DNA from: Natrinema salsiterrestre | Lineage (GTDB): Archaea; Halobacteriota; Halobacteria; Halobacteriales; Natrialbaceae | Assembly: GCF_029502005.1 (NCBI RefSeq) | Contig: NZ_JAMQOT010000001.1 | Span: 62,001-126,000, forward strand | Length of the DNA: 64,000 bases | Direction of reading: 5' to 3' | Shown here: positions 1 through 64,000 of the stretch, in pieces | Position numbering within the stretch: position 1 is the stretch's first letter | Layout: each line of letters opens with the position of its first letter | Program-made: the position numbers and the translations under genes | Notes under the pieces: generated by a model | Seen by the model: only the letters and a program-made list of their open reading frames with translations | What the model was told of the DNA's origin: nothing | Database searches by the model: none

Positions 1-1053
1 CAGTTAGACGAGGAGTACCTCGACACCCTCGAGAAGGGCGACGTCTTCGTTCTCGGCGGTGACAGCTTCGAGTACCGCTATCGGCGCGGCTCGAAGGTCT
101 ACGTCGACCGCACGAGCGCCCGTCCCACCGTTCCGTCGTGGTACTCCGAACGGCTCCCGCTGTCGTACGACCTCGGCCGCGAGATCCTCGCGTTTCAGGG
201 CGACCTCCTCGAGCGCTACGTGGCCGGCGGCCCGCCGCGGGTCCGCGCCTGGCTCCGGGAGTTCCCGCTCGACGACGACAGCGTGCGGGCGATCGCCCGG
301 CTGTTCGACCACCAGATCCAGTACGCCGGGACGGAGAGCGTGAGTACGACCGATCGGCTGGCGATCGAAGTCGTCCGCGATCGCGACGAGTACGAACGCC
401 ACTACTACGTCCACTCGACGTACGGCCGCAAGGTCAACGACGGACTCTCGCGACTGCTCGCCTACCGCTGTGCCCAGGAGGCGACGGCGAACGTCCGCGT
501 GGCCGTCGCGGACAACGGGTTCGTCCTCTCCATGCCGCTGAACCGGAAAGTCGACATCGACGGGATCGTCGCGGACCTCGAGGCCGAGCAGGTCCGCGAC
601 GATCTCCGCGCATCGCTCTCGGGCACCGACCTGCTCCAGCGGTACTTCCGGATCAACGCGACCCGCTCGCTGATGATCCTCAAGCGCTACAAGGGCTACG
701 AGAAGTCCGCGAGCGAACAGCAGGTCTCCAGCGAGATGCTGCTGGGCTTCGCCGAGGACCTCGAGAACTTCGCCGTAATCGAGGAGACCTACCGCGAGAT
801 CCTCGAGGACAAACTGAACGTGGCCGAGATCGAGGCCATCGTCGATGCGATCGATTCGGGCGGGCTCGACGTGTCACGGCAACTCCTCGATTCGCCGACG
901 CCGCGGGCGTTCGGCCTCGCGACGCTGTCGGCCAGCGACGTGGTCCTCGCCGAGGACGAGAGCGCCGCGCTCCAGTCGTTCCACGAGGACGTCCTCGCGG
1001 AGATCGGCGGGGAGTCACTCGACGGGCTGTCGACGAGTTCGGACCCCGAGTAG
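1..1053 (+). CDS. Lhr-like ATP-dependent helicase, C-terminal fragment
   Basis: The reading frame is open from base 1, so the N-terminal helicase core lies outside the window; about 350 C-terminal residues are visible. The segment matches the region after the RecA folds of large haloarchaeal Lhr-like DEAD/DEAH helicases: a beta-rich stretch (VFVLGGDSFEYRYRRG), then the conserved TARPTVPSWYSERLPLSYDLG-type region, RYF-INATR, and LKRYKGYEKSA. These enzymes are ATP-dependent 3'-5' DNA/RNA unwinding enzymes thought to act in repair. The assignment comes from recalled family resemblance only, because no Walker motifs fall inside the window. Its last residues are acidic and Ser-rich. Confidence 0.8.
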   Translation, partial: QLDEEYLDTLEKGDVFVLGGDSFEYRYRRGSKVYVDRTSARPTVPSWYSERLPLSYDLGREILAFQGDLLERYVAGGPPRVRAWLREFPLDDDSVRAIARLFDHQIQYAGTESVSTTDRLAIEVVRDRDEYERHYYVHSTYGRKVNDGLSRLLAYRCAQEATANVRVAVADNGFVLSMPLNRKVDIDGIVADLEAEQVRDDLRASLSGTDLLQRYFRINATRSLMILKRYKGYEKSASEQQVSSEMLLGFAEDLENFAVIEETYREILEDKLNVAEIEAIVDAIDSGGLDVSRQLLDSPTPRAFGLATLSASDVVLAEDESAALQSFHEDVLAEIGGESLDGLSTSSDPE

Positions 1054-1186
1054 CAACCGCCGGGTGTCGTTCCGACGAGCGTTCGGCCACTGCGGCCCGC
1101 ATCAGTCACTCGTCGTCCCGGTTTCGGAACACCGGATCGGTTAACAGCGGTAGTCCTCTCCCAAACTGACTTTATGTTGGAAACTG

Positions 1187-1208
1187 AATTGGCGGTGTGT
1201 CACCAATT
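1187..1208. promoter_or_regulatory. Inverted repeat AATTGG-N10-CCAATT upstream of the hydrolase gene
   Basis: Perfect 6-bp arms (1187-1192 and 1203-1208) are separated by 10 bp, about 105 bp before the alpha/beta hydrolase start. A TTTAT-like element lies just upstream near 1170. The spacing of one helical turn between arm starts and ends suits a dimeric regulator, perhaps the winged-helix protein encoded at 2199. Function is inferred from symmetry and position only. Confidence 0.3.
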
Positions 1209-1313
1209 ATGGTGCGAGAGCAATTCACATCGTCCGGCCGTGCGAGCCAGTCTCGACGAATCGACGACACGAACCGGGTCTCAACAGCGGCGTCGGTAGA
1301 CGGGGGGAACTGA

Positions 1314-2168
1314 ATGGTCGATCACGAAACCTGGAGCGAGGAGCAGGCGTCGACGACGGTCTCGGTCGACGGACACGACCTCGAGGTCGCCTATCACAAC
1401 GATGGCCCGGCCCAGAGCGACGAGCCGCCGGTCGTCTTCGTCCACGGCATTCCCACGTGGTCGTTCCTCTGGCGGGACATCGTTCCCGCGGTCGCCGAGG
1501 ACCGACGCACCATCGCCCCCGACATGGTCGGCTACGGCAACTCCGCGATGCGCGACGGGTTCGACCGGTCGATCCGCGCTCAGGAGGAGATGCTCGCGGC
1601 GCTGCTCGACGATCTCGACGTCGAGGAGATCGCACTGGTCGCCCACGACATCGGCGGCGGCGTCGCGTTGCGATTCGCGGCGCACAATCCCGAGATGGTC
1701 GACCAGCTCGTCCTCTCGAACGCCGTCTGTTACGACTCCTGGCCGGTCGAGTTCGTCTCGAACCTGGGCCTCCCGTCGACCGCCGATCTCGAGCGGGAGG
1801 AACTCGAGGGTCGCCTCGACGCGGCGTTCGTCGAGGGGGCCTACGGCGAGGCCGATCCCGAGTTCGTCGACGGAATGAAAGCCCCGTGGCTGACCGACGA
1901 GGGTCACCTGTCGCTCGTTCGCAACGCCGTCTCGACGAACACGAACCACACGACGGAAATCGATTACGGCGCGATCACCGCGGAGACGCTCCTGCTGTGG
2001 GGCGAAGACGACGTTATGCAGCCGTACGGCTACGCCGAGCGACTGGCCGGAGACATCGCGGACGCCGAACTCGCGCCGCTGTCTGACGCCTACCACTGGG
2101 TTCCCGAGGACCGATCGGACGCGTACGCCGACCGCCTCCGCGAGTTCCTCGGCGAGGCACAGGCGTAA
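1314..2168 (+). CDS. Alpha/beta hydrolase, haloalkane dehalogenase/epoxide hydrolase type
   Basis: A 284-residue single-domain alpha/beta hydrolase. The oxyanion-hole motif VFVHGIPTWSFLW is near residue 42, the nucleophile elbow VAHDIGGG is near residue 108, the acid region LLLWGEDD is near residue 225, and the base His sits in DAYHWVPED near residue 260. The nucleophile position is Asp rather than Ser, as in haloalkane dehalogenases and soluble epoxide hydrolases, so an ester-forming mechanism on halides or epoxides is possible; the substrate is not predictable. A purine-rich stretch precedes the ATG. It is followed 30 bp later by a winged-helix regulator, so the two are probably co-transcribed. 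Confidence 0.85.
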   Translation: MVDHETWSEEQASTTVSVDGHDLEVAYHNDGPAQSDEPPVVFVHGIPTWSFLWRDIVPAVAEDRRTIAPDMVGYGNSAMRDGFDRSIRAQEEMLAALLDDLDVEEIALVAHDIGGGVALRFAAHNPEMVDQLVLSNAVCYDSWPVEFVSNLGLPSTADLEREELEGRLDAAFVEGAYGEADPEFVDGMKAPWLTDEGHLSLVRNAVSTNTNHTTEIDYGAITAETLLLWGEDDVMQPYGYAERLAGDIADAELAPLSDAYHWVPEDRSDAYADRLREFLGEAQA

Positions 2169-2198
2169 CAGTATGACAGTCACGACTGCCGTGATACC

Positions 2199-2723
2199 AT
2201 GAGTGACGAACCACCGAACTGGGAGTTCAAGGATCGCGATATCGCGATCCTCAGCGAACTCTCGAACGATCCGCAGCTGTCTTCCCGTGAGCTGACGCAG
2301 GTGCTCGAACGCGACTACGGCATCGACGTCTCGCACGTCACCGTCAGCGAGTCGATCCGGCGGATGCGCGACGAGGGGGTCTTCCGCGAGGCGATCATTC
2401 CGAACGAGGAGTACTACATCTTCGCGCTGTTCGAGTTCAAATTCAATCCCGAACACTTCGCGGACCACTGGCGCGAGGCGATGGAGTACATCAAGGCCGA
2501 CAAACACACCCTGTTCTTCTTCCTCTCGGACGGGGAGTATCAGTGGAAAACGGTGATGATGTTCCGCGACCGACAGGAGATCTCGCAGTGGATCCACGAC
2601 TGCTATCGGGACTACGGGGAAGTCATCGCGAACATTCGGAACTCGGCGGTCCACAACGTCCTCAAGTTCCAGACGGATCCGCGGATCTTCGAGGAACTCG
2701 CCGACGAACGCAACGAGCGGTGA
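2199..2723 (+). CDS. Winged-helix transcriptional regulator (Lrp/AsnC-like N-terminus)
   Basis: A 174-residue cytoplasmic protein. Residues 10-60 form a winged helix-turn-helix: DRDIAILSELSNDPQLSSREL, then VTVSESIRRMRDEGVF as the likely recognition helix and wing. The remaining 110 residues form an alpha/beta domain rich in aromatic residues (HTLFFFLSDGEYQWKTV) that may bind a ligand or dimerise. It follows the hydrolase gene by 30 bp and is convergent with the MaoC/PaaI/HADH operon. Its position between acyl-CoA genes suggests control of that local metabolism. DNA binding is well supported by the HTH; the target is inferred. Confidence 0.8.
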   Translation: MSDEPPNWEFKDRDIAILSELSNDPQLSSRELTQVLERDYGIDVSHVTVSESIRRMRDEGVFREAIIPNEEYYIFALFEFKFNPEHFADHWREAMEYIKADKHTLFFFLSDGEYQWKTVMMFRDRQEISQWIHDCYRDYGEVIANIRNSAVHNVLKFQTDPRIFEELADERNER

Positions 2724-2742
2724 CCGCCCGCCGGGAGCCCGT

Positions 2743-3186
2743 TCACTCGACTAAGGTCAGCATCTCACACGAGAGCGCGACCTCGCCGTCGTCCGTCAGG
2801 AGCTGCGTTTCGTAACGGACGACGCCGTTCCCGACCGGATGATCCTTCGGCGTCTTCTCGACCAGGGTCGACTCCGCGTGGACCGAGGTCCCCATCGTGA
2901 CGGGGCTGGTAAACCGGAGCGAGTCGACGCCGTAGAACGCGACCACGTCGGGGCGCTCGTGGCGGTACTGCCAGAGCAACCCGGAGGTGACCGCGAACAG
3001 CAGGGCTCCGTGGGCGATCGGCTCGCCGAAATCGGTGTCCGCGGTGTGTTCCTCGCTCAGGTGTAACGGGTTGAAGTCGCCGCTGACGCCCGCGAAGTTG
3101 CGCACGTCCGCCTCGGTGATCGTCCGGGAGTGGGTGATCACTTCGTGACCGACCTCGAGGTCCGCGAATCGGAGCGACACGGTCAC
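2743..3186 (-). CDS. MaoC-like (R)-specific enoyl-CoA hydratase
   Basis: A 147-residue hot-dog protein with the hydratase-2 signature around residues 33-50, VSGDFNPLHLSEEHTA, including the catalytic Asp and His pair, followed by FGEPIAHGAL. Proteins of this family hydrate trans-2-enoyl-CoA to (R)-3-hydroxyacyl-CoA, feeding beta-oxidation or polyhydroxyalkanoate synthesis. Its ATG overlaps the stop of the PaaI gene by 4 bp (ATGA), which indicates translational coupling in an operon HADH-ECH, PaaI, MaoC reading leftward. Length is normal for a single-domain archaeal MaoC protein. Chain-length preference cannot be read from sequence. Confidence 0.9.
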   Translation of the reverse strand: MTVSLRFADLEVGHEVITHSRTITEADVRNFAGVSGDFNPLHLSEEHTADTDFGEPIAHGALLFAVTSGLLWQYRHERPDVVAFYGVDSLRFTSPVTMGTSVHAESTLVEKTPKDHPVGNGVVRYETQLLTDDGEVALSCEMLTLVE

Positions 3187-3638
3187 TCGCCCCCCATGCC
3201 GTCGCGGAACAATCGATACGTGGTACGGCCGACGGCGGCTTCACCGTCGGCACCCGTGACGGACACCTCGGTGACGCCGGTCGAGCCGCCCGCCCTGAGC
3301 ACCTCGGCTTCGGCTCGCAGGTCGCCGGTCGCCGGCCGCAGATACGAGACGTTGAGATCGGTCGTCGTCAGGAAGGCCTCGCTGGGCTTTTCGAACGTCG
3401 TCCGCAGGGCGAACGCGCTCGAGGTGTCGATCAGCGTCGCGACGATGCCGCCGTGGACCGGATCGTGGCCGTCGTTGCCGACCGGGTTCTCGAAGTCCTC
3501 GTTCCGCTCGATCACCAGGACCGCGCGTCCGTCCTCGAGGTGGTCGACCTCGACGTCGAGCCACGAGAGGTAGCCGTGGCGCTGGACGAACGACTCCCAT
3601 TCCGGCCAACCCGACGCATCGACCGGTCCGTCGCTCAT
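3183..3638 (-). CDS. PaaI-family acyl-CoA thioesterase
   Basis: A 151-residue single hot-dog domain. The motif HGGIVATLIDTSSAFALRT near residues 80-98 is typical of PaaI/YbdB thioesterases, where the HGG turn and the following acidic residue on the helix form the active site. The family hydrolyses aryl- or medium-chain acyl-CoA to release CoA. It starts 1 bp after the HADH-ECH stop codon and overlaps the MaoC gene, so it is the middle gene of a three-gene operon. It is likely to release stalled CoA intermediates of the same pathway. Confidence 0.88.
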   Translation of the reverse strand: MSDGPVDASGWPEWESFVQRHGYLSWLDVEVDHLEDGRAVLVIERNEDFENPVGNDGHDPVHGGIVATLIDTSSAFALRTTFEKPSEAFLTTTDLNVSYLRPATGDLRAEAEVLRAGGSTGVTEVSVTGADGEAAVGRTTYRLFRDGMGGE

Positions 3639-3639
3639 C

Positions 3640-5592
3640 TCACTCGCCCTCGAACTCGGGCTCGCGGTCCTCCGCGAACGCGGCGGTGCCCTCCAGCACG
3701 TCGTCCGTGCTCGAGAGGAGGCCGAAGCCCTGGCTCTCCATGGCGAGTGCGGCGTCGAGGCTGGCGTCCTGCCCCTGGTTCATGACCTTCTTGGCGACCT
3801 TGAGACCGATCGGCGGGCCGTTGCGGAGATCGTCGAGGAACTCCTCGACGGTGTCGTCGAAGTCATCCCGCTCGACGGAGCGATTGATCAGGCCCCAGTC
3901 CTCGGCGCGGTCGGCGTCGATGTGGTTGCCGCGGAAGACCAGTTCCTTCGCGCGGGTCTCCCCGAGGATGCGGGTGAGTCGCTGGGTGCCGCCGCCGCCG
4001 GGAATCAGGCCGAGACCGATTTCGGGCGCGCCGAAGGACGAGCGCTCGGTCGCGATCCGCAGGTCGGCGGCCAGCGCGAGTTCGAGGCCGCCGCCGAGAC
4101 AGAAGCCGTCGATCTTCGCGACGACGGGCCGCGGGAAGTCGTTGACCGTCTCGAACCCGGGCGTGACGTCCATCATATCGGTCGGGGCCGTGTCGGCGAA
4201 GCCGGAGATGTCCGCACCGGCGCTGAACGCGCGGTCGCCCGATCCCTCGATCGTCGCGACCCGAACGTCGTCGGTGTCGACCGAGGAGAACAGGTCGTCG
4301 ATCTCCCCGAGCAGGTCCTCCGAGAGCGCGTTCATCCGGGACGGCCGATCGAGCTCGACCGCGAGAACGCCGTCCTCGAGCTCGTAGTTCAGGTCGTGGT
4401 AGGGGCCGAGCTCGTCGTCACCGTAGTCGTAGAAGCCGGCACCGGCCGCCTCGCCGGTCTTGCCCTCCGCGACGAGTTGCTCGAGGTAGGGATGTGGCTC
4501 GAACCGATCCTCGCCGGTCTCCTCGTAGAGCGTCTCGAGCTTCTCGAGGACCTTGTCGAGACCGATCTTGTCGCCGCGTCGGCAGATGCCCTCGGGGAAG
4601 CCCAGCCCGAGCTGGACGCCCGTGTCGACTTCCTCGGGGGTCGCGACGTCCTCGCCGACGAGGAAGGCCGCGCGATTTATCATGCGGGCCTCGACGCGGA
4701 GCCAGTCGAAGTCGCCCGCGTCCTCGGGCTCGTAGTCGGCGCCGTCGCCGTCCTCGTAGTCGTAGAACCCTTTGCCGGTCTTCTGGCCGAGGTCGCCGGC
4801 CTCGACCTTCTCTTCCGTGATCGGCGGGATCGGGCTGCCGCCCTCCTTGCGGACGTGGTAGCCGACGTCGATGCCGGTGAGGTCGCCGAGTTCGAACGGC
4901 CCCATCGGGTAGCCCCGCTCGTGGGCCATCGTCGCGTCGGCCTCGCGGATCGTCGCCTCGCCGTTCGAGACCATGAAGGCGGGTTCGCCGCCGAAGGGTC
5001 CGACGATGGTGTTGACGACGAAGCCGCGGACGTCCTTGCGGACGTAGATCGGCGTCTTGCCGATCGACTCGACCCACTCGTAGCCGGCCTCGGCGGCCTC
5101 GTCGCTCGTGTCCTCGCCGTAGATGACCTCGACGAGGTCCATCTTCACCGGCGGGTTGAAGAAGTGCAGGCCGAGCACGCGCTCGGGCGTGTCGACGGCC
5201 TCCGCGATGTCCGAGATCGGCAGGCTCGAGGTGTTCGTCGCCAGCAGCGTGTCGCCGCTGGTGTACTCCTCGAGGTCGGTGAAGATCTCGTGTTTCAGGT
5301 CGAGGTCCTCGGGTGCGGCCTCGATGACGAGGTCGGCGTCGGCGACGGCCTCCTCGAGATCCGTCGTCGTGTCGATCCGGGAGAGAATCTCGTCGGCCGA
5401 TTCGTCGATCATCTCCTTCTCCTCGAGTTTCCGCAGACTCCATTCGATCGACTCGTAGCCGTCGTCGACGAACTCGTCTTTGATGTCCCGCATCGTGACG
5501 TCGTAGCCGGCCATGGCCGTTACTTCGGTGATACCGTGCCCCATGTTCCCCGCGCCGAGAACCGCAACGCGGTCAATGGTTTCGAGTGACAT
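3640..5592 (-). CDS. 3-hydroxyacyl-CoA dehydrogenase / enoyl-CoA hydratase fusion
   Basis: A 650-residue bifunctional beta-oxidation enzyme. Residues 8-180 form the NAD-binding domain (VAVLGAGNMGHG, GxGxxG at 13-18), about 185-390 the HCDH C-terminal domains with a duplicated GFYDY end motif, and about 400-650 a crotonase-fold enoyl-CoA hydratase with FSAGADISGF and the oxyanion-hole region CLGGGLELALAAD followed by GLIPGGGGTQRL. The order dehydrogenase then hydratase is the reverse of bacterial FadB and is usual in archaea. I chose the ATG at 5592, directly before the conserved LETIDRVAV start; an in-frame ATG at 5616 adds eight residues. Much longer upstream frames are not credible. It heads an operon with PaaI and MaoC. 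Confidence 0.93.
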   Translation of the reverse strand: MSLETIDRVAVLGAGNMGHGITEVTAMAGYDVTMRDIKDEFVDDGYESIEWSLRKLEEKEMIDESADEILSRIDTTTDLEEAVADADLVIEAAPEDLDLKHEIFTDLEEYTSGDTLLATNTSSLPISDIAEAVDTPERVLGLHFFNPPVKMDLVEVIYGEDTSDEAAEAGYEWVESIGKTPIYVRKDVRGFVVNTIVGPFGGEPAFMVSNGEATIREADATMAHERGYPMGPFELGDLTGIDVGYHVRKEGGSPIPPITEEKVEAGDLGQKTGKGFYDYEDGDGADYEPEDAGDFDWLRVEARMINRAAFLVGEDVATPEEVDTGVQLGLGFPEGICRRGDKIGLDKVLEKLETLYEETGEDRFEPHPYLEQLVAEGKTGEAAGAGFYDYGDDELGPYHDLNYELEDGVLAVELDRPSRMNALSEDLLGEIDDLFSSVDTDDVRVATIEGSGDRAFSAGADISGFADTAPTDMMDVTPGFETVNDFPRPVVAKIDGFCLGGGLELALAADLRIATERSSFGAPEIGLGLIPGGGGTQRLTRILGETRAKELVFRGNHIDADRAEDWGLINRSVERDDFDDTVEEFLDDLRNGPPIGLKVAKKVMNQGQDASLDAALAMESQGFGLLSSTDDVLEGTAAFAEDREPEFEGE

Positions 5593-6096
5593 GGTCGTGT
5601 TGTCTATCGGGGACATCTTAATACCACCGAACCAGATTAGCAATGTTAAGCCGGTTGTCTGCCGTTGTTCAGCACGTACACCGATTCGGGCGTGGAATGA
5701 ACGGCGGTAATAGTGACTCGATTTCGTGACACGCCGGTCGGTCGATGGCAGCCGCCGAGGCGACGACGGGTCGATTTCGACGGGACGTGATCGCGGTCGG
5801 GGTCCGGTCTCGAGAGACCGCTGCTCGGGCAGCCATTCGGACGGTCCACAGTCGCCCGGACGCCCCACGGAGAGATCCGCTACGTTGTCGCGCGATGCCT
5901 GTCGAGAAAGCCCGACATGCCGGCGGCACTGAATCGCCACGCCCTCCCCAGCCGATTCGCTCGCTCACTCCGTTCGCTCACTCATCCCTCGCGGCGATCG
6001 AACCGCGACTCCGTCGCGGTTCAGCGCGCCGGCAGTGTCCAGTCCAGCCGCTAGACGGGTGTCCGGCACGAAAACGAAACCGCGACTCGAGCCCCG
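5593..6096. other. Non-coding interval with a strong hairpin
   Basis: About 500 bp lie between the HADH-ECH start and the phosphotransferase stop. The right part holds repetitive CGCTCGCTCACTCCG-type sequence common in haloarchaeal intergenic DNA, and a perfect hairpin at 6000-6022. The left part should carry the HADH-ECH promoter; a TTAATA-like element lies about 35 bp upstream of its ATG. I see no convincing gene. Confidence 0.6.
6000..6022. terminator. Perfect 10-bp hairpin downstream of the phosphotransferase gene
   Basis: The arms GAACCGCGAC (6000-6009) and GTCGCGGTTC (6013-6022) are exact complements around a 3-nt loop. It sits 75 bp past the stop of the leftward phosphotransferase gene. 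It could terminate or stabilise that transcript, but there is no clear T-run and archaeal termination does not require a hairpin. It may instead be a dispersed palindromic repeat. Confidence 0.4.
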
Positions 6097-7158
6097 CTAC
6101 AGCGGCTCGTCGCCCTCGATGATGCGCTTCGCTCGCGCGGCCAGTGCCGGGACGCGGTCTTCCATCTTCGGGTACATCGGGTCGTCGCTGTTGCCCTCGA
6201 GGTAGCGACGGAAGAACATCTCGCCGAGGCCGGCGAGTTTGTAGACGGCCAGCGCGCGGTAGAAGCGCTCGTGTTCGAACTCGTAGCCGGTTCGGTCCTC
6301 CCAGCGGTCGACCAGTTCGCGGCGGGTCGGATACCCCTCCTGTTCCATGAAGCGGGTGACCAGTTCCGGGATCTCCGGGTCGGGATCCTTGGAATCGCGC
6401 CAGTAGGAGAGCATCCAGCCCAGATCGGCACGCGGGTCGCCGAGGGTGGCCATCTCCCAGTCGAAGACGCCGACGAGTTCCGGCGGCGTCCCGGGACCGA
6501 ACATGACGTTGTCGAGCTTGTAGTCCCCGTGGACGAGGGTGTGGGGGTGCTCCTCGGGAACGTTGTCCCGGAGCCAGTCGCCGACCTCGTGGAGGTCCGG
6601 AATTTCCCGCTCGTCCTCGGTGACCTCGAACGCCCACGAGAGCTGTTTCCCCCAGCGATCGACCTGCCGCTGCGTGTAGCCCGCGGGGCGGCCGAACTCG
6701 CCGAGCCCGATCGCCTCGTAGTCGAGATCGTGGATCTTCGCCAGGTTGTCCACGAGTTCCTCGCCGATCCGACGGCGGTGGTCGGGGTCTGCGAACCGCT
6801 CGGGTTCGCCCTCTCGCAGGACGTCGCCCTCGAGCTGGTCCATCACGTAGAAGTCGCTGCCGATGACGTCGTGGTCCTCGCAGGCGAGGATCGGTTTCGC
6901 CACCGGGACGTCGGTGTCGGCGACCGCGTTCGTCACGCGGTACTCGCGGAGGACGTCGTGTGCCGTGTCGGCCGTTTCGCCCGGCGGCGGCCGCCGAATG
7001 ACGAGTTCGCGGTCGCCCCAGGAGACGAACAGCGTCTCGTTCGAGTGGCCCTCCTGGTGGCGTTCGATCTCGTAGTCGTCGACCGAACCGAGGTGGTCTT
7101 CCAGATACGCGACCAGTGCGTCCTCGTCGACGAGGCGCTCGTAGTAGTTCTCGCTCAT
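6097..7158 (-). CDS. Phosphotransferase family protein (ACAD10/11 N-terminal-like)
   Basis: A 353-residue APH/choline-kinase-fold protein. The nucleotide-binding half has GHSNETLFVSWGDRELVIRRPP near residues 38-60. The catalytic loop LVHGDYKLDNVMF is near residue 203 and the metal-binding FDWEMATLGDP near residue 225. Proteins of this type next to acyl-CoA genes resemble the kinase domain of mammalian ACAD10/ACAD11, which phosphorylates 4-hydroxyacids or 4-hydroxyacyl-CoA before dehydration. The surrounding HADH-ECH, MaoC and thioesterase genes support a role in unusual fatty-acid degradation. The exact substrate is inferred, not shown. Confidence 0.85.
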   Translation of the reverse strand: MSENYYERLVDEDALVAYLEDHLGSVDDYEIERHQEGHSNETLFVSWGDRELVIRRPPPGETADTAHDVLREYRVTNAVADTDVPVAKPILACEDHDVIGSDFYVMDQLEGDVLREGEPERFADPDHRRRIGEELVDNLAKIHDLDYEAIGLGEFGRPAGYTQRQVDRWGKQLSWAFEVTEDEREIPDLHEVGDWLRDNVPEEHPHTLVHGDYKLDNVMFGPGTPPELVGVFDWEMATLGDPRADLGWMLSYWRDSKDPDPEIPELVTRFMEQEGYPTRRELVDRWEDRTGYEFEHERFYRALAVYKLAGLGEMFFRRYLEGNSDDPMYPKMEDRVPALAARAKRIIEGDEPL

Positions 7159-7390
7159 GGGAGGTGGGAATCGGTAGTTCCGGCGTCGCGGGTCGGTACG
7201 GTGTCGTCGCTTGCAGTTCGGTTCTCGGTGGGCATTGTCGTGTGCTACTATCTCTCCCCCTTAACGAAAATAGTTACGCCGTAAACTCTCTTTTACAATG
7301 TTTGGGCGCTGCAAGCTATCGAACGGCCCGAACACGTCCCGAGACCTCCTGATACTCGAGCGGTCGAGTTCCCGTCTCGGTCCGACGTCC

Positions 7391-8113
7391 TTACTCGTCT
7401 CGCGTCCCGTCGACGATCTCGAGAACCTCCGCGGGCGATTCGATCCGATAGGCCACTGCGGGGCCGTCGTCGGCACCGAACGCGACGCCGTGCATCCCCA
7501 TGTCGGCGGCCCCCCTGACGTCGTGATCGTAGCGATCGCCGATCATCAGGGACCGCTCGGGCGCGACGCCGGCCTTCTCGAGCGCCGTTTCGAACATCGC
7601 CGGATCGGGCTTGGTGCGCCCGACTTCCTCGGACGTGGTGATCGAGTCGAAGTGCTCGCGGACGCCGAACCGCTCGAGCATCGCCCGGCCCTCCGCGTCG
7701 TCGACGTCGCTGATGACGCCGACGTGGATGTCCCTGCCGGCGAGGCGTTCGATCGTCTCGGGAGCGCCCGCAATCGGCTCGATGGAGTCCTGGACGACGC
7801 CGTCGAAGTGGGGTTCCCACTCGTCCCGCGGAATCTCTTCGCCGACGATGGCTTCGACGCCCAGGTGATAGCCGTCGCGCGCGGACCGGAACGCCGTGCC
7901 GTCTCGCTCGCGGAAGTAGTCCCCGACGGTCGTCCGCCACGTGTCGATGGCCTCCTCGACCGTCGCGTCGACGCCGTCGCGCTCGCAGAGATCCGCGACG
8001 AACTCGGTGTGGGCCTCCTGCACGGAATCGAGCGCGAGGATGACGCCGCCGATGTCCCAGAAGACGGCCTCCCACTCGTCGGGACTGTCGGGAGCTTCCT
8101 CGTCGCCGCTCAT
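7391..8113 (-). CDS. HAD-superfamily hydrolase
   Basis: A 240-residue haloacid dehalogenase-like protein. Motif I is FWDIGGVIL near residue 15, with the nucleophile Asp but Gly at the usual +2 acid position, as in several DLGGV-type members. Motif II is VGVISDVDD, motif III the Lys in GRTKPDP, and motif IV MIGDRYDHDVRGA. The family mostly removes phosphate from small metabolites. I chose the ATG at 8113, whose ATGA overlaps the stop of the alpha-hydroxy-acid dehydrogenase by 4 bp; the longer frame starting at 8164 would overlap that gene further. Coupling suggests it dephosphorylates a related hydroxyacid, but this is inference. Confidence 0.87.
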   Translation of the reverse strand: MSGDEEAPDSPDEWEAVFWDIGGVILALDSVQEAHTEFVADLCERDGVDATVEEAIDTWRTTVGDYFRERDGTAFRSARDGYHLGVEAIVGEEIPRDEWEPHFDGVVQDSIEPIAGAPETIERLAGRDIHVGVISDVDDAEGRAMLERFGVREHFDSITTSEEVGRTKPDPAMFETALEKAGVAPERSLMIGDRYDHDVRGAADMGMHGVAFGADDGPAVAYRIESPAEVLEIVDGTRDE

Positions 8114-9315
8114 CGGTCGGCCCTCCGGATCGTCGATCGGTCGACGTCGTCGATGCTCGCACACCCCGAGAGCCCGACCGTCAGGTCGAGATCGGCGAGC
8201 AGGTTCTCGAGGACGGCGCTGACGCCGTCTTCGCCACCGATACCGAGCCCGTACGCGTAGGGCCGTCCCAGCAGGACCGCATCAGCACCCAGTGCGACCG
8301 CCCGGACGACGTCGCTCCCCCGCCGGATGCCGCTGTCGAAGAGGACGGGAACGTCGCGGTCGGCATCGGTCGCGTCGTCGACCGCGTCGACGACCTCGGG
8401 GAGCGCGTCCAGCGCCGGAATCGCGCCGTCGACCTGTCTGCCGCCGTGATTCGAGACGACCATGCCGTCGACGCCGCGCTCGATCGCCTCGCGCGCGTCG
8501 TCGGGGTGGAGTACGCCTTTGATGACGATCGGGAGGTCGGTCTGGTCCTCGAGCCACTCGAGGTCGTCCCAGGTCAGCGAGGCGTCGCCGAAACACGCCT
8601 GCCAGGACGCGATCGCGTCCTCCTGGTTCTCCCACGGATCGGCCCCGTCGAGCCGCTCGCGGAAGGCCGGGTCTTCGAAGTAGTTCTTCAGACCTTGTGC
8701 CTCGAGGAAGGGCAGGTAGCCGAGTTCGATGTCCCGCTCTCGCCACCCCATCTTGGGCGTGTCGAGCGTGACGACGACGGCCTCGTAGCCGGCTTCCTCG
8801 GCGCGCTCGAGGAAGCTGGCCGCGACCGATCGATCGGAACTCCAGTAGAGCTGGAACCAGCCCGGGCTCTCGCCGAGTTCGTCGCTGACTTCCTCGAAGG
8901 AATACGAGGAGACGGAGCTACAGATCATGGGGACGTCGAGCTCGCGCGCCGCGCGGGCGACGGCCAGTTCGGCTTCCTCGTGGAGGATCGACTGGACGCC
9001 GACGGGCGCGAGCAGGACGGGGGACGGGTACTCCCGGCCGAAGAGTTCGACCGAGAGATCGCGGTCGGAGACGTCCCGCATGATTCGGGGGACGATCTGC
9101 CACTTCTCGAACGCGCGGTCGTTCGCTTCGACCGTCGACTCCGAGCCCGCGCCGCCCGCAACGTAGGCGAACGCCTCGTCGCTCAGTTCCTCGCGGGCGC
9201 GTTCCTCGAGGTCCTCGTAGGAGACGGGAAACTCGGGGGGTTCGTCCTCGAGCATGCCGCTGAGATAGACCTCGGCCTGTCGATCCGGTCCGTAGTCGGG
9301 GGTGTCCGGTGTCAT
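8110..9315 (-). CDS. FMN-dependent alpha-hydroxy-acid dehydrogenase/oxidase
   Basis: A 401-residue TIM-barrel flavoenzyme related to L-lactate dehydrogenase LldD, lactate oxidase and lactate 2-monooxygenase. Visible are the N-terminal AYVAGGAGSESTVEANDRAF, the flavin-contacting PVLLAPVGVQSIL, VIKGVLHPDDA, the catalytic His in VVSNHGGRQVDGA, and the phosphate site DSGIRRGSDVVRA. It oxidises 2-hydroxyacids such as lactate or glycolate to 2-ketoacids. The longer frame begins at 9384, but the MTPDTPDYGPDRQ start at 9315 fits family N-termini better. It is coupled to the downstream HAD hydrolase and divergent from the SDR gene. Confidence 0.9.
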   Translation of the reverse strand: MTPDTPDYGPDRQAEVYLSGMLEDEPPEFPVSYEDLEERAREELSDEAFAYVAGGAGSESTVEANDRAFEKWQIVPRIMRDVSDRDLSVELFGREYPSPVLLAPVGVQSILHEEAELAVARAARELDVPMICSSVSSYSFEEVSDELGESPGWFQLYWSSDRSVAASFLERAEEAGYEAVVVTLDTPKMGWRERDIELGYLPFLEAQGLKNYFEDPAFRERLDGADPWENQEDAIASWQACFGDASLTWDDLEWLEDQTDLPIVIKGVLHPDDAREAIERGVDGMVVSNHGGRQVDGAIPALDALPEVVDAVDDATDADRDVPVLFDSGIRRGSDVVRAVALGADAVLLGRPYAYGLGIGGEDGVSAVLENLLADLDLTVGLSGCASIDDVDRSTIRRADR

Positions 9316-9494
9316 GAGTGGTGTGTCGGTGACGGCGAGTCCGTCGCCGTCGCGTGGATATCTGTGACAGGGATTGCCACTCACTTAACGGTACGGTATT
9401 CATCCCCATATTTATTAACAGTTGCTTCAAATGATCGAGTGGATCTAACAATGGTAACAGAACACAGCCGAGCTGCGGTCGTGAGTGATCACGC

Positions 9495-10271
9495 ATGAGT
9501 ACCGACCGGTTCAGCGTCGACGGTGAGACGGCCATTATTACGGGCTCCTCGAGCGGAATCGGGAAATCGATCGCGGAGCGCTTCGCCGAGGACGGCGTCG
9601 ACGTCGTCGTCTGCTCGCGCGAGCAGGATAACGTCGACCCGGTAGCCGAGGCGATCAACGACAGCGACAGTCCCGGACGAGCGCTGGCGGTCGAGTGTGA
9701 CGTCACCGACCGCGATGCCGTCGACGCGCTCGTCGAGGCCACTGTCGAGGAGTTCGGCGGGCTCGACGTGCTGGTCAACAACGCCGGCGCGTCCTTCATG
9801 GCCGACTTCGACGACATCTCGCCGAACGGCTGGAAGACCATCATCGACATCAACATCAACGGCACCTATCACTGCACCCACGCCGCCGCGGAGTACCTGA
9901 AAGACGGCGGCGGCTCGGTGATCAACCTCGCCAGCGTCGCGGGCCAGCGCGGGTCGCCGCTGATGAGCCCCTACGGCGCGGCCAAGGCGGCGGTGATCAA
10001 CCTGACGACGACGCTCTCCTACGAGTGGGCTCACGACGACGTCCGCGTCAACTGCATCGCGCCGGGCTTCGTCGCGACGCCGGGCGTCGAGAGCCAGATG
10101 GGCGTGTCGGCCGAGAACATCGACCGCGACGACGTCGCTCGCCGGATCGGCACCGTCGAGGAGATCGCCGACGTGACGCAGTTCCTCGCCAGTCCCGCCT
10201 CCTCGTACCTGGTCGGTGAGACCATCACGGCGCAGGGCGTCCCGCAGATCGACGAAGAGCACGAGGTCTGA
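9495..10271 (+). CDS. Short-chain dehydrogenase/reductase
   Basis: A 258-residue classical SDR. The cofactor motif TGSSSGIGKS is near residue 17, NNAGAS near 95, catalytic Ser in INLASVAGQRG near 145, and the Tyr-Lys pair in SPYGAAKAA near 160, followed by NCIAPGFVATPG. An Arg after the second strand (VVVCSRE) favours NADP(H). Members of this group are annotated as 3-oxoacyl-ACP reductase or glucose 1-dehydrogenase; the true substrate is unknown. It is divergently transcribed from the alpha-hydroxy-acid dehydrogenase and is a plausible ketone or alcohol partner of that enzyme. Confidence 0.9.
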   Translation: MSTDRFSVDGETAIITGSSSGIGKSIAERFAEDGVDVVVCSREQDNVDPVAEAINDSDSPGRALAVECDVTDRDAVDALVEATVEEFGGLDVLVNNAGASFMADFDDISPNGWKTIIDININGTYHCTHAAAEYLKDGGGSVINLASVAGQRGSPLMSPYGAAKAAVINLTTTLSYEWAHDDVRVNCIAPGFVATPGVESQMGVSAENIDRDDVARRIGTVEEIADVTQFLASPASSYLVGETITAQGVPQIDEEHEV

Positions 10272-10760
10272 TCGACCGTAACCGGTCGACCGACTCCGTC
10301 GTACAACGCTCTCGAGCGGTCCCGGTCGTCGACGGGTTCTAACCCGCCTTTCTCGGGAACCGGTGGCCGCCGATGGACACTCGAAGTCCTATTACACACC
10401 TGCGCCCATCGACGTATTTATTTCTCGAAAGAATACCACAATAATCTGGTCCTGGCCCTGGCTGCGTACGTCTACGCATCGATCACAACAGAAGAGCACG
10501 AATTCGACGGCGGATTCGCGTTCGTCCTCCGTATCGCCGACACGATTATCGCATCGTCGATCATCCCGAGTGCGCCGTTTGGAGCGTAAGGGCTCCGTCA
10601 CCCGTCCGTCCCGTTTCTGGAATACACTTGATGGTCCGTCGTCGATTTTCCGAAGCTCCGGCCGGCCTGCCAGTGGGCCGTTCATCCGTGAACTGACGAG
10701 CCCTAATTCCGCCGCTCGACCGTGTCTCCGAAAAAATACCGCGACCGAGTCCCCAGTCAT
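10272..10760. other. Gene-free interval of about 490 bp
   Basis: The interval lies between convergent genes (SDR and the AhpD-like gene). The first 120 bp contain several short GC-rich complementary segments, and the middle is somewhat AT-richer (CGTATTTATTTCTCG near 10414). Frames on both strands lack haloarchaeal codon bias and recognisable motifs. I see no supported gene or RNA here. Confidence 0.5.
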
Positions 10761-11165
10761 TCAGTCGTCGTCCGACGGCGCCGCTTGCTGATTCCTGACG
10801 TGGTCGATCATCTCTTCGGTCTCGGCGGCGAACTCCTCGTGACCGATTTCGGCGCCGTGGAGCACCGTCGAGAAGTATCGCACGCCGCTCGCGATGCCGA
10901 CCGCCTCCGACACCTGCTCGTCCGTCGCCTCCTCAAGCTTCGCTTCCGCTTTGTGGAAGCGGACGCAGTACGGACACTGGAGCGCCGCCGCCGCTCCGAG
11001 GCCGATGAGCGCCTTCTCTCGCTGCTCGAGTTCGGTCTCCCCTAACTCGAAATCGCGGACGATCCGCCAGCTGTGGTCCGCGGCCGGCTCCGGAAGCCCG
11101 TCGATCCAGCTCGGAACTCGTCCGAGATACTCCTCCATCTCCGCTTTCGTTTCAGTCGATACCAT
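10761..11165 (-). CDS. Carboxymuconolactone decarboxylase/AhpD-family protein
   Basis: A 134-residue all-helical protein. The motif CPYCVRFHKAEA near residues 63-74 carries the CxxC followed by His that forms the redox centre in AhpD-type proteins, and ALIGLGAAAAL precedes it as in the CMD family. Such proteins act as thiol peroxidase reductants or are of unknown function. I chose the ATG at 11165 (MVSTETKAEMEEYLG), which begins at the family-typical N-terminus; the longer frame to 11249 adds 28 residues without family character. It ends with an acidic tail SDDD. Confidence 0.85.
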   Translation of the reverse strand: MVSTETKAEMEEYLGRVPSWIDGLPEPAADHSWRIVRDFELGETELEQREKALIGLGAAAALQCPYCVRFHKAEAKLEEATDEQVSEAVGIASGVRYFSTVLHGAEIGHEEFAAETEEMIDHVRNQQAAPSDDD

Positions 11166-11458
11166 CTTGATCCCCCTGTGGATCCCCCGTTCGGTGTTCG
11201 GCCCAGTCGCGACTGCCGAGAGACCGACGGGAAACCCACAGTCTCTCACGCCGCAGGCATAAATGAACCTATCACACTGGGATCTGATACCACGGTACGG
11301 ATATTTACCGTCGTCTCCGATACCGAGCGTGAAGGTTCGACGGGCAGTGACTCTTCGACGGCGGGAATTCGTCCGTACTCGGTGTCGAGCATAAACGGTC
11401 TACCTCACGCCACCGGTTCCCATACACCCAAAAGGCCCCGCTTCGTCTGTGTCTGACG

Positions 11459-12460
11459 ATGACTGACAGAGATGTCCACCTTCCCGTCGCCGCACAGCCG
11501 ACGATCGACTCGATCGTCGACTACGCACAGACCGCCGAGGACGGCGGCTACGACTGCGCCTGGCTCCCCGAAACCTGGGGTCGGGACGGCGTCACCGTTC
11601 TGGCCGCGATGGCCGAACGAACGGAGACGATCGACGTCGGCTCGAGCATTCTCAACACCTACTCGCGGACGCCGGCCGTGCTGGGACAGACGGCGGCGAC
11701 GCTGCAGGAGCTCTCCGACGGCCGGTTCCGGCTCGGACTCGGCCCGAGCGGTCCGGTCGTGATCGAGAACTGGCACGGGGTCGAGTACGGCAACCCGCTC
11801 AAGCGAACCCGGGAGACGGTCGAAATCGTCCGGCAGGTGCTGTCGGGGGAGACCGTCGACTACGACGGCGACGACTTCGAGCTTTCGGGCTTCCGGCTGC
11901 GCTGTGACCCGCCGGAGACGCCGCCGCCGATCGAGGTCACCGGCATGGGCCCGAAGGCGGTCGAACTCGCGGGCCGGTTCGCCGACGGCTGGCACGGCAT
12001 CATGCTCACGCCCGACGGGATGGACGAGCGCATCGAAGACATCGAACGCGGTGCCGAACTCGGCGACCGCGATCCCGACGAGATACAGGTCACGACCGGC
12101 GTCACCTGCTGCGTCCTCGACGATCCCGAGGAAGCCCGCCGACTCACCCGCCAGCACATCGGCTTCTACATCGGCGGCATGGGAACGTTCTACCGCGACG
12201 CCCTCGAGCGACAGGGGTACGACGAGGCCACGGAGATCTACGATTCCTGGCAAGACGGCGACCGCGAGCACGCCCTCGAGCTGGTCGAGGAGAACATCCT
12301 CGACGACCTCTGCGCGGTGGGCGACGCCGAAACGGCTCGCGAGCAACTCGAGCGCTACGAAGCGGTCGACGACCTCGACGCCATCGCGGTGAGCTTCCCG
12401 CGGGGCGCCAGCGAGGAGCAGGTTCGGCAGACGATGGAAGCGGTCGCGCCCGACGCCTGA
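11459..12460 (+). CDS. F420-dependent LLM-class oxidoreductase, NP1902A type
   Basis: A 333-residue luciferase-like monooxygenase-fold TIM barrel. Features include DYAQTAEDGGYDCAWLPETWGRDG at the N-terminus, VGSSILNTYSRTP, GRFRLGLGPSGPVV and IEVTGMGPKAVELAGRFADGW, all typical of coenzyme F420-dependent oxidoreductases. The overall sequence matches the haloarchaeal NP1902A family as I recall it. The family passes hydride between F420 and an unknown substrate. The gene stands alone between an AhpD-like protein and an AIR-synthase-like protein, so context gives no substrate. Confidence 0.85.
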   Translation: MTDRDVHLPVAAQPTIDSIVDYAQTAEDGGYDCAWLPETWGRDGVTVLAAMAERTETIDVGSSILNTYSRTPAVLGQTAATLQELSDGRFRLGLGPSGPVVIENWHGVEYGNPLKRTRETVEIVRQVLSGETVDYDGDDFELSGFRLRCDPPETPPPIEVTGMGPKAVELAGRFADGWHGIMLTPDGMDERIEDIERGAELGDRDPDEIQVTTGVTCCVLDDPEEARRLTRQHIGFYIGGMGTFYRDALERQGYDEATEIYDSWQDGDREHALELVEENILDDLCAVGDAETAREQLERYEAVDDLDAIAVSFPRGASEEQVRQTMEAVAPDA

Positions 12461-12657
12461 CGGGACCTCGAACGTTGATCGGTTTTCATCCCGGTCGTGA
12501 ACGATTTCGGTAGCGAAAACAACCCCGTCAAACCACATTCGGGCGAGAACGAAAGGAGCGTCGGGGCTTTCAGGGTATTGCTGTGGACAGTTCCTCCGTT
12601 TCCTCCGAGTAACGCTTCTCCGACAGCTACAAACCGTCCATCCACCCAGTTCGTGGT

Positions 12658-13680
12658 ATGCCCGGCAAGGTGAGTCCGGACGATCTCCTCGCGTTCGTCT
12701 TCGAGCGGACGGGGGCGGCCGCGACGGACGAGACGATAGTACAGGGCCCTGCGGACGGCGAGGACGCCGCCGCGATCGACTGGCCCGACGGCGACGGGAC
12801 GCTCGTAGTGAGCTCCGACCCCATCTCGCTGGCGGCCTCGCAGGTCGGCGAACTCGGCGTGTACGTCGCGTCGAACGACGTTGCCGTCTCGGGCGCGGAC
12901 CCCCGCTGGCTGACGGCCGTCGTCTTGCTCCCCGGCGACGCCGACGGCGGCGACGACACCGCCGATGGGTCGCTCCTCGAGGAGATTTCCCACGACCTCG
13001 ACGCGGCGGCCCGCGAGATCGGCGCGTCGATCGTCGGCGGCCACTCGGAGTACGTCGACCAGCTCGAGCGCCCGATCCTCTCCCTGACGGCGATGGGCGC
13101 GACTGACCGGTTCGTTCCGACCGGCGGCGCGGACCCCGGCGATGCCGTCGTTCTCACCAAAGCGACGGGGATCGAGGGAACCGCCATCCTCGCGGCCGAC
13201 TTCGGCGACGAGTTCGATATCGACCCCGACGTTCGCGAGCGCGCCGAAGCCTTCCTCGAGGAAATCAGCGTCGTCCCCGATGCCCGAATCGTCCGCGAGT
13301 ACGCGACGGCGATGCACGACCCGACGGAGGGCGGCGTCGCGGCGGGCCTGCTCGAGGTCGCACGCGCGTCGAACGTCCGACTCGAGGTGGACCGGGACGC
13401 CGTCCCGATCCGAGCGGAGACCGCGGCCCTGTGCGAGGCCGCCGGCGTCGATCCATTGCGGATCTTCGGCTCCGGCGCGTTGCTCGCGACCGTCCCGACC
13501 GACGCGGTCGAGAAGTGCCTCGCAGCACTCGAGGACGCGGGGCTGGAGGCAGCCGAAATCGGGACTGTACGGGGCCTCGATGGCGGTGTACCCGAACTGG
13601 TTCTCGACGGTGAGGCGATCACTGAACCGATCGAGGACGACCTCTACCCGCTCTGGGCGCAGGCCGACGGCGAGGAGTGA
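12658..13680 (+). CDS. AIR synthase/HypE-like protein
   Basis: A 340-residue protein of the PurM/HypE/ThiL ATP-binding superfamily. The N-terminal half carries DGEDAAAIDWPDGDGTLVVSSDP and a conserved VASNDVAVSGADPRW segment, then GGHSEYV and a C-terminal domain with HDPTEGGVAAGL and FGSGALLATVP. HypE makes the nitrile ligand precursor for NiFe hydrogenase, but no hyp genes are visible nearby and the conserved HypE C-terminal Cys tail (PRIC) is absent. It ends WAQADGEE instead. So an uncharacterised ATP-using PurM-like enzyme is the safe call. Confidence 0.8.
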   Translation: MPGKVSPDDLLAFVFERTGAAATDETIVQGPADGEDAAAIDWPDGDGTLVVSSDPISLAASQVGELGVYVASNDVAVSGADPRWLTAVVLLPGDADGGDDTADGSLLEEISHDLDAAAREIGASIVGGHSEYVDQLERPILSLTAMGATDRFVPTGGADPGDAVVLTKATGIEGTAILAADFGDEFDIDPDVRERAEAFLEEISVVPDARIVREYATAMHDPTEGGVAAGLLEVARASNVRLEVDRDAVPIRAETAALCEAAGVDPLRIFGSGALLATVPTDAVEKCLAALEDAGLEAAEIGTVRGLDGGVPELVLDGEAITEPIEDDLYPLWAQADGEE

Positions 13681-13814
13681 CAATCGTCGGTCGGCCGTCG
13701 GAGTCCGTTCGGTCGCTCTCGACCGGCTTTATTAGCGGCCGTTCGGGATGGTTTTTTGGGGAACGATTTTGAGAACGCGGTCCAGACGAACAGGACGGTC
13801 ACACGAACCCTCCA

Positions 13815-14528
13815 ATGACAGATACCCAACGCGGCGAACGATCGGCTTCGGTACGAGAGATCGAGTTCGAGATCAGCGAATCGGCGTATCCGTTCGTCTC
13901 CGCGTCGAACCGACTCGACTGTCGGATCGATCTCGCGGAGATGCTTCCGCGCGGTGACGGAGAGTACGCCGAGTTTTTTACGGTCACCGACGGCGAACCG
14001 GAGAGGATCGCCGATATCGCCCGGACTCACGAGAGCGTCGATACGCGGCTGCTCAGCGGGGGCGAAAGCGGTGCGTTTCTCGAATTCCGGGTTTCCGAGG
14101 CGTGCCCCGCAGTAACGCTCGCCGAACTCGGGGCGCTTCCGCAGGTCGTTCGTGCCGAGGGCGGAACCGGCCGCATCGTCGCCGAAGTCCCGTCTCAATG
14201 CGATGCCGTCGCGATCACCGACTCGTTCATCGACCGCGTTCCGGAAGCGGATTTCACCGCAAAGCGCGAGATTAACTCGCTCACGACGCCGTTCAGTCAA
14301 ACCGGATTCCGACGGGAACTGCGCGCGAGGCTGACCGAGCGACAGCGCGAAGTGCTCGAGGCGGCGTTAGAGGCCGGCTACTACGAGTGGCCCCGCGACT
14401 GTTCGGGCGAGGCGGTCGCGGCCGAACTCGGAATCACTTCGCCGACGTTTTCCGAACACATTCACGCCGCCGAGCGCAAACTCCTCACGATGGTGTTCGA
14501 GGAATCGCGGAGCCGAGACGAGACGTGA
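13815..14528 (+). CDS. HTH-10 (bacterio-opsin activator-type) transcriptional regulator
   Basis: A 237-residue haloarchaeal regulator. Residues 1-165 form a sensor or ligand domain. Residues 172-230 form the HTH-10 domain: LTERQREVLEAALEAGYYEWP, then GEAVAAELGITSPTFSEHIHAAERKL, a signature shared with Bat-like proteins. It follows the AIR-synthase-like gene by 134 bp. No PAS or GAF sequence is obvious in the N-terminal part. The convergent neighbour encodes a HalOD1 output protein; the two families often occur in haloarchaeal signalling networks. Target genes are unknown. Confidence 0.88.
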   Translation: MTDTQRGERSASVREIEFEISESAYPFVSASNRLDCRIDLAEMLPRGDGEYAEFFTVTDGEPERIADIARTHESVDTRLLSGGESGAFLEFRVSEACPAVTLAELGALPQVVRAEGGTGRIVAEVPSQCDAVAITDSFIDRVPEADFTAKREINSLTTPFSQTGFRRELRARLTERQREVLEAALEAGYYEWPRDCSGEAVAAELGITSPTFSEHIHAAERKLLTMVFEESRSRDET

Positions 14529-14571
14529 CGAAGCGCTGAAGACGGCGACGCGACGGTCTGAGAGTCCGTTT

Positions 14572-14886
14572 TCACTCGCACGGAGTGACGACGACGCGGC
14601 CGTCCGCGTGGACGGCGACGGCACAGTCCTCGAACCGAAACGAGAGCCGAGTCGGTCGGCCTCGACCACTCGCATGGGTGACGAACTGATTCACGGCCTC
14701 CGGGTCGAGGACGTCGTACAGGGGTCGCATCTCCATCGGATCCGTCCCCGTTACTGCCGCGACCCCCCGAACGATAGCCGGCGTCGGCACGTCGCTCGCG
14801 GTCCAATCGTGCCGCGCAGTGTACACCTCGTCCTCGGGATCGTCGGCTGGCGAACCCGCATTCGCCGTCGTGTCTTTGCGTGTCAC
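14572..14886 (-). CDS. HalOD1 output-domain protein
   Basis: A 104-residue stand-alone HalOD1 domain, a haloarchaeal-specific predicted signalling output module. Key stretches are YTARHDWTASDVPTPAIVRGVAAVTG, MRPLYDVLDPEAVNQFVTH and LSFRFEDCAVAVHADGRVVV, the final beta-hairpin typical of the family. I start it at the GTG at 14886 (coding for MTRKDTTANAG), since the alternative is a TTG six residues earlier. The domain usually follows response regulator receivers; alone, its role is unknown. A second copy of the family is at 37832. Confidence 0.8.
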   Translation of the reverse strand: MTRKDTTANAGSPADDPEDEVYTARHDWTASDVPTPAIVRGVAAVTGTDPMEMRPLYDVLDPEAVNQFVTHASGRGRPTRLSFRFEDCAVAVHADGRVVVTPCE

Positions 14887-15049
14887 AACAAATCTCTCTC
14901 GCAACGTGTGAGTCCGAGACTGGCTACCGGGTTAGCTTGCATCCCTACAACTCGAGGGCCGGGTCCGAAGAAGAGGGCGACCGGATGATATCGACCCGCG
15001 AGCGGAAGCGACGGTGGTCGGCTACGCGGCTACCGGTCACGGATTCGGC

Positions 15050-17812
15050 TCACCCACGCGCCCACTCGAGCATCCGCTCGTAGACGGGGTCGGTCGCGAG
15101 CGCCTGGGAGTCGCCGACCAGCACCAGCGCGCGTTTCGGTCGCGTCAGTGCCACGTTGATCCGGCGGTAGTCCTCGAAGATCGGCCCCTCGAGCGACCCG
15201 GTCGCCGTGAAGGAGACGATGATGACCTCCTGACTCGAGCCCTGGAAGCGATCGACGGTGTCGACGGCGACGTCGTCGGGGACGTGCGTCGAGATCTCCG
15301 AGACCTGGGCACGGAAGGGGGCGATGACGCCGATGTCGGTGCGCTCGACGCCCGCGGCCTCGTAGCGCTCGACGAGCTCCGCGATTCGCGCGGCCTCCTC
15401 GCTGTCTGTGTACTGGCTCCGGTCGCCCTCGACGTCGACGAACGAGACCGGGTCCCGCAGGTTCTCTGGCAGCGCGTCGCGGGAGACGCCATCGAGATCG
15501 TCCAGGTTCCGAGCCGCTACTTCGGGCGTCGCAGGCCGAAGTCGGCCGTCGTAGAACTCGTTCGAGGCGAAGACCTGAATGCGCTGGTTCATCCGGTACT
15601 GGCGGTCGAGCATCACGCCGGCCTCGGGATAGCGGTCGACGAGCCGTTCGAACAGCGACTCGGTGAGGTCGTTCTCGGCACGGACGACGGGCGGAAGTTG
15701 TTCGTGGTCGCCGACGAGGACGAACCGCTCGGCCAGGTTGATCGCCGCGCAGGTCCCGGGTTCGGTGAGCTGGGCGGCCTCGTCGACCAGCGCGACGTCG
15801 AACGCCTGCTCTTTCATCACCCGCGAGCCGCAGGTCGACGTCGTCGCGGCGACCACCTGCGCGTTCTGCAGTTTCTCGACGCGATCGTCGGGATCGCCCG
15901 CCCGCTCGAGCCGGTACGGTTCCATGTCGTCGCGGATGCCGCTCTCAGAGCCGACGCGGACGACCCGATCCTCGTCGATTACGTCCTCGAGTTGCTCGAG
16001 CAGGGCCTCGAGCGCGTTGTCCACGGCGCGGTTGGTGAAGGCCGAGAGCAGGACTCGTTCGCCGCGCTCGACCATCGCGCGGATGGCGCGGGCGATGGTG
16101 TAGGTCTTCCCCGTGCCCGGCGGTCCGTGGATCAGTGCGCAGTCCTCCGCGCCGACGGCCTTCGTCACGGCCTCGTTCTGGCGGTCGTTATTGTCGATAA
16201 ACTCCTCTCCGATCTCCGCAAATTCGGGATCGGCGCGGCCGAACAGGACGTCCTTGCGTCGCTCGTTTCCTTTCAGGAGCGCGTCGTGCATCGCGACGAG
16301 CAGCCGGTCGGTCGTCAGCTCGGAGGGATAGACGTCGAGTCGCGTGACCTCGACCGGTTCGTCCGCCGTGATCACGATTTCGTCGTCCAACCGTTCGATC
16401 CGAGCGAGTTCGGAGTCGCCGCGAACCGGATCGCCGTCGCTCGCGAGCACCAGATCTCCTTCCCTGAGTTTCGAGTTCGCACCGCCCGTGTTGCGCGCCC
16501 TGAGCTCCCAGCGACCCTCGTCGAGCGGCCGTTTCTCGACGAACTCGAGGTCGATCAGCGCGCGGTCGTCGTCCGCCCGCTCTTCGGCCGTCTGTTCCCA
16601 GAGCTTGGCGTACTCGCGGTGGACCTCCCGGCGCTCCTCTTCGATCGCCCGGTAAAACCGGTCGAAGTACTCGAGTTCCTCGTCGGGCAGCGGTTGCCCG
16701 ATCTGTCCGGCTTTCGACTCCTGATCCAGCCGCCCGGAGACGACCATGCAGGTGTCCTGCTCGAAGCAGTACTCGCACTTCGCGTCGGCCTCGTAGCCCG
16801 TCGGGATGTCGCCCGACGTCTCTTTCGCCGCGATCTCGTTGCGCAGCCGAACGACGTACTTCAGTAACCCCTCTCCCATCGTGAACTCCTTCGCCGGATC
16901 GAGATCGCCGGTCTCCTCGTTGCGATCCAGCACCGAATTCTTGGTGTAGAGCAGCGTTCCGATATCGACGTCGCCGCCGTGTTCCTCGAGCAGGAGGGCG
17001 TAGCACGCCGCCTGCACCTTGTCCTTGAATCGGGGCTCTTTCTTCAGGTTCTTCCCGGTCTTGAGTTCGACCGGTGCCCCGCGCCGGACGGCGTCGGCCC
17101 GCCCGCGGATGCCGAACGTCTCGCTGATGAGCAACTGTTCCGAGCGCCACACGTCCTCCGCCTCGTCCAACCGGCCCTGCTGGAGCCAGCCCTCGATCGC
17201 CGTCGCGTTCTCCCGAACGTCCTCGGCGACGGCGTCGGCCGTCTCCCCGAGCAGTCCCAGTTGGAGACCTCGTTCTTCGACGCGAGCGTCGATCGCCTCC
17301 TCGAGGTCGCGCCCGCGCAGCAGGTCGCCGAAGACCTCGTGGACGAGCGTCCCCTTCACGACGGGGTAGTTCAGCGGCACCCCGGAGAGCTTGTTCAGGT
17401 AGTACAGCCGGGGACACTCGACCCAGTTGCGGATCGACGTCACGCTCACGAGGAACGAGGGCTCGACGACGACGTAGGACTCCCCCGTCGTCGCGTACTG
17501 CGTCTCGCCCTGGTACTCCTCTTCTTTCGCGTTCGTCACGAGCAACTCCATCCCCGGCTCGAGTAGCTCGGCCGACTCGGTCCACTTGTTCCACAGCGTC
17601 ACCGTCGTCGTCTCGCGACCGTCCGCGATCGTCGCCGTTCCGCCGTCGCCTCGAGTCGCGGCTGCGTCGCCGTTCGGGGCGTCGTCGGCCGGCCGAAGCG
17701 GCACTTCCGCGAGATCGCTCTCGCCGTAACTCGTCGATACCGACCGCACGTCGACCTCGCCCGCGACGGTTCCGCGTACGTGCACAGCTATCGTCAACGG
17801 TCGAGCGATCAA
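15050..17812 (-). CDS. Dna2-like nuclease-helicase (Cas4-type nuclease plus SF1 helicase)
   Basis: A 920-residue protein. The N-terminal part contains a RecB/Cas4-like nuclease with VSVTSIRNWVECPRLYYL near residue 130, a catalytic-type VELKTGKNLKK, and an iron-sulfur cluster Cys set finishing with CEYCFEQDTC near residue 345. The C-terminal part is an SF1B helicase: Walker A HGPPGTGKTYT near residue 565, Walker B VALVDEAAQL, motif III VGDHEQLPPVV, motif IV YRMN, motif V TVDRFQGSSQEV, motif VI VALTRPKRAL. Dna2 enzymes process flaps in Okazaki maturation and double-strand break ends. The start is uncertain: ATG at 17812, or GTG at 17785 giving VHVRGTVAGEV, which may fit homologues better. Confidence 0.9.
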   Translation of the reverse strand: MIARPLTIAVHVRGTVAGEVDVRSVSTSYGESDLAEVPLRPADDAPNGDAAATRGDGGTATIADGRETTTVTLWNKWTESAELLEPGMELLVTNAKEEEYQGETQYATTGESYVVVEPSFLVSVTSIRNWVECPRLYYLNKLSGVPLNYPVVKGTLVHEVFGDLLRGRDLEEAIDARVEERGLQLGLLGETADAVAEDVRENATAIEGWLQQGRLDEAEDVWRSEQLLISETFGIRGRADAVRRGAPVELKTGKNLKKEPRFKDKVQAACYALLLEEHGGDVDIGTLLYTKNSVLDRNEETGDLDPAKEFTMGEGLLKYVVRLRNEIAAKETSGDIPTGYEADAKCEYCFEQDTCMVVSGRLDQESKAGQIGQPLPDEELEYFDRFYRAIEEERREVHREYAKLWEQTAEERADDDRALIDLEFVEKRPLDEGRWELRARNTGGANSKLREGDLVLASDGDPVRGDSELARIERLDDEIVITADEPVEVTRLDVYPSELTTDRLLVAMHDALLKGNERRKDVLFGRADPEFAEIGEEFIDNNDRQNEAVTKAVGAEDCALIHGPPGTGKTYTIARAIRAMVERGERVLLSAFTNRAVDNALEALLEQLEDVIDEDRVVRVGSESGIRDDMEPYRLERAGDPDDRVEKLQNAQVVAATTSTCGSRVMKEQAFDVALVDEAAQLTEPGTCAAINLAERFVLVGDHEQLPPVVRAENDLTESLFERLVDRYPEAGVMLDRQYRMNQRIQVFASNEFYDGRLRPATPEVAARNLDDLDGVSRDALPENLRDPVSFVDVEGDRSQYTDSEEAARIAELVERYEAAGVERTDIGVIAPFRAQVSEISTHVPDDVAVDTVDRFQGSSQEVIIVSFTATGSLEGPIFEDYRRINVALTRPKRALVLVGDSQALATDPVYERMLEWARG

Positions 17813-18004
17813 AAACGCTATCGGTCGGCGTACGGCCGAGAGTGCCGCGTTCGTTTCGGCCCGTTTCGTCCGCCGGGAGGATCGTTCCGTTCCGGCTTCG
17901 ATCCCGGTAACATCGAGTTACCGACGGTCTCGGACTCGTTGGATCGCCGCGGCCACTGGAACGGGCGGGGCGCTTTTGCAATCCGGAACCGTACGCTCGG
18001 TGCC

Positions 18005-18574
18005 ATGAGTGACCCGAACGGCGACGACCGTCGGACGAGCGACGAGTCCGAAACCGGAGCCGATACCGGGACCGACGGACCGACCGACCGACCTGAACGG
18101 GCGGCGGCCGATATCGACTCCGGCACCGGGGTCGGAGACGGCGAGCGCTCCGGCAGCCGCGATCCGCGCGGCGAACCGACACGAGTCGCAACCGAAGAAC
18201 GGCGGCGCAAGATTTCGGTCCTGAGCCTGCTCGTCGCCGTCCTCGGCGCGTGGGTCGCCCTCTCGGTGCTCGTCTTCGAGACCACAGCGGCTCCGCTCTG
18301 GAACGACGTCCTCGTCGGACTCGTCGTCGCCCTCGCCGCCGGCTACAACTACTACCGAGTGACCAACGACGTCCCGCTCAGTACCGGTATCGCGACTCTC
18401 GTCGCCGTCCTCGGTATCTGGCTGATCGTCTCGGCCGCGCTGTTCGGGATGACGGGGGGCCTCTTCTGGAGCACGCTCGCGACCGGCCTCCTGATCGCTG
18501 GGGTGGCAGGATACAACGCCTACGAGGCCCGCGAAGCGCGGGCGGTCGCGACCGACTCCGGAGTGGAATCTTAG
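18005..18574 (+). CDS. SPW-repeat membrane protein
   Basis: A 189-residue protein. Residues 1-70 are disordered and rich in Asp, Gly, Arg and Thr. Residues 75-175 contain four hydrophobic segments arranged as two similar halves, LLVAVLGAWVALSVLVFETTAAPLWNDVLVGLVVALAAGYNYYR and TLVAVLGIWLIVSAALFG followed by LFWSTLATGLLIAGVAGYNAYE. (Each is quoted in parts of the repeat.) This is the SPW repeat, a small membrane unit of unknown function. The stop overlaps the convergent gene at 18571 by 4 bp. Confidence 0.82.
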   Translation: MSDPNGDDRRTSDESETGADTGTDGPTDRPERAAADIDSGTGVGDGERSGSRDPRGEPTRVATEERRRKISVLSLLVAVLGAWVALSVLVFETTAAPLWNDVLVGLVVALAAGYNYYRVTNDVPLSTGIATLVAVLGIWLIVSAALFGMTGGLFWSTLATGLLIAGVAGYNAYEAREARAVATDSGVES

Positions 18575-18825
18575 ACCTGCTCCGGGCCGTACTCCGTCTC
18601 GAGCCGGTCGACGCGGTGTTCGGCGGCGTGGTGGCCCATCGCGACGATCGAGAACCCGATCATGACGACGGCGAAGGTGATCGAGACCGCCGGGGAGACG
18701 CCGTTGACGTAACTATTGAATACCTGACCGAGCGCCAGCGCGAACGGTGCCACCGTCAACAGCGAGCTCGTGGCCGGCGTAGCGCGAAACAGTTCGACGA
18801 TCGAGAGTGAGTGGCGGCCGGACAT
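18571..18825 (-). CDS. Small haloarchaeal two-helix membrane protein
   Basis: An 84-residue protein beginning MSGRHSLSIVELFRATPATS, followed by two hydrophobic helices (about 22-40 and 46-66) and a charged C-terminus HRVDRLETEYGPEQV. I do not recognise the family beyond a conserved haloarchaeal hypothetical. The longer frame starting at 18906 adds an unlikely N-terminus. It is convergent with and overlaps the SPW protein gene, and divergent from the gene at 18971 with about 145 bp between, where both promoters must lie. Confidence 0.65.
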   Translation of the reverse strand: MSGRHSLSIVELFRATPATSSLLTVAPFALALGQVFNSYVNGVSPAVSITFAVVMIGFSIVAMGHHAAEHRVDRLETEYGPEQV

Positions 18826-18970
18826 TGGGAAACCAGTGGTTACGGTCACTTCGGGGGAACCACCGTATCCCTTTTGGTTCGAATCGGGTCGTACACCCCC
18901 ACACAACCGTCACGTGGCGACTTTCGTCGTAATCGATACGTTCATTCTGCCGGCGCGCCAACCGCCGCGT

Positions 18971-19522
18971 ATGCGGATTCGCGAGTGGCAGGACGTGCTC
19001 GAGGACGTCACCGAACGAAGCGTCGATCCGGAGGACTGGCGTGCAGTCGCCGGTGACCGCGCCGGCGGCGTCGGCGAAGACATGTACCTCGCGCATCCCC
19101 GGGCCGGCGTCTTCTTCCTGAAAACGTACGCGAAGAACCCCTACGAGGTCCGCGGCGTCGGCACGCGGGTCGCCCGTAACCTCGACGACGAGATCGGATC
19201 GTTCATGCCCGAGCGCGACTCGGGCGGCCGTTTCGCGGTCCAGTCGCCGCCCGACGACGAGGATCAGGCCGAGACGGTGGGGAAGCGCCTCGAGACGGTC
19301 CTCGAGACCCACGCGGACGCGCCGACCCGACCGCAGGACCTCTTCGACGACGTCATGGAGGCCCTCGAGAGTCCCGCGTTCGGGCCGATGGAGTACGACC
19401 AATACGATCGGCCCGACGAGCTCGAGGACCTCGCCGACCGGTTCGAGGAGGCCGACGAACTGCTGAACTCGGAGCTCGAGGACCTGATCGAAACGGACAA
19501 GGTCGATCGCGGCTTCATGTGA
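18971..19522 (+). CDS. Conserved haloarchaeal hypothetical protein
   Basis: A 183-residue soluble acidic protein. The central part MYLAHPRAGVFFLKTYAKNPYEVRGVGTRVAR looks like a small alpha/beta unit with positively charged residues; the second half is helical with acidic heptads (DELEDLADRFEEADELLNSELEDL) that could form a coiled coil. No known domain is recognised. I use the ATG at 18971; the open frame continues 67 codons upstream but the extra part overlaps the divergent small membrane gene. It precedes the SnoaL-like gene by 87 bp in the same direction. Confidence 0.7.
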   Translation: MRIREWQDVLEDVTERSVDPEDWRAVAGDRAGGVGEDMYLAHPRAGVFFLKTYAKNPYEVRGVGTRVARNLDDEIGSFMPERDSGGRFAVQSPPDDEDQAETVGKRLETVLETHADAPTRPQDLFDDVMEALESPAFGPMEYDQYDRPDELEDLADRFEEADELLNSELEDLIETDKVDRGFM

Positions 19523-19609
19523 GCCCGTCGGAATCGACAGCCGCGCACGCGGCCGCCGCCTGCGTCTGCGTCCGGTGGCTCTTTGGGATCGGCCTGCGAG
19601 CGTAGAGCC

Positions 19610-20014
19610 ATGTCACCGAGCACGAGCCCCGAGGCCGTGGTCCGCGACTATTACGACGCGCTCCGCGACGGCGACCCTCTGACCCCGTACTTTCTCGCGG
19701 ACGAGTCGACCGTCAAGTTCGGTATCAGCGAGTCGCTGTTCGGCGGCGACGAGGTCGCCGCGGCCCTCGAGGAACAGACGGAGACGACTGCGGAGTGGCG
19801 CGTCGAAAGCCACAATCTCGTCGCGACCGAACGGGACGGGTTCGCGACGGTCGCCGACGAGGTGACGATGGCCTGGACGGACGCGACGACAGGAGAACGA
19901 CACCGGTTCGAGAGCCGCTGGAGCGCCGCGTTAGTGAAACGGGAGACGGACGACTCGAGCGCGGGCGACTGGGGGTTCGTCTCGATGCACGTCAGCGCAC
20001 CCCGCGAGCTATGA
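19610..20014 (+). CDS. SnoaL/NTF2-like protein
   Basis: A 134-residue protein with NTF2-fold features: the N-terminal helix pair SPEAVVRDYYDALRDGDPLTPYF, the hydrophobic beta sheet HNLVATERDGFATVADEVTMAW, and FESRWSAALVKRE then WGFVSMHVS. NTF2-like proteins can be ketosteroid-isomerase-type enzymes or ligand binders; no catalytic residues allow a choice here. The stop overlaps the ATG of the next small membrane gene (ATGA), which means translational coupling. The ATG at 19610 is used because the sequence before it lacks the fold. Confidence 0.72.
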   Translation: MSPSTSPEAVVRDYYDALRDGDPLTPYFLADESTVKFGISESLFGGDEVAAALEEQTETTAEWRVESHNLVATERDGFATVADEVTMAWTDATTGERHRFESRWSAALVKRETDDSSAGDWGFVSMHVSAPREL

Positions 20015-20220
20015 GTCGGGGGCGTGGATCCCCGCGCTCGGGCACCCTGACCGACGCTGCCGGCCAGCTCAAGGCCGCCTTCGTCCTGCTGGTCGGCCTC
20101 TCCGGCGGCCTGATCGCCGTCCAGAGCGACGCCTCGTTGCCGGTGATCGCCGCGGCGATACTCGGCGGTATCGTCGCGGGTGGCGCGTTGCTCTGGTATC
20201 TGATCTGGATCACGACGTAA
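20011..20220 (+). CDS. Small two-helix membrane protein
   Basis: A 69-residue protein with a basic N-terminus ([15 protein letters not shown]) and two hydrophobic segments, about 21-40 (LKAAFVLLVGLSGGLIAVQS) and 45-67 (VIAAAILGGIVAGGALLWYL). The ATG overlaps the stop of the SnoaL-like gene, so it is translated with it. The function is unknown. Glycine-rich helices suggest tight helix packing. The downstream neighbour is convergent. Confidence 0.65.
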   Translation: MSRGRGSPRSGTLTDAAGQLKAAFVLLVGLSGGLIAVQSDASLPVIAAAILGGIVAGGALLWYLIWITT

Positions 20221-20243
20221 TTCGAATCGGGACGCGGTGTCGC

Positions 20244-21227
20244 TCAGCGGTCGACGCGCTGGATCCACGTCCCCGGCGCGTCGAGTTCGTCGTGGCTGGG
20301 GAGGTACTCCGGCCCGTCCCAGACCAGGCTCGCCGTCTCGAGGTCGCGGACGGCGACGACGTGTTCGAAGAAGTTCTTGCCGCGCTCGTACTGACGTTCC
20401 TTGAGCCCGAGGCCGAGCAGGCGACGGAAGAGCTTCTGGAGGGGGCCTCGCCCCTGCCGGCGCTCGTCGAGTTTGCGCCGCAGGTCCTCGTACTCCTCGT
20501 CAAACGCGTGGTCCATCAGGAGTTCGGCGTACCCCTCGACGACGGTCATCGCCGCGTCGAGATCCCGGAACGCGTCCCGGTCGAACGAGCCCTCCGAGAG
20601 CTTCGCGATCCCGTCTTCCATCCGGGTCTCGAGGTGGTCGGAGAGCCACGGCGCGGCCCCGAACTCGGCGGCGTGGGTCACCTCGTGGAAGGCGATCCAG
20701 CGGCGGAACCGGTCGGCGTCGACGTCGAGTTTGTCGGCGGCGTTGAGGATGTTCGGCCGGACGAAGTACAGCGCGTGCTCGTCCGTCGGCGCGTCGGCCA
20801 GCAGGAGGGGATCGTACTGGCCGAGGACGTTCCGGCCGAGGAAGGAGAGCAGAACCGTCATGGTCCCCGTGTTGATCGTCCGCGCGACCGCGGGGAACGC
20901 ACCGGTGTGGGTCTCGAGCGTGCTCATGACGCGCTCGAAGGTGGCGACGTTGGCGTCGATCCAGTGGTGGCGGTTCTGGATCTCGACGGTCTCCGGGACG
21001 TCGAACTCGACGCCGGAGACGGTTCGCACGGCAGCCCTCGCATCCCGGACGTCGCGAGCGTAGGCCTCGCTCTCGCCGGGCTCGAGATCGATCGATCCGG
21101 GATCCGTCGCCGCTTTGGCGGCGTCGGCGGCCGACCGCCAGTCGATCGCGTCGTCACCGGACGCCCCGGCAACCGCCCGGGCGCTACGATAGAGATTCAC
21201 GACTGTCCGTACGGCGAGGACGCGCAA
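20244..21227 (-). CDS. Zinc-dependent metalloprotease-like protein (DUF2342 type)
   Basis: A 327-residue protein with the zincin motif HEVTHAAEF near residue 178, followed downstream by EGYAELLMD near residue 238, the region that supplies the third ligand in this family. N-terminal features DAIDWRSAADAAK and the helical FERVMSTLETHTGAF segment match the haloarchaeal and actinobacterial DUF2342 proteins, which have been linked by phylogenetic profile to coenzyme F420. No signal peptide is seen, so it is cytoplasmic. Proteolytic activity is inferred from the motif. A start further in, at the GTG before NLYRSARAV, is possible. Confidence 0.82.
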   Translation of the reverse strand: MRVLAVRTVVNLYRSARAVAGASGDDAIDWRSAADAAKAATDPGSIDLEPGESEAYARDVRDARAAVRTVSGVEFDVPETVEIQNRHHWIDANVATFERVMSTLETHTGAFPAVARTINTGTMTVLLSFLGRNVLGQYDPLLLADAPTDEHALYFVRPNILNAADKLDVDADRFRRWIAFHEVTHAAEFGAAPWLSDHLETRMEDGIAKLSEGSFDRDAFRDLDAAMTVVEGYAELLMDHAFDEEYEDLRRKLDERRQGRGPLQKLFRRLLGLGLKERQYERGKNFFEHVVAVRDLETASLVWDGPEYLPSHDELDAPGTWIQRVDR

Positions 21228-21275
21228 AAGCGTTCGGCTCGGTCCGAGGGCGGCGAGCGGACCGCCGGCAGCCGA

Positions 21276-21590
21276 TCAGTTGACGATGACGTCCGGTTCT
21301 TCTTCGGTCTCGAGGTCCGGTTCCTCCTCACCGCCGCGGAACTTCTTCGCGGCCGCGGCGATGGCGACGAGGACGACGAGCGCGACTAGTGCGCCGACGG
21401 CGCTCTTGCCCGCACCGCCGGATTCCTCGTCGGTCGACGCGTCCTCGTCGGTTTCGGCCGCGGGTTCGGATTCGGCCTCCGACGTCGACTCGATACCACC
21501 GATCGGCAGCGCTTTGCCGATCGAACCGAGGCCGAACTGTGGTTCGCCGTCGAAGTGCAACTCGATGAGGGTGAATTTCTTGTCACTCAT
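21276..21590 (-). CDS. Small C-terminally anchored haloarchaeal protein
   Basis: A 104-residue protein with a globular-looking N-terminus (MSDKKFTLIELHFDGEPQFG), an acidic low-complexity linker (residues about 36-58), one transmembrane helix (VGALVALVVLVAIAAAAKKF, about 64-82) and an acidic tail. It ends 48 bp after the metalloprotease gene start, in the same direction, and may be co-transcribed upstream of it. I do not recognise a family; this is a common haloarchaeal architecture. Confidence 0.62.
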   Translation of the reverse strand: MSDKKFTLIELHFDGEPQFGLGSIGKALPIGGIESTSEAESEPAAETDEDASTDEESGGAGKSAVGALVALVVLVAIAAAAKKFRGGEEEPDLETEEEPDVIVN

Positions 21591-21794
21591 ACGTGGACGG
21601 TCAACGAGAGTTCACTTAGCCGTTTGGTTAGGTCTATCCTATTGATGCCTGCCGTACGGCGTCGGACAGCAGTCGTCCCCGTCCGATCGGTTCAGCGGTC
21701 CGAACCCCCTCCGTCAGTACGCTGTCCCGTGCCACCACCGCGCTCTCCGATACCGTCGTTCGTCCGCCCCTAATCGGAATCCGGACCGGTACGA

Positions 21795-21800
21795 TTAAGT
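21795..21800 (+). promoter_or_regulatory. TATA-like box of the LSm-L37e operon
   Basis: TTAAGT lies 24-29 bp before the LSm ATG, which is the spacing expected for a leaderless haloarchaeal transcript. Confidence 0.5.
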
Positions 21801-21823
21801 GTCCATCACCTGCGGTGTTGCGT

Positions 21824-22051
21824 ATGAGTGGACGACCGCTGGACGTCCTCGAGGCGTCGCTCGGCGACCGCGTGACAGTGCGACTCAAGAGTGGCGACGA
21901 GTACGTCGGTGACCTCGCTGGCTACGACCAACACATGAACCTCGTCCTCGACGACGTGACGATTCCCGGCCCCGACGGGCTCGAGGAGGAAGCGCCGGTC
22001 GAAGACACAACCATTATACGCGGCGATAACGTCGTTTCGATCACTCCATGA
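21824..22051 (+). CDS. Sm-like archaeal protein (LSm)
   Basis: A 75-residue Sm-fold protein. The Sm1 motif is seen in [29 protein letters not shown] and the Sm2 motif in [14 protein letters not shown]. Archaeal LSm proteins form heptameric rings that bind U-rich RNA and act in RNA processing and tRNA or small RNA metabolism. Its stop overlaps the ATG of L37e by 4 bp, an arrangement conserved across haloarchaea, so the pair is translated together. An acidic loop ([10 protein letters not shown]) sits between the two motifs, longer than in the shortest LSm proteins. Confidence 0.95.
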
Positions 22052-22224
22052 CTGGTGCAGGAACCCCGAGCCAAGGAAAGAAGAACAAGACGACCCACAC
22101 GAAGTGTCGTCGCTGCGGAGAGAAATCGTATCACACGAAGAAGAAGGAGTGCTCGTCCTGTGGCTTCGGCAAATCCGCCAAACGCCGCGGATACGAGTGG
22201 CAGTCGAAATCCGGCGACAACTGA
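22048..22224 (+). CDS. rpl37e: 50S ribosomal protein L37e
   Basis: A 58-residue basic zinc-ribbon ribosomal protein, [20 protein letters not shown] at the start, with a CRRC pair near residues 20-23 and CSSCGFG near 34-37 as zinc ligands, and a basic tail AKRRGYEWQ. It binds 23S rRNA in the large subunit. The ATG overlaps the LSm stop (ATGA). It is short and easily missed by length cut-offs. The conserved LSm-L37e pairing supports both calls. Confidence 0.96.
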
Positions 22225-22364
22225 TCTCTCCGTTCTCCCCTTCGATTCTGTCCGGTTCTCGAGTTACCACGTAGCGACGGGAATTTCGATACGAGGACCG
22301 ACCATCGCCCGTTGCCCGGGTCGCCGATGAACAACCCTTAGTTCGGAGCCCCGAAGGGAGTCGT

Positions 22365-23555
22365 ATGGAGACGACAGACGCCTTCGCCGGCCTCGAGTGT
22401 GTCGACTGCGGAGCCACCGTCGGCGCGACCGAGTCCCACCGGTGTCCGGACTGCGGCGGGTCGCTCGACCCGACCTACGAGTACGACGCGATCGATCTCG
22501 ACCGGGAGACCCTCGGATCGCGGCCGCTGGACTCGCAGTGGCGCTACGACGAACTGTTACCGTTCGCCCGCGAGTCGGCGGTCACGACGAACGAGGGGGC
22601 GACGCCGCTGGTCGACTGTCCCGATCTGGCGGACGAGCTCGGCGTCGAACGGGTACTCATCAAAGACGAGGGCCGGAATCCGACGGGAACGAGCAAGGAC
22701 CGCGGTGCGTCCGTCGCCGTCACCGCGGCGGCCCACCACGGCGCGACCGACGTCGCGCTCCCCTCGACGGGCAACGGCGGGCAGGCCGTCGCGGCCTACG
22801 CCGGCCGCGCGGGACTCGAGTCGCACGCGTATCTCCCCTCGCGATCCGGCTTCACGAACAAGGCCATGGTCAACGTCCACGGCGGCGACATGAACGTCGT
22901 CGGCGGCCGGTTCGGCGATGCCGTCGGCGCGTTCGAGGAGGGACTCGAGGAACACGACGACTGGTACTCCCTGCGGTCGTTCGACACGCCCTACCGCCAC
23001 GAGGGCGCGAAGACGCTGTTCTACGAACTCGTCGAGCAACTCGAGTGGACCGTTCCCGACGCGATCTGCTATCCCACAGGGACGGGGACCGGTCTCGTCG
23101 GGCTCGGCAAGGCCGCGACGGAGTACCGCGACCTCGGGCTGATCGACGACCTGCCCGCCCTCTACGCCGCCCAGGCATCGGGCTGTGCGCCGATCGTCGA
23201 GGCGTTCGACGACGGCCGCGACGACCACGACCCCGTCGAACACCCCGACACCATCTGCGGCGAACTCGAGATTCCGGATCCCGCGGCCGGAGGGCGCGTC
23301 CTCGAGGCGATCCGCGAGACCGACGGCGGCGCGGTCGCGACGGAGGACCCGGACATCCTCGAGGCCGCCGTGCAGGTAGCCCAGACGACCGGACTCGAAC
23401 TCATCCCGAGCGCCGCGGCGGCCGCGAGCGGCGCGTGGGAGCTCGCAGAGCGCGGAACGTTCGACGGCGACGAGACGGTCGTCGTCGTCAACACCGGCTC
23501 CGGCAACAAGGAGGCCGACGTGTTGCGCAGCCACCTGATGAGTCAGGGAGTCTAG
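22365..23555 (+). CDS. thrC: Threonine synthase
   Basis: A 396-residue PLP-dependent enzyme of fold type II. The N-terminus has a zinc-ribbon-like CVDCGATV and CPDCGGSL pair (residues 12-31). The PLP lysine lies in NPTGTSKDRGA near residue 110, the phosphate loop in STGNGGQAVAAYAGRAG, and the C-terminal PLP-contact in VVVNTGSGNKE. Threonine synthase converts O-phospho-L-homoserine to threonine. Related paralogues annotated as cysteate or other synthases exist in archaea, so the precise substrate is likely but not certain. It stands as a single transcript unit. Confidence 0.85.
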   Translation: METTDAFAGLECVDCGATVGATESHRCPDCGGSLDPTYEYDAIDLDRETLGSRPLDSQWRYDELLPFARESAVTTNEGATPLVDCPDLADELGVERVLIKDEGRNPTGTSKDRGASVAVTAAAHHGATDVALPSTGNGGQAVAAYAGRAGLESHAYLPSRSGFTNKAMVNVHGGDMNVVGGRFGDAVGAFEEGLEEHDDWYSLRSFDTPYRHEGAKTLFYELVEQLEWTVPDAICYPTGTGTGLVGLGKAATEYRDLGLIDDLPALYAAQASGCAPIVEAFDDGRDDHDPVEHPDTICGELEIPDPAAGGRVLEAIRETDGGAVATEDPDILEAAVQVAQTTGLELIPSAAAAASGAWELAERGTFDGDETVVVVNTGSGNKEADVLRSHLMSQGV

Positions 23556-23729
23556 CGTCGGTTCCACCTCGATTCGTGTAATACCGAGGAATATCGCAGG
23601 GTAGAGCACTTCGAGGCGGAAACGAGGGGGAACCATACGAACCGGTAGCAGGGACCAGGCCGCCGACGAACCCGAACTCTTTCACCGACAAAGCCTTGTT
23701 CGGGAGACGAGTAGACCGAGTGAGCATCA

Positions 23730-23903
23730 ATGTGTGAACATTCACCAGAGTGTTCGAACGGGGCCTCGTGCCAGCTCGTCCTCGAGAACGGGCAGACTGG
23801 GCTCGAGACTGCCGAATACTACTGTAAAGCACACCTCGTGCTGCGAATCTGGGAAGTCGAAAACGACAGCTCCATGCGAGCCGTCAGCGCCGAACAATTG
23901 TAG
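23730..23903 (+). CDS. Small Cys-rich protein, possible zinc microprotein
   Basis: A 57-residue frame starting MCEHSPECSNGASC, then a polar middle, YYCKAHLVLRIWEVE and a tail ending SAEQL. Cysteines at residues 2, 8, 14 and 32 with His at 4 and 34 could bind one zinc ion. Residue choice is typical for haloarchaeal proteins and the frame is clean, unlike its flanks. I do not recognise a family. Absence of a clear TATA box and ribosome binding site lowers confidence. It lies alone between thrC and the GGGP synthase gene. Confidence 0.55.
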   Translation: MCEHSPECSNGASCQLVLENGQTGLETAEYYCKAHLVLRIWEVENDSSMRAVSAEQL

Positions 23904-24105
23904 TTCGGGCGAGCTCGTCGAACACTCTCTCAGAGGCCGCCGGTGTATCGTGGCGCGGTGCGCCGGTGGTCGCGACCGAATACGCTCGGATCAGGTCGAC
24001 ACTCGATCGAACCGGCAGGCCGTGGCTGATAGCAACTGAACGACGCGATCCTCGAGGCGGGGTCGTTCCGTAGCGCTTTTGCTGGTTGTCGGGAAACGAC
24101 GCGGT

Positions 24106-24807
24106 ATGACTACCCCGTGGGACGACTGGAACCACATTCTCAAGATCGACCCGGACAAGGAGTTACCCGAGGGCGTTACCTACGGTGATCTCTGTGCAAC
24201 GGGCACCGACGCGATCGAAGTCGGCGGGACGATGGGTATCACCGAAGAGAACATGAGCGCCGTCATCGACGCCTGCGCCGAACACGACGTCGCCCTCTAT
24301 CAGGAACCGTCGAATCCCGACGTCGTCCTCGAGGACGACGCGCTGGACGGCTACCTCATCCCGACCGTGTTCAACGCCGGCTCGCCGTTCTGGATCACCG
24401 AAGCCCACAAGGAGTGGGTCCGACTCGAGGGGGACCTCGACTGGGAGCGAACGACGACGGAGGCGTACATCGTGATGAACCCGGAGGCCGACGTCGCGAC
24501 GCTGACGGAGGCCGACTGCGACCTCGGTGCCGACGACGTCGCCGCGTACGCGACGGTCGCCGAACACATGTTCGGGCAGGAGATCGTCTACGTCGAGTAC
24601 TCCGGCATGCTCGGCGACGAAGGGGTCGTCGAAGCCGCCGCCGAGGCCACCGACGAGTCGACGCTGTTCTACGGCGGCGGGATCCACGACTACGACTCGG
24701 CGTACTCGATGGCCCAGTACGCCGACGTCATCGTCGTCGGGGACCTCGCACACGACGAGGGCATCGATGCAGTTCGGGAAACGGTCGAGGCGGCCAACGA
24801 CGTCTGA
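24106..24807 (+). CDS. Geranylgeranylglyceryl phosphate synthase
   Basis: A 233-residue TIM-barrel prenyltransferase that joins geranylgeranyl diphosphate to sn-glycerol-1-phosphate, the first ether bond of archaeal lipids. Family signatures include HILKIDPDK at the N-terminus, [50 protein letters not shown], and the phosphate-binding [12 protein letters not shown] followed by [11 protein letters not shown] use the ATG at 24106 ([11 protein letters not shown]); a start nine codons upstream lacks support. Essential enzyme of membrane biogenesis. Confidence 0.95.
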
Positions 24808-24946
24808 CGTCCTGACCGCTTCAGTGGCCGTTCGACCGGGTACCACTCGCTTCAACTGGTCTCGACTGATCTGTCGATCCGTTTCCTACGGGAGTACACG
24901 AGTCTCGTCGTCACCATCGATAGCGAAGCGACTGTCCGATTCCCCG

Positions 24947-25732
24947 TTACTCGAGGACGAGGTCCCGCAACCGAGGAAGGGCGTCCGTCACGTCCTCGCG
25001 ATAGACGACGTCCGCGATACCGTCACACGGCGTCGACTCGAGATTGACGATCCCGACCGTCGCGCCCGACGACGCGGCGAGTCGTGGCAGCGAGGCGGCG
25101 GGCTCGACGACGAGCGACGACCCGATCGCGAGGAAGACGTCGCTCTCGCGGGCGAGCGATCGAGCGCGTTGAATGACGGCTCCCGGCAGCTGTTCGCCGA
25201 AGAGGACGACGTCCGGTTTGAAGACGCCCCCGCAGTCGCAGGTCGGCGGCAGTTCGCCGCCGGCCGCGCGCTCGAAGATCGGATCGCCGTCCCTGCGCTT
25301 TCCACAGTCGGTACAGCGAACCCGCTGGGAATTGCCGTGGAGTTCGAGGATAGTCGTCTCGTCGTCGGTATCCGGGCCGCCCGTTCCGTCACTGGCCGGC
25401 GCCGCCTCGCCGTGTAACCCGTCGGTGTTCTGAGTCAGAATTGCTTCGAGATTCTCGTTCCGTCCCATCGCGGCCAGCGCTTCGTGGGCCGCGTTCGGCT
25501 CGAACTCGCCGTCGAACATCTCCCGCTGTAACTCGAGGCGATCGGCCCAGAACCCCTCGGGATCGCGCTGGAATCGGCCGTAGGCGAACTGTCCTTCGTC
25601 GAATTTGTCCCAGACGCCGTCGTCGCCGCGAAACGTCGGCACGCCCGAGGGTGCCGAGATACCGGCCCCGGTGAAGGCGACGACCGTGTCTGCGCGTCGG
25701 ACGTCGTCGGCGAGTCGCTCGAGGTCGTTCAT
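24947..25732 (-). CDS. Sir2-family NAD-dependent protein deacylase
   Basis: A 261-residue sirtuin. Visible are the NAD-binding GAGISAPSGVPTFRG near residue 22, ILTQNTDGLH near 105, the catalytic His in LELHGNSQRVRC near 135, a zinc site CTDC followed by a CDCGG turn, and IGSSLVVEPAASLP near 215. Sirtuins deacetylate or deacylate lysines, consuming NAD; Alba-type chromatin proteins or metabolic enzymes are likely archaeal targets. The ATG at 25732 gives the family-typical start; the frame extending to 25810 would add 26 non-homologous residues and overlap a divergent small gene. An acidic insert after QNTDGLHG separates it from the catalytic His. Confidence 0.92.
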   Translation of the reverse strand: MNDLERLADDVRRADTVVAFTGAGISAPSGVPTFRGDDGVWDKFDEGQFAYGRFQRDPEGFWADRLELQREMFDGEFEPNAAHEALAAMGRNENLEAILTQNTDGLHGEAAPASDGTGGPDTDDETTILELHGNSQRVRCTDCGKRRDGDPIFERAAGGELPPTCDCGGVFKPDVVLFGEQLPGAVIQRARSLARESDVFLAIGSSLVVEPAASLPRLAASSGATVGIVNLESTPCDGIADVVYREDVTDALPRLRDLVLE

Positions 25733-25791
25733 ACATCCCAGCAGTGTATCGGGCGACAAAAATACGAAGGACGAGGACGGTTCTTCCACCG

Positions 25792-25938
25792 ATGACTGAT
25801 CGGGATCCACTGGTCGAGCTCGTCGGACTACTCGACGACGAGCGTGTCGCGAACTGCCGAGAGCGAGCGCAGCAGTTTCGTCGGTCCGTCGACGAAGAGT
25901 GCGAACGGACTGCCAGAGCGCTCGAGCAGAGGGAGTGA
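25792..25938 (+). CDS. Small acidic/basic helical protein of unknown function
   Basis: A 48-residue frame beginning MTDRDPLVELVGLLDDERVANC, predicted all helical. It is divergent from sir2, with an AAAAATAC element about 30 bp upstream that could serve as a shared bidirectional promoter. Codon use looks haloarchaeal (GC-rich third positions). No domain is recognised. It sits about 70 bp before the aspS ATG. Moderate confidence that it is real. Confidence 0.45.
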   Translation: MTDRDPLVELVGLLDDERVANCRERAQQFRRSVDEECERTARALEQRE

Positions 25939-25977
25939 ATCCGATCGGCGAGACGAACGCGACTCCGAACGACTGCG

Positions 25978-25983
25978 TTTAAG
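25978..25983 (+). promoter_or_regulatory. TATA-like box of aspS
   Basis: TTTAAG lies 25-30 bp before the aspS ATG, consistent with a leaderless transcript. Confidence 0.5.
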
Positions 25984-26007
25984 TTCCGCCTGCGTGAATC
26001 GAGTGGT

Positions 26008-27312
26008 ATGCAGGATAGAACCTACACTGCCGACGCCGAGCCGGGAGACCACGTGACGGTCGCCGGCTGGGTCCACGAGATCCGCGATCTCGGGGGCATC
26101 GCATTCCTGATTCTCCGGGACACCTCGGGCAAGATCCAGATCAAGTTCGAAAAGGACGAGATGGACGACGAGCTCGTCGAAACGGGGCTCGACGCCTCGC
26201 GCGAGAGCGTCGTCAAAGTTTCCGGCGCTGTCGAGGAAGAGCCGCGCGCGCCGACGGGCGTCGAAGTCACGCCCGACGCCGTCGAGGTCATCGCGCCCGC
26301 CGACCCCGAACTGCCGCTCGATCCCTCGGAGAAGGTCGATGCCGACCTCTCGACGCGACTGGACAACCGCACCCTCGACCTCCGAAAGGACGACGTTCAG
26401 ACGATTTTCGAGATTCGCTCGGACGTGCTGCGGGCCGTCCGCGACCAGTTCCGCGAGTTCGACTGTACGGAGATCAACACGCCGAAGATCGTCGCGACCG
26501 GGACGGAGGGCGGCACCGAACTCTTCCCGATCACGTACTTCGGCGAGGAGGCCTTCATGAACCAGTCGCCGCAGCTGTTCAAGCAGCTGATCGCGGGCTC
26601 GAACGTCGAGCGCGTCTTCGAGATCGGTCCGATCTTCCGCGCCGAGGAACACAACACGCCCCGGCACCTGAACGAGGCCACTTCGATCGACTTCGAGGGC
26701 GCGTTCTGCGATCACACCGACGCCATGGACGTCGCCGAAGGCATCGTCAAAGCGTCCTACGAGGCAGTGCAGGAGAATTTCGGCGACGAACTCGAGGTGC
26801 TCGACCTCGCCGAGGACTTCGAGGTCCCGGAGGGTGAGTTCCCCCGTATCAGCTACGAGGAGGCCATCGAGCGCATCAACGCGACGGGCGAGCTCGACGA
26901 GCAACTCGTCTGGGGCGACGACCTCCCGACGCCGGCCGAGGAAGCCCTCGGTCGGGACGTCGGCGGTCACTACTTCATCACGGACTGGCCGAGCGAGATC
27001 AAGCCGTTCTACATCAAGGATCACGACGACGATCCCGAACTCTCGACCGGCTTCGACCTCATGCACCCGCGGATGGAACTGGTCTCGGGCGGCCAGCGCG
27101 AACACCGCCACGAGAAGCTCATCGAGGGCTTCGAACAGCAGGGCCTCGATCCCGACCAGTTCGAGTACTACACCAAGATGTTCAAGTACGGCATGCCGCC
27201 CCACGCCGGCTTCGGCCTCGGCGGCGAACGGCTCATCATGACGATCCTCGGACTCGACAACATCCGAGAAGCGGTGCTGTTCCCGCGGGATCGTCAGCGT
27301 CTGTCGCCGTAG
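26008..27312 (+). CDS. aspS: Aspartyl-tRNA synthetase
   Basis: A 434-residue class IIb aminoacyl-tRNA synthetase. Residues 15-105 are the OB-fold anticodon-binding domain ([23 protein letters not shown] is its core). The catalytic domain has motif 1 near [15 protein letters not shown], motif 2 [16 protein letters not shown], and motif 3 [22 protein letters not shown]. The length and compact OB fold are those of the archaeal/eukaryotic type without the bacterial GAD insertion. Archaeal AspRS may also charge tRNA-Asn when AsnRS is absent; that cannot be settled from this window. The enzyme is monocistronic here. Confidence 0.96.
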
Positions 27313-27501
27313 GCGACAGACCTGAGAGCCAACGAGACGATTTTCATTTTTCGCATCGAGGGGACAGTGACAGCTCTCCCGACGCTGAACGGTGCCAAGA
27401 GCGTCCTCGAGCGCGTACAGGTGCGATCAGAACAGTCCACGAATTCATGCACAGAGACGGAGCGGGTGGCTACCGCGCAACGCGGCCGTCGGTCCGACCG
27501 C

Positions 27502-29769
27502 TCAGTCGTCTACCGACTGCGCCGTTGCCGTCGATGATCCACCGGTCTCGAACTCGTCGAGGTGCCGCTGCAGGTTGTTCGCTCGTTCGGCCAGTTGCGT
27601 CGCGCTCTCGGTCACTTCCGCGAGTGCGGACGTCTGTTCTTCGGCGGCGGCGGCGGCGGTACTCGCCTCCTCGGCGACGTGCTCGCTGAGGGACTCCGCC
27701 TCGTCGACCATCGTGACGATTTCCTGCGTTGACGCGGCCTGTTGCTCGCTGGCGTTCTTGATCTCCTTCGTCCCGTCGTAGGTCTGTTTGGCGTAGCCGG
27801 CGATCTCGTCGAGCGCATCGACCGCTCGCTCGACCGTCTCGGCGCTCGAGGCGATCCCCTGACGGGTCTTTCGCACTTCGGTCGCGGTCGTGTCCGTCTG
27901 CGACGTGATGTCGTCGACGAGCTGGTCGATCTCGTCGGCCGACGCCTTCGTCTCGGCTGCGAGCTCCTTGACCTCGGTCGCGACGGCCGTGAACCCCTCC
28001 ATGTCCGATCCGTTACGGGAGGCCTCGATGTTGGCGTTCATCGCCAGCATGTTCGTTTGCTCGGCGACTTTCTGGATGAACTCCGTGATCTCGTCGACGC
28101 GGTCGACCTGCGCCTGGAGCTGTTCGATCTCGCCGACGGCGGCTTCCGCGTCCTCGTCGATCTCGTCCATCGCCTCGATCGCTGCGGTCGCTGCGGTCGT
28201 TCCCTCCTGGCCGGCTTCCGCCGTCCGCTCGGCGATCGTCGTCACTTCGTTGGACAGCGACGAGATCTCCTCGGTCGACGCCGAAATCTCCTCCATTCCG
28301 TCGGCGACGGCGCGGAACGTCTCGTGCTGGCGCTCGGTACTGTCGGAGATGCGCTGGACGGCCTGACTCACTTCGCCGCCGGCCTGCTGGACCTCTTCGG
28401 CGCTGGCGGTGACTTGCTGGCCGTGCGCCGCGACCTCGTCTGCGAACCGTTTGACGCCGTCGGTCGTTCGCTCGAGTTCGGCCATCATCTCGTTGTACTC
28501 GGTCGCGATATCGCTCATCGCTTCGTTCTGACTGTCCGCGTCCATCCGGCGCGTCAGATCGCCGTCGGCGGCCTGCTCCATCACGTCGCGGAACTCGGTC
28601 GCTTTCGCCTCGAGGTGGTCCGCGAGCGCCGCCAGTTCCCGACCCTTCCGTTCGGCTCGGTTCCGGGCCTTCTCGGACTTCCGGAGGTTCTCTCGAACCG
28701 AATCGCGCATCTCCGCGAACGCATCGTAGAGTCGCCCGATCTCGTCGCGTCGATCGCTCTCGAGTTCCGTCTCGAGGTTCCCCTTCTCGAGTTCGCCTGC
28801 TTTCTCAGCGAGCGTACCGAGCGAGTTACTCGTCGATCGGCCGACGACGACGCCGATGACACCGAGTCCGACCAGCGAGACGAGCACGAGCGCGATCACC
28901 GACTGCGTGATCTCCTGTTGCAGGGCGAACGCCTGAGCGGTCGGGATGTGCGTCATGATGACCCAGTCGGTCCCCTCGACCGGCGCGAAGCCCATCGACA
29001 TGGTTTCGCCGCCCATCTCCATTTCGACGTAGTCGACCTCGCCGTCGAGGCCTCGCTTGACGGCCATCGATTCGGGTTCGCCGGACGAATCGACGTTCGG
29101 CTCCCCGACGCGGTCGTTGTGGTGGCTCAGCACGACGGTCCCGCTCGAGTCGACCACGTGGGTGAACGAGCCGCTCACGTTCGCCGGCTGCTCGAGGGAG
29201 TTCGACACCGTCACCAGGTCGAACTCGAGGACGACGAGCCGATCGTCGTCGCCGGCAGCTTCGGTGACGAATCCGGCCACGGGTCCGTCAGCGGTCTCCG
29301 ACTCGTACGGACCGAAGAGCGTCGGTTCCCCGCCGCTGCGGTCGCTACTCGCCCACGGTGCGTCGGCCAGACTGCTGCCCTCGGCGTCTCCCTGCGTGCT
29401 CGCGAGCACTTCGTAGTCGGCCGCGTCGACGTAGTGAACGCCCGTAACGGCGGGGTCCATTCGCTCGTATTCCGCGTCGAACGTCGATCGGATGCGATCC
29501 GTATCGCCGCTCCGCACTGCGTCCGAGGACGCCAGGAATCTCGTTTGTCCCCGCCGGTGGTCGATCCATTCCGCGACGGACTCCGACTGCAGTTCGGTGG
29601 ACTGAACCATCGTCGACTCCGTCTCGTCCGCGAGACTCGTCCCCGTCTGGACGTAAATCACGAATCCGATAGCAGCGACCGCGGCGACGACGACGAACAG
29701 TGCGAGAAGAAGCTTCAGCGCATAGCTACTCCGAATTCGGTCCCCCAATATAGTGGCCGGATTCCCCAT
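27502..29769 (-). CDS. Methyl-accepting chemotaxis transducer (Htr)
   Basis: A 755-residue membrane receptor. One transmembrane helix is at about 18-38, then an extracellular double-Cache-like sensor (about 40-285), a second helix at about 286-308, a HAMP domain, a second HAMP-like segment (VMEQAADGDLTRRMDADSQNE), and a long coiled-coil signalling domain. The kinase-contact hairpin tip reads QTNMLAMNANIEASR, close to the consensus. The tail is short and acidic. It should couple a periplasmic-side ligand to CheA and flagellar or archaellar switching. It faces no adjacent che genes here. Ligand is unknown. Confidence 0.93.
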   Translation of the reverse strand: MGNPATILGDRIRSSYALKLLLALFVVVAAVAAIGFVIYVQTGTSLADETESTMVQSTELQSESVAEWIDHRRGQTRFLASSDAVRSGDTDRIRSTFDAEYERMDPAVTGVHYVDAADYEVLASTQGDAEGSSLADAPWASSDRSGGEPTLFGPYESETADGPVAGFVTEAAGDDDRLVVLEFDLVTVSNSLEQPANVSGSFTHVVDSSGTVVLSHHNDRVGEPNVDSSGEPESMAVKRGLDGEVDYVEMEMGGETMSMGFAPVEGTDWVIMTHIPTAQAFALQQEITQSVIALVLVSLVGLGVIGVVVGRSTSNSLGTLAEKAGELEKGNLETELESDRRDEIGRLYDAFAEMRDSVRENLRKSEKARNRAERKGRELAALADHLEAKATEFRDVMEQAADGDLTRRMDADSQNEAMSDIATEYNEMMAELERTTDGVKRFADEVAAHGQQVTASAEEVQQAGGEVSQAVQRISDSTERQHETFRAVADGMEEISASTEEISSLSNEVTTIAERTAEAGQEGTTAATAAIEAMDEIDEDAEAAVGEIEQLQAQVDRVDEITEFIQKVAEQTNMLAMNANIEASRNGSDMEGFTAVATEVKELAAETKASADEIDQLVDDITSQTDTTATEVRKTRQGIASSAETVERAVDALDEIAGYAKQTYDGTKEIKNASEQQAASTQEIVTMVDEAESLSEHVAEEASTAAAAAEEQTSALAEVTESATQLAERANNLQRHLDEFETGGSSTATAQSVDD

Positions 29770-30000
29770 GGTATATCCACTCGAACCATTATATGTATAA
29801 AAATCATTGGGTCATGATGATTGATGCATCGACCGTAACTGAAACCGTGTACGGGTATCAGTTATCTTCGCCGTCGCGATAATTGTATCTCGAGATTCCG
29901 GATACGATACTCCGATTCGGCGTCGGTCCACAGAACGATACCCGCGGTGTCGGTATGTCACGGAAACCGCGCGAACGCCCACGACTGACGTGGCGGGCGA

Positions 30001-30843
30001 TCAGTCGCAGCTACCGCTGTTGATCGCCGCGGCGAGGTCCGCGCCGACCGCTCCGTCGCCGAGGTACTCGAGGTGGCCCCCGACGCTGCCGGTCACGTCG
30101 ACGTCGGTGTAGTTCGCGGCCGGGTTACAACCCGCGCCCTCGGTCCCGAGGGCGGTGTCGCCGAAGCCACCGTAGGCCGAGCCGACCGTCGAGTCGTTCT
30201 GTGAGTGATAGTTTCGGACCTCGCAGGCGTTGCTGAGCCCGGGGTTCCACGGATCGCCACAGACTTCCGACCCGTCGGCGGCCGCGCCCAGGGGCGCGAC
30301 GGTCTCGATCTCGTATCCCGAGCTCAGTTTCGTCGCCGTCCACAGGACGCATCGACCGCCGAGCGAGTGCCCGACGAGACGGACGTTCCCGCCGCCGTCG
30401 TCGTAGAAGTCTTCGACGAGTCCGGCGACGACCTCGCCGACGTCTTCGGTGTCGCTTTCGGCACCGTAGAAATTGAAATTCGTCGCCGGCCACTCGATCG
30501 CGGCGGTCGCGTTCGGCGAATAGCCGCCCGCCTCGAGCGAGTCGAGCACGTCGGTGGCCTGGCTCGAGACGGTGGTATCGCCGAACCAGCCGTGGATGAA
30601 GACGAGCAGTTCGTCCGTGACCGGAAGACTGCCGTCGGCGCTCCAGCCGAACCAGCCGTCGTCGACCGAGATCACGTCGGGGCCGCCCCACTGTGCTGAC
30701 GCCGAGGTGGACGCTGCCGCCAGTCCCGTCCCGCCGACGATCGCCGTCCCGGTCGCTTTCAGGAGCGTTCGTCGGTTCGTCGTCGATTCGTCCGTTGCCG
30801 GCCCGTCGCCGGGCGTGCCGTTAGTTATCATACTGCAACCCAT
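30001..30843 (-). CDS. Tat-exported lipase-like alpha/beta hydrolase
   Basis: A 280-residue protein. The N-terminus holds a twin-arginine signal (TNRRTLLKATGTAIVGG, then AAASTSASAQ as the likely cleavage site near residue 50). The mature part has LLVFIHGWFGDTT near the oxyanion hole and the Ser nucleophile in VRLVGHSLGGRCVLW near residue 158. His in GGHLEYLGDG near the C-terminus is the likely base. Four to six cysteines (RCVLW, SEVCGD, NACEV, GAGCN, GSCD) may form disulfides, which suits secretion. Substrate unknown. A TATA-like CTTATAAATG on its strand lies about 50 bp upstream; an alternative ATG is at 30831. Confidence 0.85.
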   Translation of the reverse strand: MGCSMITNGTPGDGPATDESTTNRRTLLKATGTAIVGGTGLAAASTSASAQWGGPDVISVDDGWFGWSADGSLPVTDELLVFIHGWFGDTTVSSQATDVLDSLEAGGYSPNATAAIEWPATNFNFYGAESDTEDVGEVVAGLVEDFYDDGGGNVRLVGHSLGGRCVLWTATKLSSGYEIETVAPLGAAADGSEVCGDPWNPGLSNACEVRNYHSQNDSTVGSAYGGFGDTALGTEGAGCNPAANYTDVDVTGSVGGHLEYLGDGAVGADLAAAINSGSCD

Positions 30844-31097
30844 GCAAACACGTACCGATCATTGACGTTTCTTTCTCCATACGAAGTACATTTATAAGTG
30901 AACGAAGCGAACCGCACGATACTCGACGCGAGCGGGAGACCGTCTCCGCATCCTCGGCAGATACTCGACCGCGAACCGGGTCGTTCCCTTTTCGTGAACG
31001 CTATCGATCGCCCCGCCACCTGTCTCGAGAAACGCATCACCGGCCCGAACCGGACCCGCAATCGAGCGATCGACGGACCGGAGCGGAACCTTCAAGA

Positions 31098-31103
31098 TTA
31101 TAT
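31098..31103 (+). promoter_or_regulatory. TATA-like box of pantoate kinase gene
   Basis: TTATAT lies 26-31 bp before the pantoate kinase ATG, the spacing expected of a leaderless transcript, and it supports that start over longer in-frame options. Confidence 0.5.
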
Positions 31104-31128
31104 CGCTCGGGCCGAAAGCGGGGTCGTA

Positions 31129-31956
31129 ATGCGCGAGGAGGCGACGGCGTTCGTTCCCGGACATGTCACGGGGTTTTTCAGCACTCACCCGGACGAGGAT
31201 CCGACGAAAGCCGGCTCACGAGGTGCGGGACTGACGCTCACGGACGGTGTCGAAGTAACGATCGAACCGGCGACGGAGTCAACTATCGTGCTCGACGGGG
31301 AGGAAATCGAGGTCGATCCGGTGACGACCGTGCTCGAGACGCTCGACGCGAGCGCCCGCGTTGAGGCCGATTCCGATCTCCCGATCGGTGCCGGGTTCGG
31401 TGTTTCGGGGGCGCTAACACTGGGCACAGCGCTCGCGGTGAACCGCGTGTTCGAACGCAAGCTCTCGATGAACGAACTGGTCACCATCGCTCACGGTGCC
31501 GAGGTACAGGCCGGCACCGGGCTCGGTGACGTAGTGGCGCAGGCCCACGGGGGCGTCCCGATTCGCCTCGAGCCGGGCGGGCCACAGGACAACAAGCTCG
31601 ACGCGATCCCGACGCGGGCGCGCATCGAGTACGTCTCATTCGGCGAACTCTCGACCGCCGACGTGCTTTCGGGCGACACCGACCAGCTGACGGCGGCCGG
31701 CAAGGAGGCACTTTCTCGGGTCGTCGAAGAGCCGACGCTGCTGTCGTTCATGTACGCCTCGCGGTTGTTCGCGCGCGACGCCGAGTTGCTCACCGAACGG
31801 GTCATCGAAACCATCGCTGACGTCTCGGCCGCGGAGGGACAGGCGTCGATGGCCATGCTCGGCGAAACCGTCTTCGCGCTGGGGACCGGCCTTTCCGACG
31901 CCGGCTACGAGCCGTCCGTCTGTACGACACATCCTGCGGGCGCGGTGCTCAAGTGA
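31129..31956 (+). CDS. Pantoate kinase
   Basis: A 275-residue GHMP-superfamily kinase. The N-terminus ATAFVPGHVTGFFSTH is the family start, and the ATP loop is LPIGAGFGVSGALTLGTALAVN near residue 85, with AEVQAGTGLGDVVAQAHGG following. Archaea phosphorylate pantoate to 4-phosphopantoate, then condense it with beta-alanine, in place of the bacterial PanC/PanK route. The partner ligase is at 36959, about 5 kb downstream. In several archaea the two genes are adjacent, so a block of three unrelated genes appears to separate them here. Start chosen at the ATG with the TATA-like box at correct distance. Confidence 0.9.
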   Translation: MREEATAFVPGHVTGFFSTHPDEDPTKAGSRGAGLTLTDGVEVTIEPATESTIVLDGEEIEVDPVTTVLETLDASARVEADSDLPIGAGFGVSGALTLGTALAVNRVFERKLSMNELVTIAHGAEVQAGTGLGDVVAQAHGGVPIRLEPGGPQDNKLDAIPTRARIEYVSFGELSTADVLSGDTDQLTAAGKEALSRVVEEPTLLSFMYASRLFARDAELLTERVIETIADVSAAEGQASMAMLGETVFALGTGLSDAGYEPSVCTTHPAGAVLK

Positions 31957-32282
31957 TCACATTCGTTCGAAATATGGTCGATTAGAAGATATCTCAGCAA
32001 TAGATCACCAGACGGCGGGGGGTGAACAGTGATTCGATGGCCGCTCCACTGACGAAAGCGCCATCCGTCCGTCATCGCTGAAGCGCGTTCGTCAGTTTGA
32101 CCTGTGGAACCGTTCTATCGATAACCGTTCTCGGTCCAGAGAGTCACGGATCGGTTCTTGTTTCTCGACAATCGTTTTACGGACGAAGAGCCCGAAAATA
32201 TTGCCGATTATATGTGACAAAAACACAATAGGAAGCCAGAACTTTATTATGATTCGTTCAAGTTATCCGTTCAAGTTTGGCA
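31957..32282. other. Upstream region of the DUF1508-repeat gene
   Basis: About 325 bp with no supported gene. The right end is AT-rich and carries a TATA-like element (ACTTTATTAT near 32241-32250) and a 10-bp direct repeat. The left part may contain the pantoate kinase transcript end. No RNA or inverted repeat of note was recognised. Confidence 0.55.
32255..32277 (+). promoter_or_regulatory. Direct repeat CGTTCAAGTT between TATA and ATG
   Basis: Two exact copies of CGTTCAAGTT (32255-32264 and 32268-32277) at a 13-bp period lie between a TATA-like element and the ATG at 32283. This position suits an operator that would block transcription start. Function inferred from location only. Confidence 0.35.
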
Positions 32283-35189
32283 ATGGCTTCACGCACTGAC
32301 ATACACCACAGACTGTTTCGGCTGTACGAACGGTACGTCGGCGAACCCGACTCGAGCAAAGACGTTTACGGGTACTGGCTGTTCATCGTCGGGTATATTA
32401 TCGGCGCTGCCGGGGTGGCAACGTTCGTAATCGGATACGCGGGTGAGGGGTACAACTATACGGTGATCAGGATCGCGGGGGTGACGGCCGCGACGGGACT
32501 CGCCTTCTGTCTGTTCGGTATCGTGCTCATGCTACCGGTACGGCGACGCGGGATTCAGGCCAGTGTCGTCGGACTCCTCGTCGCGCTGGGGGGCGTCGGT
32601 TTCTTCGGGTGGGCGTATCCGAACAACTGGCGGGAACTCGGCGTCGACTACAGCGTTCAGGTGATTACGGTTTACACGGTCGGTATCGGGATCATCGCGG
32701 GGGTCACTGCCCTCGTTCCCATCCTGACGGGACGAAAGGGGATGTTCGTCGAAGAGGAAGGGACGAGCGAAGATCCGCCGATCATGACGGGCGACGCGAT
32801 GGAAGGCGCTCAGTTCGCCGTCTTCCGCGACGAGAACGGTGACTGGAAGTGGCACGTCCTCCACCTCGAGGCGCTGGCCCAGAGCAACGAGAGTGCCGTG
32901 ACGCGACCGGACGCCTCTGAAGGGATCGAGCGCGTCAAATCCCAGATCAGCTCCGCGGGGCTGATGGAGCTGACGACGTCGGCGTTCCGACTCTACGAGG
33001 ACCGCGACGGCACCTGGCAGTGGACGCTCGCCCGCGACGACGGTTCCATCGTCGGCTCCTGTGCCGGCGAGTTCGACCAGCGCGACGGTGCCGAGGAATC
33101 GGTGAGCTTCCTGAAAGACCGCGGTCCCGACGCGGACGTGATCGAGATCGAAGGGGCAGCGTTCACCTACGAGGAGCGGCGCGATCAGTGGCACTGGCAA
33201 CTGGTCGACGACAATCGAAACCCGCTCGCCGCGAGCGAGTCCGGCCATTCGACCCAGGAAACAGCCGAGGAGGACGCTCGGGAGTTCGCCGAAAAGTTCG
33301 ATCAGGCGCGGGTCCTCGACATCGACACCATCGGCGTGGAACTCTGCGAGCAGGCGAACGGCTGGACCTGGCGGTTCGTCGACGCGGCCGACGACGTCCT
33401 CGCGACCAGTACCCACGAGTTCAGCTCCCGGCGCTCGGCCGAGGAAGCCGCCGAATCGCTCCTGCCCGACCTCGAGTCGGCGTCGATCACCGTCTCCGGC
33501 GAGCCGACCTACGAACTCTACGAATCGGACGAGGAGTGGCACTACCGACTCGTCGACGAAGCCGAACACGTCATCGCGCGCGGTCCCGACGGAACCGCCG
33601 ACAAGGGGAGCTCCGAGCAGTGGGCCCGGCAGTTCGGTGACAACGCCGCCGAGGCGGACGTCGTCGAGATCGAACCCGCGGAGTACGAGGTCTTCCAGGC
33701 CGACGACGGAAGCGCCGCCGGAAGCGCGGCCTCTACGTCGGACGGGACGCTCGCCGAGACGATCGACGAACCCGAACCGGCGGCCGACGGTGGAACGACG
33801 AGCGCCGACGCGGTGCCGGACGGCGAGGACCCGTGGCACTGGCGGCTCGTGACGGACGACCGCGACATCATCGCCGCGAGTACGGAACCCCACACCGACG
33901 CCGATTCGGCCACGGAAGCGATCGAGCGGGTCCGTCAGCAGGCCAACGAGGCCGACCTCATCGAGTTCGAGAACGCGGCGTTCCAGGTCTACGAAGCCGA
34001 CTCCGGCGAGTGGCGCTGGCGGCTCATCGACGAGGACGGCAACGTCCTCGCGGACAGCGGCGCGGAGCACACGTCCCGTAACGAGGCGTCCCAGGCGATG
34101 ATGACGCTGAAAGAGCAGGCTCCCGAGGCCGAACTGCTCGAGATCGAGACCGCGGCGTTCGAGCTCTTCGTCAACGAGGACGACGAGTGGGGCTGGCGGC
34201 TCATCGACGAGGGCGGGAAGCTCGTCGCCGAGGACCCCAACACCCACCCGACCCGCGACGCCGCTCGCGAAGCGATGAACCGACTGCTCGAACACCTCGA
34301 GTCCGACGTGCGGACGATGGACAATGCGATCTTCCAGACGTACGCGACCGAGGACTGGCACTGGCGGTTCGTCATGCCGGACGGCGAAACCGTCGCGCTC
34401 GGCGACGAGGCCCATCCGACCCGCGACGAGCTGGTCGACGGCCTCGACGACGTGCGCGAGGCCGCCGCGTCGGCCCGTCAGTACACGATCGGCAACGTGT
34501 CGGTCCAGCTCTACGGAAACGGCGACTGGCAGTTCCGCCTGCTCGACCGCGACCGCGAAGAGATCGCCGACTCGGACGTCTCCTACGCCGACCGCGACGC
34601 GGCGACGGCCGGCGTCGAGGATCTCCAGCGACACGCGACCGACGCACCGATCTTCGCGATCGAAGAGGCCGCGATCCGGCTCGACGAGGAGGACGGCTGG
34701 TCCTGGGACCTCGTCGACCGCGAGCGCGACGTGCTGGCCAACGGGGTCGGCACCGCCGAGACCAAAGACGACCTCATGGACGACGTCGACACAGTCCGTC
34801 AGCTCGCGCCGAAGGCCGGCCGCGTCGACTTCGACGTCGCGTCCTTCGAACTCGTCGCCAACGAGGACGACCGCTGGCACTGGCGGCTCATCGACGAGGA
34901 CGGACGGACCGTCGCGACCGGGTCCGAGACCTACGAGACGACCGAAGACGCCCGCGAGGCCCTCGAGGACGTTCGCGATCTCATCGAGGCGGCGAGCATC
35001 CTCGAGATCGACAGCGTCTCCTTCGAACTCCACATCGCGGAGGACGGCTGGGTCTGGCAGCTCATCGACGAGTACGGGACGACGATGGCCGAGAGCACGC
35101 AGACCTACGAGACGCGGACCGCCGCCCGCGAAGCGATGAACGACGTGAAAGCGCAGGCCCCCGACGGCTGGATCACGTTCACGGAGTGA
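32283..35189 (+). CDS. Membrane-anchored protein with 13 DUF1508 (YegP-like) repeats
   Basis: A 968-residue protein. Four transmembrane helices occur at about 31-52, 63-84, 92-110 and 124-148. From residue about 174 to the end run thirteen units of roughly 60 residues, each starting with an AFxLYE-type strand, a W-x-W core (WKW, WQW, WHW, WTW, WHY, WHW, WRW, WGW, WHW, WQF, WSW, WHW, WVW), then RLIDEDGxVLA and a helix (TEEAREALExL). This is the DUF1508/YegP unit, which usually occurs in one or two copies. Unit six is interrupted by a low-complexity Ser/Ala/Asp insert. The topology predicts that the repeat array is on one side of the membrane. Function unknown. The ATG at 32283 is preferred over a TTG two codons earlier. 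Confidence 0.85.
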   Translation: MASRTDIHHRLFRLYERYVGEPDSSKDVYGYWLFIVGYIIGAAGVATFVIGYAGEGYNYTVIRIAGVTAATGLAFCLFGIVLMLPVRRRGIQASVVGLLVALGGVGFFGWAYPNNWRELGVDYSVQVITVYTVGIGIIAGVTALVPILTGRKGMFVEEEGTSEDPPIMTGDAMEGAQFAVFRDENGDWKWHVLHLEALAQSNESAVTRPDASEGIERVKSQISSAGLMELTTSAFRLYEDRDGTWQWTLARDDGSIVGSCAGEFDQRDGAEESVSFLKDRGPDADVIEIEGAAFTYEERRDQWHWQLVDDNRNPLAASESGHSTQETAEEDAREFAEKFDQARVLDIDTIGVELCEQANGWTWRFVDAADDVLATSTHEFSSRRSAEEAAESLLPDLESASITVSGEPTYELYESDEEWHYRLVDEAEHVIARGPDGTADKGSSEQWARQFGDNAAEADVVEIEPAEYEVFQADDGSAAGSAASTSDGTLAETIDEPEPAADGGTTSADAVPDGEDPWHWRLVTDDRDIIAASTEPHTDADSATEAIERVRQQANEADLIEFENAAFQVYEADSGEWRWRLIDEDGNVLADSGAEHTSRNEASQAMMTLKEQAPEAELLEIETAAFELFVNEDDEWGWRLIDEGGKLVAEDPNTHPTRDAAREAMNRLLEHLESDVRTMDNAIFQTYATEDWHWRFVMPDGETVALGDEAHPTRDELVDGLDDVREAAASARQYTIGNVSVQLYGNGDWQFRLLDRDREEIADSDVSYADRDAATAGVEDLQRHATDAPIFAIEEAAIRLDEEDGWSWDLVDRERDVLANGVGTAETKDDLMDDVDTVRQLAPKAGRVDFDVASFELVANEDDRWHWRLIDEDGRTVATGSETYETTEDAREALEDVRDLIEAASILEIDSVSFELHIAEDGWVWQLIDEYGTTMAESTQTYETRTAAREAMNDVKAQAPDGWITFTE

Positions 35190-35409
35190 TCGCGACAACG
35201 GTTCGAATCGCTCGCTGACTGACCGCTTTTCTGATTTCTTCGATCGGTTCATTCGCTCGAGGCGGGGCAACTCGAATCTCGGGGATCGATCCGTACCGGA
35301 ACTATCGCCGGACGGAACGTCGGCACAGATCGGTGTCTACCGCGACGAGACGTGGAAACTCATCCGATAGCTATCGGGGTTTATCTGCTTCGGTCGACAT
35401 ACTCGAGCC

Positions 35410-36057
35410 ATGAAATCGATGCGCGTCGAACTGGAGTACGCGCCGGAAGCGGTTTCACCGCTCCACGAGGTGATCTGCGAGTCGCCCCGCATCGAGCGAG
35501 AGGTTATCGTGGGCGGGCAGGCGGTCGACGGCGTCGAGACGATCACGTCGTTCGTCTACGGCGATGCCGAGGCCTACGAGTCGCGACTGGCCGACCTGGA
35601 AACCGTCTTGGAGTACGATATCACGCCGGCCGACGGCGGGTTCTTCTGCTACCTCCGCCGAGAGCTCGACTCTGAAGGCGTCTCGCTGCTGAACGCGCTT
35701 TCCAAAGAGACCGTCGTGGTCGTTCCGCCGATCGAAATTCGAGCCGATCGGACGATCCGACTGACGGTCGTCGGCCACTCGAAGGCGCTGACGGCCGTCC
35801 TCGACGAAGTCCCAGAGAGACTGACACTGGACGTCCGCTGGGTGAGCGAAGACGTAACGGTCACCGAACCGTCCGTGACCGATCGACAACTGGCAGCGCT
35901 CCGCGCGGCCCGCGACGTCGGCTACTACGAAATTCCGCGAACGGGCGGAATCGAAGCGGTCGCCGACGAACTCGAGTGTGCCGTCTCGACGGCGTCGGAA
36001 CTCCTCCGTCGAGCCGAGGCCACCGCGGTCGACCGCGTGCTCGATGCGGGACCGTAG
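35410..36057 (+). CDS. HTH-10 (bacterio-opsin activator-type) regulator
   Basis: A 215-residue protein. Residues 1-155 form a sensor-like region with ESPRIEREVIVGGQ and FFCYLRRELDSEG. Residues 157-212 form the HTH-10 domain: VTDRQLAALRAARDVGYYEIP, then GIEAVADELECAVSTASELLRRAEA. It follows the DUF1508 gene by 220 bp in the same direction. Regulation of that gene is possible but not shown. A second ATG (residue 4) is possible. It is similar in length and layout to the paralogue at 13815. Confidence 0.87.
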   Translation: MKSMRVELEYAPEAVSPLHEVICESPRIEREVIVGGQAVDGVETITSFVYGDAEAYESRLADLETVLEYDITPADGGFFCYLRRELDSEGVSLLNALSKETVVVVPPIEIRADRTIRLTVVGHSKALTAVLDEVPERLTLDVRWVSEDVTVTEPSVTDRQLAALRAARDVGYYEIPRTGGIEAVADELECAVSTASELLRRAEATAVDRVLDAGP

Positions 36058-36064
36058 GCACCGA

Positions 36065-36757
36065 TCAGTCGGCCGCTCGTTTCGCGCAGAGTGCCGTGTA
36101 CGCGGTGCCGGCGAAGTGCGTGTCCGCGAGTTCGCACGTATCGAAGACGGCCTCGAGCGACCCCGCGACGTCGCCGTCGGGATTCCAGTTCGCGTACCAG
36201 CGGAAGAACCGCCGGATGAGCGGATTCAGTACCCGAAGGGGGCCGCTCGGAGCCGGCCGAACGTCGACGACTGCGAGGCGTGCACCGGGGACGAGTGAGC
36301 GGTAGACGTTCTCCACGGCGCGTCGGACGTCAGGCATTACGGACAGCGAAAGCGATGCGAGCGCCGCGTCGAAGGGCTTGTCGAACGCGACGACCGTCGC
36401 GTCGGCCTGCCGCACGCTGACGTTCTCCCAGCCGTGGGCCTCGATGCGCTCGCGCGCGTTCGCCACCATGCCCGGGCTGTAATCGACGGCGACGAGTTCG
36501 CCGTCCGCGCCGATCTCCTCGCGGATCCGCTCGAAGTTGACGCCCGGGCCACAGCCGACCTCGAGCACGCGATCGACCGGTTCGAGGGTCAGCCGGTCGA
36601 TGGCCGCCTCGCGAATCGGCTCGAAATCCCGCTCGCTCTGCCCGTAGTAGTCGCTCCATCGGTTCCAGACCGTTCGACTGCGCTCGAGGTGCGCCTCGTA
36701 CTGGCCGTCCGAACGAGACGTCCCGGTCGCAGTCCGGTCCCGCTGTTCCGTGGCCAT
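36065..36757 (-). CDS. Class I SAM-dependent methyltransferase
   Basis: A 230-residue Rossmann-fold methyltransferase. Motif I is VDRVLEVGCGPGVNFE near residue 65, motif II VAVDYSPGMVANA near 92, and motif post-I/IV FDAALASLSLSVMPDVRRAV near 127. It resembles UbiE/phosphatidylethanolamine N-methyltransferase-like haloarchaeal proteins. SAM binding is well supported; the acceptor is unknown. It is convergent with the HTH-10 gene (gap 7 bp) and divergent from phosphopantothenate synthetase. It is one of three genes that separate pantoate kinase from its pathway partner. Confidence 0.85.
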   Translation of the reverse strand: MATEQRDRTATGTSRSDGQYEAHLERSRTVWNRWSDYYGQSERDFEPIREAAIDRLTLEPVDRVLEVGCGPGVNFERIREEIGADGELVAVDYSPGMVANARERIEAHGWENVSVRQADATVVAFDKPFDAALASLSLSVMPDVRRAVENVYRSLVPGARLAVVDVRPAPSGPLRVLNPLIRRFFRWYANWNPDGDVAGSLEAVFDTCELADTHFAGTAYTALCAKRAAD

Positions 36758-36958
36758 ACCGGTACGTGGTGCGACTCGGCCGAGTCTCTGTTCCCGAAAC
36801 CTATCGGGTACTTATATTGTAACGATCGCGACCGGTGCGGCAGCTCGTGGTCGGCAGAGTCACCAAGCCAGCGGATCCCGATCGAGCGGTCGGTCGGCCG
36901 AGCGGTTTCTCCGCGACCGATCGGGCCGTTTTTTATCGCCCCAATCCAGTGGTCGATC

Positions 36959-37738
36959 GTGAGCGATTACGACACCGTCTCCGCCGAGGTCGAGCACGAG
37001 GAGGAGATCCCGGAGGATCACCCCAGATACCAGGACTTGATCACCCGCCATCGGATCGAGAAGGGCGTCGAGAAGGGAATCACGCACCTCCAGGGGATGC
37101 ACGCCGAGGGACGAGGCAGCGCGTTCGACTACCTGCTCGGTGAGGAGACGATCCCGAGCGCGAACGACGCGGAACGGGCGGCCGCGGCCCAGCTCCTGCT
37201 CGCCGATCATCCCGTCCTCTCGATCAACGGCAACGTCGCGGCGCTGGTCCCCGCCGAGATGGTCGCCCTCGCCGATGCCACGGGCGCGGACCTCGAGGTC
37301 AACCTCTTCAACCGCACGCCGGAGCGACTCACGGCCATCGCCGAACACCTCCGCGAACACGGTGCGGACGACGTGAAGGGACTCGAGGCCGACGCGCGGA
37401 TCCCGAACCTGGATCACAAGCGGTCGAAAGTCGACGCCGAGGGGATCTACGAGGCCGACGTCGTGCTCGTCCCGCTCGAGGACGGCGACCGGGCCGAAGC
37501 CTTAGACGAGATGGGAAAGACCGAGATCGTGATCGACCTCAACCCGCTGTCGCGATCGCCGCAGGTGGCCGACGTGCCGATCGTCGATAACATCATTCGC
37601 GCCGTGCCGGCCATCACCGAGCACGCGCGGGAACTGGCCGACGCGGACGACGACGAGCTCCAGGCGATCATCGACGACTTCGACCGGGAACGGGCGCTCG
37701 AGGCGGCCGAGGAACGGATTCGATCGGGCGATCTCTGA
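36959..37738 (+). CDS. 4-phosphopantoate--beta-alanine ligase (phosphopantothenate synthetase)
   Basis: A 259-residue protein of the archaeal phosphopantothenate synthetase family. Features include RYQDLITRHRIEKGVEKGIT near residue 20, SINGNVAALVPAEMVALADATGADLEVNLFNRT, and VLVPLEDGDRAEALDEMGK, plus IVIDLNPLSRSPQVADV near the C-terminus. It joins 4-phosphopantoate and beta-alanine using ATP. It starts at a GTG (36959), which gives VSDYDTVSAEVEHEEE; upstream in-frame codons run into sequence without homology. It functions directly after the pantoate kinase at 31129. Confidence 0.9.
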   Translation: MSDYDTVSAEVEHEEEIPEDHPRYQDLITRHRIEKGVEKGITHLQGMHAEGRGSAFDYLLGEETIPSANDAERAAAAQLLLADHPVLSINGNVAALVPAEMVALADATGADLEVNLFNRTPERLTAIAEHLREHGADDVKGLEADARIPNLDHKRSKVDAEGIYEADVVLVPLEDGDRAEALDEMGKTEIVIDLNPLSRSPQVADVPIVDNIIRAVPAITEHARELADADDDELQAIIDDFDRERALEAAEERIRSGDL

Positions 37739-37831
37739 CTGGCAGTATCCGACTCGTGTTCCATGCGGGCGCGTGACACGCACGGGCCAGTACAATCGTT
37801 ATGCGCCCTGGGTCCGATGTCTCCACCACTG

Positions 37832-38119
37832 ATGAGCGAGCCGATCGATGCCACGAACGAAGACGTCGTGCTACAACGGCAATTGGACACCGATCAGGGC
37901 GATCAGATGGTTCAGCTCGTCGAACTCATCGCCGATATCGACGACGTCGAGCCGACGGAACTCTCGCCCATCTATCGCGATATCGATAGCCTCGTCTCCA
38001 ACTTTTTCGGGTCGCAACCGCCGTCTCGCGGCGACGCCACCCTCGCATTTTCCTATCGTGGATACCGGATCCGTATAAAACGGGACGGCAGAACGACCGT
38101 TCACGAGGTCTCCGCGTAG
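37832..38119 (+). CDS. HalOD1 output-domain protein
   Basis: A 95-residue stand-alone HalOD1 domain. Signature parts are MVQLVELIADIDDVEPTELSP, IYRDIDSLVSNFF and the terminal hairpin LAFSYRGYRIRIKRDGRTTV. HalOD1 is a haloarchaeal output module with unknown biochemical action, generally found after receiver domains. In-frame ATGs at 37817 and 37832 are possible; the latter is closer to the conserved part. It follows phosphopantothenate synthetase by 93 bp and is probably transcribed on its own. Confidence 0.8.
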   Translation: MSEPIDATNEDVVLQRQLDTDQGDQMVQLVELIADIDDVEPTELSPIYRDIDSLVSNFFGSQPPSRGDATLAFSYRGYRIRIKRDGRTTVHEVSA

Positions 38120-38170
38120 CGGCCTCGTTCCGAGACGGGGTCGCATCGCTGTCGGTAACGCGAGACCAAC

Positions 38171-38176
38171 TATTAT
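38171..38176 (+). promoter_or_regulatory. TATA-like box of the glycine-zipper miniprotein gene
   Basis: TATTAT lies 27-32 bp before the ATG at 38203; it supports the reality of that short gene. Confidence 0.4.
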
Positions 38177-38202
38177 CTATCACTGGTTCGAACAGTCGAC
38201 CG

Positions 38203-38400
38203 ATGCCATCGCTCGAGCCACCGTGTCTACGATCGGAGCACGCCTCCCGCGGCGCGGCCGAGGGAGCGAAACTCGGCGGCAAAGTCGGCGGCGTCGCCGG
38301 CCCGGCGGGCGGTGCCGTCGGAGCCGGCGTCGGCGCGGCGACCGGCTACCTGGCCGGCACGGCGCGCGATCGCGTCGAAAACGTCCTGAAGCCGTTCTGA
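38203..38400 (+). CDS. Glycine-zipper miniprotein
   Basis: A 65-residue protein with a GAKLGGKVGGVAGPAGGAVG stretch and continuing GAGVGAATGYLAGTA, a dense run of GxxxG steps able to pack helices tightly or insert into membranes. Similar short Gly/Ala-rich proteins are common haloarchaeal hypotheticals. The TATA-like box at the expected distance supports expression. The N-terminal 18 residues (with one Cys) are less typical, and a start further in is possible. Confidence 0.55.
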   Translation: MPSLEPPCLRSEHASRGAAEGAKLGGKVGGVAGPAGGAVGAGVGAATGYLAGTARDRVENVLKPF

Positions 38401-38445
38401 GCGCCCCGGTTCGACCGCTCGCTCGAGTCGGAGCGAGCGCTTTTC

Positions 38446-38465
38446 AGGAGGTATAAATTCCTCCT
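38446..38465 (+). promoter_or_regulatory. tyrS promoter: TATA box enclosed in an inverted repeat
   Basis: AGGAGG (38446-38451) and CCTCCT (38460-38465) are perfect arms around the 8-bp core TATAAATT (38452-38459). The core is 23-30 bp before the tyrS ATG, so it is the expected TATA box of a leaderless gene. Symmetric arms around TATA would allow a dimeric repressor, or may reflect a BRE-like element plus chance. Confidence 0.5.
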
Positions 38466-38481
38466 CCGGTTTCCCTCCCAC

Positions 38482-39462
38482 ATGGACGCCTACGAGCTGC
38501 TGACGCGCAACGCCGAGGAGGTCGTCACCGACGAGGAGGTCCGCGACCTCGCCGAGGATCCGGCGGGGAAACGCGCCTACGTCGGCTACGAGCCCTCGGG
38601 CGTGCTCCACCTCGGCCACCTCCTGACCGCGAACAAACTCATCGATCTCCAGGACGCGGGCATGGAGGTCGTCGTCCTGCTCGCGGACGTCCACGCCTAC
38701 CTCAACGAGAAGGGGACGTTCGAGGAGATCCGGGACACCGCCGAGCAGATGAAAGCCCAGTTCCTCGCCTACGGGCTCGACGAGGCACAGACGGAGTTCG
38801 TCTACGGCTCCGAGTTCCAGCTCGAGGAAGAGTACACCCTCGATCTCCACCACCTCGAGCGCGAGACGACGATGAACCGCGCCCAGCGCGCGATGGCGGA
38901 GATCCAGGGCGACGAGACGGCCAAGGTGAGCCACCTCGTCTACCCGCTGATGCAGACGCTGGACATCGAGTACCTCGACCTCGATCTGGCCGTCGGCGGG
39001 TTGGACCAGCGGAAGGTCCACATGCTCGCCCGCGAGAAGCTGCCGGAACTCGACTACGACGTCCGGCCGGCGATCCACACGCCCATCGTCGCCGACCTCA
39101 CCAGCGGCGAAGGCAAGATGTCCTCGAGCGAGGGGATCAGCATCTCGATGGAGGACTCGACCGAGGAGCTCGAAGAGAAGGTCAACTCGGCGTTCTGTCC
39201 GCCGACGCGGGAGCCGGAGGACGACCTCGAGAACCCCGTCCTCGAGCTGTTCGAGTACCACGTCTTCCCGCGGTTCGAGGAAGTCGTCGTCGAGCGGCCC
39301 GACAAGTACGGCGGCGATCTGACCTACGAGGGCTACGAGGACCTCGCCGAAGACCTCGACTCGGGCGAACTCCACCCCGCCGACGCGAAGGGGACGCTCG
39401 CGAGCTACCTCGACGAACTGATCGCGCCGGGCCGCGAGAAGCTTCGCGAACTTCGATCGTAG
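38482..39462 (+). CDS. tyrS: Tyrosyl-tRNA synthetase
   Basis: A 326-residue class I synthetase of the archaeal/eukaryotic compact form. Evidence: YVGYEPSGVLHLGHLLT with the HLGH variant of the HIGH motif near residue 45, LLADVHAYLNEKGTFEEI, tyrosine-pocket YPLMQTLDIEYLDLDLAVGGLDQRK near residue 155, and GKMSSSEG, the KMSKS equivalent, near residue 212. The C-terminal domain recognises the anticodon. The promoter is unusual in that its TATA box sits inside an inverted repeat. No bacterial S4 domain is present, as expected. Confidence 0.96.
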   Translation: MDAYELLTRNAEEVVTDEEVRDLAEDPAGKRAYVGYEPSGVLHLGHLLTANKLIDLQDAGMEVVVLLADVHAYLNEKGTFEEIRDTAEQMKAQFLAYGLDEAQTEFVYGSEFQLEEEYTLDLHHLERETTMNRAQRAMAEIQGDETAKVSHLVYPLMQTLDIEYLDLDLAVGGLDQRKVHMLAREKLPELDYDVRPAIHTPIVADLTSGEGKMSSSEGISISMEDSTEELEEKVNSAFCPPTREPEDDLENPVLELFEYHVFPRFEEVVVERPDKYGGDLTYEGYEDLAEDLDSGELHPADAKGTLASYLDELIAPGREKLRELRS

Positions 39463-39552
39463 ACGCCGACGCTATTCCCCGACGAGGTCTCGAGTCACAC
39501 GTTTCTCGGGCGGAGCCGATGGTTTGACGATCCGTCCGCTCGAGGTCGTGGT

Positions 39553-40692
39553 ATGTCGTTTCAGCTCACTGCGGAGCAGCAGGCGATCCGCGACGCGGTC
39601 CGGGAGTTCGGGGACGCCGAGATCCGGCCGGTCGCGGCGGAGTACGAAGCCGACCACCGCTATCCGTCCGAACTGCTCGCGGCGGCGGCCGATCTCGACC
39701 TCGTCGCGCCCCACGTTCCCGAAGCGTACGGCGGCGCGGGAATGGACCCGATTTCGACGATCATCGTCACCGAAGAACTCTGGCGCGCCGATCCCGGGGT
39801 CGGCGGGTCGATCTCCGCGGCGGATTTCGGTACCGGGATGCTCGTCGAGTACGGCGACGAGTGGATGTGCGAGGAGTGGCTCCCGCGGGTCACCGCGGGG
39901 GAAACGCCGATCGCGACCGGGATCTCCGAGCCCGCACACGGGTCGAACGTCGCGGGAATGGAAACACGTGCGGAGAAAGACGGGAGCGAGTGGGTGATCG
40001 ACGGCCAGAAGATGTGGATCACCAACGGCACCGTCGCCGACGTCGCGATCGTCATGGCGAAAACCTCGCCAAAAAAAGGCCACAACGGCATCACCGCGTT
40101 CCTCACGCCGACGGACGTCGACGGCTACGAGGCCACGGCGATCACGAACAAGCTCGGGATCAGGGCACAGGACACCGCGGAAATCGTTCTCGACGACCTC
40201 CGCGTCCCCGAGGAGAACGTCGTCGGCGAGGTCGACGAGGGGTTCTACCAGCTCATGGGCTTTTTCGCACCCGCCCGCGCCGACGTCGCCGCCCAGGCGA
40301 CCGGCGTGGCACAGGCCGCGCTCGAGGAAGCCATCGCCTACGCGACCGAGCGCGAACAGTTCGACCGGAAGATTTCGGAGTTTCAGGCGATCCGGCACAA
40401 GATCGCCGAGATGGCGACGAACGTCGAAGCGGCGCGCTCGCTCGCCTATCGCGCGGGGGCCGCACTCGAGTCGGGCGCCGACGGCCGCGCGACGAGACTG
40501 GCGTCGATGGCGAAACTGTTCGCGAGCGAGCGGGCCGTCGACGTCACCGACGAGGCGCTACAGGTCCACGGGGGTGCGGGCTACGTCTCGGATCACCCGG
40601 TCGAGCGCTTCTACCGTGACGCCAGGATCACGAAGATCTACGACGGGACGAGCGAGATTCAGAAGAACATCATCGCCGATCGGTTGCTCTAG
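39553..40692 (+). CDS. Acyl-CoA dehydrogenase
   Basis: A 379-residue FAD enzyme. Seen are TAEQQAIRDAVREFGDAEI, the FAD-contacting ATGISEPAHGSNVAGMET and WVIDGQKMWITNG, then EREQFDRKISEFQAIRHKIAEMA and the C-terminal IYDGTSEIQKNI. It introduces a trans double bond into acyl-CoA as the first beta-oxidation step. The position of the usual catalytic Glu in the YEGT motif is Asp here, which is unusual. It is not in the same operon as the HADH-ECH fusion 34 kb away but fits the same pathway. It is separate from tyrS by 90 bp. Confidence 0.9.
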   Translation: MSFQLTAEQQAIRDAVREFGDAEIRPVAAEYEADHRYPSELLAAAADLDLVAPHVPEAYGGAGMDPISTIIVTEELWRADPGVGGSISAADFGTGMLVEYGDEWMCEEWLPRVTAGETPIATGISEPAHGSNVAGMETRAEKDGSEWVIDGQKMWITNGTVADVAIVMAKTSPKKGHNGITAFLTPTDVDGYEATAITNKLGIRAQDTAEIVLDDLRVPEENVVGEVDEGFYQLMGFFAPARADVAAQATGVAQAALEEAIAYATEREQFDRKISEFQAIRHKIAEMATNVEAARSLAYRAGAALESGADGRATRLASMAKLFASERAVDVTDEALQVHGGAGYVSDHPVERFYRDARITKIYDGTSEIQKNIIADRLL

Positions 40693-40717
40693 ACGCGTCG
40701 AAATACGGCCGACCCGG

Positions 40718-40888
40718 TCAGAACTCGACCGTCCCGATCCACGTCTCGTCCCCGCAGTGGCGACATTCGAACGTCGTCTCGTACTCCTCACACGGATCGT
40801 GGACTCCCCGACCGCACGTCTCGCAGTGCTGAATCTCCCCCTCGCCGATGCGCGTTTCGCAGACCGTACAGCGCTCGCCGATTTTCAT
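40718..40888 (-). CDS. 56-residue C4HC3 zinc-finger miniprotein
   Basis: The frame reads MKIGERCTVCETRIGEGEIQ and continues with HCETCGRGVHDPCEEYE, then FECRHCGDETWIGTVEF. The spacing is C7-x2-C10-x11-C22-x2-C25-x4-H30-x2-C33-x8-C42-x2-C45, with an aromatic residue (F40) two before C42. This is the order of a PHD-type cross-brace finger, with a second loop shorter than usual. Two zinc ions are expected. It could equally be two rubredoxin-like knuckles. It is convergent with the acyl-CoA dehydrogenase gene. Function unknown; too short for common ORF cut-offs, so it can be missed. Confidence 0.7.
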   Translation of the reverse strand: MKIGERCTVCETRIGEGEIQHCETCGRGVHDPCEEYETTFECRHCGDETWIGTVEF

Positions 40889-41045
40889 GGGTTGTGCTAG
40901 CGCTTTTCACCCCGTACGAACGTCCGAGCACGACCGGCAAAAGCCTAGGGACCGGCAGTCGAACCGATACGTCACGGTGGTAACAAACGGGGTCGAGATC
41001 GACGGATCCGGCCGATTGAAGTACGAGCGGACACCTTACCGGGCC

Positions 41046-41984
41046 ATGAACGAAACGCGACGAGCGATCCTCGAGGCCCTCGCCGAGGGACCGGTCTCCG
41101 GGCCGGCGCTGGCCGACGAGCTCGGTATCTCGCGGGCGGCGGTCTGGAAGCACATCGACGGGCTTCGGGCGGCCGACTTCGAGATCGAGAGCGGGTCCAA
41201 CGGCTACGAACTCGCCGGCGTCGACGCGTACAACGCCCCCGCGATCGAGTTCGGACTCGAGGCCCCGTTCTCGATCGAGTATCACGACTCCCTGGGAAGT
41301 ACGAACGACCGAGCGCGCGAGCTCGCGACCGACGGAGAAACGGACGTCGCCGTCGTCGCGGACGAACAGACGGGCGGTCGCGGCCGCCTCGAGCGCGAGT
41401 GGTCTGCGCCCGCGGGCGGCGTCTGGGTAAGCCTCGTAACGCGGCCGACGATCACACCCGCGGAGGCACCGCTGTACACGCTCGCGGCGTCGGTCGCGAC
41501 CGCGACGGTCGCGCGAGAAGCCGGCGTCGACGCCCGGATCAAGTGGCCGAACGACGTGGTCGTCCCGGTCGGCGACGACGGAGCGTACCGAAAACTCGCC
41601 GGGATTCTCACCGAGATGGAGGGCCAGACCGATCGAGTGGACTGGCTCGTCGCCGGCATCGGCGTCAACGCGAACCTCGATTCCGACGGGCTCCCAGAGG
41701 GTGCGACCAGCGTCCGCGACGAGGCCGACGACGTCGACCGTCGCCGCTTCGTCCAGCGGCTCCTCGAGGAGTTCGATCGCTACCGGACCGACCTCGATTC
41801 CGTCGTCCCCGCGTGGCGCGAGCTGGCGTTGACCATCGGGCAGCGCGTACGCGTCGACCGCCCCGCGGGCGAGATCGTCGGCGAAGCGGTCGACGTCACG
41901 GAGTCCGGTGCCCTCGTGGTCGAAACCGACGACGGCCGGGTGACGGTTTCGGCGGGCGACTGCGAGCACCTGCGCCCCGTCTGA
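41046..41984 (+). CDS. birA: Biotin--[acetyl-CoA-carboxylase] ligase with HTH domain
   Basis: A 312-residue bifunctional BirA. Residues 1-55 form a winged HTH (RRAILEALAEGPVSGPALADELG, then ISRAAVWKHIDGLRAADFEI). The catalytic domain has the SLGSTNDRARELA motif, the biotinyl-AMP loop EQTGGRGRLEREWSAPAGGVW, and IKWPNDV near residue 175, LAGILTEM, and a C-terminal SH3-like domain (RVRVDRPAGEIVGEAVDVTESG). It attaches biotin to the carboxylase carrier protein and can repress biotin genes. The bioYMN transporter at 56381 is a plausible target of its HTH. The ATG at 41046 is the family-typical start. Confidence 0.94.
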   Translation: MNETRRAILEALAEGPVSGPALADELGISRAAVWKHIDGLRAADFEIESGSNGYELAGVDAYNAPAIEFGLEAPFSIEYHDSLGSTNDRARELATDGETDVAVVADEQTGGRGRLEREWSAPAGGVWVSLVTRPTITPAEAPLYTLAASVATATVAREAGVDARIKWPNDVVVPVGDDGAYRKLAGILTEMEGQTDRVDWLVAGIGVNANLDSDGLPEGATSVRDEADDVDRRRFVQRLLEEFDRYRTDLDSVVPAWRELALTIGQRVRVDRPAGEIVGEAVDVTESGALVVETDDGRVTVSAGDCEHLRPV

Positions 41985-42045
41985 TCCGAGTCGATTTCGA
42001 GCGGGTCGCGGACAGAGCCCCGCATTCGCCCGCGGAGCGCCCCTC

Positions 42046-42426
42046 TCAGACGCCCAGCAGGATAGAGCAGGCGGCCGCGGCGACGACCCACCCCGCGCCC
42101 GTCCACGAGATCACGAAAAACGCCTCGCGAGCGCTGGCTTCCGTCCACCCGGAACTCACGTCGAGGCGGTCCTGCATCCCCTCGATGGTCCGTCCGAGGC
42201 CGACCGCCGTCGACCACGCGGTGACGCCGAACCCGAGCACGAGCGCCCCGAGCGCGAACGCCGTATCGGTCGCGCCTCGAGCCGACCAGACCGTCAGTAG
42301 CCCCAGCGAGACGGCCGTCCCGAGCACGGCTCCGACGGCCGCCCAGCGAGCGGCGGCGGCCACGAGTCGCTGAGTCCGCTCGAGCCGGGTCTTCGAGACG
42401 GCGACAGGACGATCAGTCGACGGCAT
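42046..42426 (-). CDS. Haloarchaeal multi-span membrane protein (DUF7268-like)
   Basis: A 126-residue protein. Three hydrophobic helices at about 26-48 (AARWAAVGAVLGTAVSLGLL), 55-78 and 103-125. The conserved segment LDVSSGWTEASAREAFF lies between helices two and three. I recall this pattern from the haloarchaeal DUF7268 family, but the assignment is unverified. Its ATG overlaps the end of the DppC-type permease gene by 14 bp, so it is the last gene of the ABC operon, probably by chance of compact layout. Function unknown. Confidence 0.62.
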   Translation of the reverse strand: MPSTDRPVAVSKTRLERTQRLVAAAARWAAVGAVLGTAVSLGLLTVWSARGATDTAFALGALVLGFGVTAWSTAVGLGRTIEGMQDRLDVSSGWTEASAREAFFVISWTGAGWVVAAAACSILLGV

Positions 42427-43330
42427 CTCGCATCCGCGGATCGAGGGCGTCTCGCATCCCGTCGCCGAGGAGGTTGAATCCGAGCACGGTGAGCGCGAGG
42501 AACAGGCCGGGGAAGAACGACCACCACCACGACCCCGAGAACAGGCCGCGCTCGACGCCCTCGGCGAGCATCATTCCCCACGACGGGTCGCCGGGGCTCG
42601 CACCGAACCCGAGGAACGACAGCGCCGCGATGTCGATGATCGCCAGCCCGTAGTTCAGCGTCGACTGGACGGTGATCGGTGCCAGACAGTTCGGCAGGAC
42701 GTGGCGAATCAACAGCCGCGGATCGGTCGCGCCGAGCGCCCGCGTCGCCTCGATGTACTCGTCCTCGAGGACTTTCAGCGCCGCGCCGCGGACGACGCGG
42801 GCGAACCGCGGCGTGTAGACGAGGGTGAGCGCGGCGACCGCGCGCCACAGCCCGAGCGACTCGGGGAAGACGGTGACGAGCGCGAGCGCCAGCAACAGCG
42901 ACGGGAACGAGAGGAGCACGTCCATCGTCCGCATGATCACGTTGTCCGTGAGGTCCCCGTAGTACGCCGCGACGATGCCGGCGGCGATACCGAGGACCGT
43001 GGACGCGAGGACCGTCGCGGTCCCGAACTTCAGCGCGTACCACGCGCCGTACAGGACGCGCGGGAAGATGTCGCGGGCCTGTCCGTCCGTTCCGAACCAG
43101 AACGCGGCGCTCGGAGCCGCCTCGGTCGGGTTGGTCCCGAACTGGGTGGCGACGATGGCGCCGAGATCGTACGCGACTCGAGCGTAGACGGCGACGAGAA
43201 CCATTCCGGCGATGATGCTGAGCCCGATGACGGCGATACGATTCGACAGCAGCTCCGTGAGGAACGGGCTGGCGCGGATGCGCTCGGTGATACCGCGCTC
43301 GACGTCCGTAGATTTCGTTTCCGTGCTCAT
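42413..43330 (-). CDS. Oligopeptide-type ABC transporter permease (DppC-like)
   Basis: A 305-residue inner-membrane permease with about six transmembrane helices. After an N-terminal ERIRASPFLTELLSNRIAVIGL region comes FWFGTDGQARDIFPRVLYGAW, typical of DppC/OppC N-domains, and the EAA coupling loop EYIEATRALGATDPRLLIRHVLPN near residue 205. It pairs with the DppB-like permease at 43327, overlapping by 4 bp. The complex imports peptides, nickel or other small solutes; substrate not predictable from the permease. Part of the operon ATPase, SBP, DppB, DppC. Confidence 0.92.
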   Translation of the reverse strand: MSTETKSTDVERGITERIRASPFLTELLSNRIAVIGLSIIAGMVLVAVYARVAYDLGAIVATQFGTNPTEAAPSAAFWFGTDGQARDIFPRVLYGAWYALKFGTATVLASTVLGIAAGIVAAYYGDLTDNVIMRTMDVLLSFPSLLLALALVTVFPESLGLWRAVAALTLVYTPRFARVVRGAALKVLEDEYIEATRALGATDPRLLIRHVLPNCLAPITVQSTLNYGLAIIDIAALSFLGFGASPGDPSWGMMLAEGVERGLFSGSWWWSFFPGLFLALTVLGFNLLGDGMRDALDPRMRDAVD

Positions 43331-44340
43331 TGTTCGATCCGTGGGTCAAGGATGGAGTACGTGATGTCGACGAAGAGGTTTACAAGCGTGTACATGAACG
43401 CGAAGACGAGGACGGTCGCCTGCACGACCGGGTAGTCGCTCTGGTTGATAGCGGAGACGAGCAGCGTCCCGATCCCGTTGATCTCGAAGACGGTCTCGGT
43501 CAGCACGGTGCCGCCGAGCATCGAGCCGAACTGAATCCCGATGATCGTAATAACGGGAATGAACGCGTTCCGGAGCCCGTGTTTCATGATCGTCGTCTTC
43601 GCGCCCTGCCCTTTCGCGCGGGCCGTCCGCATGTAGTCCTGTCTGACGACCTCCAGCATCGACGATCGCATCATCCTGGAGATGAACGCCATCGAGTAGA
43701 CGCCGAGCACGACGACGGGCATGAACAGGTGTCGGACCGCGGACTGAAACGCCGCCATGTCACCGGCGAGCAGGGTGTCGACGAGGATGAATCCGGTCCT
43801 CGAGTCGATGAAGTGCGAGGAGCCGATACGGCCGCTCGTCGGGAGAACGCCCAGGATCTGTGCGAACAGCAGGATGAGGAGCGGCCCGCTCCAGTAGATC
43901 GGGATGCTGATGCCAGTGAGCGCCCCGATTCGGGAGAAGTGATCGGTTAGCGTATCCTTCTTGACGGCACTCAGGATGCCGAGTGGCAGCCCGAACAGCA
44001 GGCCCGCTATCTGCCCGAGAATGGCGAGTTCGATCGTGATTGGGAGTCGGTCGGCGAGGATCGCGCTGACGTCGGTCCCCCGCCGGACCTGGTAGGACTG
44101 TCCGAACTCGAGCGTCGCAGTGTCCCGGAGGAATCGGAGGTACTGTTGCCACAACGGGTCGTCGAGGCCGAGATCGCGTCGAACCTGATCGATGAACTCC
44201 TGACTCGCGCGGTCACCCGCGATGGCGATCGCAGGGTCCCCCGGCGAGAGGTGGAGGATACCGAAGACCACTGTCGCCACTCCGAACAGCACCGGACCGA
44301 GCAACAGCAGGCGTTTGGCCACGAACCGCTTTGATATCAT
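43327..44340 (-). CDS. Oligopeptide-type ABC transporter permease (DppB-like)
   Basis: A 337-residue permease with about six transmembrane helices. Hallmarks are the N-terminal FVAKRLLLLGPVLFGVATVVF, the conserved LSPGDPA turn, LGLDDPLWQQYLRFL, and the EAA loop QDYMRTARAKGQGAKTTIMKHGLRNAF near residue 235. The C-terminus VDITYSILDPRIEQ is family-typical. It follows the substrate-binding protein gene with 52 bp between and overlaps the DppC gene by 4 bp, indicating one operon. Confidence 0.93.
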   Translation of the reverse strand: MISKRFVAKRLLLLGPVLFGVATVVFGILHLSPGDPAIAIAGDRASQEFIDQVRRDLGLDDPLWQQYLRFLRDTATLEFGQSYQVRRGTDVSAILADRLPITIELAILGQIAGLLFGLPLGILSAVKKDTLTDHFSRIGALTGISIPIYWSGPLLILLFAQILGVLPTSGRIGSSHFIDSRTGFILVDTLLAGDMAAFQSAVRHLFMPVVVLGVYSMAFISRMMRSSMLEVVRQDYMRTARAKGQGAKTTIMKHGLRNAFIPVITIIGIQFGSMLGGTVLTETVFEINGIGTLLVSAINQSDYPVVQATVLVFAFMYTLVNLFVDITYSILDPRIEQ

Positions 44341-44392
44341 TATTCGAAGGTGGAAATTCGAGATCCAAATACCGTTCTATCTATCCGAGGCG

Positions 44393-46033
44393 TTACTCGA
44401 CGTCAACCAGGTGGAGGTGCGGGCCACCGATAGCGGAGACGGTGTAGTTACTGACGTTGTTGCGGACGCCGCGGATCTCGTCGGCGTAGTCGATGTAAAC
44501 CCACGGCGCTTCGTCGTGGGCGATCTGTGCTGCCTCGGCATAAATACTGGCACGCTCGTCTTCATCTGCCGTCCGCTGTGCCTCCTCGACGAGGTCCATG
44601 TACTCCTGGTTCGCCCACGCGCTCCGGTTGGACGTATTGAATCCCTCAGTGCCCCAGTCGACCCAGTCCTGTCCGTCGGGGGAGTCGACCTGCGGGTGGA
44701 GGAGGACGTAGTAGAAGTTGTCCGGGTCGGCGTTGTCCGTGTACCAGCCGGCCAGGGACGCGTCGTGTCTCCCCTCGGAGGTGTAGGTGAGGTAGTCCGA
44801 GAACTGCCGCTCGTCGATAGTGACCTCGATGCCGATCTCCTCGAGGTTCGTCCGGATGGTCTCCGCCGTCGGAAGCGGCGCCGGGTTGTAGCCGCGGGCG
44901 TTCTGGAAGGTCGTCAGTTCGAACGAGAAGCCGTCACTGTACTCGGTTTCGTCCAGCAGAGACTGAGCCTCCTCCGGGTCGTACGCGTACGGACTGAGAT
45001 CGTCGTTGTGTCCGAAGAGCGCCGGCGGACACGGCTGGTCGGCCTGCTCCGCGATACCGGAGTAGACCTCGTTGACGATCGATTCGGTATCGATTGCGTG
45101 ACTGATCGCTTGCCGGACCCGGGCGTCACGGAACGCCTCCACGCGGGACATGTTGAACGACATATACCCGATGTTGATACCCTGTCCGGACTCGATTGCG
45201 ACGCCGTCTTCCTCCTCGACGGACTCGATATTGGTCGGTGCGAGGTTGTCGATGATTTCGAGTTCCCCTTCGACGAGGGCCTGGGTGCGCGTGGAGTTCT
45301 GTCCGCGCTCGATGAACAGGAGCTCGTCCACGTTCGGGCCGTCGCCCCAGTAGTTGTCGTTGGGAGTGAGCAGGATGCGGCCGTTCGAGTCGTCGAGTTC
45401 CTCGAGCTGGAACGGGCCGGTGCCGTTGGCGTCCGAATTGAAGTCGAGGTCGCCCTCGATGCCGTCCTGTGGAAGGACGACGGCGGCGAACATCGCGAGG
45501 TTGCGCAGGAACGGCGCGTACGGCTGCGTGAGCGTGACGTTCAGGGTGTAGTCGCCGTCGGCCGAGACGGAGTCGATCCAGTTACCGAGCGTGAACGGCC
45601 CGTACGCGGACGCCTCCTCGAAGTGGTACTCGTATTCGTCGTCGACGAACCGCCGGTAGGTCGCGACGAAGTCGTCCGCGGTAAAGTCGGTGCCGTCGTC
45701 GAACTGCGCGTCCTCGCGGAGCTGGAGCGTGACCTCTTCGCCGTCCATCGACCAGTCCGTCGCGAGGCTCTCGGTGATGGTCGCCTCGCCGGGCTGGAAG
45801 TCGATGAGACCGTCGTAGATCTGGTTCGTTACCTTCGCGACTTCGCCGCTGGTCGTGTTCTGCGGGTCGAGCGTGTCCGAGTGCGAGCTGCGACCGTAGC
45901 GGAGCGTACTGCCGCCGCCACCGCCGCCGCCGAGGCATCCGGAAACGGAACCCGCCGCAGTCGCGACGACGGTAGCACTGCCAGCGGATTTCAGGAAGCT
46001 TCGCCTGGAAACCGTACTGTCATTATCGTTCAT
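44393..46033 (-). CDS. ABC transporter substrate-binding lipoprotein (Tat-exported)
   Basis: A 546-residue solute-binding protein of the SBP_bac_5 (dipeptide/oligopeptide/nickel) family. The N-terminus has a twin arginine (VSRRSFLKSAG) and lipobox SVSGCLGGGG with Cys near residue 33, so it is anchored outside the cell. Mature motifs include HSDTLDPQNTTSGEVAKVTNQIYDGL, LATDWSMDGEEVTLQLREDAQFDDG, and VRQAISHAIDTESI. I use the ATG at 46033, immediately before the Tat motif, preceded by a TATA-like box. It feeds the DppB/DppC permeases and the fused ATPase. Confidence 0.94.
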   Translation of the reverse strand: MNDNDSTVSRRSFLKSAGSATVVATAAGSVSGCLGGGGGGGSTLRYGRSSHSDTLDPQNTTSGEVAKVTNQIYDGLIDFQPGEATITESLATDWSMDGEEVTLQLREDAQFDDGTDFTADDFVATYRRFVDDEYEYHFEEASAYGPFTLGNWIDSVSADGDYTLNVTLTQPYAPFLRNLAMFAAVVLPQDGIEGDLDFNSDANGTGPFQLEELDDSNGRILLTPNDNYWGDGPNVDELLFIERGQNSTRTQALVEGELEIIDNLAPTNIESVEEEDGVAIESGQGINIGYMSFNMSRVEAFRDARVRQAISHAIDTESIVNEVYSGIAEQADQPCPPALFGHNDDLSPYAYDPEEAQSLLDETEYSDGFSFELTTFQNARGYNPAPLPTAETIRTNLEEIGIEVTIDERQFSDYLTYTSEGRHDASLAGWYTDNADPDNFYYVLLHPQVDSPDGQDWVDWGTEGFNTSNRSAWANQEYMDLVEEAQRTADEDERASIYAEAAQIAHDEAPWVYIDYADEIRGVRNNVSNYTVSAIGGPHLHLVDVE

Positions 46034-46055
46034 AGGACTATCCCTTTCGCCAACA

Positions 46056-46064
46056 TAAATAATA
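46056..46064 (-). promoter_or_regulatory. TATA-like box of the substrate-binding protein gene
   Basis: The minus-strand TATTATTTA lies 23-31 bp upstream of the SBP ATG, within the 218-bp gap after the ATPase gene. It suggests that SBP-DppB-DppC has its own promoter in addition to any read-through. Confidence 0.45.
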
Positions 46065-46251
46065 CTATCGGACGAAATATCGGAACGGATACCGATCGAC
46101 TGCGCGCTGTGGGTTTCGATTGCACTCTTTTGGCCCAAATAACAGCGGAAACCTGTTGAAATGCGCCCGAAAGTGGCCGGAAACACACCGGCGATGGGCC
46201 GATACCGGGTCAGCGTCGCACGGTCGGTCGTCACAGCGTCGGACGGTGTCC

Positions 46252-48978
46252 CTACTGGTCGTCCGTGAAAATGTGACAGGCGGTCGGGTGATCGCCGTCG
46301 TCGAGTTGCGGATCCTCCCGCTCACAGACGCTCTCGAACGCGTCCGCGAGGACCTCCTCGGCGGCGGCCCAGTCGCCGTCCTCGAGGTGCCGGTAGGACT
46401 CGTCGACGGCCTCGCGAGCGCGACCCGACAGCGGTCCGTCGAAGAACTGCGCGTCGAGCCCGGCGGCGAGGTCGCTGCCGCCGTCCGCGACCGCGCGGGC
46501 TTCCGTCGCGTCGCCGACGGCTTCCTCTCTGACCGCCTCGAGATCGATGTCGCGGGATTCCACGCGCTGTCGGTAGAACATGACCTCGCGGTAGCGCTCC
46601 TGGTCGATGTCCAGCTCTTCGGGCGGGATGATCGACGGGCACCGGGTCCGGAAGTGACAGCCCGAGGGCGGATCGATCGGAGACGGCACGTCACCTTTCA
46701 GGATAGTCCGGTCGGCGGTGTCCGCGAAGGGGTCCGGCTCGGGAATCGCCGACAGCAAGGCGTTCGTGTAGGGATGTTTCGGGTCCGCGAACAGGTCGTC
46801 GGTGTCCGCGACTTCGACGATTTCGCCGAGGTACATCACTGCGACGCGGTCCGAGATGTGGCGGACGACCGAGAGGTCGTGGGCGATGAACAGGTACGTC
46901 AGCCCGAACTCGTCTTGCAGGTCCTCCATGAGGTTGATGATCTGCGCTTGCACGGAGACGTCCAGCGCCGACACCGGCTCGTCGGCGACGATGAAGTCGG
47001 GATCCACCGCGAGCGCGCGGGCGATGCCGACGCGCTGGCGCTGCCCGCCCGAGAGTTCGTGGGGGTAGCGGCCGTACTGGCTCTCGTCGAGGCCGACCTC
47101 CTCGAGGAGCTCGAGGACCCGCTGCCGGCGGTTCCCCTGCGCGAGGTCGTGAATCTTCAGCGGCTCCATGACGGTCTGCCCGACGGTCATTCGGGGATCG
47201 AGACTCGACATCGGGTCCTGAAACACCATCTGCATGTCCTTGCGCTTTTCTCGGAGTTCCGTCTTCGAGAGCTCCCCGAGATCCTCACCGGCGAAGACCA
47301 CCGTGCCGTCCGTCGGCGGATTGAGGTGGAGGATGGCGCGACCGGCCGTCGACTTGCCACAGCCGGACTCGCCGACCAGCCCGAGCGTCTCGCCCTCGTG
47401 AACGTCGAAACTCACGCCGTCGACGGCCTTCACGCTGGGCTGCTCGCCGACGAATCGATCGAGGATCCCGTCCTCCTGCTCGTAGTACTTCCGCATCCCG
47501 TCGATCTCGACGAGCGGGTCGCCGACCTCGTGCTCCCGGTCGACTGCCACGCCCTCACTGCCGTACTCCGCCTCGTCGAAGGATTCGAGGACGCATTTCG
47601 ATCGGTGATCGACGTCCTCCGGCCCGTGCTGGCGGAACTGGATCTCGCCGTCGCGACACTCGGGCCGGGCCCACGGACACCGATCCGCGAAGTGGCACCC
47701 CTCGGGCATGTCGATGAGGTCGGGGACGTTGCCCTCGATGGGCGTCAGTCGGTCCTTCTCCTCCGTCGGGATGGACTCGAGGAGCGTGTACGTGTAGGGA
47801 TGGCTCGGATTGTCGAAAATCTCCTCTACGGGCCCCTCTTCGACGATTTCGCCGGCGTACATCACCGCGACCCGATCGCACGTCTCCGCGACCACGCCGA
47901 GGTCGTGGGTGATCATCAGTACCGACATCCCGAACTCCGCCTGGAGATCGTCGATGAGGTCGAGTATCTGGGCCTGAATGGTCACGTCGAGGGCGGTCGT
48001 CGGTTCGTCGGCGATGAGGAGGCTCGGCCGACAGGCGAGCGCGATGGCGATGAGCACGCGCTGGCGCATGCCGCCGGAGAACTCGTGGGGGTACTCCTCG
48101 AGCCGCGTGGTCGCCTCCGGAATTCCGACCTCCGTGAGGATCTCGACGACGTCGTCCACGACTTCCTCGTCGTGCTCGCGGCCGCCAATTTTCGGGAGGA
48201 TTTCCCGGACGGCGTTCAGCCACGTGTCCCGTTTCCGTTCGCCGTACCGGTGGAGTCGCAGCGATTCCGCGACCTGCTCGCCGACGGTCACGGCCGGGTT
48301 CAGGGACGTCATCGGATCCTGGAAGATCATCCCCATCTCGCTGCCGCGGACCTTCCGCATCGCCTCTTCCGGCGCGGCCGTCAGGTCGACGACGCCGTCC
48401 TCGACGGCGATCGATTCGACGGCTGCACCGCTCTCGAATCGCTTTCGCGCGGCCTCGTCGAGATAGACGAACCCGTCGTCGGCGTCCGCCAGTGCCTCGG
48501 CCAGCGCGTCGGCGACCACGAGCGGGGTCGCTCCGTCCTCGAGTCGGTCGGCCGCGTCTCGGAGCGCCGACTCGAGGGCTGCGGGATCGTCGCGATCGGC
48601 GAGGTCGGCGGCCATGCCCCGCAGCTCGGCCGTGACCGAGCCGACCCCGTCGCCCGCGCGGAGGTCCGCGATGACCTCCTCGACCGCGTCCACGAGCTCG
48701 AAGGGGTACGCGGCGACGGCACCGTCGAACTCGGCCGCGAGATCCGCGGCGAGCGCCGCGCTTCGAACGGACACGCGCCCGTCGACGACGTCGCCGGGGT
48801 CGTCTACGAGGTCCATTGCTGAGAGTGCGGTCACGCTCTTGCCGGACCCGGACTCGCCGACCAGACCGACGGTCTCGCCCTCCTCGATAGTGAGGTCGAT
48901 ACCGTCGACGGCCTTCACCGCACCGCGGGTGGTGTCGAACTGCGTGCGGAGCCCGGAGAGGGACAGGAAGTCGGTCAC
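46252..48978 (-). CDS. Fused DppD-DppF ABC ATPase with internal insertions
   Basis: A 908-residue protein with two complete nucleotide-binding domains. NBD1: Walker A GESGSGKS at 41-48, Q-loop IFQDPMTS at about 218, signature FSGGMRQRV, Walker [12 protein letters not shown]2 (from about 490): [35 protein letters not shown]. Both are followed by the oligopeptide-ATPase Cys cluster. About 120 residues are inserted between Walker A and Q-loop in NBD1 (about 72-195; helical, acidic), and about 95 residues inside the second Cys cluster. Usual transporters have two separate ATPases of about 330 residues. It energises the DppBC permeases downstream. Confidence 0.92.
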
Positions 48979-49059
48979 CGGCGACAGTTCTCGCCGCAGT
49001 CATAAAATACCTTACGTGACTTGAGAACATTTATCTCCGGCGGTGCACGGGGTGGAGAC

Positions 49060-49554
49060 ATGAGCGAGAACCCACCAGACGGTACATCGAGCGGTGATCC
49101 AGCCCAATCTGGATGGCAGTCCGTCATCGACGACATGGCGGCGACCGCCGACGAGTACCGCGAGCGCGGCTGGACGGCTCTCGAACTCCACCCCGGAGAC
49201 TCCGTGCTCGTGGACTCCGAGAGGCGCACGGGTCTCGACGTGGTCCTCCCGGGGCCAGAGTACGAGGACCTCGAATCGCTGACCGAGGACTGTGCGTTCG
49301 TAGACGTAGACGTGTTCCGCGCGGAGACGGCCAACATGATCTACCTCCTCGTCGTCGAGGCGGATCCGGACAGCGAGACGGCCGTCCTGGTTCCCGCCTA
49401 CTACGACCCCGGGTCCGGCCAGTCGAAACTCGAGTCCATCCGGTCGGACGGCGACTTCCGATTGTTCTGCAGGCGCCTCGACGACGACTACGTCGAGTTC
49501 GCCCACGACGACGTCGCCCCGTTCCTCCCCGAAGCGATGCGGGGCGACGGGTAG
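49060..49554 (+). CDS. Conserved haloarchaeal hypothetical protein
   Basis: A 164-residue soluble acidic protein. The start MSENPPDGTSSGDPAQSGW leads to a helical IDDMAATADEYRERGWTALELHPGDS, then alternating strands VLVDSERRTGLDVVLPGPEY, IYLLVVEADPDSETAVLVPAYY and VEFAHDDVAPFLPEAM. No domain is recognised by name. A TTTAT box near 49030 is at leaderless distance, and a GGTGGAG purine stretch precedes the ATG. It is divergent from the ABC operon. Confidence 0.72.
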   Translation: MSENPPDGTSSGDPAQSGWQSVIDDMAATADEYRERGWTALELHPGDSVLVDSERRTGLDVVLPGPEYEDLESLTEDCAFVDVDVFRAETANMIYLLVVEADPDSETAVLVPAYYDPGSGQSKLESIRSDGDFRLFCRRLDDDYVEFAHDDVAPFLPEAMRGDG

Positions 49555-49723
49555 GTGTCGACGGTCGATCCGCCCACCGTGTCGCGACCGGTCGTCTCTC
49601 AGCCGAGTCGATCGGATCGATATCCCGCGACTCCCGATTTCGACACCCGCTATCCGGAAAATCAATGCCGGACTCCGTTACCAACGCCTGCCGCCGCCGC
49701 TCTCACAGCCGACCCCGGTTCCG

Positions 49724-50200
49724 TCACTCGGCCGCGAGCTGTCGTTCGTCGGACCGCTCGTCGACCTCGTCGGGATCGACTTGCACCGTCAGCACGGGCA
49801 CCGAAGCCCGTCGAACGACCCGCTCCGTGACGCTGCCGAGCAACAGCCGATCGATCCCGCCGCGGCCGTGCGTTCCCATCACGATCAGATCGCACTCGGT
49901 CGGATCGGCCTCGTCGACGATCACCTGACTCGGTGATCCCTCGAGAACCGCCGTTTCGACCGTCACGTCGTCCGGTGCGAGCTCCTCGACTCGACCGACC
50001 GCCGACCGGCCCTCGTCGCGAAGCGCATCGCTGACGCCTTCAAGCGCTGCTTCCATCGGGAGCCCGCCGTAGCCCGCTGCGTTGACGACGTAGAGGGCAC
50101 GGATCGTCGCGTTATGCATGCGCGCGAGGTCGAACGCGTGCTCGAGTGCGCGTTCGACTTCCCGCGAGCCGTCGGTCGGGACGAGGATGCAGTCGTACAT
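49724..50200 (-). CDS. Universal stress protein (UspA family)
   Basis: A 158-residue UspA-fold protein. The start MYDCILVPTDGSREVERALE is the family pattern, and the C-terminal ATP-binding motif is MGTHGRGGIDRLLLGSVTERV (G-x2-G-x9-G-S), followed by VPVLTVQVD. ATP-binding Usp proteins act in stress and dormancy responses, often in many paralogues in haloarchaea. The tail DEVDERSDERQLAAE is charged. I use the ATG at 50200 since the longer open frame (to 50371) has no Usp character. Confidence 0.92.
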   Translation of the reverse strand: MYDCILVPTDGSREVERALEHAFDLARMHNATIRALYVVNAAGYGGLPMEAALEGVSDALRDEGRSAVGRVEELAPDDVTVETAVLEGSPSQVIVDEADPTECDLIVMGTHGRGGIDRLLLGSVTERVVRRASVPVLTVQVDPDEVDERSDERQLAAE

Positions 50201-50388
50201 TGCGATACGTGTTACCATACATCGAACACCTATATGAGCGTTTTCCAGACGCGGGAGACCGTCAATCGGGCTGACGGTTTCCCGGGGCGATCCACTGGCA
50301 CCAGCCCGTCGGGACGGAGAGCCAGAACTGCCGAGTTCCGGGACGGAGAGGGGAAACGCTGATACAGCCACCGGCCCAACCGGCGGCC

Positions 50389-50850
50389 ATGAGCGACAAC
50401 CCGTGGACGGACCGGATCGTCGGGGAGCGAATGACCGTCGATCAGGAGTTCGCGACGCGAATCGAGGGATCCGAATTTTCGAACCAGCAGTGGAGTCTGA
50501 TCATGACCGCCACGGAGTTCGAGATCGAACATTCCGACGACCCCGACCGGGCGCGGATCGTCGCCAACACGGACAAGATCGACGGCATCATCCCCGAACT
50601 CGAGAACGTCGACGCCGGCATGGGAGCGATGGCCGGGCAGGGAGGGGGCGGCGGCTCGAGCTCCTCGGGCGGCGGGATTTTCGATTCGATCATGGGCGCA
50701 CTCGGCATGGGCGGGAGCAGCGGCCCCTCCGAGAAAGACCAGCGCGAGGCCGCCGAGCGGCTCACGCAGGAGTACGCGGACGAACTCCAGTCACATCTCG
50801 AGTCGAAGGGGAAGTGGGAGACGGTCCGACGCACTGCCGGCGACGAGTGA
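50389..50850 (+). CDS. DUF5799-type haloarchaeal protein
   Basis: A 153-residue protein matching the haloarchaeal DUF5799 pattern as recalled: WTDRIVGERMTVDQEFATRI, SNQQWSLIMTATEFEIEH, and IIPELENVDAGMGAM, followed by a Gly/Ser-rich linker (about 85-115) and a helical C-terminus YADELQSHLESKGKWETV. The function is unknown. The linker suggests two small domains. It stands alone between uspA and a short convergent gene. Confidence 0.75.
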   Translation: MSDNPWTDRIVGERMTVDQEFATRIEGSEFSNQQWSLIMTATEFEIEHSDDPDRARIVANTDKIDGIIPELENVDAGMGAMAGQGGGGGSSSSGGGIFDSIMGALGMGGSSGPSEKDQREAAERLTQEYADELQSHLESKGKWETVRRTAGDE

Positions 50851-50856
50851 GAGCGT

Positions 50857-51000
50857 TCAATCGCCGGCGTGAAAGAGCGTGTACTCGCTCGTCTCGTAGA
50901 TGTTGATCAGCTCGGTGACGAGCTCGTCGTAGGACTCGTCCTCGACGCGCAGTGCATCCAGCCGCTCGATCGTCTCTTGCTCGAGTTCGACGGATGGCAT
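50857..51000 (-). CDS. Small DUF7557-like protein, possible DNA-binding antitoxin type
   Basis: A 47-residue protein MPSVELEQETIERLDALRVE with the continuing SYDELVTELINIYE and TLFHAGD. The beta strand followed by two helices resembles ribbon-helix-helix proteins and antitoxin-like families; I recall a DUF7557 haloarchaeal family of this pattern. No toxin gene is adjacent. It is convergent with the DUF5799 gene, 6 bp apart. Too short for typical ORF cut-offs as an independent gene. Confidence 0.6.
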   Translation of the reverse strand: MPSVELEQETIERLDALRVEDESYDELVTELINIYETSEYTLFHAGD

Positions 51001-51124
51001 ACGCGATAGTACGTCGCCGATCAGCAAAAGCACCACGGGAGGTTCGTCCCGACGTGATCCGGCGGCGAGCGTCCGCCCGGTGCAAGCCACAGCATCTTTA
51101 CGGACGGTTCCCGACCGTAGGAGT

Positions 51125-51415
51125 ATGTCCGACGAAGTCCAGACGACGACGTTCTCGATCAGCTCCGAAGACGGCGCGACCGACGACATCACGATTCCCT
51201 CCGGCCTCGTCGACCTCGTCGCCGAGGGCGACCAGACCGACGCCGAAACGGTCGGCGACGTCATGCTGCTGTCCTTCGCCAGCCGCGCACACCACATCGT
51301 CCACCACGGCGAAGACGCCGACGAGGAACTCGAGGCTCAGGAAGAGCAAGTAATGGACCTCTTCGAGGAGCGCTTCGGCGTCACGTTCGGCGAAGCGACC
51401 GGCCACCAGCACTGA
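51125..51415 (+). CDS. DUF7545-like haloarchaeal protein
   Basis: A 96-residue acidic protein: MSDEVQTTTFSISSEDGATD, ITIPSGLVDLVAEG, LLSFASRAHHIVHHGEDADEE, then VMDLFEERFGVTFGEATGHQH. The pattern with His-rich turns matches a conserved haloarchaeal family I recall as DUF7545. A TTTACG element lies about 30 bp before the ATG, giving a leaderless start. Function unknown; the His residues may bind metal, which is speculation. Confidence 0.68.
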   Translation: MSDEVQTTTFSISSEDGATDDITIPSGLVDLVAEGDQTDAETVGDVMLLSFASRAHHIVHHGEDADEELEAQEEQVMDLFEERFGVTFGEATGHQH

Positions 51416-51521
51416 CGACTCCGGCACACCGATACGGCCGGAATTTTTCGTCGCCGATCCACCGAGCGAGAGCAGGGAACGCGAACCGGCGAGCGACCGG
51501 TACCCAGTGCATCGGTACCGG

Positions 51522-54500
51522 TTATTCACCAGCGCCACCGGTCGAGACGCCCGGTGGCGATTCGCCGTTTTCGTCGGCCGCACCTGACTGATTGGGCTGT
51601 TCGGGCTGTTCGGGCTGTTCGGGCTGCTCAGGTTGTTCCGGCTGTTCAGGTTGTTCGGGCTGCTCAGATTGTTCCGGCTGGTCTGGATCCTCGAGCGGCG
51701 CTTCCGGACCGGCGTTGCCATCGCTCCCTGTCGCTTCCGCTGGTGTCGCCTCGATCGTCACCGTTACCTGATCGTCGTCAGTCGCGACCGTATGCGTCGA
51801 CGTCCCCTCCGGCAATGTCGACGAAAACGGGATCTCAGCCGATTGCCCGCCCGCGAGCGAGACGGTGGACTGGGCGACGGCCTGCTCGTCGACGCTGTAG
51901 GTCACCGTCCCCGTTCCCTCGAGATCACCCTGATTCTCGACGATCGCGGTCACCGGCACCTCCTCGCCGGCCACCCCGGATTCGGGAGCCGAGATCTCAG
52001 TAATCGCGAACTCGGCGGGCTCCCCGCTCTCTTCGATGCTGACGGTCGTCTCGGCCGTCTCCGTTTCGGTCGCCACCTCGAGCGGGTAGTCGCCGGGCTC
52101 GAGAGCGGCAGTTTCGAAAGCGAACGAAAGGCTCTGGGTCTCGCCGGCCTCGAGCGTGACCGATTCCGAACCGACGGTTTCGTCGCCGATCGCAACCGAG
52201 ACGGTCTGCGTTCCGGCCTCGCCACCGAGGTTCTGGACCTCCGTCGCGACCTCGATCTGGGCACCCCGTTCGACCGGACTGGTAACCTCGGAGATCGAAA
52301 CGCCGAACGCAGCGGGCTCGGACGCCCCGATCTCGCCGGCCGGCGGCGTCGCCGCGGTCACCGGGTCGTCGTAGCCGTAGTTCCCGAAGTCGACCTGCCA
52401 GACGAGCCGTTCGTCGTCGCTCGCGGGCGTCCACTCGACGGTGAACGCGTTCTCGCCCGGCTCGAGTTCGCTCGGGGGCTCGTCCGTCGTCGTCCCGTCG
52501 ACGAACTGACTGTTTCCGGCCATCGTCGCGCCGTTCGGGTTCTCGTACCCGAACGTCACGTCGATGCCGTCGTCGGTCGGCGTCGTTTCCGCGACCGAAA
52601 GCGACGGCAGGTCCGGTCGGGCCGCATCGTCGCACGCTTCCGCCGAGGGATTCCCGTAGTCGATACCAGCGAAGGGAACCGCTTCCGGCGAACTGATCCC
52701 GGAGATATACGTTCCGAACGTGCCGTAGTCGGGCATCTCGACGAACACCTCGTCACCCTCGGTCGTCACGTTCCGCTCGTCGCCGATTTCGAAGACGATC
52801 GTGCCGGTAAACGGTGCCTCGACGTCGTCACCGACAGTCACGAAGTCCTCGATGATGGTGTTCCCGAACCCGGCCTGATCGTAGAACCCGGTGCTCGCCG
52901 CGACCTGATCCCCTTCCTCGAGCGACGCGGTGACCACCGCGCGCGAACAGCTCGTGAATTCGACGTCGAAATCCTCGACCTCGCCGTCGACCGCGTACGC
53001 GACGCTGTCCGTTTCGAGTGACGTCCCGTCTTCGGCCGCGACGACCGCGACCTCGAGCGTCGCGTTCTCCTCGAGCGGCGGCTCGAGGTCGAACTCCATC
53101 GGCCCGATCGTTTCGTTGGCCGCGAACGTCTCGCTGACCGCGAGCTGGGTGCCCGTCTCGTCGGTGACGGTGATCGCGTACGCCACCGACGCGTTGGCCG
53201 ACGTGACGGTGATCGTTTCGCCGTCACCCGTCTGATCGGCCACCGTGAGGTTCGCCGTCGGCTCCTCCGGATCGGGTTCCACGACCGCGTACTCGATCGA
53301 GTCGTTCGCGAGCACCGCGTCGTCCGCCGCATCGCGAACGGACACGTCGACGGTCGCGTTCGCTTCGAGCGGCGGCTCGAGCTCTATGGTCTGCTCCGCG
53401 ACCGTCTCGTTGGCCTCGAACGTGTCGCTGTCGACGCGCTCGCCGTCGTACTCGGCCGTAATGGTGTACGGCACGGTGGCGCTCGCCGCGTCGATCTCGA
53501 GGGTTTCTCCCTCACCCTCCTGATCGTCGACCGAGAGGGTCGCCTCGGGTTCGTCGAGTTCGTCCGCGATGGCGTACTCGATCGTTTCGTTCGCGAGGGC
53601 AGTGCCGTCTTCACCGACCACCGAAACGTCGATCGACGCGTTCGCCTCGAGGGGCGGCTCGAGATCGAGCGTGAGATTCGTCACCCCCTCATCAGCCGCG
53701 AACGTGTCGCTCTCGACTGTCTCGCCGTCGTACTCCGCAATTACGGTGTACGGCACCGACGCGTTCGCCGCCGCGACGTCGAGCGTGTCACCGTCACCCA
53801 CCTGATCCGCGACGGACAGCGTGCCGGTTGGCTCCGCCGGTTCGTCCGTGACCGTCACGAACGCCCCATCGATGACCGGCGCGCCACCGTCGGTGACGTA
53901 CGGCACGTCCGTTTCGCCGTCGGACTCGGCGTACTGGAACGTCTCGTCGCCGTCCGTATCGAGGTGGGCGACCGCCACGAGCGCGGTGCTCGCCGCCAGC
54001 GGTTCGTCGAGTTCGATCGTGACGTTCTCGTGCTCGCCGTCCTCGAGATAGCTCGAGACGCCGCGAATGTCGTCGGGATCGGCGTCGACGGCGACCCCCT
54101 CGTAGACGGCCACGAAGCCGCCTTCGGAGAGCGACACTTCGTCGATCGTGACTTCCTCACCGGCCCCCTCTTGGTCGGAGAAGTCGATCGAGGCCGTCCC
54201 CTCGATCCGGTCGATGGTCTCGATCCGCTGGACGACTTCCACCTCGACGTGTTGCGTGATCACCGTCACATCGGCGGTGTCCGATTCGATCGCGAACGCG
54301 GTCGCATCGGCCGCAGTCTCCTGTGTCAGCGTCTGGAGTTGCGTGATGCTGATCCGCTGGGACTGGACCACCTGGGCGGTCTCCGTGCTGGCAGTTCGTG
54401 CCGCGATCTGGACCTGTGTCACCGTCGCCGCCTGTGACTGGACGAGCGCACCGCTCGCGGCCCCGGACGCGAGGCGCTGGACCTGCGTCACGTCGACGAT

Positions 54501-55886
54501 TTGCGTCTGGCTCACCGCGCCGTCACCGGCACCGAACGCGGCCGCCTGAACCTGTTCGACGGTGACCGCCTGTCGCTGGAGCGCGCTGGTAACCGCACCC
54601 TCCGCGGCACCGGTCGCTGCCGACTGAATCTGCGTGATCGACACCGCCTGTCGCTGGACGAGCGCGCCGCCCGCGGCCCCGTCGGCGGCGGCCTGGATCT
54701 GTTCGACCGTTGCCTCCTGACTCTGCGATATCGCACCTTTCGCCGCACCGAAGGAGGCTTCCTGTACCTGCGTGATCGAGATTCGCTGGATCTGCACGAT
54801 GGTGACGGATTGCACCTGCTTCACCGAGCCCCGACTCGCACCGCGAGCCGCGGCCTGCGTCTGCTCGACCGAGACCTCCTGTTCCTGCACGAGCGCACCC
54901 TTCGCCGCCCCGGCCGCGGCTTTCTGAATCTGTTTGATCGTGGCTCGCTGGCGCTGCTCGGTTTCGACGCGCTGTTCCTGTCGGACGTCCACCCGTTGCT
55001 CCTGTTCGAGCGCGGCCCGCGTGCTCCCCTCGAGCGCGCCGGCGGCCGCACCGATCGCCGCATGCTGGACGTGCTCGAGGGTCACCCGCTGGCGCTGTTC
55101 GACCGATATCGACTGGTATTGCGTCAGGGCACCGTAGGCCGATCCCTGCGCGGCTTCCTGAATCTTCGAGACTTTCCCGACGTCTTTCGTGCCCGCTTCG
55201 CTCGCGGCACCCGCGGCCGCACCCGCGCTCGCGACCTGTATCTGTTCGGCACTCACGCGCTGGCTCTGAGCGACCGCACCGTGTGCCCCGCCCCAAGTCG
55301 CGCTCTGTAACTGGGTGGCGTTTACCGACTGGGACTGCGAGAGTCCGCCGGCCGTCGCGCCGCCGACTGCGGCTTGGATCTGCGTCACGTTCACCGACTG
55401 TTCCTGGATCAGCGTCCCGTGAACGGCCCCTTTGGTCGCTGCCTGCACCTGCTCGGCCTCGACGGTCTGGGACTGCGACACCGACTCTCGAGCGCCCTCG
55501 AGCGCTGCCGTCCGCTGTTCCTGAGTCACCTCGATCCCCTGGGACTGAACGAGCGCGATCCCCTGGTCGACGCCGGCCTCGACGGCCGCCGTCTGTTCCT
55601 GGCTGACCGTCGTCTGCGTGGTAATACCGACGTCCGCTGCGGGCGGCCCCGCATCCACCAGGTCGAATTGCGACGCGGCTGTCGGTTCTGCGTCCACCCG
55701 AGAATCGTCTCCGTGAAGTGTAGCCTGTTCCCCGCCCCCGAGTTGCGATTCGATCGATCCGTCGACGTCCCCGTTCTCGGGCTCCGTGACCGCCCCGGGA
55801 TTGCCGCCGAGTACCGGGAGCGCGACGACGCTTCCGACCATCGCGGCCGCGACCAGCACGACGATCGTAGTGCGACTCGGACTCAT
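51522..55886 (-). CDS. Secreted giant repeat protein with Q-x-Q/GAAxGA array, DUF7282 and CARDB domains
   Basis: A 1454-residue exported protein. Signal peptide at 1-24 (TTIVVLVAAAMVGSVVALPV). Residues 92-530: about sixteen 23-residue units of consensus xVxVEQVQAAAxGAAxGAxxQxQ. Residues about 566-690: DUF7282-like domain, then three more related units of about 90 residues (DQxGDGETL, VPYTITAEYDGE, LEPPLEANA). Then a Cys-containing beta domain, two CARDB-like Ig domains (VSPVERGAQIEV-type), and a tail of (PEQ)n ending SPPGVSTGGAGE. No PGF-CTERM or C-terminal anchor is visible, so it is secreted or bound by other means. Likely an adhesin or surface structure; function unknown. Codon usage matches the genome. 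Confidence 0.8.
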   Translation of the reverse strand: MSPSRTTIVVLVAAAMVGSVVALPVLGGNPGAVTEPENGDVDGSIESQLGGGEQATLHGDDSRVDAEPTAASQFDLVDAGPPAADVGITTQTTVSQEQTAAVEAGVDQGIALVQSQGIEVTQEQRTAALEGARESVSQSQTVEAEQVQAATKGAVHGTLIQEQSVNVTQIQAAVGGATAGGLSQSQSVNATQLQSATWGGAHGAVAQSQRVSAEQIQVASAGAAAGAASEAGTKDVGKVSKIQEAAQGSAYGALTQYQSISVEQRQRVTLEHVQHAAIGAAAGALEGSTRAALEQEQRVDVRQEQRVETEQRQRATIKQIQKAAAGAAKGALVQEQEVSVEQTQAAARGASRGSVKQVQSVTIVQIQRISITQVQEASFGAAKGAISQSQEATVEQIQAAADGAAGGALVQRQAVSITQIQSAATGAAEGAVTSALQRQAVTVEQVQAAAFGAGDGAVSQTQIVDVTQVQRLASGAASGALVQSQAATVTQVQIAARTASTETAQVVQSQRISITQLQTLTQETAADATAFAIESDTADVTVITQHVEVEVVQRIETIDRIEGTASIDFSDQEGAGEEVTIDEVSLSEGGFVAVYEGVAVDADPDDIRGVSSYLEDGEHENVTIELDEPLAASTALVAVAHLDTDGDETFQYAESDGETDVPYVTDGGAPVIDGAFVTVTDEPAEPTGTLSVADQVGDGDTLDVAAANASVPYTVIAEYDGETVESDTFAADEGVTNLTLDLEPPLEANASIDVSVVGEDGTALANETIEYAIADELDEPEATLSVDDQEGEGETLEIDAASATVPYTITAEYDGERVDSDTFEANETVAEQTIELEPPLEANATVDVSVRDAADDAVLANDSIEYAVVEPDPEEPTANLTVADQTGDGETITVTSANASVAYAITVTDETGTQLAVSETFAANETIGPMEFDLEPPLEENATLEVAVVAAEDGTSLETDSVAYAVDGEVEDFDVEFTSCSRAVVTASLEEGDQVAASTGFYDQAGFGNTIIEDFVTVGDDVEAPFTGTIVFEIGDERNVTTEGDEVFVEMPDYGTFGTYISGISSPEAVPFAGIDYGNPSAEACDDAARPDLPSLSVAETTPTDDGIDVTFGYENPNGATMAGNSQFVDGTTTDEPPSELEPGENAFTVEWTPASDDERLVWQVDFGNYGYDDPVTAATPPAGEIGASEPAAFGVSISEVTSPVERGAQIEVATEVQNLGGEAGTQTVSVAIGDETVGSESVTLEAGETQSLSFAFETAALEPGDYPLEVATETETAETTVSIEESGEPAEFAITEISAPESGVAGEEVPVTAIVENQGDLEGTGTVTYSVDEQAVAQSTVSLAGGQSAEIPFSSTLPEGTSTHTVATDDDQVTVTIEATPAEATGSDGNAGPEAPLEDPDQPEQSEQPEQPEQPEQPEQPEQPEQPEQPNQSGAADENGESPPGVSTGGAGE
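51594..51686 (-). repeat. 9-bp tandem repeats coding for Pro-Glu-Gln
   Basis: About ten degenerate 9-bp units (plus strand GGCTGTTCG and variants such as GGTTGTTCC, GGCTGCTCA) encode PEQ, with SEQ, DQ and NQ variants at the edges. The repeat can expand by slippage in frame, as 9 bp keeps the frame. It forms a hydrophilic stalk near the C-terminus of the secreted protein. Confidence 0.9.
54297..55613 (-). repeat. Array of about sixteen 23-residue Q-x-Q/GAAxGA units
   Basis: Each unit of 69 bp codes for a V-x-V-x-Q-x-Q strand-like part, an AAxGAAxGA glycine-zipper part and an LVQxQ link. Several units carry 8- or 16-residue additions of the strand part (for example RISITQVQ after SVTIVQIQ). 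DNA copies are diverged, so the array is old rather than a recent expansion. Confidence 0.85.
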
Positions 55887-56380
55887 CGGACGATTCCTCC
55901 CGCCTCTGTGCCCGTCGAGTTCGTTGCTCCGGTTGTCATACCAGACCGTTTCCGAGCACCTCGTCCGTCACGCACCCACTCTCCGGATACCCACCTCCGG
56001 TCTCCTCTTCGGAGCCCTGATTTTGCCTCGTTGTACCTCGAACCGCCACCCTTCACACTACGGAATCGCATTTTCCCACACGGGGCGGAATCGGTCTATA
56101 AGACCGCCGGTCGTTTCAGTTACCGATCCGAGACAATACGCTCTTACTCCGCCCGTTCGACGAAGTGCGACCGTAGACGACCGGAAGAAGCCCGGAAAGT
56201 ACGATCCCGAACCAGCAGACCGGAGTCGAGACTGTCCTCGACGCTGGAAGGAATCACACTGTTTCGTCCCGGACTCGAGTGTGTCGACGCGAGCGACCCC
56301 ACTTCGGAGAAAACGTCAATAATACTGGCGTAAATCTCGGAAACCGAAGTCTTCATCCGGGTTTACGAACGAGAGGGGCT
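55887..56380. other. Divergent promoter region between the secreted repeat protein and bioY
   Basis: About 490 bp without a supported gene. It must hold both promoters. A CGTCAATAATACTGG segment near 56314-56326 may be the TATA element of bioY, with an inverted pair CGTAAA/TTTACG downstream. The left half is moderately GC-rich with no repeats noted. Confidence 0.5.
56329..56367. promoter_or_regulatory. CGTAAA-N27-TTTACG inverted pair before bioY
   Basis: The arms (56329-56334, 56362-56367) flank the expected transcription start of bioY, 15-50 bp before its ATG. BirA sites in other prokaryotes use GTTTAC/GTAAAC arms, but with shorter spacers (about 14-16 bp), so the match is only suggestive. 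Confidence 0.25.
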
Positions 56381-56968
56381 ATGGCAACAGAGCAAAATTC
56401 CGTCGATCTCGTCGACGACACCGTCGTTCGGCAGTTCGCTCGAGCCGCACTACTCGCGGCGCTAATCGGTGCGACGGCAGCGGTGTCAATTCCGATACCG
56501 TTTTCGCCGGAACCGATCACGTTACAGGTACTGTTCGTCTTCCTCGCGGGACTCGTCCTCGGTCCGGTCTGGGGATTCGTCTCGCTCGTGCTCTACCTCG
56601 CCGCGGGGGCCGTCGGCGCCCCGGTGTTCGCCGGCCTGAACGGTGGTGTCGGAGTGCTCGTCGGGAACTCGGGCGGCTATCTCTGGTCGTATCCGATCGC
56701 CGCGGCACTGATCGGCTTCATCGTCCACCGCGGCACGGAACTCCGGGATCTCACCGCGGTTTGGCTCCCGGTCATCGTCGGTGCACTCCTCGCGGGGACG
56801 ATCGTCATCTACGGCATGGGGACGGCGTACATGGCCTGGCTGCTCGAGCTAGGTGCCTGGGAAGCCCTCAGTCTCGGCGCGTTCCCGTTCATCCCCGTCG
56901 AAATCCTCAAGATGATCGCCGCGATCGCCATCGTCAGATCCGGCGGGCTTCGGCCGGTTCGATCATAA
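56381..56968 (+). CDS. bioY: Biotin transporter substrate-binding subunit BioY
   Basis: A 195-residue ECF-transporter S-component with about six transmembrane helices. Signatures are ALLAALIGATAAVSIPIPFS, PITLQVLFVFLAGLVLGPVWG, GAPVFAGLNGGVGVLVGNSGGYLWSYPIAA (biotin-binding region) and FIPVEILKMIAAIAI. It captures biotin with high affinity and works with the adjacent energy module at 56981 and 57735. The 13-bp gap to the next gene indicates an operon. BirA in the same window suggests biotin is used and probably regulated. Confidence 0.95.
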   Translation: MATEQNSVDLVDDTVVRQFARAALLAALIGATAAVSIPIPFSPEPITLQVLFVFLAGLVLGPVWGFVSLVLYLAAGAVGAPVFAGLNGGVGVLVGNSGGYLWSYPIAAALIGFIVHRGTELRDLTAVWLPVIVGALLAGTIVIYGMGTAYMAWLLELGAWEALSLGAFPFIPVEILKMIAAIAIVRSGGLRPVRS

Positions 56969-56980
56969 CGCCACGAGACG

Positions 56981-57685
56981 ATGATCGAGTTCCAGTCGGT
57001 CTCCCACGCCTTCGACGACGTCGCCGTGCTCGAGGACGTTTCGCTGTCGCTCGGCGACGGCGAGTTCGTCCTGCTCGCGGGAGCCAACGGCAGCGGGAAG
57101 ACGACGCTGTTGCGCCACTGCAACGGATTGCTGACCCCCGATTCGGGCGACGTGCTCGTCGACGGTACACCCGTCGTGGACGATCTGATCGCCGCTCGCT
57201 CGAGCGTCGGAATGGTGTTCCAGCACCCGCGCGACCAGTTCGTCGCCGCAACTGTCGGCGCCGACGTCGCCTTCGGTCCCGAAAACCTCGGGCTGGCGCG
57301 CGAGGAGATCGACCGCCGAGTCGACGCGGCGCTCGAGGCGGTGAACATGGCCGGCCGGGACGACGACCGAATCGACACCCTCTCTGGGGGCGAGCAGTCC
57401 CGCGTCGCGATCGCGGGCGCGCTCGCGATGGAACCCACCCATCTCGTCCTCGACGAACCCTTCACCGGACTCGACGAGCCCGCTCGCCGCTCGGTCCTCG
57501 AGCGGCTCGAGTCCCTGTCGGCCGACGGAACCGGGATCCTCCTCGCGACCCACGACTTGCGTGACGTGACTGGTCTCGCCGATCGCGTGATCGCTATGCG
57601 AGACGGGCGCGTCGCCGTCGACGGACCGCCCGAGCACGCACTGACCGAACTCGACGGGCTCGAGATACGCGTTCCGGAGCAGTGA
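56981..57685 (+). CDS. bioM: ECF transporter ATPase (BioM/CbiO type)
   Basis: A 234-residue ABC ATPase. Walker A GANGSGKTT at 33-41, Q-loop MVFQHPRDQFVAATV near 79, signature LSGGEQSRVAIAGALA near 135, Walker B HLVLDEPFTGLD, and H-loop ATHDLRDV. The Q-loop DQF sequence is typical of ECF ATPases rather than of ABC importers with periplasmic proteins. It forms the energy module with BioN. Only one ATPase gene is present in the cluster, so it probably acts as a homodimer. Confidence 0.93.
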   Translation: MIEFQSVSHAFDDVAVLEDVSLSLGDGEFVLLAGANGSGKTTLLRHCNGLLTPDSGDVLVDGTPVVDDLIAARSSVGMVFQHPRDQFVAATVGADVAFGPENLGLAREEIDRRVDAALEAVNMAGRDDDRIDTLSGGEQSRVAIAGALAMEPTHLVLDEPFTGLDEPARRSVLERLESLSADGTGILLATHDLRDVTGLADRVIAMRDGRVAVDGPPEHALTELDGLEIRVPEQ

Positions 57686-57734
57686 TCGAGATGGTCGAAC
57701 CGTTACCGCCGATACGCGACGGGGGAATGCCCCA

Positions 57735-58439
57735 GTGCTGACGTTCGAACCAGACGAGACGCTCGCACACCGTCTCGACCCGCGGAGCAAGCTGGCGGTC
57801 CAGATCGGGTTCGCCGCGACCGCCCTCGCACACCCGACGCCGCGGGCGCTGATCGTTCTCTCCGTGCTGACGGGACTCCTGCTGGCGGCGGCGAGCGTGT
57901 CGCTCCGCCGCACGCTCGTCGCCTACCGCTTCGCGCTGATCGTCCTCGTCCTCGCACCGATACTGTCGGGACTCTCCCTCGGCACCCCGTGGTTCGATCG
58001 ACCCGCCGCCGTCACGTCGGGGCTGGCGAGCTACCGCGTCCTCCTCATTCTGCTCGTCAGCGCGGCCTACGTCAGATCGACTCCGGTGCGCGCGTCTCGA
58101 GCGGCGATCCAGCGGACGATTCCCGGAAAGCCGGGACAGGTACTCGGCACGGGTATCGCGCTCGTCTTCCGCTTCCTTCCCGTGCTGCAGAGCGATCTCC
58201 GGACGATCCGCGAGGCGATGGCCGCCCGTCTGGGAACCGAACGCGGCGCGATCGACCGCGCCAGCACGATCGGGACGCTCGGCATCACGCGCGCGTTCAA
58301 CCGCGCCGATCGGCTCTCGCTCGCACTGCAGGCGCGGTGCTTCGCGTGGAATCCCACGCTTCCACCGCTCGAGTTCTCTCGTGTGGATTACCCCGCGCTC
58401 GTCCTCGCCATCGGACTCGCGCTCTCCGCCTTCTACTAG
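57735..58439 (+). CDS. bioN: ECF transporter transmembrane subunit (BioN/CbiQ type)
   Basis: A 234-residue membrane protein of the EcfT family. Start LTFEPDETLAHRLDPRSKLAVQIG is family-typical, with about five helices. Coupling motifs: REAMAARLGTERG near residue 160 and LALQARCFAWNP near 200. The second motif has ARC in place of the usual ARG. It starts at GTG (57735) because in-frame ATG choices upstream are lacking. It completes the BioY-BioM-BioN biotin transporter operon. Confidence 0.92.
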   Translation: MLTFEPDETLAHRLDPRSKLAVQIGFAATALAHPTPRALIVLSVLTGLLLAAASVSLRRTLVAYRFALIVLVLAPILSGLSLGTPWFDRPAAVTSGLASYRVLLILLVSAAYVRSTPVRASRAAIQRTIPGKPGQVLGTGIALVFRFLPVLQSDLRTIREAMAARLGTERGAIDRASTIGTLGITRAFNRADRLSLALQARCFAWNPTLPPLEFSRVDYPALVLAIGLALSAFY

Positions 58440-58461
58440 CCGCCAACCGCGTTCGAGTGCC

Positions 58462-58848
58462 TCATTCCGCTTCGAACTCGACCGTCTCGATCTCCCCGAT
58501 ACGCTCTTCGACCGACGTCGCGACTGACTCGACGCGCTCGACGTCGCCGATCTCCTCGACGATCTCGACCGCGGCCGGAATCGCCCGGAAATCCGTCACG
58601 CGTGCCCCGTCGAACTCCGCGTGTGCACGGTCGTGACTGTGGCTCTCCAGCCGCTCGAGTCGAGCGACGCCGTCCCCGTCGACGTCGAACCGGAACCACG
58701 GTGCACCGTAGGTGACTTTTTTCTTCCCGACGCTGGTCTCGTGGGTCGTCTCGTAGGAGAGCCGAAGCTCGACGGCCTCGAGTCGTCCAGCGTGGTCGTA
58801 CGACGCCGACACGTCCTCGACGGTTACCACCAGCTCCCTGTCCGTCAT
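58462..58848 (-). CDS. Conserved haloarchaeal hypothetical protein
   Basis: A 128-residue protein MTDRELVVTVEDVSASYDHA followed by RLEAVELRLSYETTHETS and KKKVTYGAPWFRFDVDGDGVARLERLE. It looks like a beta-rich domain followed by a helical acidic C-terminus (VEIVEEIGDVERVESVATSVEERIGEI). No named family is recognised. I use the ATG at 58848; a longer frame to 59073 has an unlikely basic N-terminus. It is convergent with bioN, 22 bp apart. Confidence 0.65.
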   Translation of the reverse strand: MTDRELVVTVEDVSASYDHAGRLEAVELRLSYETTHETSVGKKKVTYGAPWFRFDVDGDGVARLERLESHSHDRAHAEFDGARVTDFRAIPAAVEIVEEIGDVERVESVATSVEERIGEIETVEFEAE

Positions 58849-59105
58849 GGCAGTCGGATACATCCGACGGGCCAAAACAGTTGGCATCCCTAGACTTACT
58901 CGCGTAGAACTGCGTCGAAACCGTCTTGAGAAACGAGTTCTCCGGCCGAGCAACCGTCGGACTCCAGTTGCGCTACGAGGGAGAACCGCGGGTCCACACC
59001 GCACCAGAGAACAACTGGTCAGGATTCGCTCGGCAGGCTGCGATCTCCGCCCCTTCGTCCCGGAATCGCTCAACTGCCCGTCCGAGGCGAAAGAGGTGCG
59101 TTCGG

Positions 59106-59141
59106 CCGCTCGAGTGAGTCGAGTCCGATCGACTCGAGCGG
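59106..59141. repeat. 10-bp inverted repeat
   Basis: CCGCTCGAGT (59106-59115) and ACTCGAGCGG (59132-59141) are exact complements with a 16-bp spacer that itself contains GAGTCGAG/CGACTC. It could be an operator, a terminator or an end of a decayed element. No adjacent gene allows a choice. Confidence 0.4.
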
Positions 59142-59563
59142 TAGGTCGGTCATTCTATATCGCGGCTATTGGTTTATTAGATGGGTCTGGGACACGCGGA
59201 GTGGAGACGGATGGACTCGAGCGGTTCGTGGCAGTACCGATAGCAGGGTCAGCTGTCGGGACTTCGGCGTAGCGACTACGAACCGGTAGAAAACGGTATC
59301 ACGGACGAGTTGTCGACTAACCAACGTCCTATTCCGGATCGAAAACGAGTGCTGATTCCTGACACGAGTACAGCCGTGGGTTTCTGATGGTGACAGACCA
59401 GGACACGTCACAGATTGGCATTCCCACGGTAGGAGATCCCCGGTCGGATGTCCGGGATTCGAGTCGAACCAGCGCCCCCGACTCGGACCGCGGCTTTCGG
59501 AGACTCGTCGGAACTCGGTCACCTCCGATCCGGACAGATACTACGTACGCCGACGGAATTTAT

Positions 59564-59581
59564 CCACGGCTAACGCTGTGG
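59564..59581. mobile_element. Possible remnant end hairpin of an IS200/IS605-type element
   Basis: CCACGGC-TAAC-GCTGTGG forms a 7-bp stem with one G-T-type mismatch, followed by GCTTTCTCC. Haloarchaeal IS200/IS605 elements end in similar CCCACGGC...GCCGTGGG hairpins. A related GCCGTGGGTTTCT lies at 59373-59385. No TnpA or TnpB coding sequence is left, so this is a weak call. Confidence 0.25.
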
Positions 59582-59826
59582 GCTTTCTCCCTACGGTCTG
59601 TAAAACGAAGCGGTCCGAACCGTCGTCGTAGCAATCTCCTCGCTCGGTACGTTCCCAGGGAAAGTTGCTACCCGGTAAGTGGCCGTCGAACCAGGGGGTC
59701 GAGGCGGTAATCAGCCGATCCCCGTCACCGGTTCGTTCCCCACCAATTCCCCGACCCGACATTCTACTCACCAGTACAGAGATGGTGAGCGAAATTCGAC
59801 TCCTATGCCTTGACGGGCTCACCATC

Positions 59827-59991
59827 TCAGAGAGCATCGGTGATTGCGGTTTTGATGCGTTCCCCCGCAGAGCCACGAGACGCAGAGAACCTCTCCGTGA
59901 TATCGATATCGCATTCGGAGTCGATTTTATCGGCAATTTCTCGAGGGAGAAGGGGCGAGATCGATTCTATGAGACGCTCGATCGGTTTCAC
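59827..59991 (-). CDS. Possible 54-residue protein (GTG start)
   Basis: The frame reads MKPIERLIESISPLLPREIA and continues DKIDSECDIDITERF, ending IKTAITDAL. The alternating hydrophobic and charged pattern predicts amphipathic helices and looks more protein-like than other frames of this region. It has a GTG start right after a stop codon and no clear promoter. It may be a remnant of a longer gene. No family recognised. Confidence 0.3.
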   Translation of the reverse strand: MKPIERLIESISPLLPREIADKIDSECDIDITERFSASRGSAGERIKTAITDAL

Positions 59992-60506
59992 CCACTGGTC
60001 CTATAGTCTGAGGTAAAGAATTTTATCTCATTCGATAGGCCCACATTCGGTCGAGTTCCGATAATCGCAGTACGGCGGCACGATTTTCCTATTGTTTCTA
60101 TATTCAAATAATGCAATAATATCCAAAACGATTAGAATTCTAATACGAATTTAACGAACCCGTATTCTATAATTAGGACGTCGACCCCGCCTCTCAATGG
60201 ATTGTATAATCGATTGACAAATTCTCCTGTGTTTCTGTCCAACACTGGGTCATCCCGTTGTTACTAATCCCGCTGGTTCTGTCACTCCGTGGCCGATCAC
60301 CGATGCAGGAAGTCTTCAGGTCGCGGTTCGCTTCACATGTGACGAAACCGCAGAAGACACAGTGTGAGGATCTGAATTACGGACGCAGCGAAGCAGCTTC
60401 CCGATTCAAATACGCCAGTCGCTCGCTCACACCTCACGTTCATTCACCGAGGCAGCAAGGCGCTTCGAGCCGTCACTCACTCCGTTCGTGACGACGTCGC
60501 AGAAAG

Positions 60507-60580
60507 AGCCGGTGGAGGGATTTGAACCCTCGACCTAATCCTTACGAAGGATTCGCTCTGCCAGTCTGAGCTACACCGGC
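60507..60580 (-). tRNA. tRNA-Thr (anticodon CGT)
   Basis: Read on the minus strand, the cloverleaf is complete: acceptor GCCGGTG/CACCGGC, D-arm GCTC..GAGC, anticodon stem AATCC/GGATT with loop TTCGTAA, and T-arm GAGGG-TTCAAAT-CCCTC. The anticodon CGT reads the ACG codon. No intron is present, CCA is not encoded, and the discriminator base is T. Confidence 0.95.
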
Positions 60581-60665
60581 GCGCATTCATTCGTAGGGCC
60601 GATATCGGCCATAAGGGTTGCGAATCGATCCGGTCGTGTGAAGACGTTACGCGACGACCGCGCAA

Positions 60666-61712
60666 TTACCTCTCGAGGCGCACGTCCAGACAGACGTTCA
60701 GCTCGTGTGGCGCGTACGAACGGACCGTGTGTCGGTTTTTCACCGTGACGTCGTACTCGGACTCCGCGGCCGCGCGGATCGCCCGTTCACCGGGGCCGAA
60801 GGGGTCGTCTTCGTGCTGAATATCGTAGTAGTGGAGGGTGCAGTCGTCGCCGGCCAGGGTGACGGCCGACTCGAGGAACTCGTCGGCGCTGTGGGGGAGG
60901 TTCATCACGATCCGGTCGGCCCAGTCCTCGTAGTCGATCGCGACGTCGCGGACGTCGTCGTTGATCGCGGTCACCCGGTCTTCGACCCCGTTTCGGTGCG
61001 CGTTCTCGCGGAGGTACTCGATCGCGTCGGGATTGATGTCCACGCCGACACACTCCGCACCGCGTTTCGCGAAGGGAATCACGAAGGGGCCGACGCCGGC
61101 GAACATGTCGAAGGCGTGCTCGCCCGCGGCTCGCGGGCCCTGTCCGCTCGCCGTTTCCGAGGCGCAGTGCGCCTCGCTTCCGCCCACCTGCTCGGCCACC
61201 CGATGGCGCTCGGTTGCGAGCCGCGGCGAGAAGTAGACCTCCGCGAGGTCCAGCAGGAACTCGCAGCCGTACTCCCGGTGGACGACCTCCGTGTCCTCGC
61301 CCGCGAGCAGCTCCCAGTCCCGCACTCGCGTCTCACCTTTGACTTTCGAGGCCTTGTTCAGCACCGTCTCCACGGGAAGGTCCGACTCGAGAATCGCATC
61401 CGTGATCGCCCGCGCGCGCTCGGAGTCGTCCTCGTCGATGAGGGCGGCTTTGCCGAGCCGCTCGTACGTGGGATCGAACGCGAGCAAATCCGCGGGCGTC
61501 GTCTGGCTTTCGCGTTCCGGAACCCGTCGAGAGACGATTTCGACGTCGTCTCCGACGGCTTCACGGGCGGCCTGAGGTGCGGTGACTGGGATGTAGAGCC
61601 AGTTGTCCTCGACGGAGATTTCGTACCCGTCGTCGATCAGATTCGCATCGGCGAGCGTGGAACGCGTCGCTTCACCCCGTTCGGGCGCGACGCGGACGCA
61701 CGGCACTTCCAT
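60666..61712 (-). CDS. tRNA (guanine37-N1)-methyltransferase Trm5
   Basis: A 348-residue class I methyltransferase that modifies G37 next to the anticodon. Residues 1-55 form the archaeal D1 domain; the middle has KVKGETRVRDWELLAGEDTEVVHREYGCEFLLDLAEVYFSPRLATERHRV, the conserved Trm5 block; the SAM site is FDMFAGVGPFVIPFAKRGAECVGVDINPDAIEYL; and the motif NLPHSADEFL supplies the catalytic region. About 22 residues (GGSEAHCASETASGQG and on) are inserted just before the SAM motif, coded by palindromic DNA. ATG 61712 is chosen by homology; the frame extends to 61790. Confidence 0.92.
   Translation of the reverse strand: MEVPCVRVAPERGEATRSTLADANLIDDGYEISVEDNWLYIPVTAPQAAREAVGDDVEIVSRRVPERESQTTPADLLAFDPTYERLGKAALIDEDDSERARAITDAILESDLPVETVLNKASKVKGETRVRDWELLAGEDTEVVHREYGCEFLLDLAEVYFSPRLATERHRVAEQVGGSEAHCASETASGQGPRAAGEHAFDMFAGVGPFVIPFAKRGAECVGVDINPDAIEYLRENAHRNGVEDRVTAINDDVRDVAIDYEDWADRIVMNLPHSADEFLESAVTLAGDDCTLHYYDIQHEDDPFGPGERAIRAAAESEYDVTVKNRHTVRSYAPHELNVCLDVRLER
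61158..61176. repeat. Palindrome inside trm5 (CGAGGCGCA-G-TGCGCCTCG)
   Basis: A perfect 9-bp stem around one base codes for SEAHCASE within an insertion of the Trm5 protein. A second palindrome, CCCGCG-GCT-CGCGGG, is at 61123-61137. I recall similar in-frame SEAHCASE insertions in other haloarchaeal proteins, which suggests a dispersed palindromic repeat family. Confidence 0.6.
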
Positions 61713-61940
61713 ACCCGAAGTGGCCGGCGAGCCGCCGTAACGCTGACGTTTCGTCGATCGCGCTCGAGGTCGATTCCAAGTATAAACCAATATCTGCTAT
61801 ATCAAATACGACGGTCGGGATACGCCCGATCGAAAATCGAGTGAGCGTCGATACCCGGTATAGTCTTCCGTACTACGTACTGCAGAAAATATCAGAATTT
61901 CATCAATTTATCCCCCTTCGACGCGTTGATCGGATGCAGA

Positions 61941-62144
61941 ATGGACGAATACACGCTCGAGGTTCCAGATATGACGTGCGAGGGGTGTGAAATAGTTATT
62001 TCCGGTGCGGTAACTGTCGTTCCCGGCGTCGGCACGGTCGATGCCGATTCGTCGACCGGTCGCGTGACGATTCACGGGGATCCGTCGGCGAAACGTCGAG
62101 CACGGGCCGCCATCGAGAAGGCCGGGTACGACGTCCGCGACTAA
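61941..62144 (+). CDS. HMA-domain metal-binding protein (copper chaperone-like)
   Basis: A 67-residue ferredoxin-fold HMA domain: MDEYTLEVPDMTCEGCEIVI with the metal-binding MTCEGC (Cys 13 and 16), then VVPGVGTVDADSSTGRVTIHG and the helix AAIEKAGYDVRD. Such proteins bind Cu(I) or other soft metals and hand them to P-type ATPases. No ATPase is in the window. The next gene, 106 bp on, encodes a DUF2182 membrane protein, a possible partner. Confidence 0.9.
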   Translation: MDEYTLEVPDMTCEGCEIVISGAVTVVPGVGTVDADSSTGRVTIHGDPSAKRRARAAIEKAGYDVRD

Positions 62145-62250
62145 TGAGGGCCGACTACGACTCGGCTGTCCGTCGAGAGACACCACTGGCCCGGACGGAC
62201 ACCGAACTACCATCGGTACTCCATCACGCCCTCAGGCGAGTGAACGTCGA

Positions 62251-63096
62251 ATGAGTCCCTCGTTCAGGTCTTCGATCGAACGGACGGCTGCTCTCGCTCC
62301 GAATACCGTCAATCGAACGACTGCGGTCGTCGCAGCGATGCTCGGGCTCGACGCGATCTGGTGGCTGTTGCTGTACGACGGCTCCGTCCCGATGCCCGGA
62401 ATGCAGTGGCTGCTGACAGACGCTGCCATCCCGATGGCGGCACCCGGGGCGATGGAACGGGCCGTCTTTCACGTCGGGACGTTCGAGGCTATCGCCGGCT
62501 ACACCGTCACGTGGGGCGTGATGATGTGGGCGATGATGCAACCGGCGATGACTCGGTTCACCCGGGAGTACGCCGCGGCCTATCGGGGATCGGCCGTCGG
62601 CGCGGCGCGGGCGCTGGCATCGTTCCTCGTCGGGTACTACGCCGTCTGGATGGCCTCGGCCTGTATTCCGCTCCTGTACGAAGCGGTTCTCCCGGGCGGT
62701 ATCTACGGCGTGACCCGTGAGTACACGCATCTCGTCATCGGTGGTGCCCTCGTTCTCACCGGGCTCTACCAGCTTTTGGGGTTCAAACGGTCGCTCTTGC
62801 GGACGTGTTGCGCTACGGTCCCGCCGCATCTGGACGGGGTCCTTCGCGGAGTACGGGAGGGACTGTATCACGGCGTCCGCTGTGTCCTGACCTCTTTCGG
62901 GATCTTCTTCCTGGTGATGGTCTTCGTCGGCGAGATGAACCTCGTCTGGATGGTCGCACTGACGGGCGTCGTCACGATAGAGCGCCTGCCACCCTGGGGC
63001 GAGGAGGTCGCCGTCGGAACCGGTCTCGTCTCGCTCGGTGCCGGTCTGATAGTACTGATGTTCCAGCCGACTCTCCCGCTCGCGTTCACTCTCTGA
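62251..63096 (+). CDS. DUF2182 polytopic membrane protein
   Basis: A 281-residue integral membrane protein with about six helices. Motifs fit DUF2182: TWGVMMWAMMQPAMTRF near residue 90, YYAVWMASACIPLLY, LTGLYQLLGFKRSLLRTCCATVP near 170, and CVLTSFGIFFLVMVFVGEMN. Met- and Cys-rich stretches suggest metal contact, and these proteins are called predicted metal-binding integral membrane proteins. It follows the HMA gene, which supports a metal-handling role. Biochemical function is unknown. Confidence 0.85.
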   Translation: MSPSFRSSIERTAALAPNTVNRTTAVVAAMLGLDAIWWLLLYDGSVPMPGMQWLLTDAAIPMAAPGAMERAVFHVGTFEAIAGYTVTWGVMMWAMMQPAMTRFTREYAAAYRGSAVGAARALASFLVGYYAVWMASACIPLLYEAVLPGGIYGVTREYTHLVIGGALVLTGLYQLLGFKRSLLRTCCATVPPHLDGVLRGVREGLYHGVRCVLTSFGIFFLVMVFVGEMNLVWMVALTGVVTIERLPPWGEEVAVGTGLVSLGAGLIVLMFQPTLPLAFTL

Positions 63097-63195
63097 GAGA
63101 TCGCCGCGTACGCGGCCACCGCAAGCGGTGAGAACGGTCGGGGCAGCGTCGCCGTCGGGACCGTTTTTACTCCGACGCCCGTACCGCCCGTCGAG

Positions 63196-63621
63196 ATGAG
63201 TACGCGAACCCGCCTCACGACCGTCGAGACGGTTCACGAAGAACAGTCGTGGCTGTTCACGATTCGAGATCAGTACGGCGACCCCGACGAGGTTGTTCTC
63301 GTTCCCTGCGAGGATAGCGTCGAAGCGTGGATCAACCGCTGTACCCACGAGGCACAGCGATTCGATACGGGACGCGGGGTCGCGATGCGGGACGACCAGC
63401 TCATCTGTCCGAAACACGGGTCGATGTTCGATGCCTGCTCGGGGTACTGTGGCAACGGCGAGGCGGCCGATACGACGCTGCCGTCCGTCGGGATCAGCGT
63501 CGAGGACGACGTCGTCTACCTGACCGACGACGACGCGACCTTCGCCCACGCGGGCGGGATCGACGACGGAAACGATGAGGACGACGACGGTCCCACATCG
63601 ACATCGCACATCGGGTTCTGA
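63196..63621 (+). CDS. Rieske [2Fe-2S] protein
   Basis: A 141-residue soluble Rieske-type protein. Ligand motifs are INRCTHEAQRF (C-x-H) near residues 48-51 and LICPKHGSMFDACSG (C-x2-H) near 71-76. No signal or transmembrane segment is visible, so it is a cytoplasmic ferredoxin-like subunit rather than a respiratory Rieske. The acidic tail DDGNDEDDDGPTSTSHIGF is haloarchaeal. A TTTTTAC element about 30 bp upstream gives a leaderless start. It may give electrons to an oxygenase not in the window, or act with the HMA/DUF2182 pair. Confidence 0.9.
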   Translation: MSTRTRLTTVETVHEEQSWLFTIRDQYGDPDEVVLVPCEDSVEAWINRCTHEAQRFDTGRGVAMRDDQLICPKHGSMFDACSGYCGNGEAADTTLPSVGISVEDDVVYLTDDDATFAHAGGIDDGNDEDDDGPTSTSHIGF

Positions 63622-63702
63622 TTCGTAGCACCCGTTCGTCGAAGACGAGCGCAGTCGTGTCGTCTGGCAAGGGTTTTTCGCGTCCCACTTCGGGACAACC
63701 AC

Positions 63703-64000
63703 ATGGACAGACGAACCGTCTCGAGTGGCACCGAGTGGGAACCGAACGTCGGGTACTCCCGGTCGATCCGCGCCGGCTCGCAGGTACACGTCTCGGGAAC
63801 GACGGCGACCGACGACGACGGTGCCGTCGTCGCGCCCGGTGATCCGTACGCCCAGACCGTTCGAGCGCTCGAGATCATCGGTGACGCACTCGAGAAGGCG
63901 GGAGCGACGCTCGCGGATGTCGTCCGCACGCGGATCTACGTGACCGACATCGAGGACTGGGAAGCGGTCGGAGAAGCCCACGGCGAGTTCTTCGCGGACG
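63703..64000 (+). CDS. RidA-family protein, 5' part
   Basis: The first 99 residues of a RidA/YjgF/Rid protein, cut by the window end. Motifs [58 protein letters not shown] and [20 protein letters not shown] are typical. Most RidA proteins hydrolyse enamine/imine intermediates, but the catalytic Arg (R105 in the classic form) is past or near the cut, in the RTRIYVTD block the Arg is present. Function is inferred from family. About 80 bp after the Rieske gene. Confidence 0.88.

Follow-up and report, generated by a model that had tools for sequence, protein, structure and literature searches.

What fold and what function should be expected of a long array of glutamine-, alanine- and glycine-rich repeats in a secreted archaeal protein? 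The question is raised by a gene of Natrinema salsiterrestre lying in the 64,000-nucleotide stretch of DNA analysed here (the window). A preliminary description of this gene had considered a solenoid, an amyloid-like fibre and a membrane-active module of a surface adhesin as candidates. The features of the gene, in window coordinates, are:

51522..55886 (-), the repeat-protein gene, an open reading frame of 1454 aa with an orthologue in 103 of 125 same-family genomes
55803..55886 (-), putative Sec-type signal peptide without twin arginine, residues 1 to ~28, read by eye from MSPSRTTIVVLVAAAMVGSVVALPVLGG
54297..55613 (-), the 23-residue repeat array, residues 92-530, ~16 single-helix units
55101..55625 (-), units 1-7, residues 88-262, modelled by AlphaFold2 as a seven-helix α-solenoid
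54933..55004 (-), octad stretch (QEQRVDVRQEQRVETEQRQRATIK), residues 295-318, from the orthologue alignment and unit spacings
54771..54794 (-), lone 8-residue module QIQRISIT, residues 365-372, from sequence periodicity and unit spacings
53853..54194 (-), DUF7282 domain, residues 565-678 (Pfam PF23951, E 6.5e-36)
51771..52010 (-), CARDB (Ig-like) domain, residues 1293-1372 (Pfam PF07705, E 5.9e-10, two stretches)
51591..51689 (-), low-complexity (EQP)n tail, variable among orthologues

The secreted repeat protein and its 23-residue unit

The N-terminus of the 1454-residue protein (residues 1 to ~28) resembles a signal peptide of the Sec type. Both DUF7282 and CARDB lie C-terminal to the array and are followed by the low-complexity tail. 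The array bears a net charge of -9 in 439 aa versus -204 in the remaining 924 aa; its detected core contains 28 acidic and 25 basic residues in 375 aa, the remainder of the protein being strongly acidic. Pro, Cys and Met are absent from the array. Such a near-neutral segment is unusual in an extracellular haloarchaeal protein.

Residues 92-530 correspond exactly to positions 54297-55613 of the open reading frame 51522-55886 (-). About 16 helix-bearing units can be recognized by eye, 14 of which were recovered by a weight-matrix scan. The array contains 34 QxQ motifs spaced mostly by 8 and 15 residues (8+15=23), and its self-identity at lag 23 is 0.267 versus 0.113 +/- 0.015 for shuffled sequences (z 10.4, 500 shuffles), with elevated values also at lags 46, 31 and 8 (z 6.2, 5.8 and 4.3). 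The periodicity and the QxQ motifs thus bear out the ~16-unit, 23-residue array of the preliminary description.

The unit of the window protein follows the pattern QxQxVxVxQxQxAAxGAAxGALx. The 815 units with regular spacing in 99 homologous ORFs give the consensus Q1 x Q3 x [VA]5 [STN]6 V7 [TE]8 Q9 [IV]10 Q11 x A13 A14 x G16 A17 A18 x G20 A21 L22 x23, in which the four Gln are conserved at 92-96% and the two Gly at 98-99%. Position 6 is occupied by S/T/N/D in 89% of the units, position 5 by V/A and position 10 by I/V/L; this combination is a textbook N-cap with a hydrophobic staple. Of the 815 units, 110 have an N-glycosylation sequon starting at position 6 of the connector, which suggests that this position is a solvent-exposed tip. 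Two homologues (L063 and L064) carry 10-11 sequons per array compared with 2 in the window protein. The outward positions 12, 15 and 19 are generally variable (0.5-1.4 bits over all units). Units two apart are slightly more alike than those at k=1 or k=3, chiefly at positions 12/15/19, as expected of two alternating layers.

The spacing between units is 23 (815 cases), 26 (200), 31 (114), 39 (32), 47 (7) or 55 residues (7) in the 99 homologous ORFs, i.e. 23+8n plus a distinct +3 class (26), so the 8-residue additions noticed earlier are real. The 8-residue steps duplicate xVSVTQIQ in the linkers, and the number of octads at residues 295-318 differs from orthologue to orthologue in the alignment. 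Since eight residues is no helical repeat, the octads may form brief excursions of extended chain between helices; for the octad-bearing (31/39-spaced) pairs covariation is too shallow to place these inserts (Meff 24). Paralogues with Tat signals show further variants. Those from two Natrialbaceae genomes (L080 and L081) are short (~340 aa, ~four units, Lys-rich linker) and end in a tail of octads only (QSQSVDVS...), an 8-residue module without the helix part; others (L078, L111-L113) have 26-residue units with an extra SGV-like turn.

Fold of the array

Independently of AlphaFold2, a mean-field calculation on 815-1310 unit pairs gave the couplings of unit n with unit n+k. For neighbouring units (k=1) the antiparallel band holds 0.89 of the positive coupling power versus 0.39 expected (p<2e-4, 0 of 5000 column permutations), and the couplings 21-14, 13-20, 18-13, 20-16, 14-19 and 17-17 follow the line i+j ~34. 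For an antiparallel hairpin with its centre at connector position 6, i+j=35 would be expected, near the observed line. The k=1 result recurs in the C half (p 0.002) and the N half (p 0.009), as well as in Natrialbaceae alone and in other families alone. For k=2 the parallel band holds 0.76 of the coupling power versus 0.44 expected (p 0.003), with the couplings 21-18, 16-20, 19-19 and 17-17 on the parallel line. At k=3-6 neither band is significant at standard weighting, k=3 being borderline antiparallel at coarser weighting (p 0.048). Within the unit, couplings of positions 11-23 peak at i+4. Such a pattern is characteristic of a stack of antiparallel helices, with n/n+1 antiparallel and n/n+2 parallel. 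At positions 4-11 i+2 couplings are found; together with Q1/Q3/Q9/Q11 these look more extended than helical, and the connector may therefore be partly strand. The couplings of the four Gln columns are treated with caution because these columns are invariant to >90% and vary jointly in irregular units.

The first AlphaFold2 run covered residues 80-690 (array and DUF7282) with 21 orthologues and gave an overall pLDDT of 46, mostly <50. Units 1-4 were nevertheless modelled with moderate confidence as one helix of 17-20 residues per unit (pLDDT blocks of ~57-87 over residues 90-180), in the same helix phase as in the second run; the second half of the array and the octad region stayed at pLDDT ~20-25. 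The second run, on residues 88-262 with an 84-row alignment that included register-shifted rows of the same arrays, predicted seven helices, one per unit, with pLDDT 88.7 and pTM 0.87; this pLDDT was reached by two of the five models, the others giving 63, 47 and 44. The predicted fold of units 1-7 is thus a seven-helix α-solenoid. AlphaFold2 and covariation, as two independent lines, indicate that the array is an α-solenoid with one helix per unit, and the two-layer geometry presumably extends over the whole array. Of the earlier suggestions the solenoid is thereby sustained, with the modelling of six to eight units proposed there now done for seven. The division of the unit into a strand-like and a glycine-zipper part needs revision: the glycine zipper together with the second QxQ makes up a single helix, and what was described as strand-like corresponds mostly to the connector between helices.

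No credible match of the array was found in Pfam, NCBIfam, PHROGs or PDB sequences, and Foldseek of the model against PDB and BFVD viral models gave no match at E<=0.001; this agrees with the earlier impression that the pattern belongs to no named domain, and the lack of matches does not establish a new fold. DUF7282 (PF23951) and CARDB (PF07705) are separate domains of the same protein and do not cover the array. Weak matches to PAS_7, DUF7712 and terminase are at chance level and were rejected. A literature search, with subscription papers and preprints outside its scope, found no paper on DUF7282 or a similar repeat.

The top structures in VIA-align were the designed helical repeats DHR5 and DHR10 (PDB 5cwc and 5cwg, Z 6.6 and 6.4), in which antiparallel helices are likewise stacked, aligned over ~150 residues. 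They differ from the array in being designed proteins with a two-helix rather than a one-helix unit, and the correspondence is loose (rmsd 6.3-6.5, 10-13% identity, Foldseek E 0.17-0.34; at best Z 6.6 with rmsd 6.5 over 151 residues and Foldseek E >0.1). The likeness is one of common arrangement and not of kinship, Z values under ~13 being common among helical repeats. In TPR, HEAT and Armadillo proteins repeated helices are stacked as a superhelix with a binding face. Their unit consists of two distinct helices in 34-47 aa, whereas in the array a single 23-aa helix type occurs in either orientation, packed through Ala/Gly and joined by QxQ connectors. Its period is 23, lag 23 exceeds lag 46, and odd/even alternation is weak. 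None of the TPR, HEAT or Armadillo Pfam models was matched at E<=10 in the window protein or at E<=0.01 in distant homologues. As in α-solenoids, neighbouring helices are antiparallel and n/n+2 parallel both in the covariation and in the AlphaFold2 model of units 1-7. The array probably represents an undescribed α-solenoid repeat family, found here only in Halobacteriales and possessing a putative binding site.

Distribution and maintenance of the units

A translated search located the array in 103 of 125 same-family genomes and 26 of 29 genera (Natrinema, Haloterrigena, Natronorubrum, Natrialba, Halostagnicola, Natronococcus and others). The Natrialbaceae genomes nearly always have one copy, which matches nearly the whole 439-residue query and therefore has a fixed length. 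Order-wide, 120 of 392 genomes match; all 20 matching genomes of a phylum-wide sample of 393 are Halobacteriales, and so are all of the 111 among 391 genomes matched by a class-wide profile search. Two of the records with the array are plasmids (Halobaculum and Halomicrococcus). No match was found in the phage records and viral contigs searched.

Variation of the unit number among homologues, which the preliminary description had put up for examination, is found between families (6-23 detected units) and not within Natrialbaceae. Across Halobacteriales the fusion partners of the array are TSP3, Ig-like, CAP, DUF7282 or CARDB domains, and in other families also Thr/Pro-rich stalks or C-terminal hydrophobic anchors. 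The assignment to a secreted haloarchaeal surface protein is supported. One homologue is a 2292-residue frame (L077, G014:C1:224000-232000) that combines the array with TSP3, many Ig-like repeats, CAP and a C-terminal anchor-like segment. CAP is a cysteine-rich secretory domain.

Orthologous units of Natrialbaceae are 71% identical between genera versus 46% among the units of one protein; between families, same-index units (3-7) are 57% identical versus 44% for different indices. The units are therefore ancient and individually maintained, and the array is neither homogenised nor contracting. In 20 of 20 pairwise comparisons the array shows higher conservation than the remainder of the protein.

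The divergent genes at 56279-58439 (+), identified by eye, resemble a biotin ECF transporter module of the BioY type. They adjoin the repeat gene in nearly all examined Natrialbaceae loci and are absent there in Halorientalis (L050); the neighbourhood being broken in this way, it gives no operon clue. Two small conserved ORFs at 50389-50850 and 51080-51415 (+) are convergent with the repeat gene and keep this position in nearly all Natrialbaceae loci examined. The gene neighbourhoods of the loci examined contain no operon partner informative on function.

The conserved patch and its possible role

The outward positions 12/15/19 are near-invariant in units 3, 5 and 7 only:

55419..55421 (-), His156, unit 3 position 19; H in 53/55 Natrialbaceae and 35/40 other homologues
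55293..55295 (-), Trp198, unit 5 position 15; W/Y/F in the homologue alignment
55281..55283 (-), His202, unit 5 position 19; 53/55 Natrialbaceae, 40/40 others
55155..55157 (-), Glu244, unit 7 position 12; 55/55 Natrialbaceae, 39/40 others (D once)
55146..55148 (-), Gln247, unit 7 position 15; 53/55 Natrialbaceae, 40/40 others
55134..55136 (-), Tyr251, unit 7 position 19; Y in 53/55 Natrialbaceae, Y or F in 40/40 others

Read as a string, the six residues are HWHEQY in 50 of 55 Natrialbaceae and H[YF]HEQ[YF] in 31 of 40 other-family homologues. The patch is absent from L078, the sole Tat-type paralogue that could be aligned, which has ELGYSQ instead. Judged from the helix phase, the patch should lie at the solenoid surface. 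Because helices n and n+2 are parallel neighbours coupled at position 19, its residues are expected to line up in a single row on one layer. This conservation makes the patch a putative site for a specific ligand or partner rather than a feature of a passive stalk; with its His/Glu/Gln and aromatic side chains it could accommodate a glycan, a metal or a partner protein.

On balance we favour the reading, which seems rather probable, that the array is an extracellular α-solenoid presenting a patch that binds a specific ligand or partner. Each unit would form one helix of ~16-19 residues (positions 7/9 to ~23), beginning at N-cap position 6 (S/T/N/D) with hydrophobics at 5 and 10 and packed via Ala/Gly at 13/14/16/17/18/20/21, and a short QxQxV connector would lead to the next, antiparallel helix. 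With helix n packed on n+1 antiparallel and on n+2 parallel, a two-layer, nearly charge-neutral rod would result, which the secreted or surface protein would carry at its N-terminal end. H156, W198/H202 and E244/Q247/Y251 at the outward 12/15/19 positions would make one conserved patch binding a glycan, an envelope protein or a metal; the remaining solenoid would present it, and the Ig-like/DUF7282 domains would serve as an anchor.

Two other readings differ in the function of the solenoid. It could be a passive rigid spacer that distances the Ig-like/DUF7282 domains, or an envelope rod, with the patch as a folding or capping feature. That the array occurs in long secreted proteins of several domains with stalk-like tails, and that the number of units depends on the family, would fit such a spacer; the array is, however, placed at the distal N-terminal end and not between two modules, no other part of the protein is as conserved, its length is fixed in Natrialbaceae, and the invariant polar and aromatic outward residues occur in units 3/5/7 only. 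We therefore regard a spacer as not very likely. A self-assembling fibre or envelope lattice, with solenoids stacked end-to-end or side-by-side via the Q-rich connectors, would make use of the near-neutral charge of the array and of the connector Gln conserved at ~95%, but the concentration of sequons at connector position 6 suggests exposed tips, and large domains cap the array; such an assembly appears unlikely.

The remaining readings concern the fold itself. A β-solenoid or curli-like amyloid of VxVxQxQ strands would account for the alternating pattern, for the strongly β-prone connectors in some units (e.g. VQIQVVNVVQIQ) and for the octad extensions. Curlin (CsgA) is a secreted protein with 22-23-residue Q-containing repeats. 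Its units are strand-turn-strand, whereas the couplings in the array are of helix type: a parallel in-register β-ladder would give neither the i+4 couplings nor the antiparallel n/n+1 couplings with position 17 as their centre. Curlin or β-solenoid Pfam models were unmatched at E<=10, and in the modelled part the i,i+4 contacts, the parallel n/n+2 relation and the AlphaFold2 helices contradict the amyloid-like fibre or strand-based unit suggested earlier, so that this explanation is very improbable. A membrane-active or membrane-inserted glycine-zipper module, also among the first suggestions, is hardly credible: the Ala/Gly helices do have GxxxG spacing, but they contain Q, S, T, K, R and E, and the maximum 19-residue Kyte-Doolittle mean is 0.8 in the array of the window protein and 1.7 in any homologue examined.

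Within the favoured reading of a ligand-presenting α-solenoid, an adhesin role is conceivable, though the fixed unit number within Natrialbaceae is unlike a phase-variable adhesin. More tentatively, these proteins might constitute a haloarchaea-specific class of extracellular solenoid receptors, with 23-residue one-helix units, an H-[WYF]-H-E-Q-[YF] ligand site on alternate helices kept across families, and varied surface anchors.

Most large haloarchaeal surface proteins are unannotated, and the array is a widespread, deeply conserved, unclassified module with a predicted fold. Being near-universal in Natrialbaceae and having a predicted fold and six named residues, it offers a surface role that is directly testable in genetically tractable haloarchaea. 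CRISPR-based editing has been published for Natrinema gari J7-2 (PMC10433800). A natural solenoid made of a single Ala/Gly-packed helix type, near-neutral and yet working in saturated salt, would also be of interest to protein designers.
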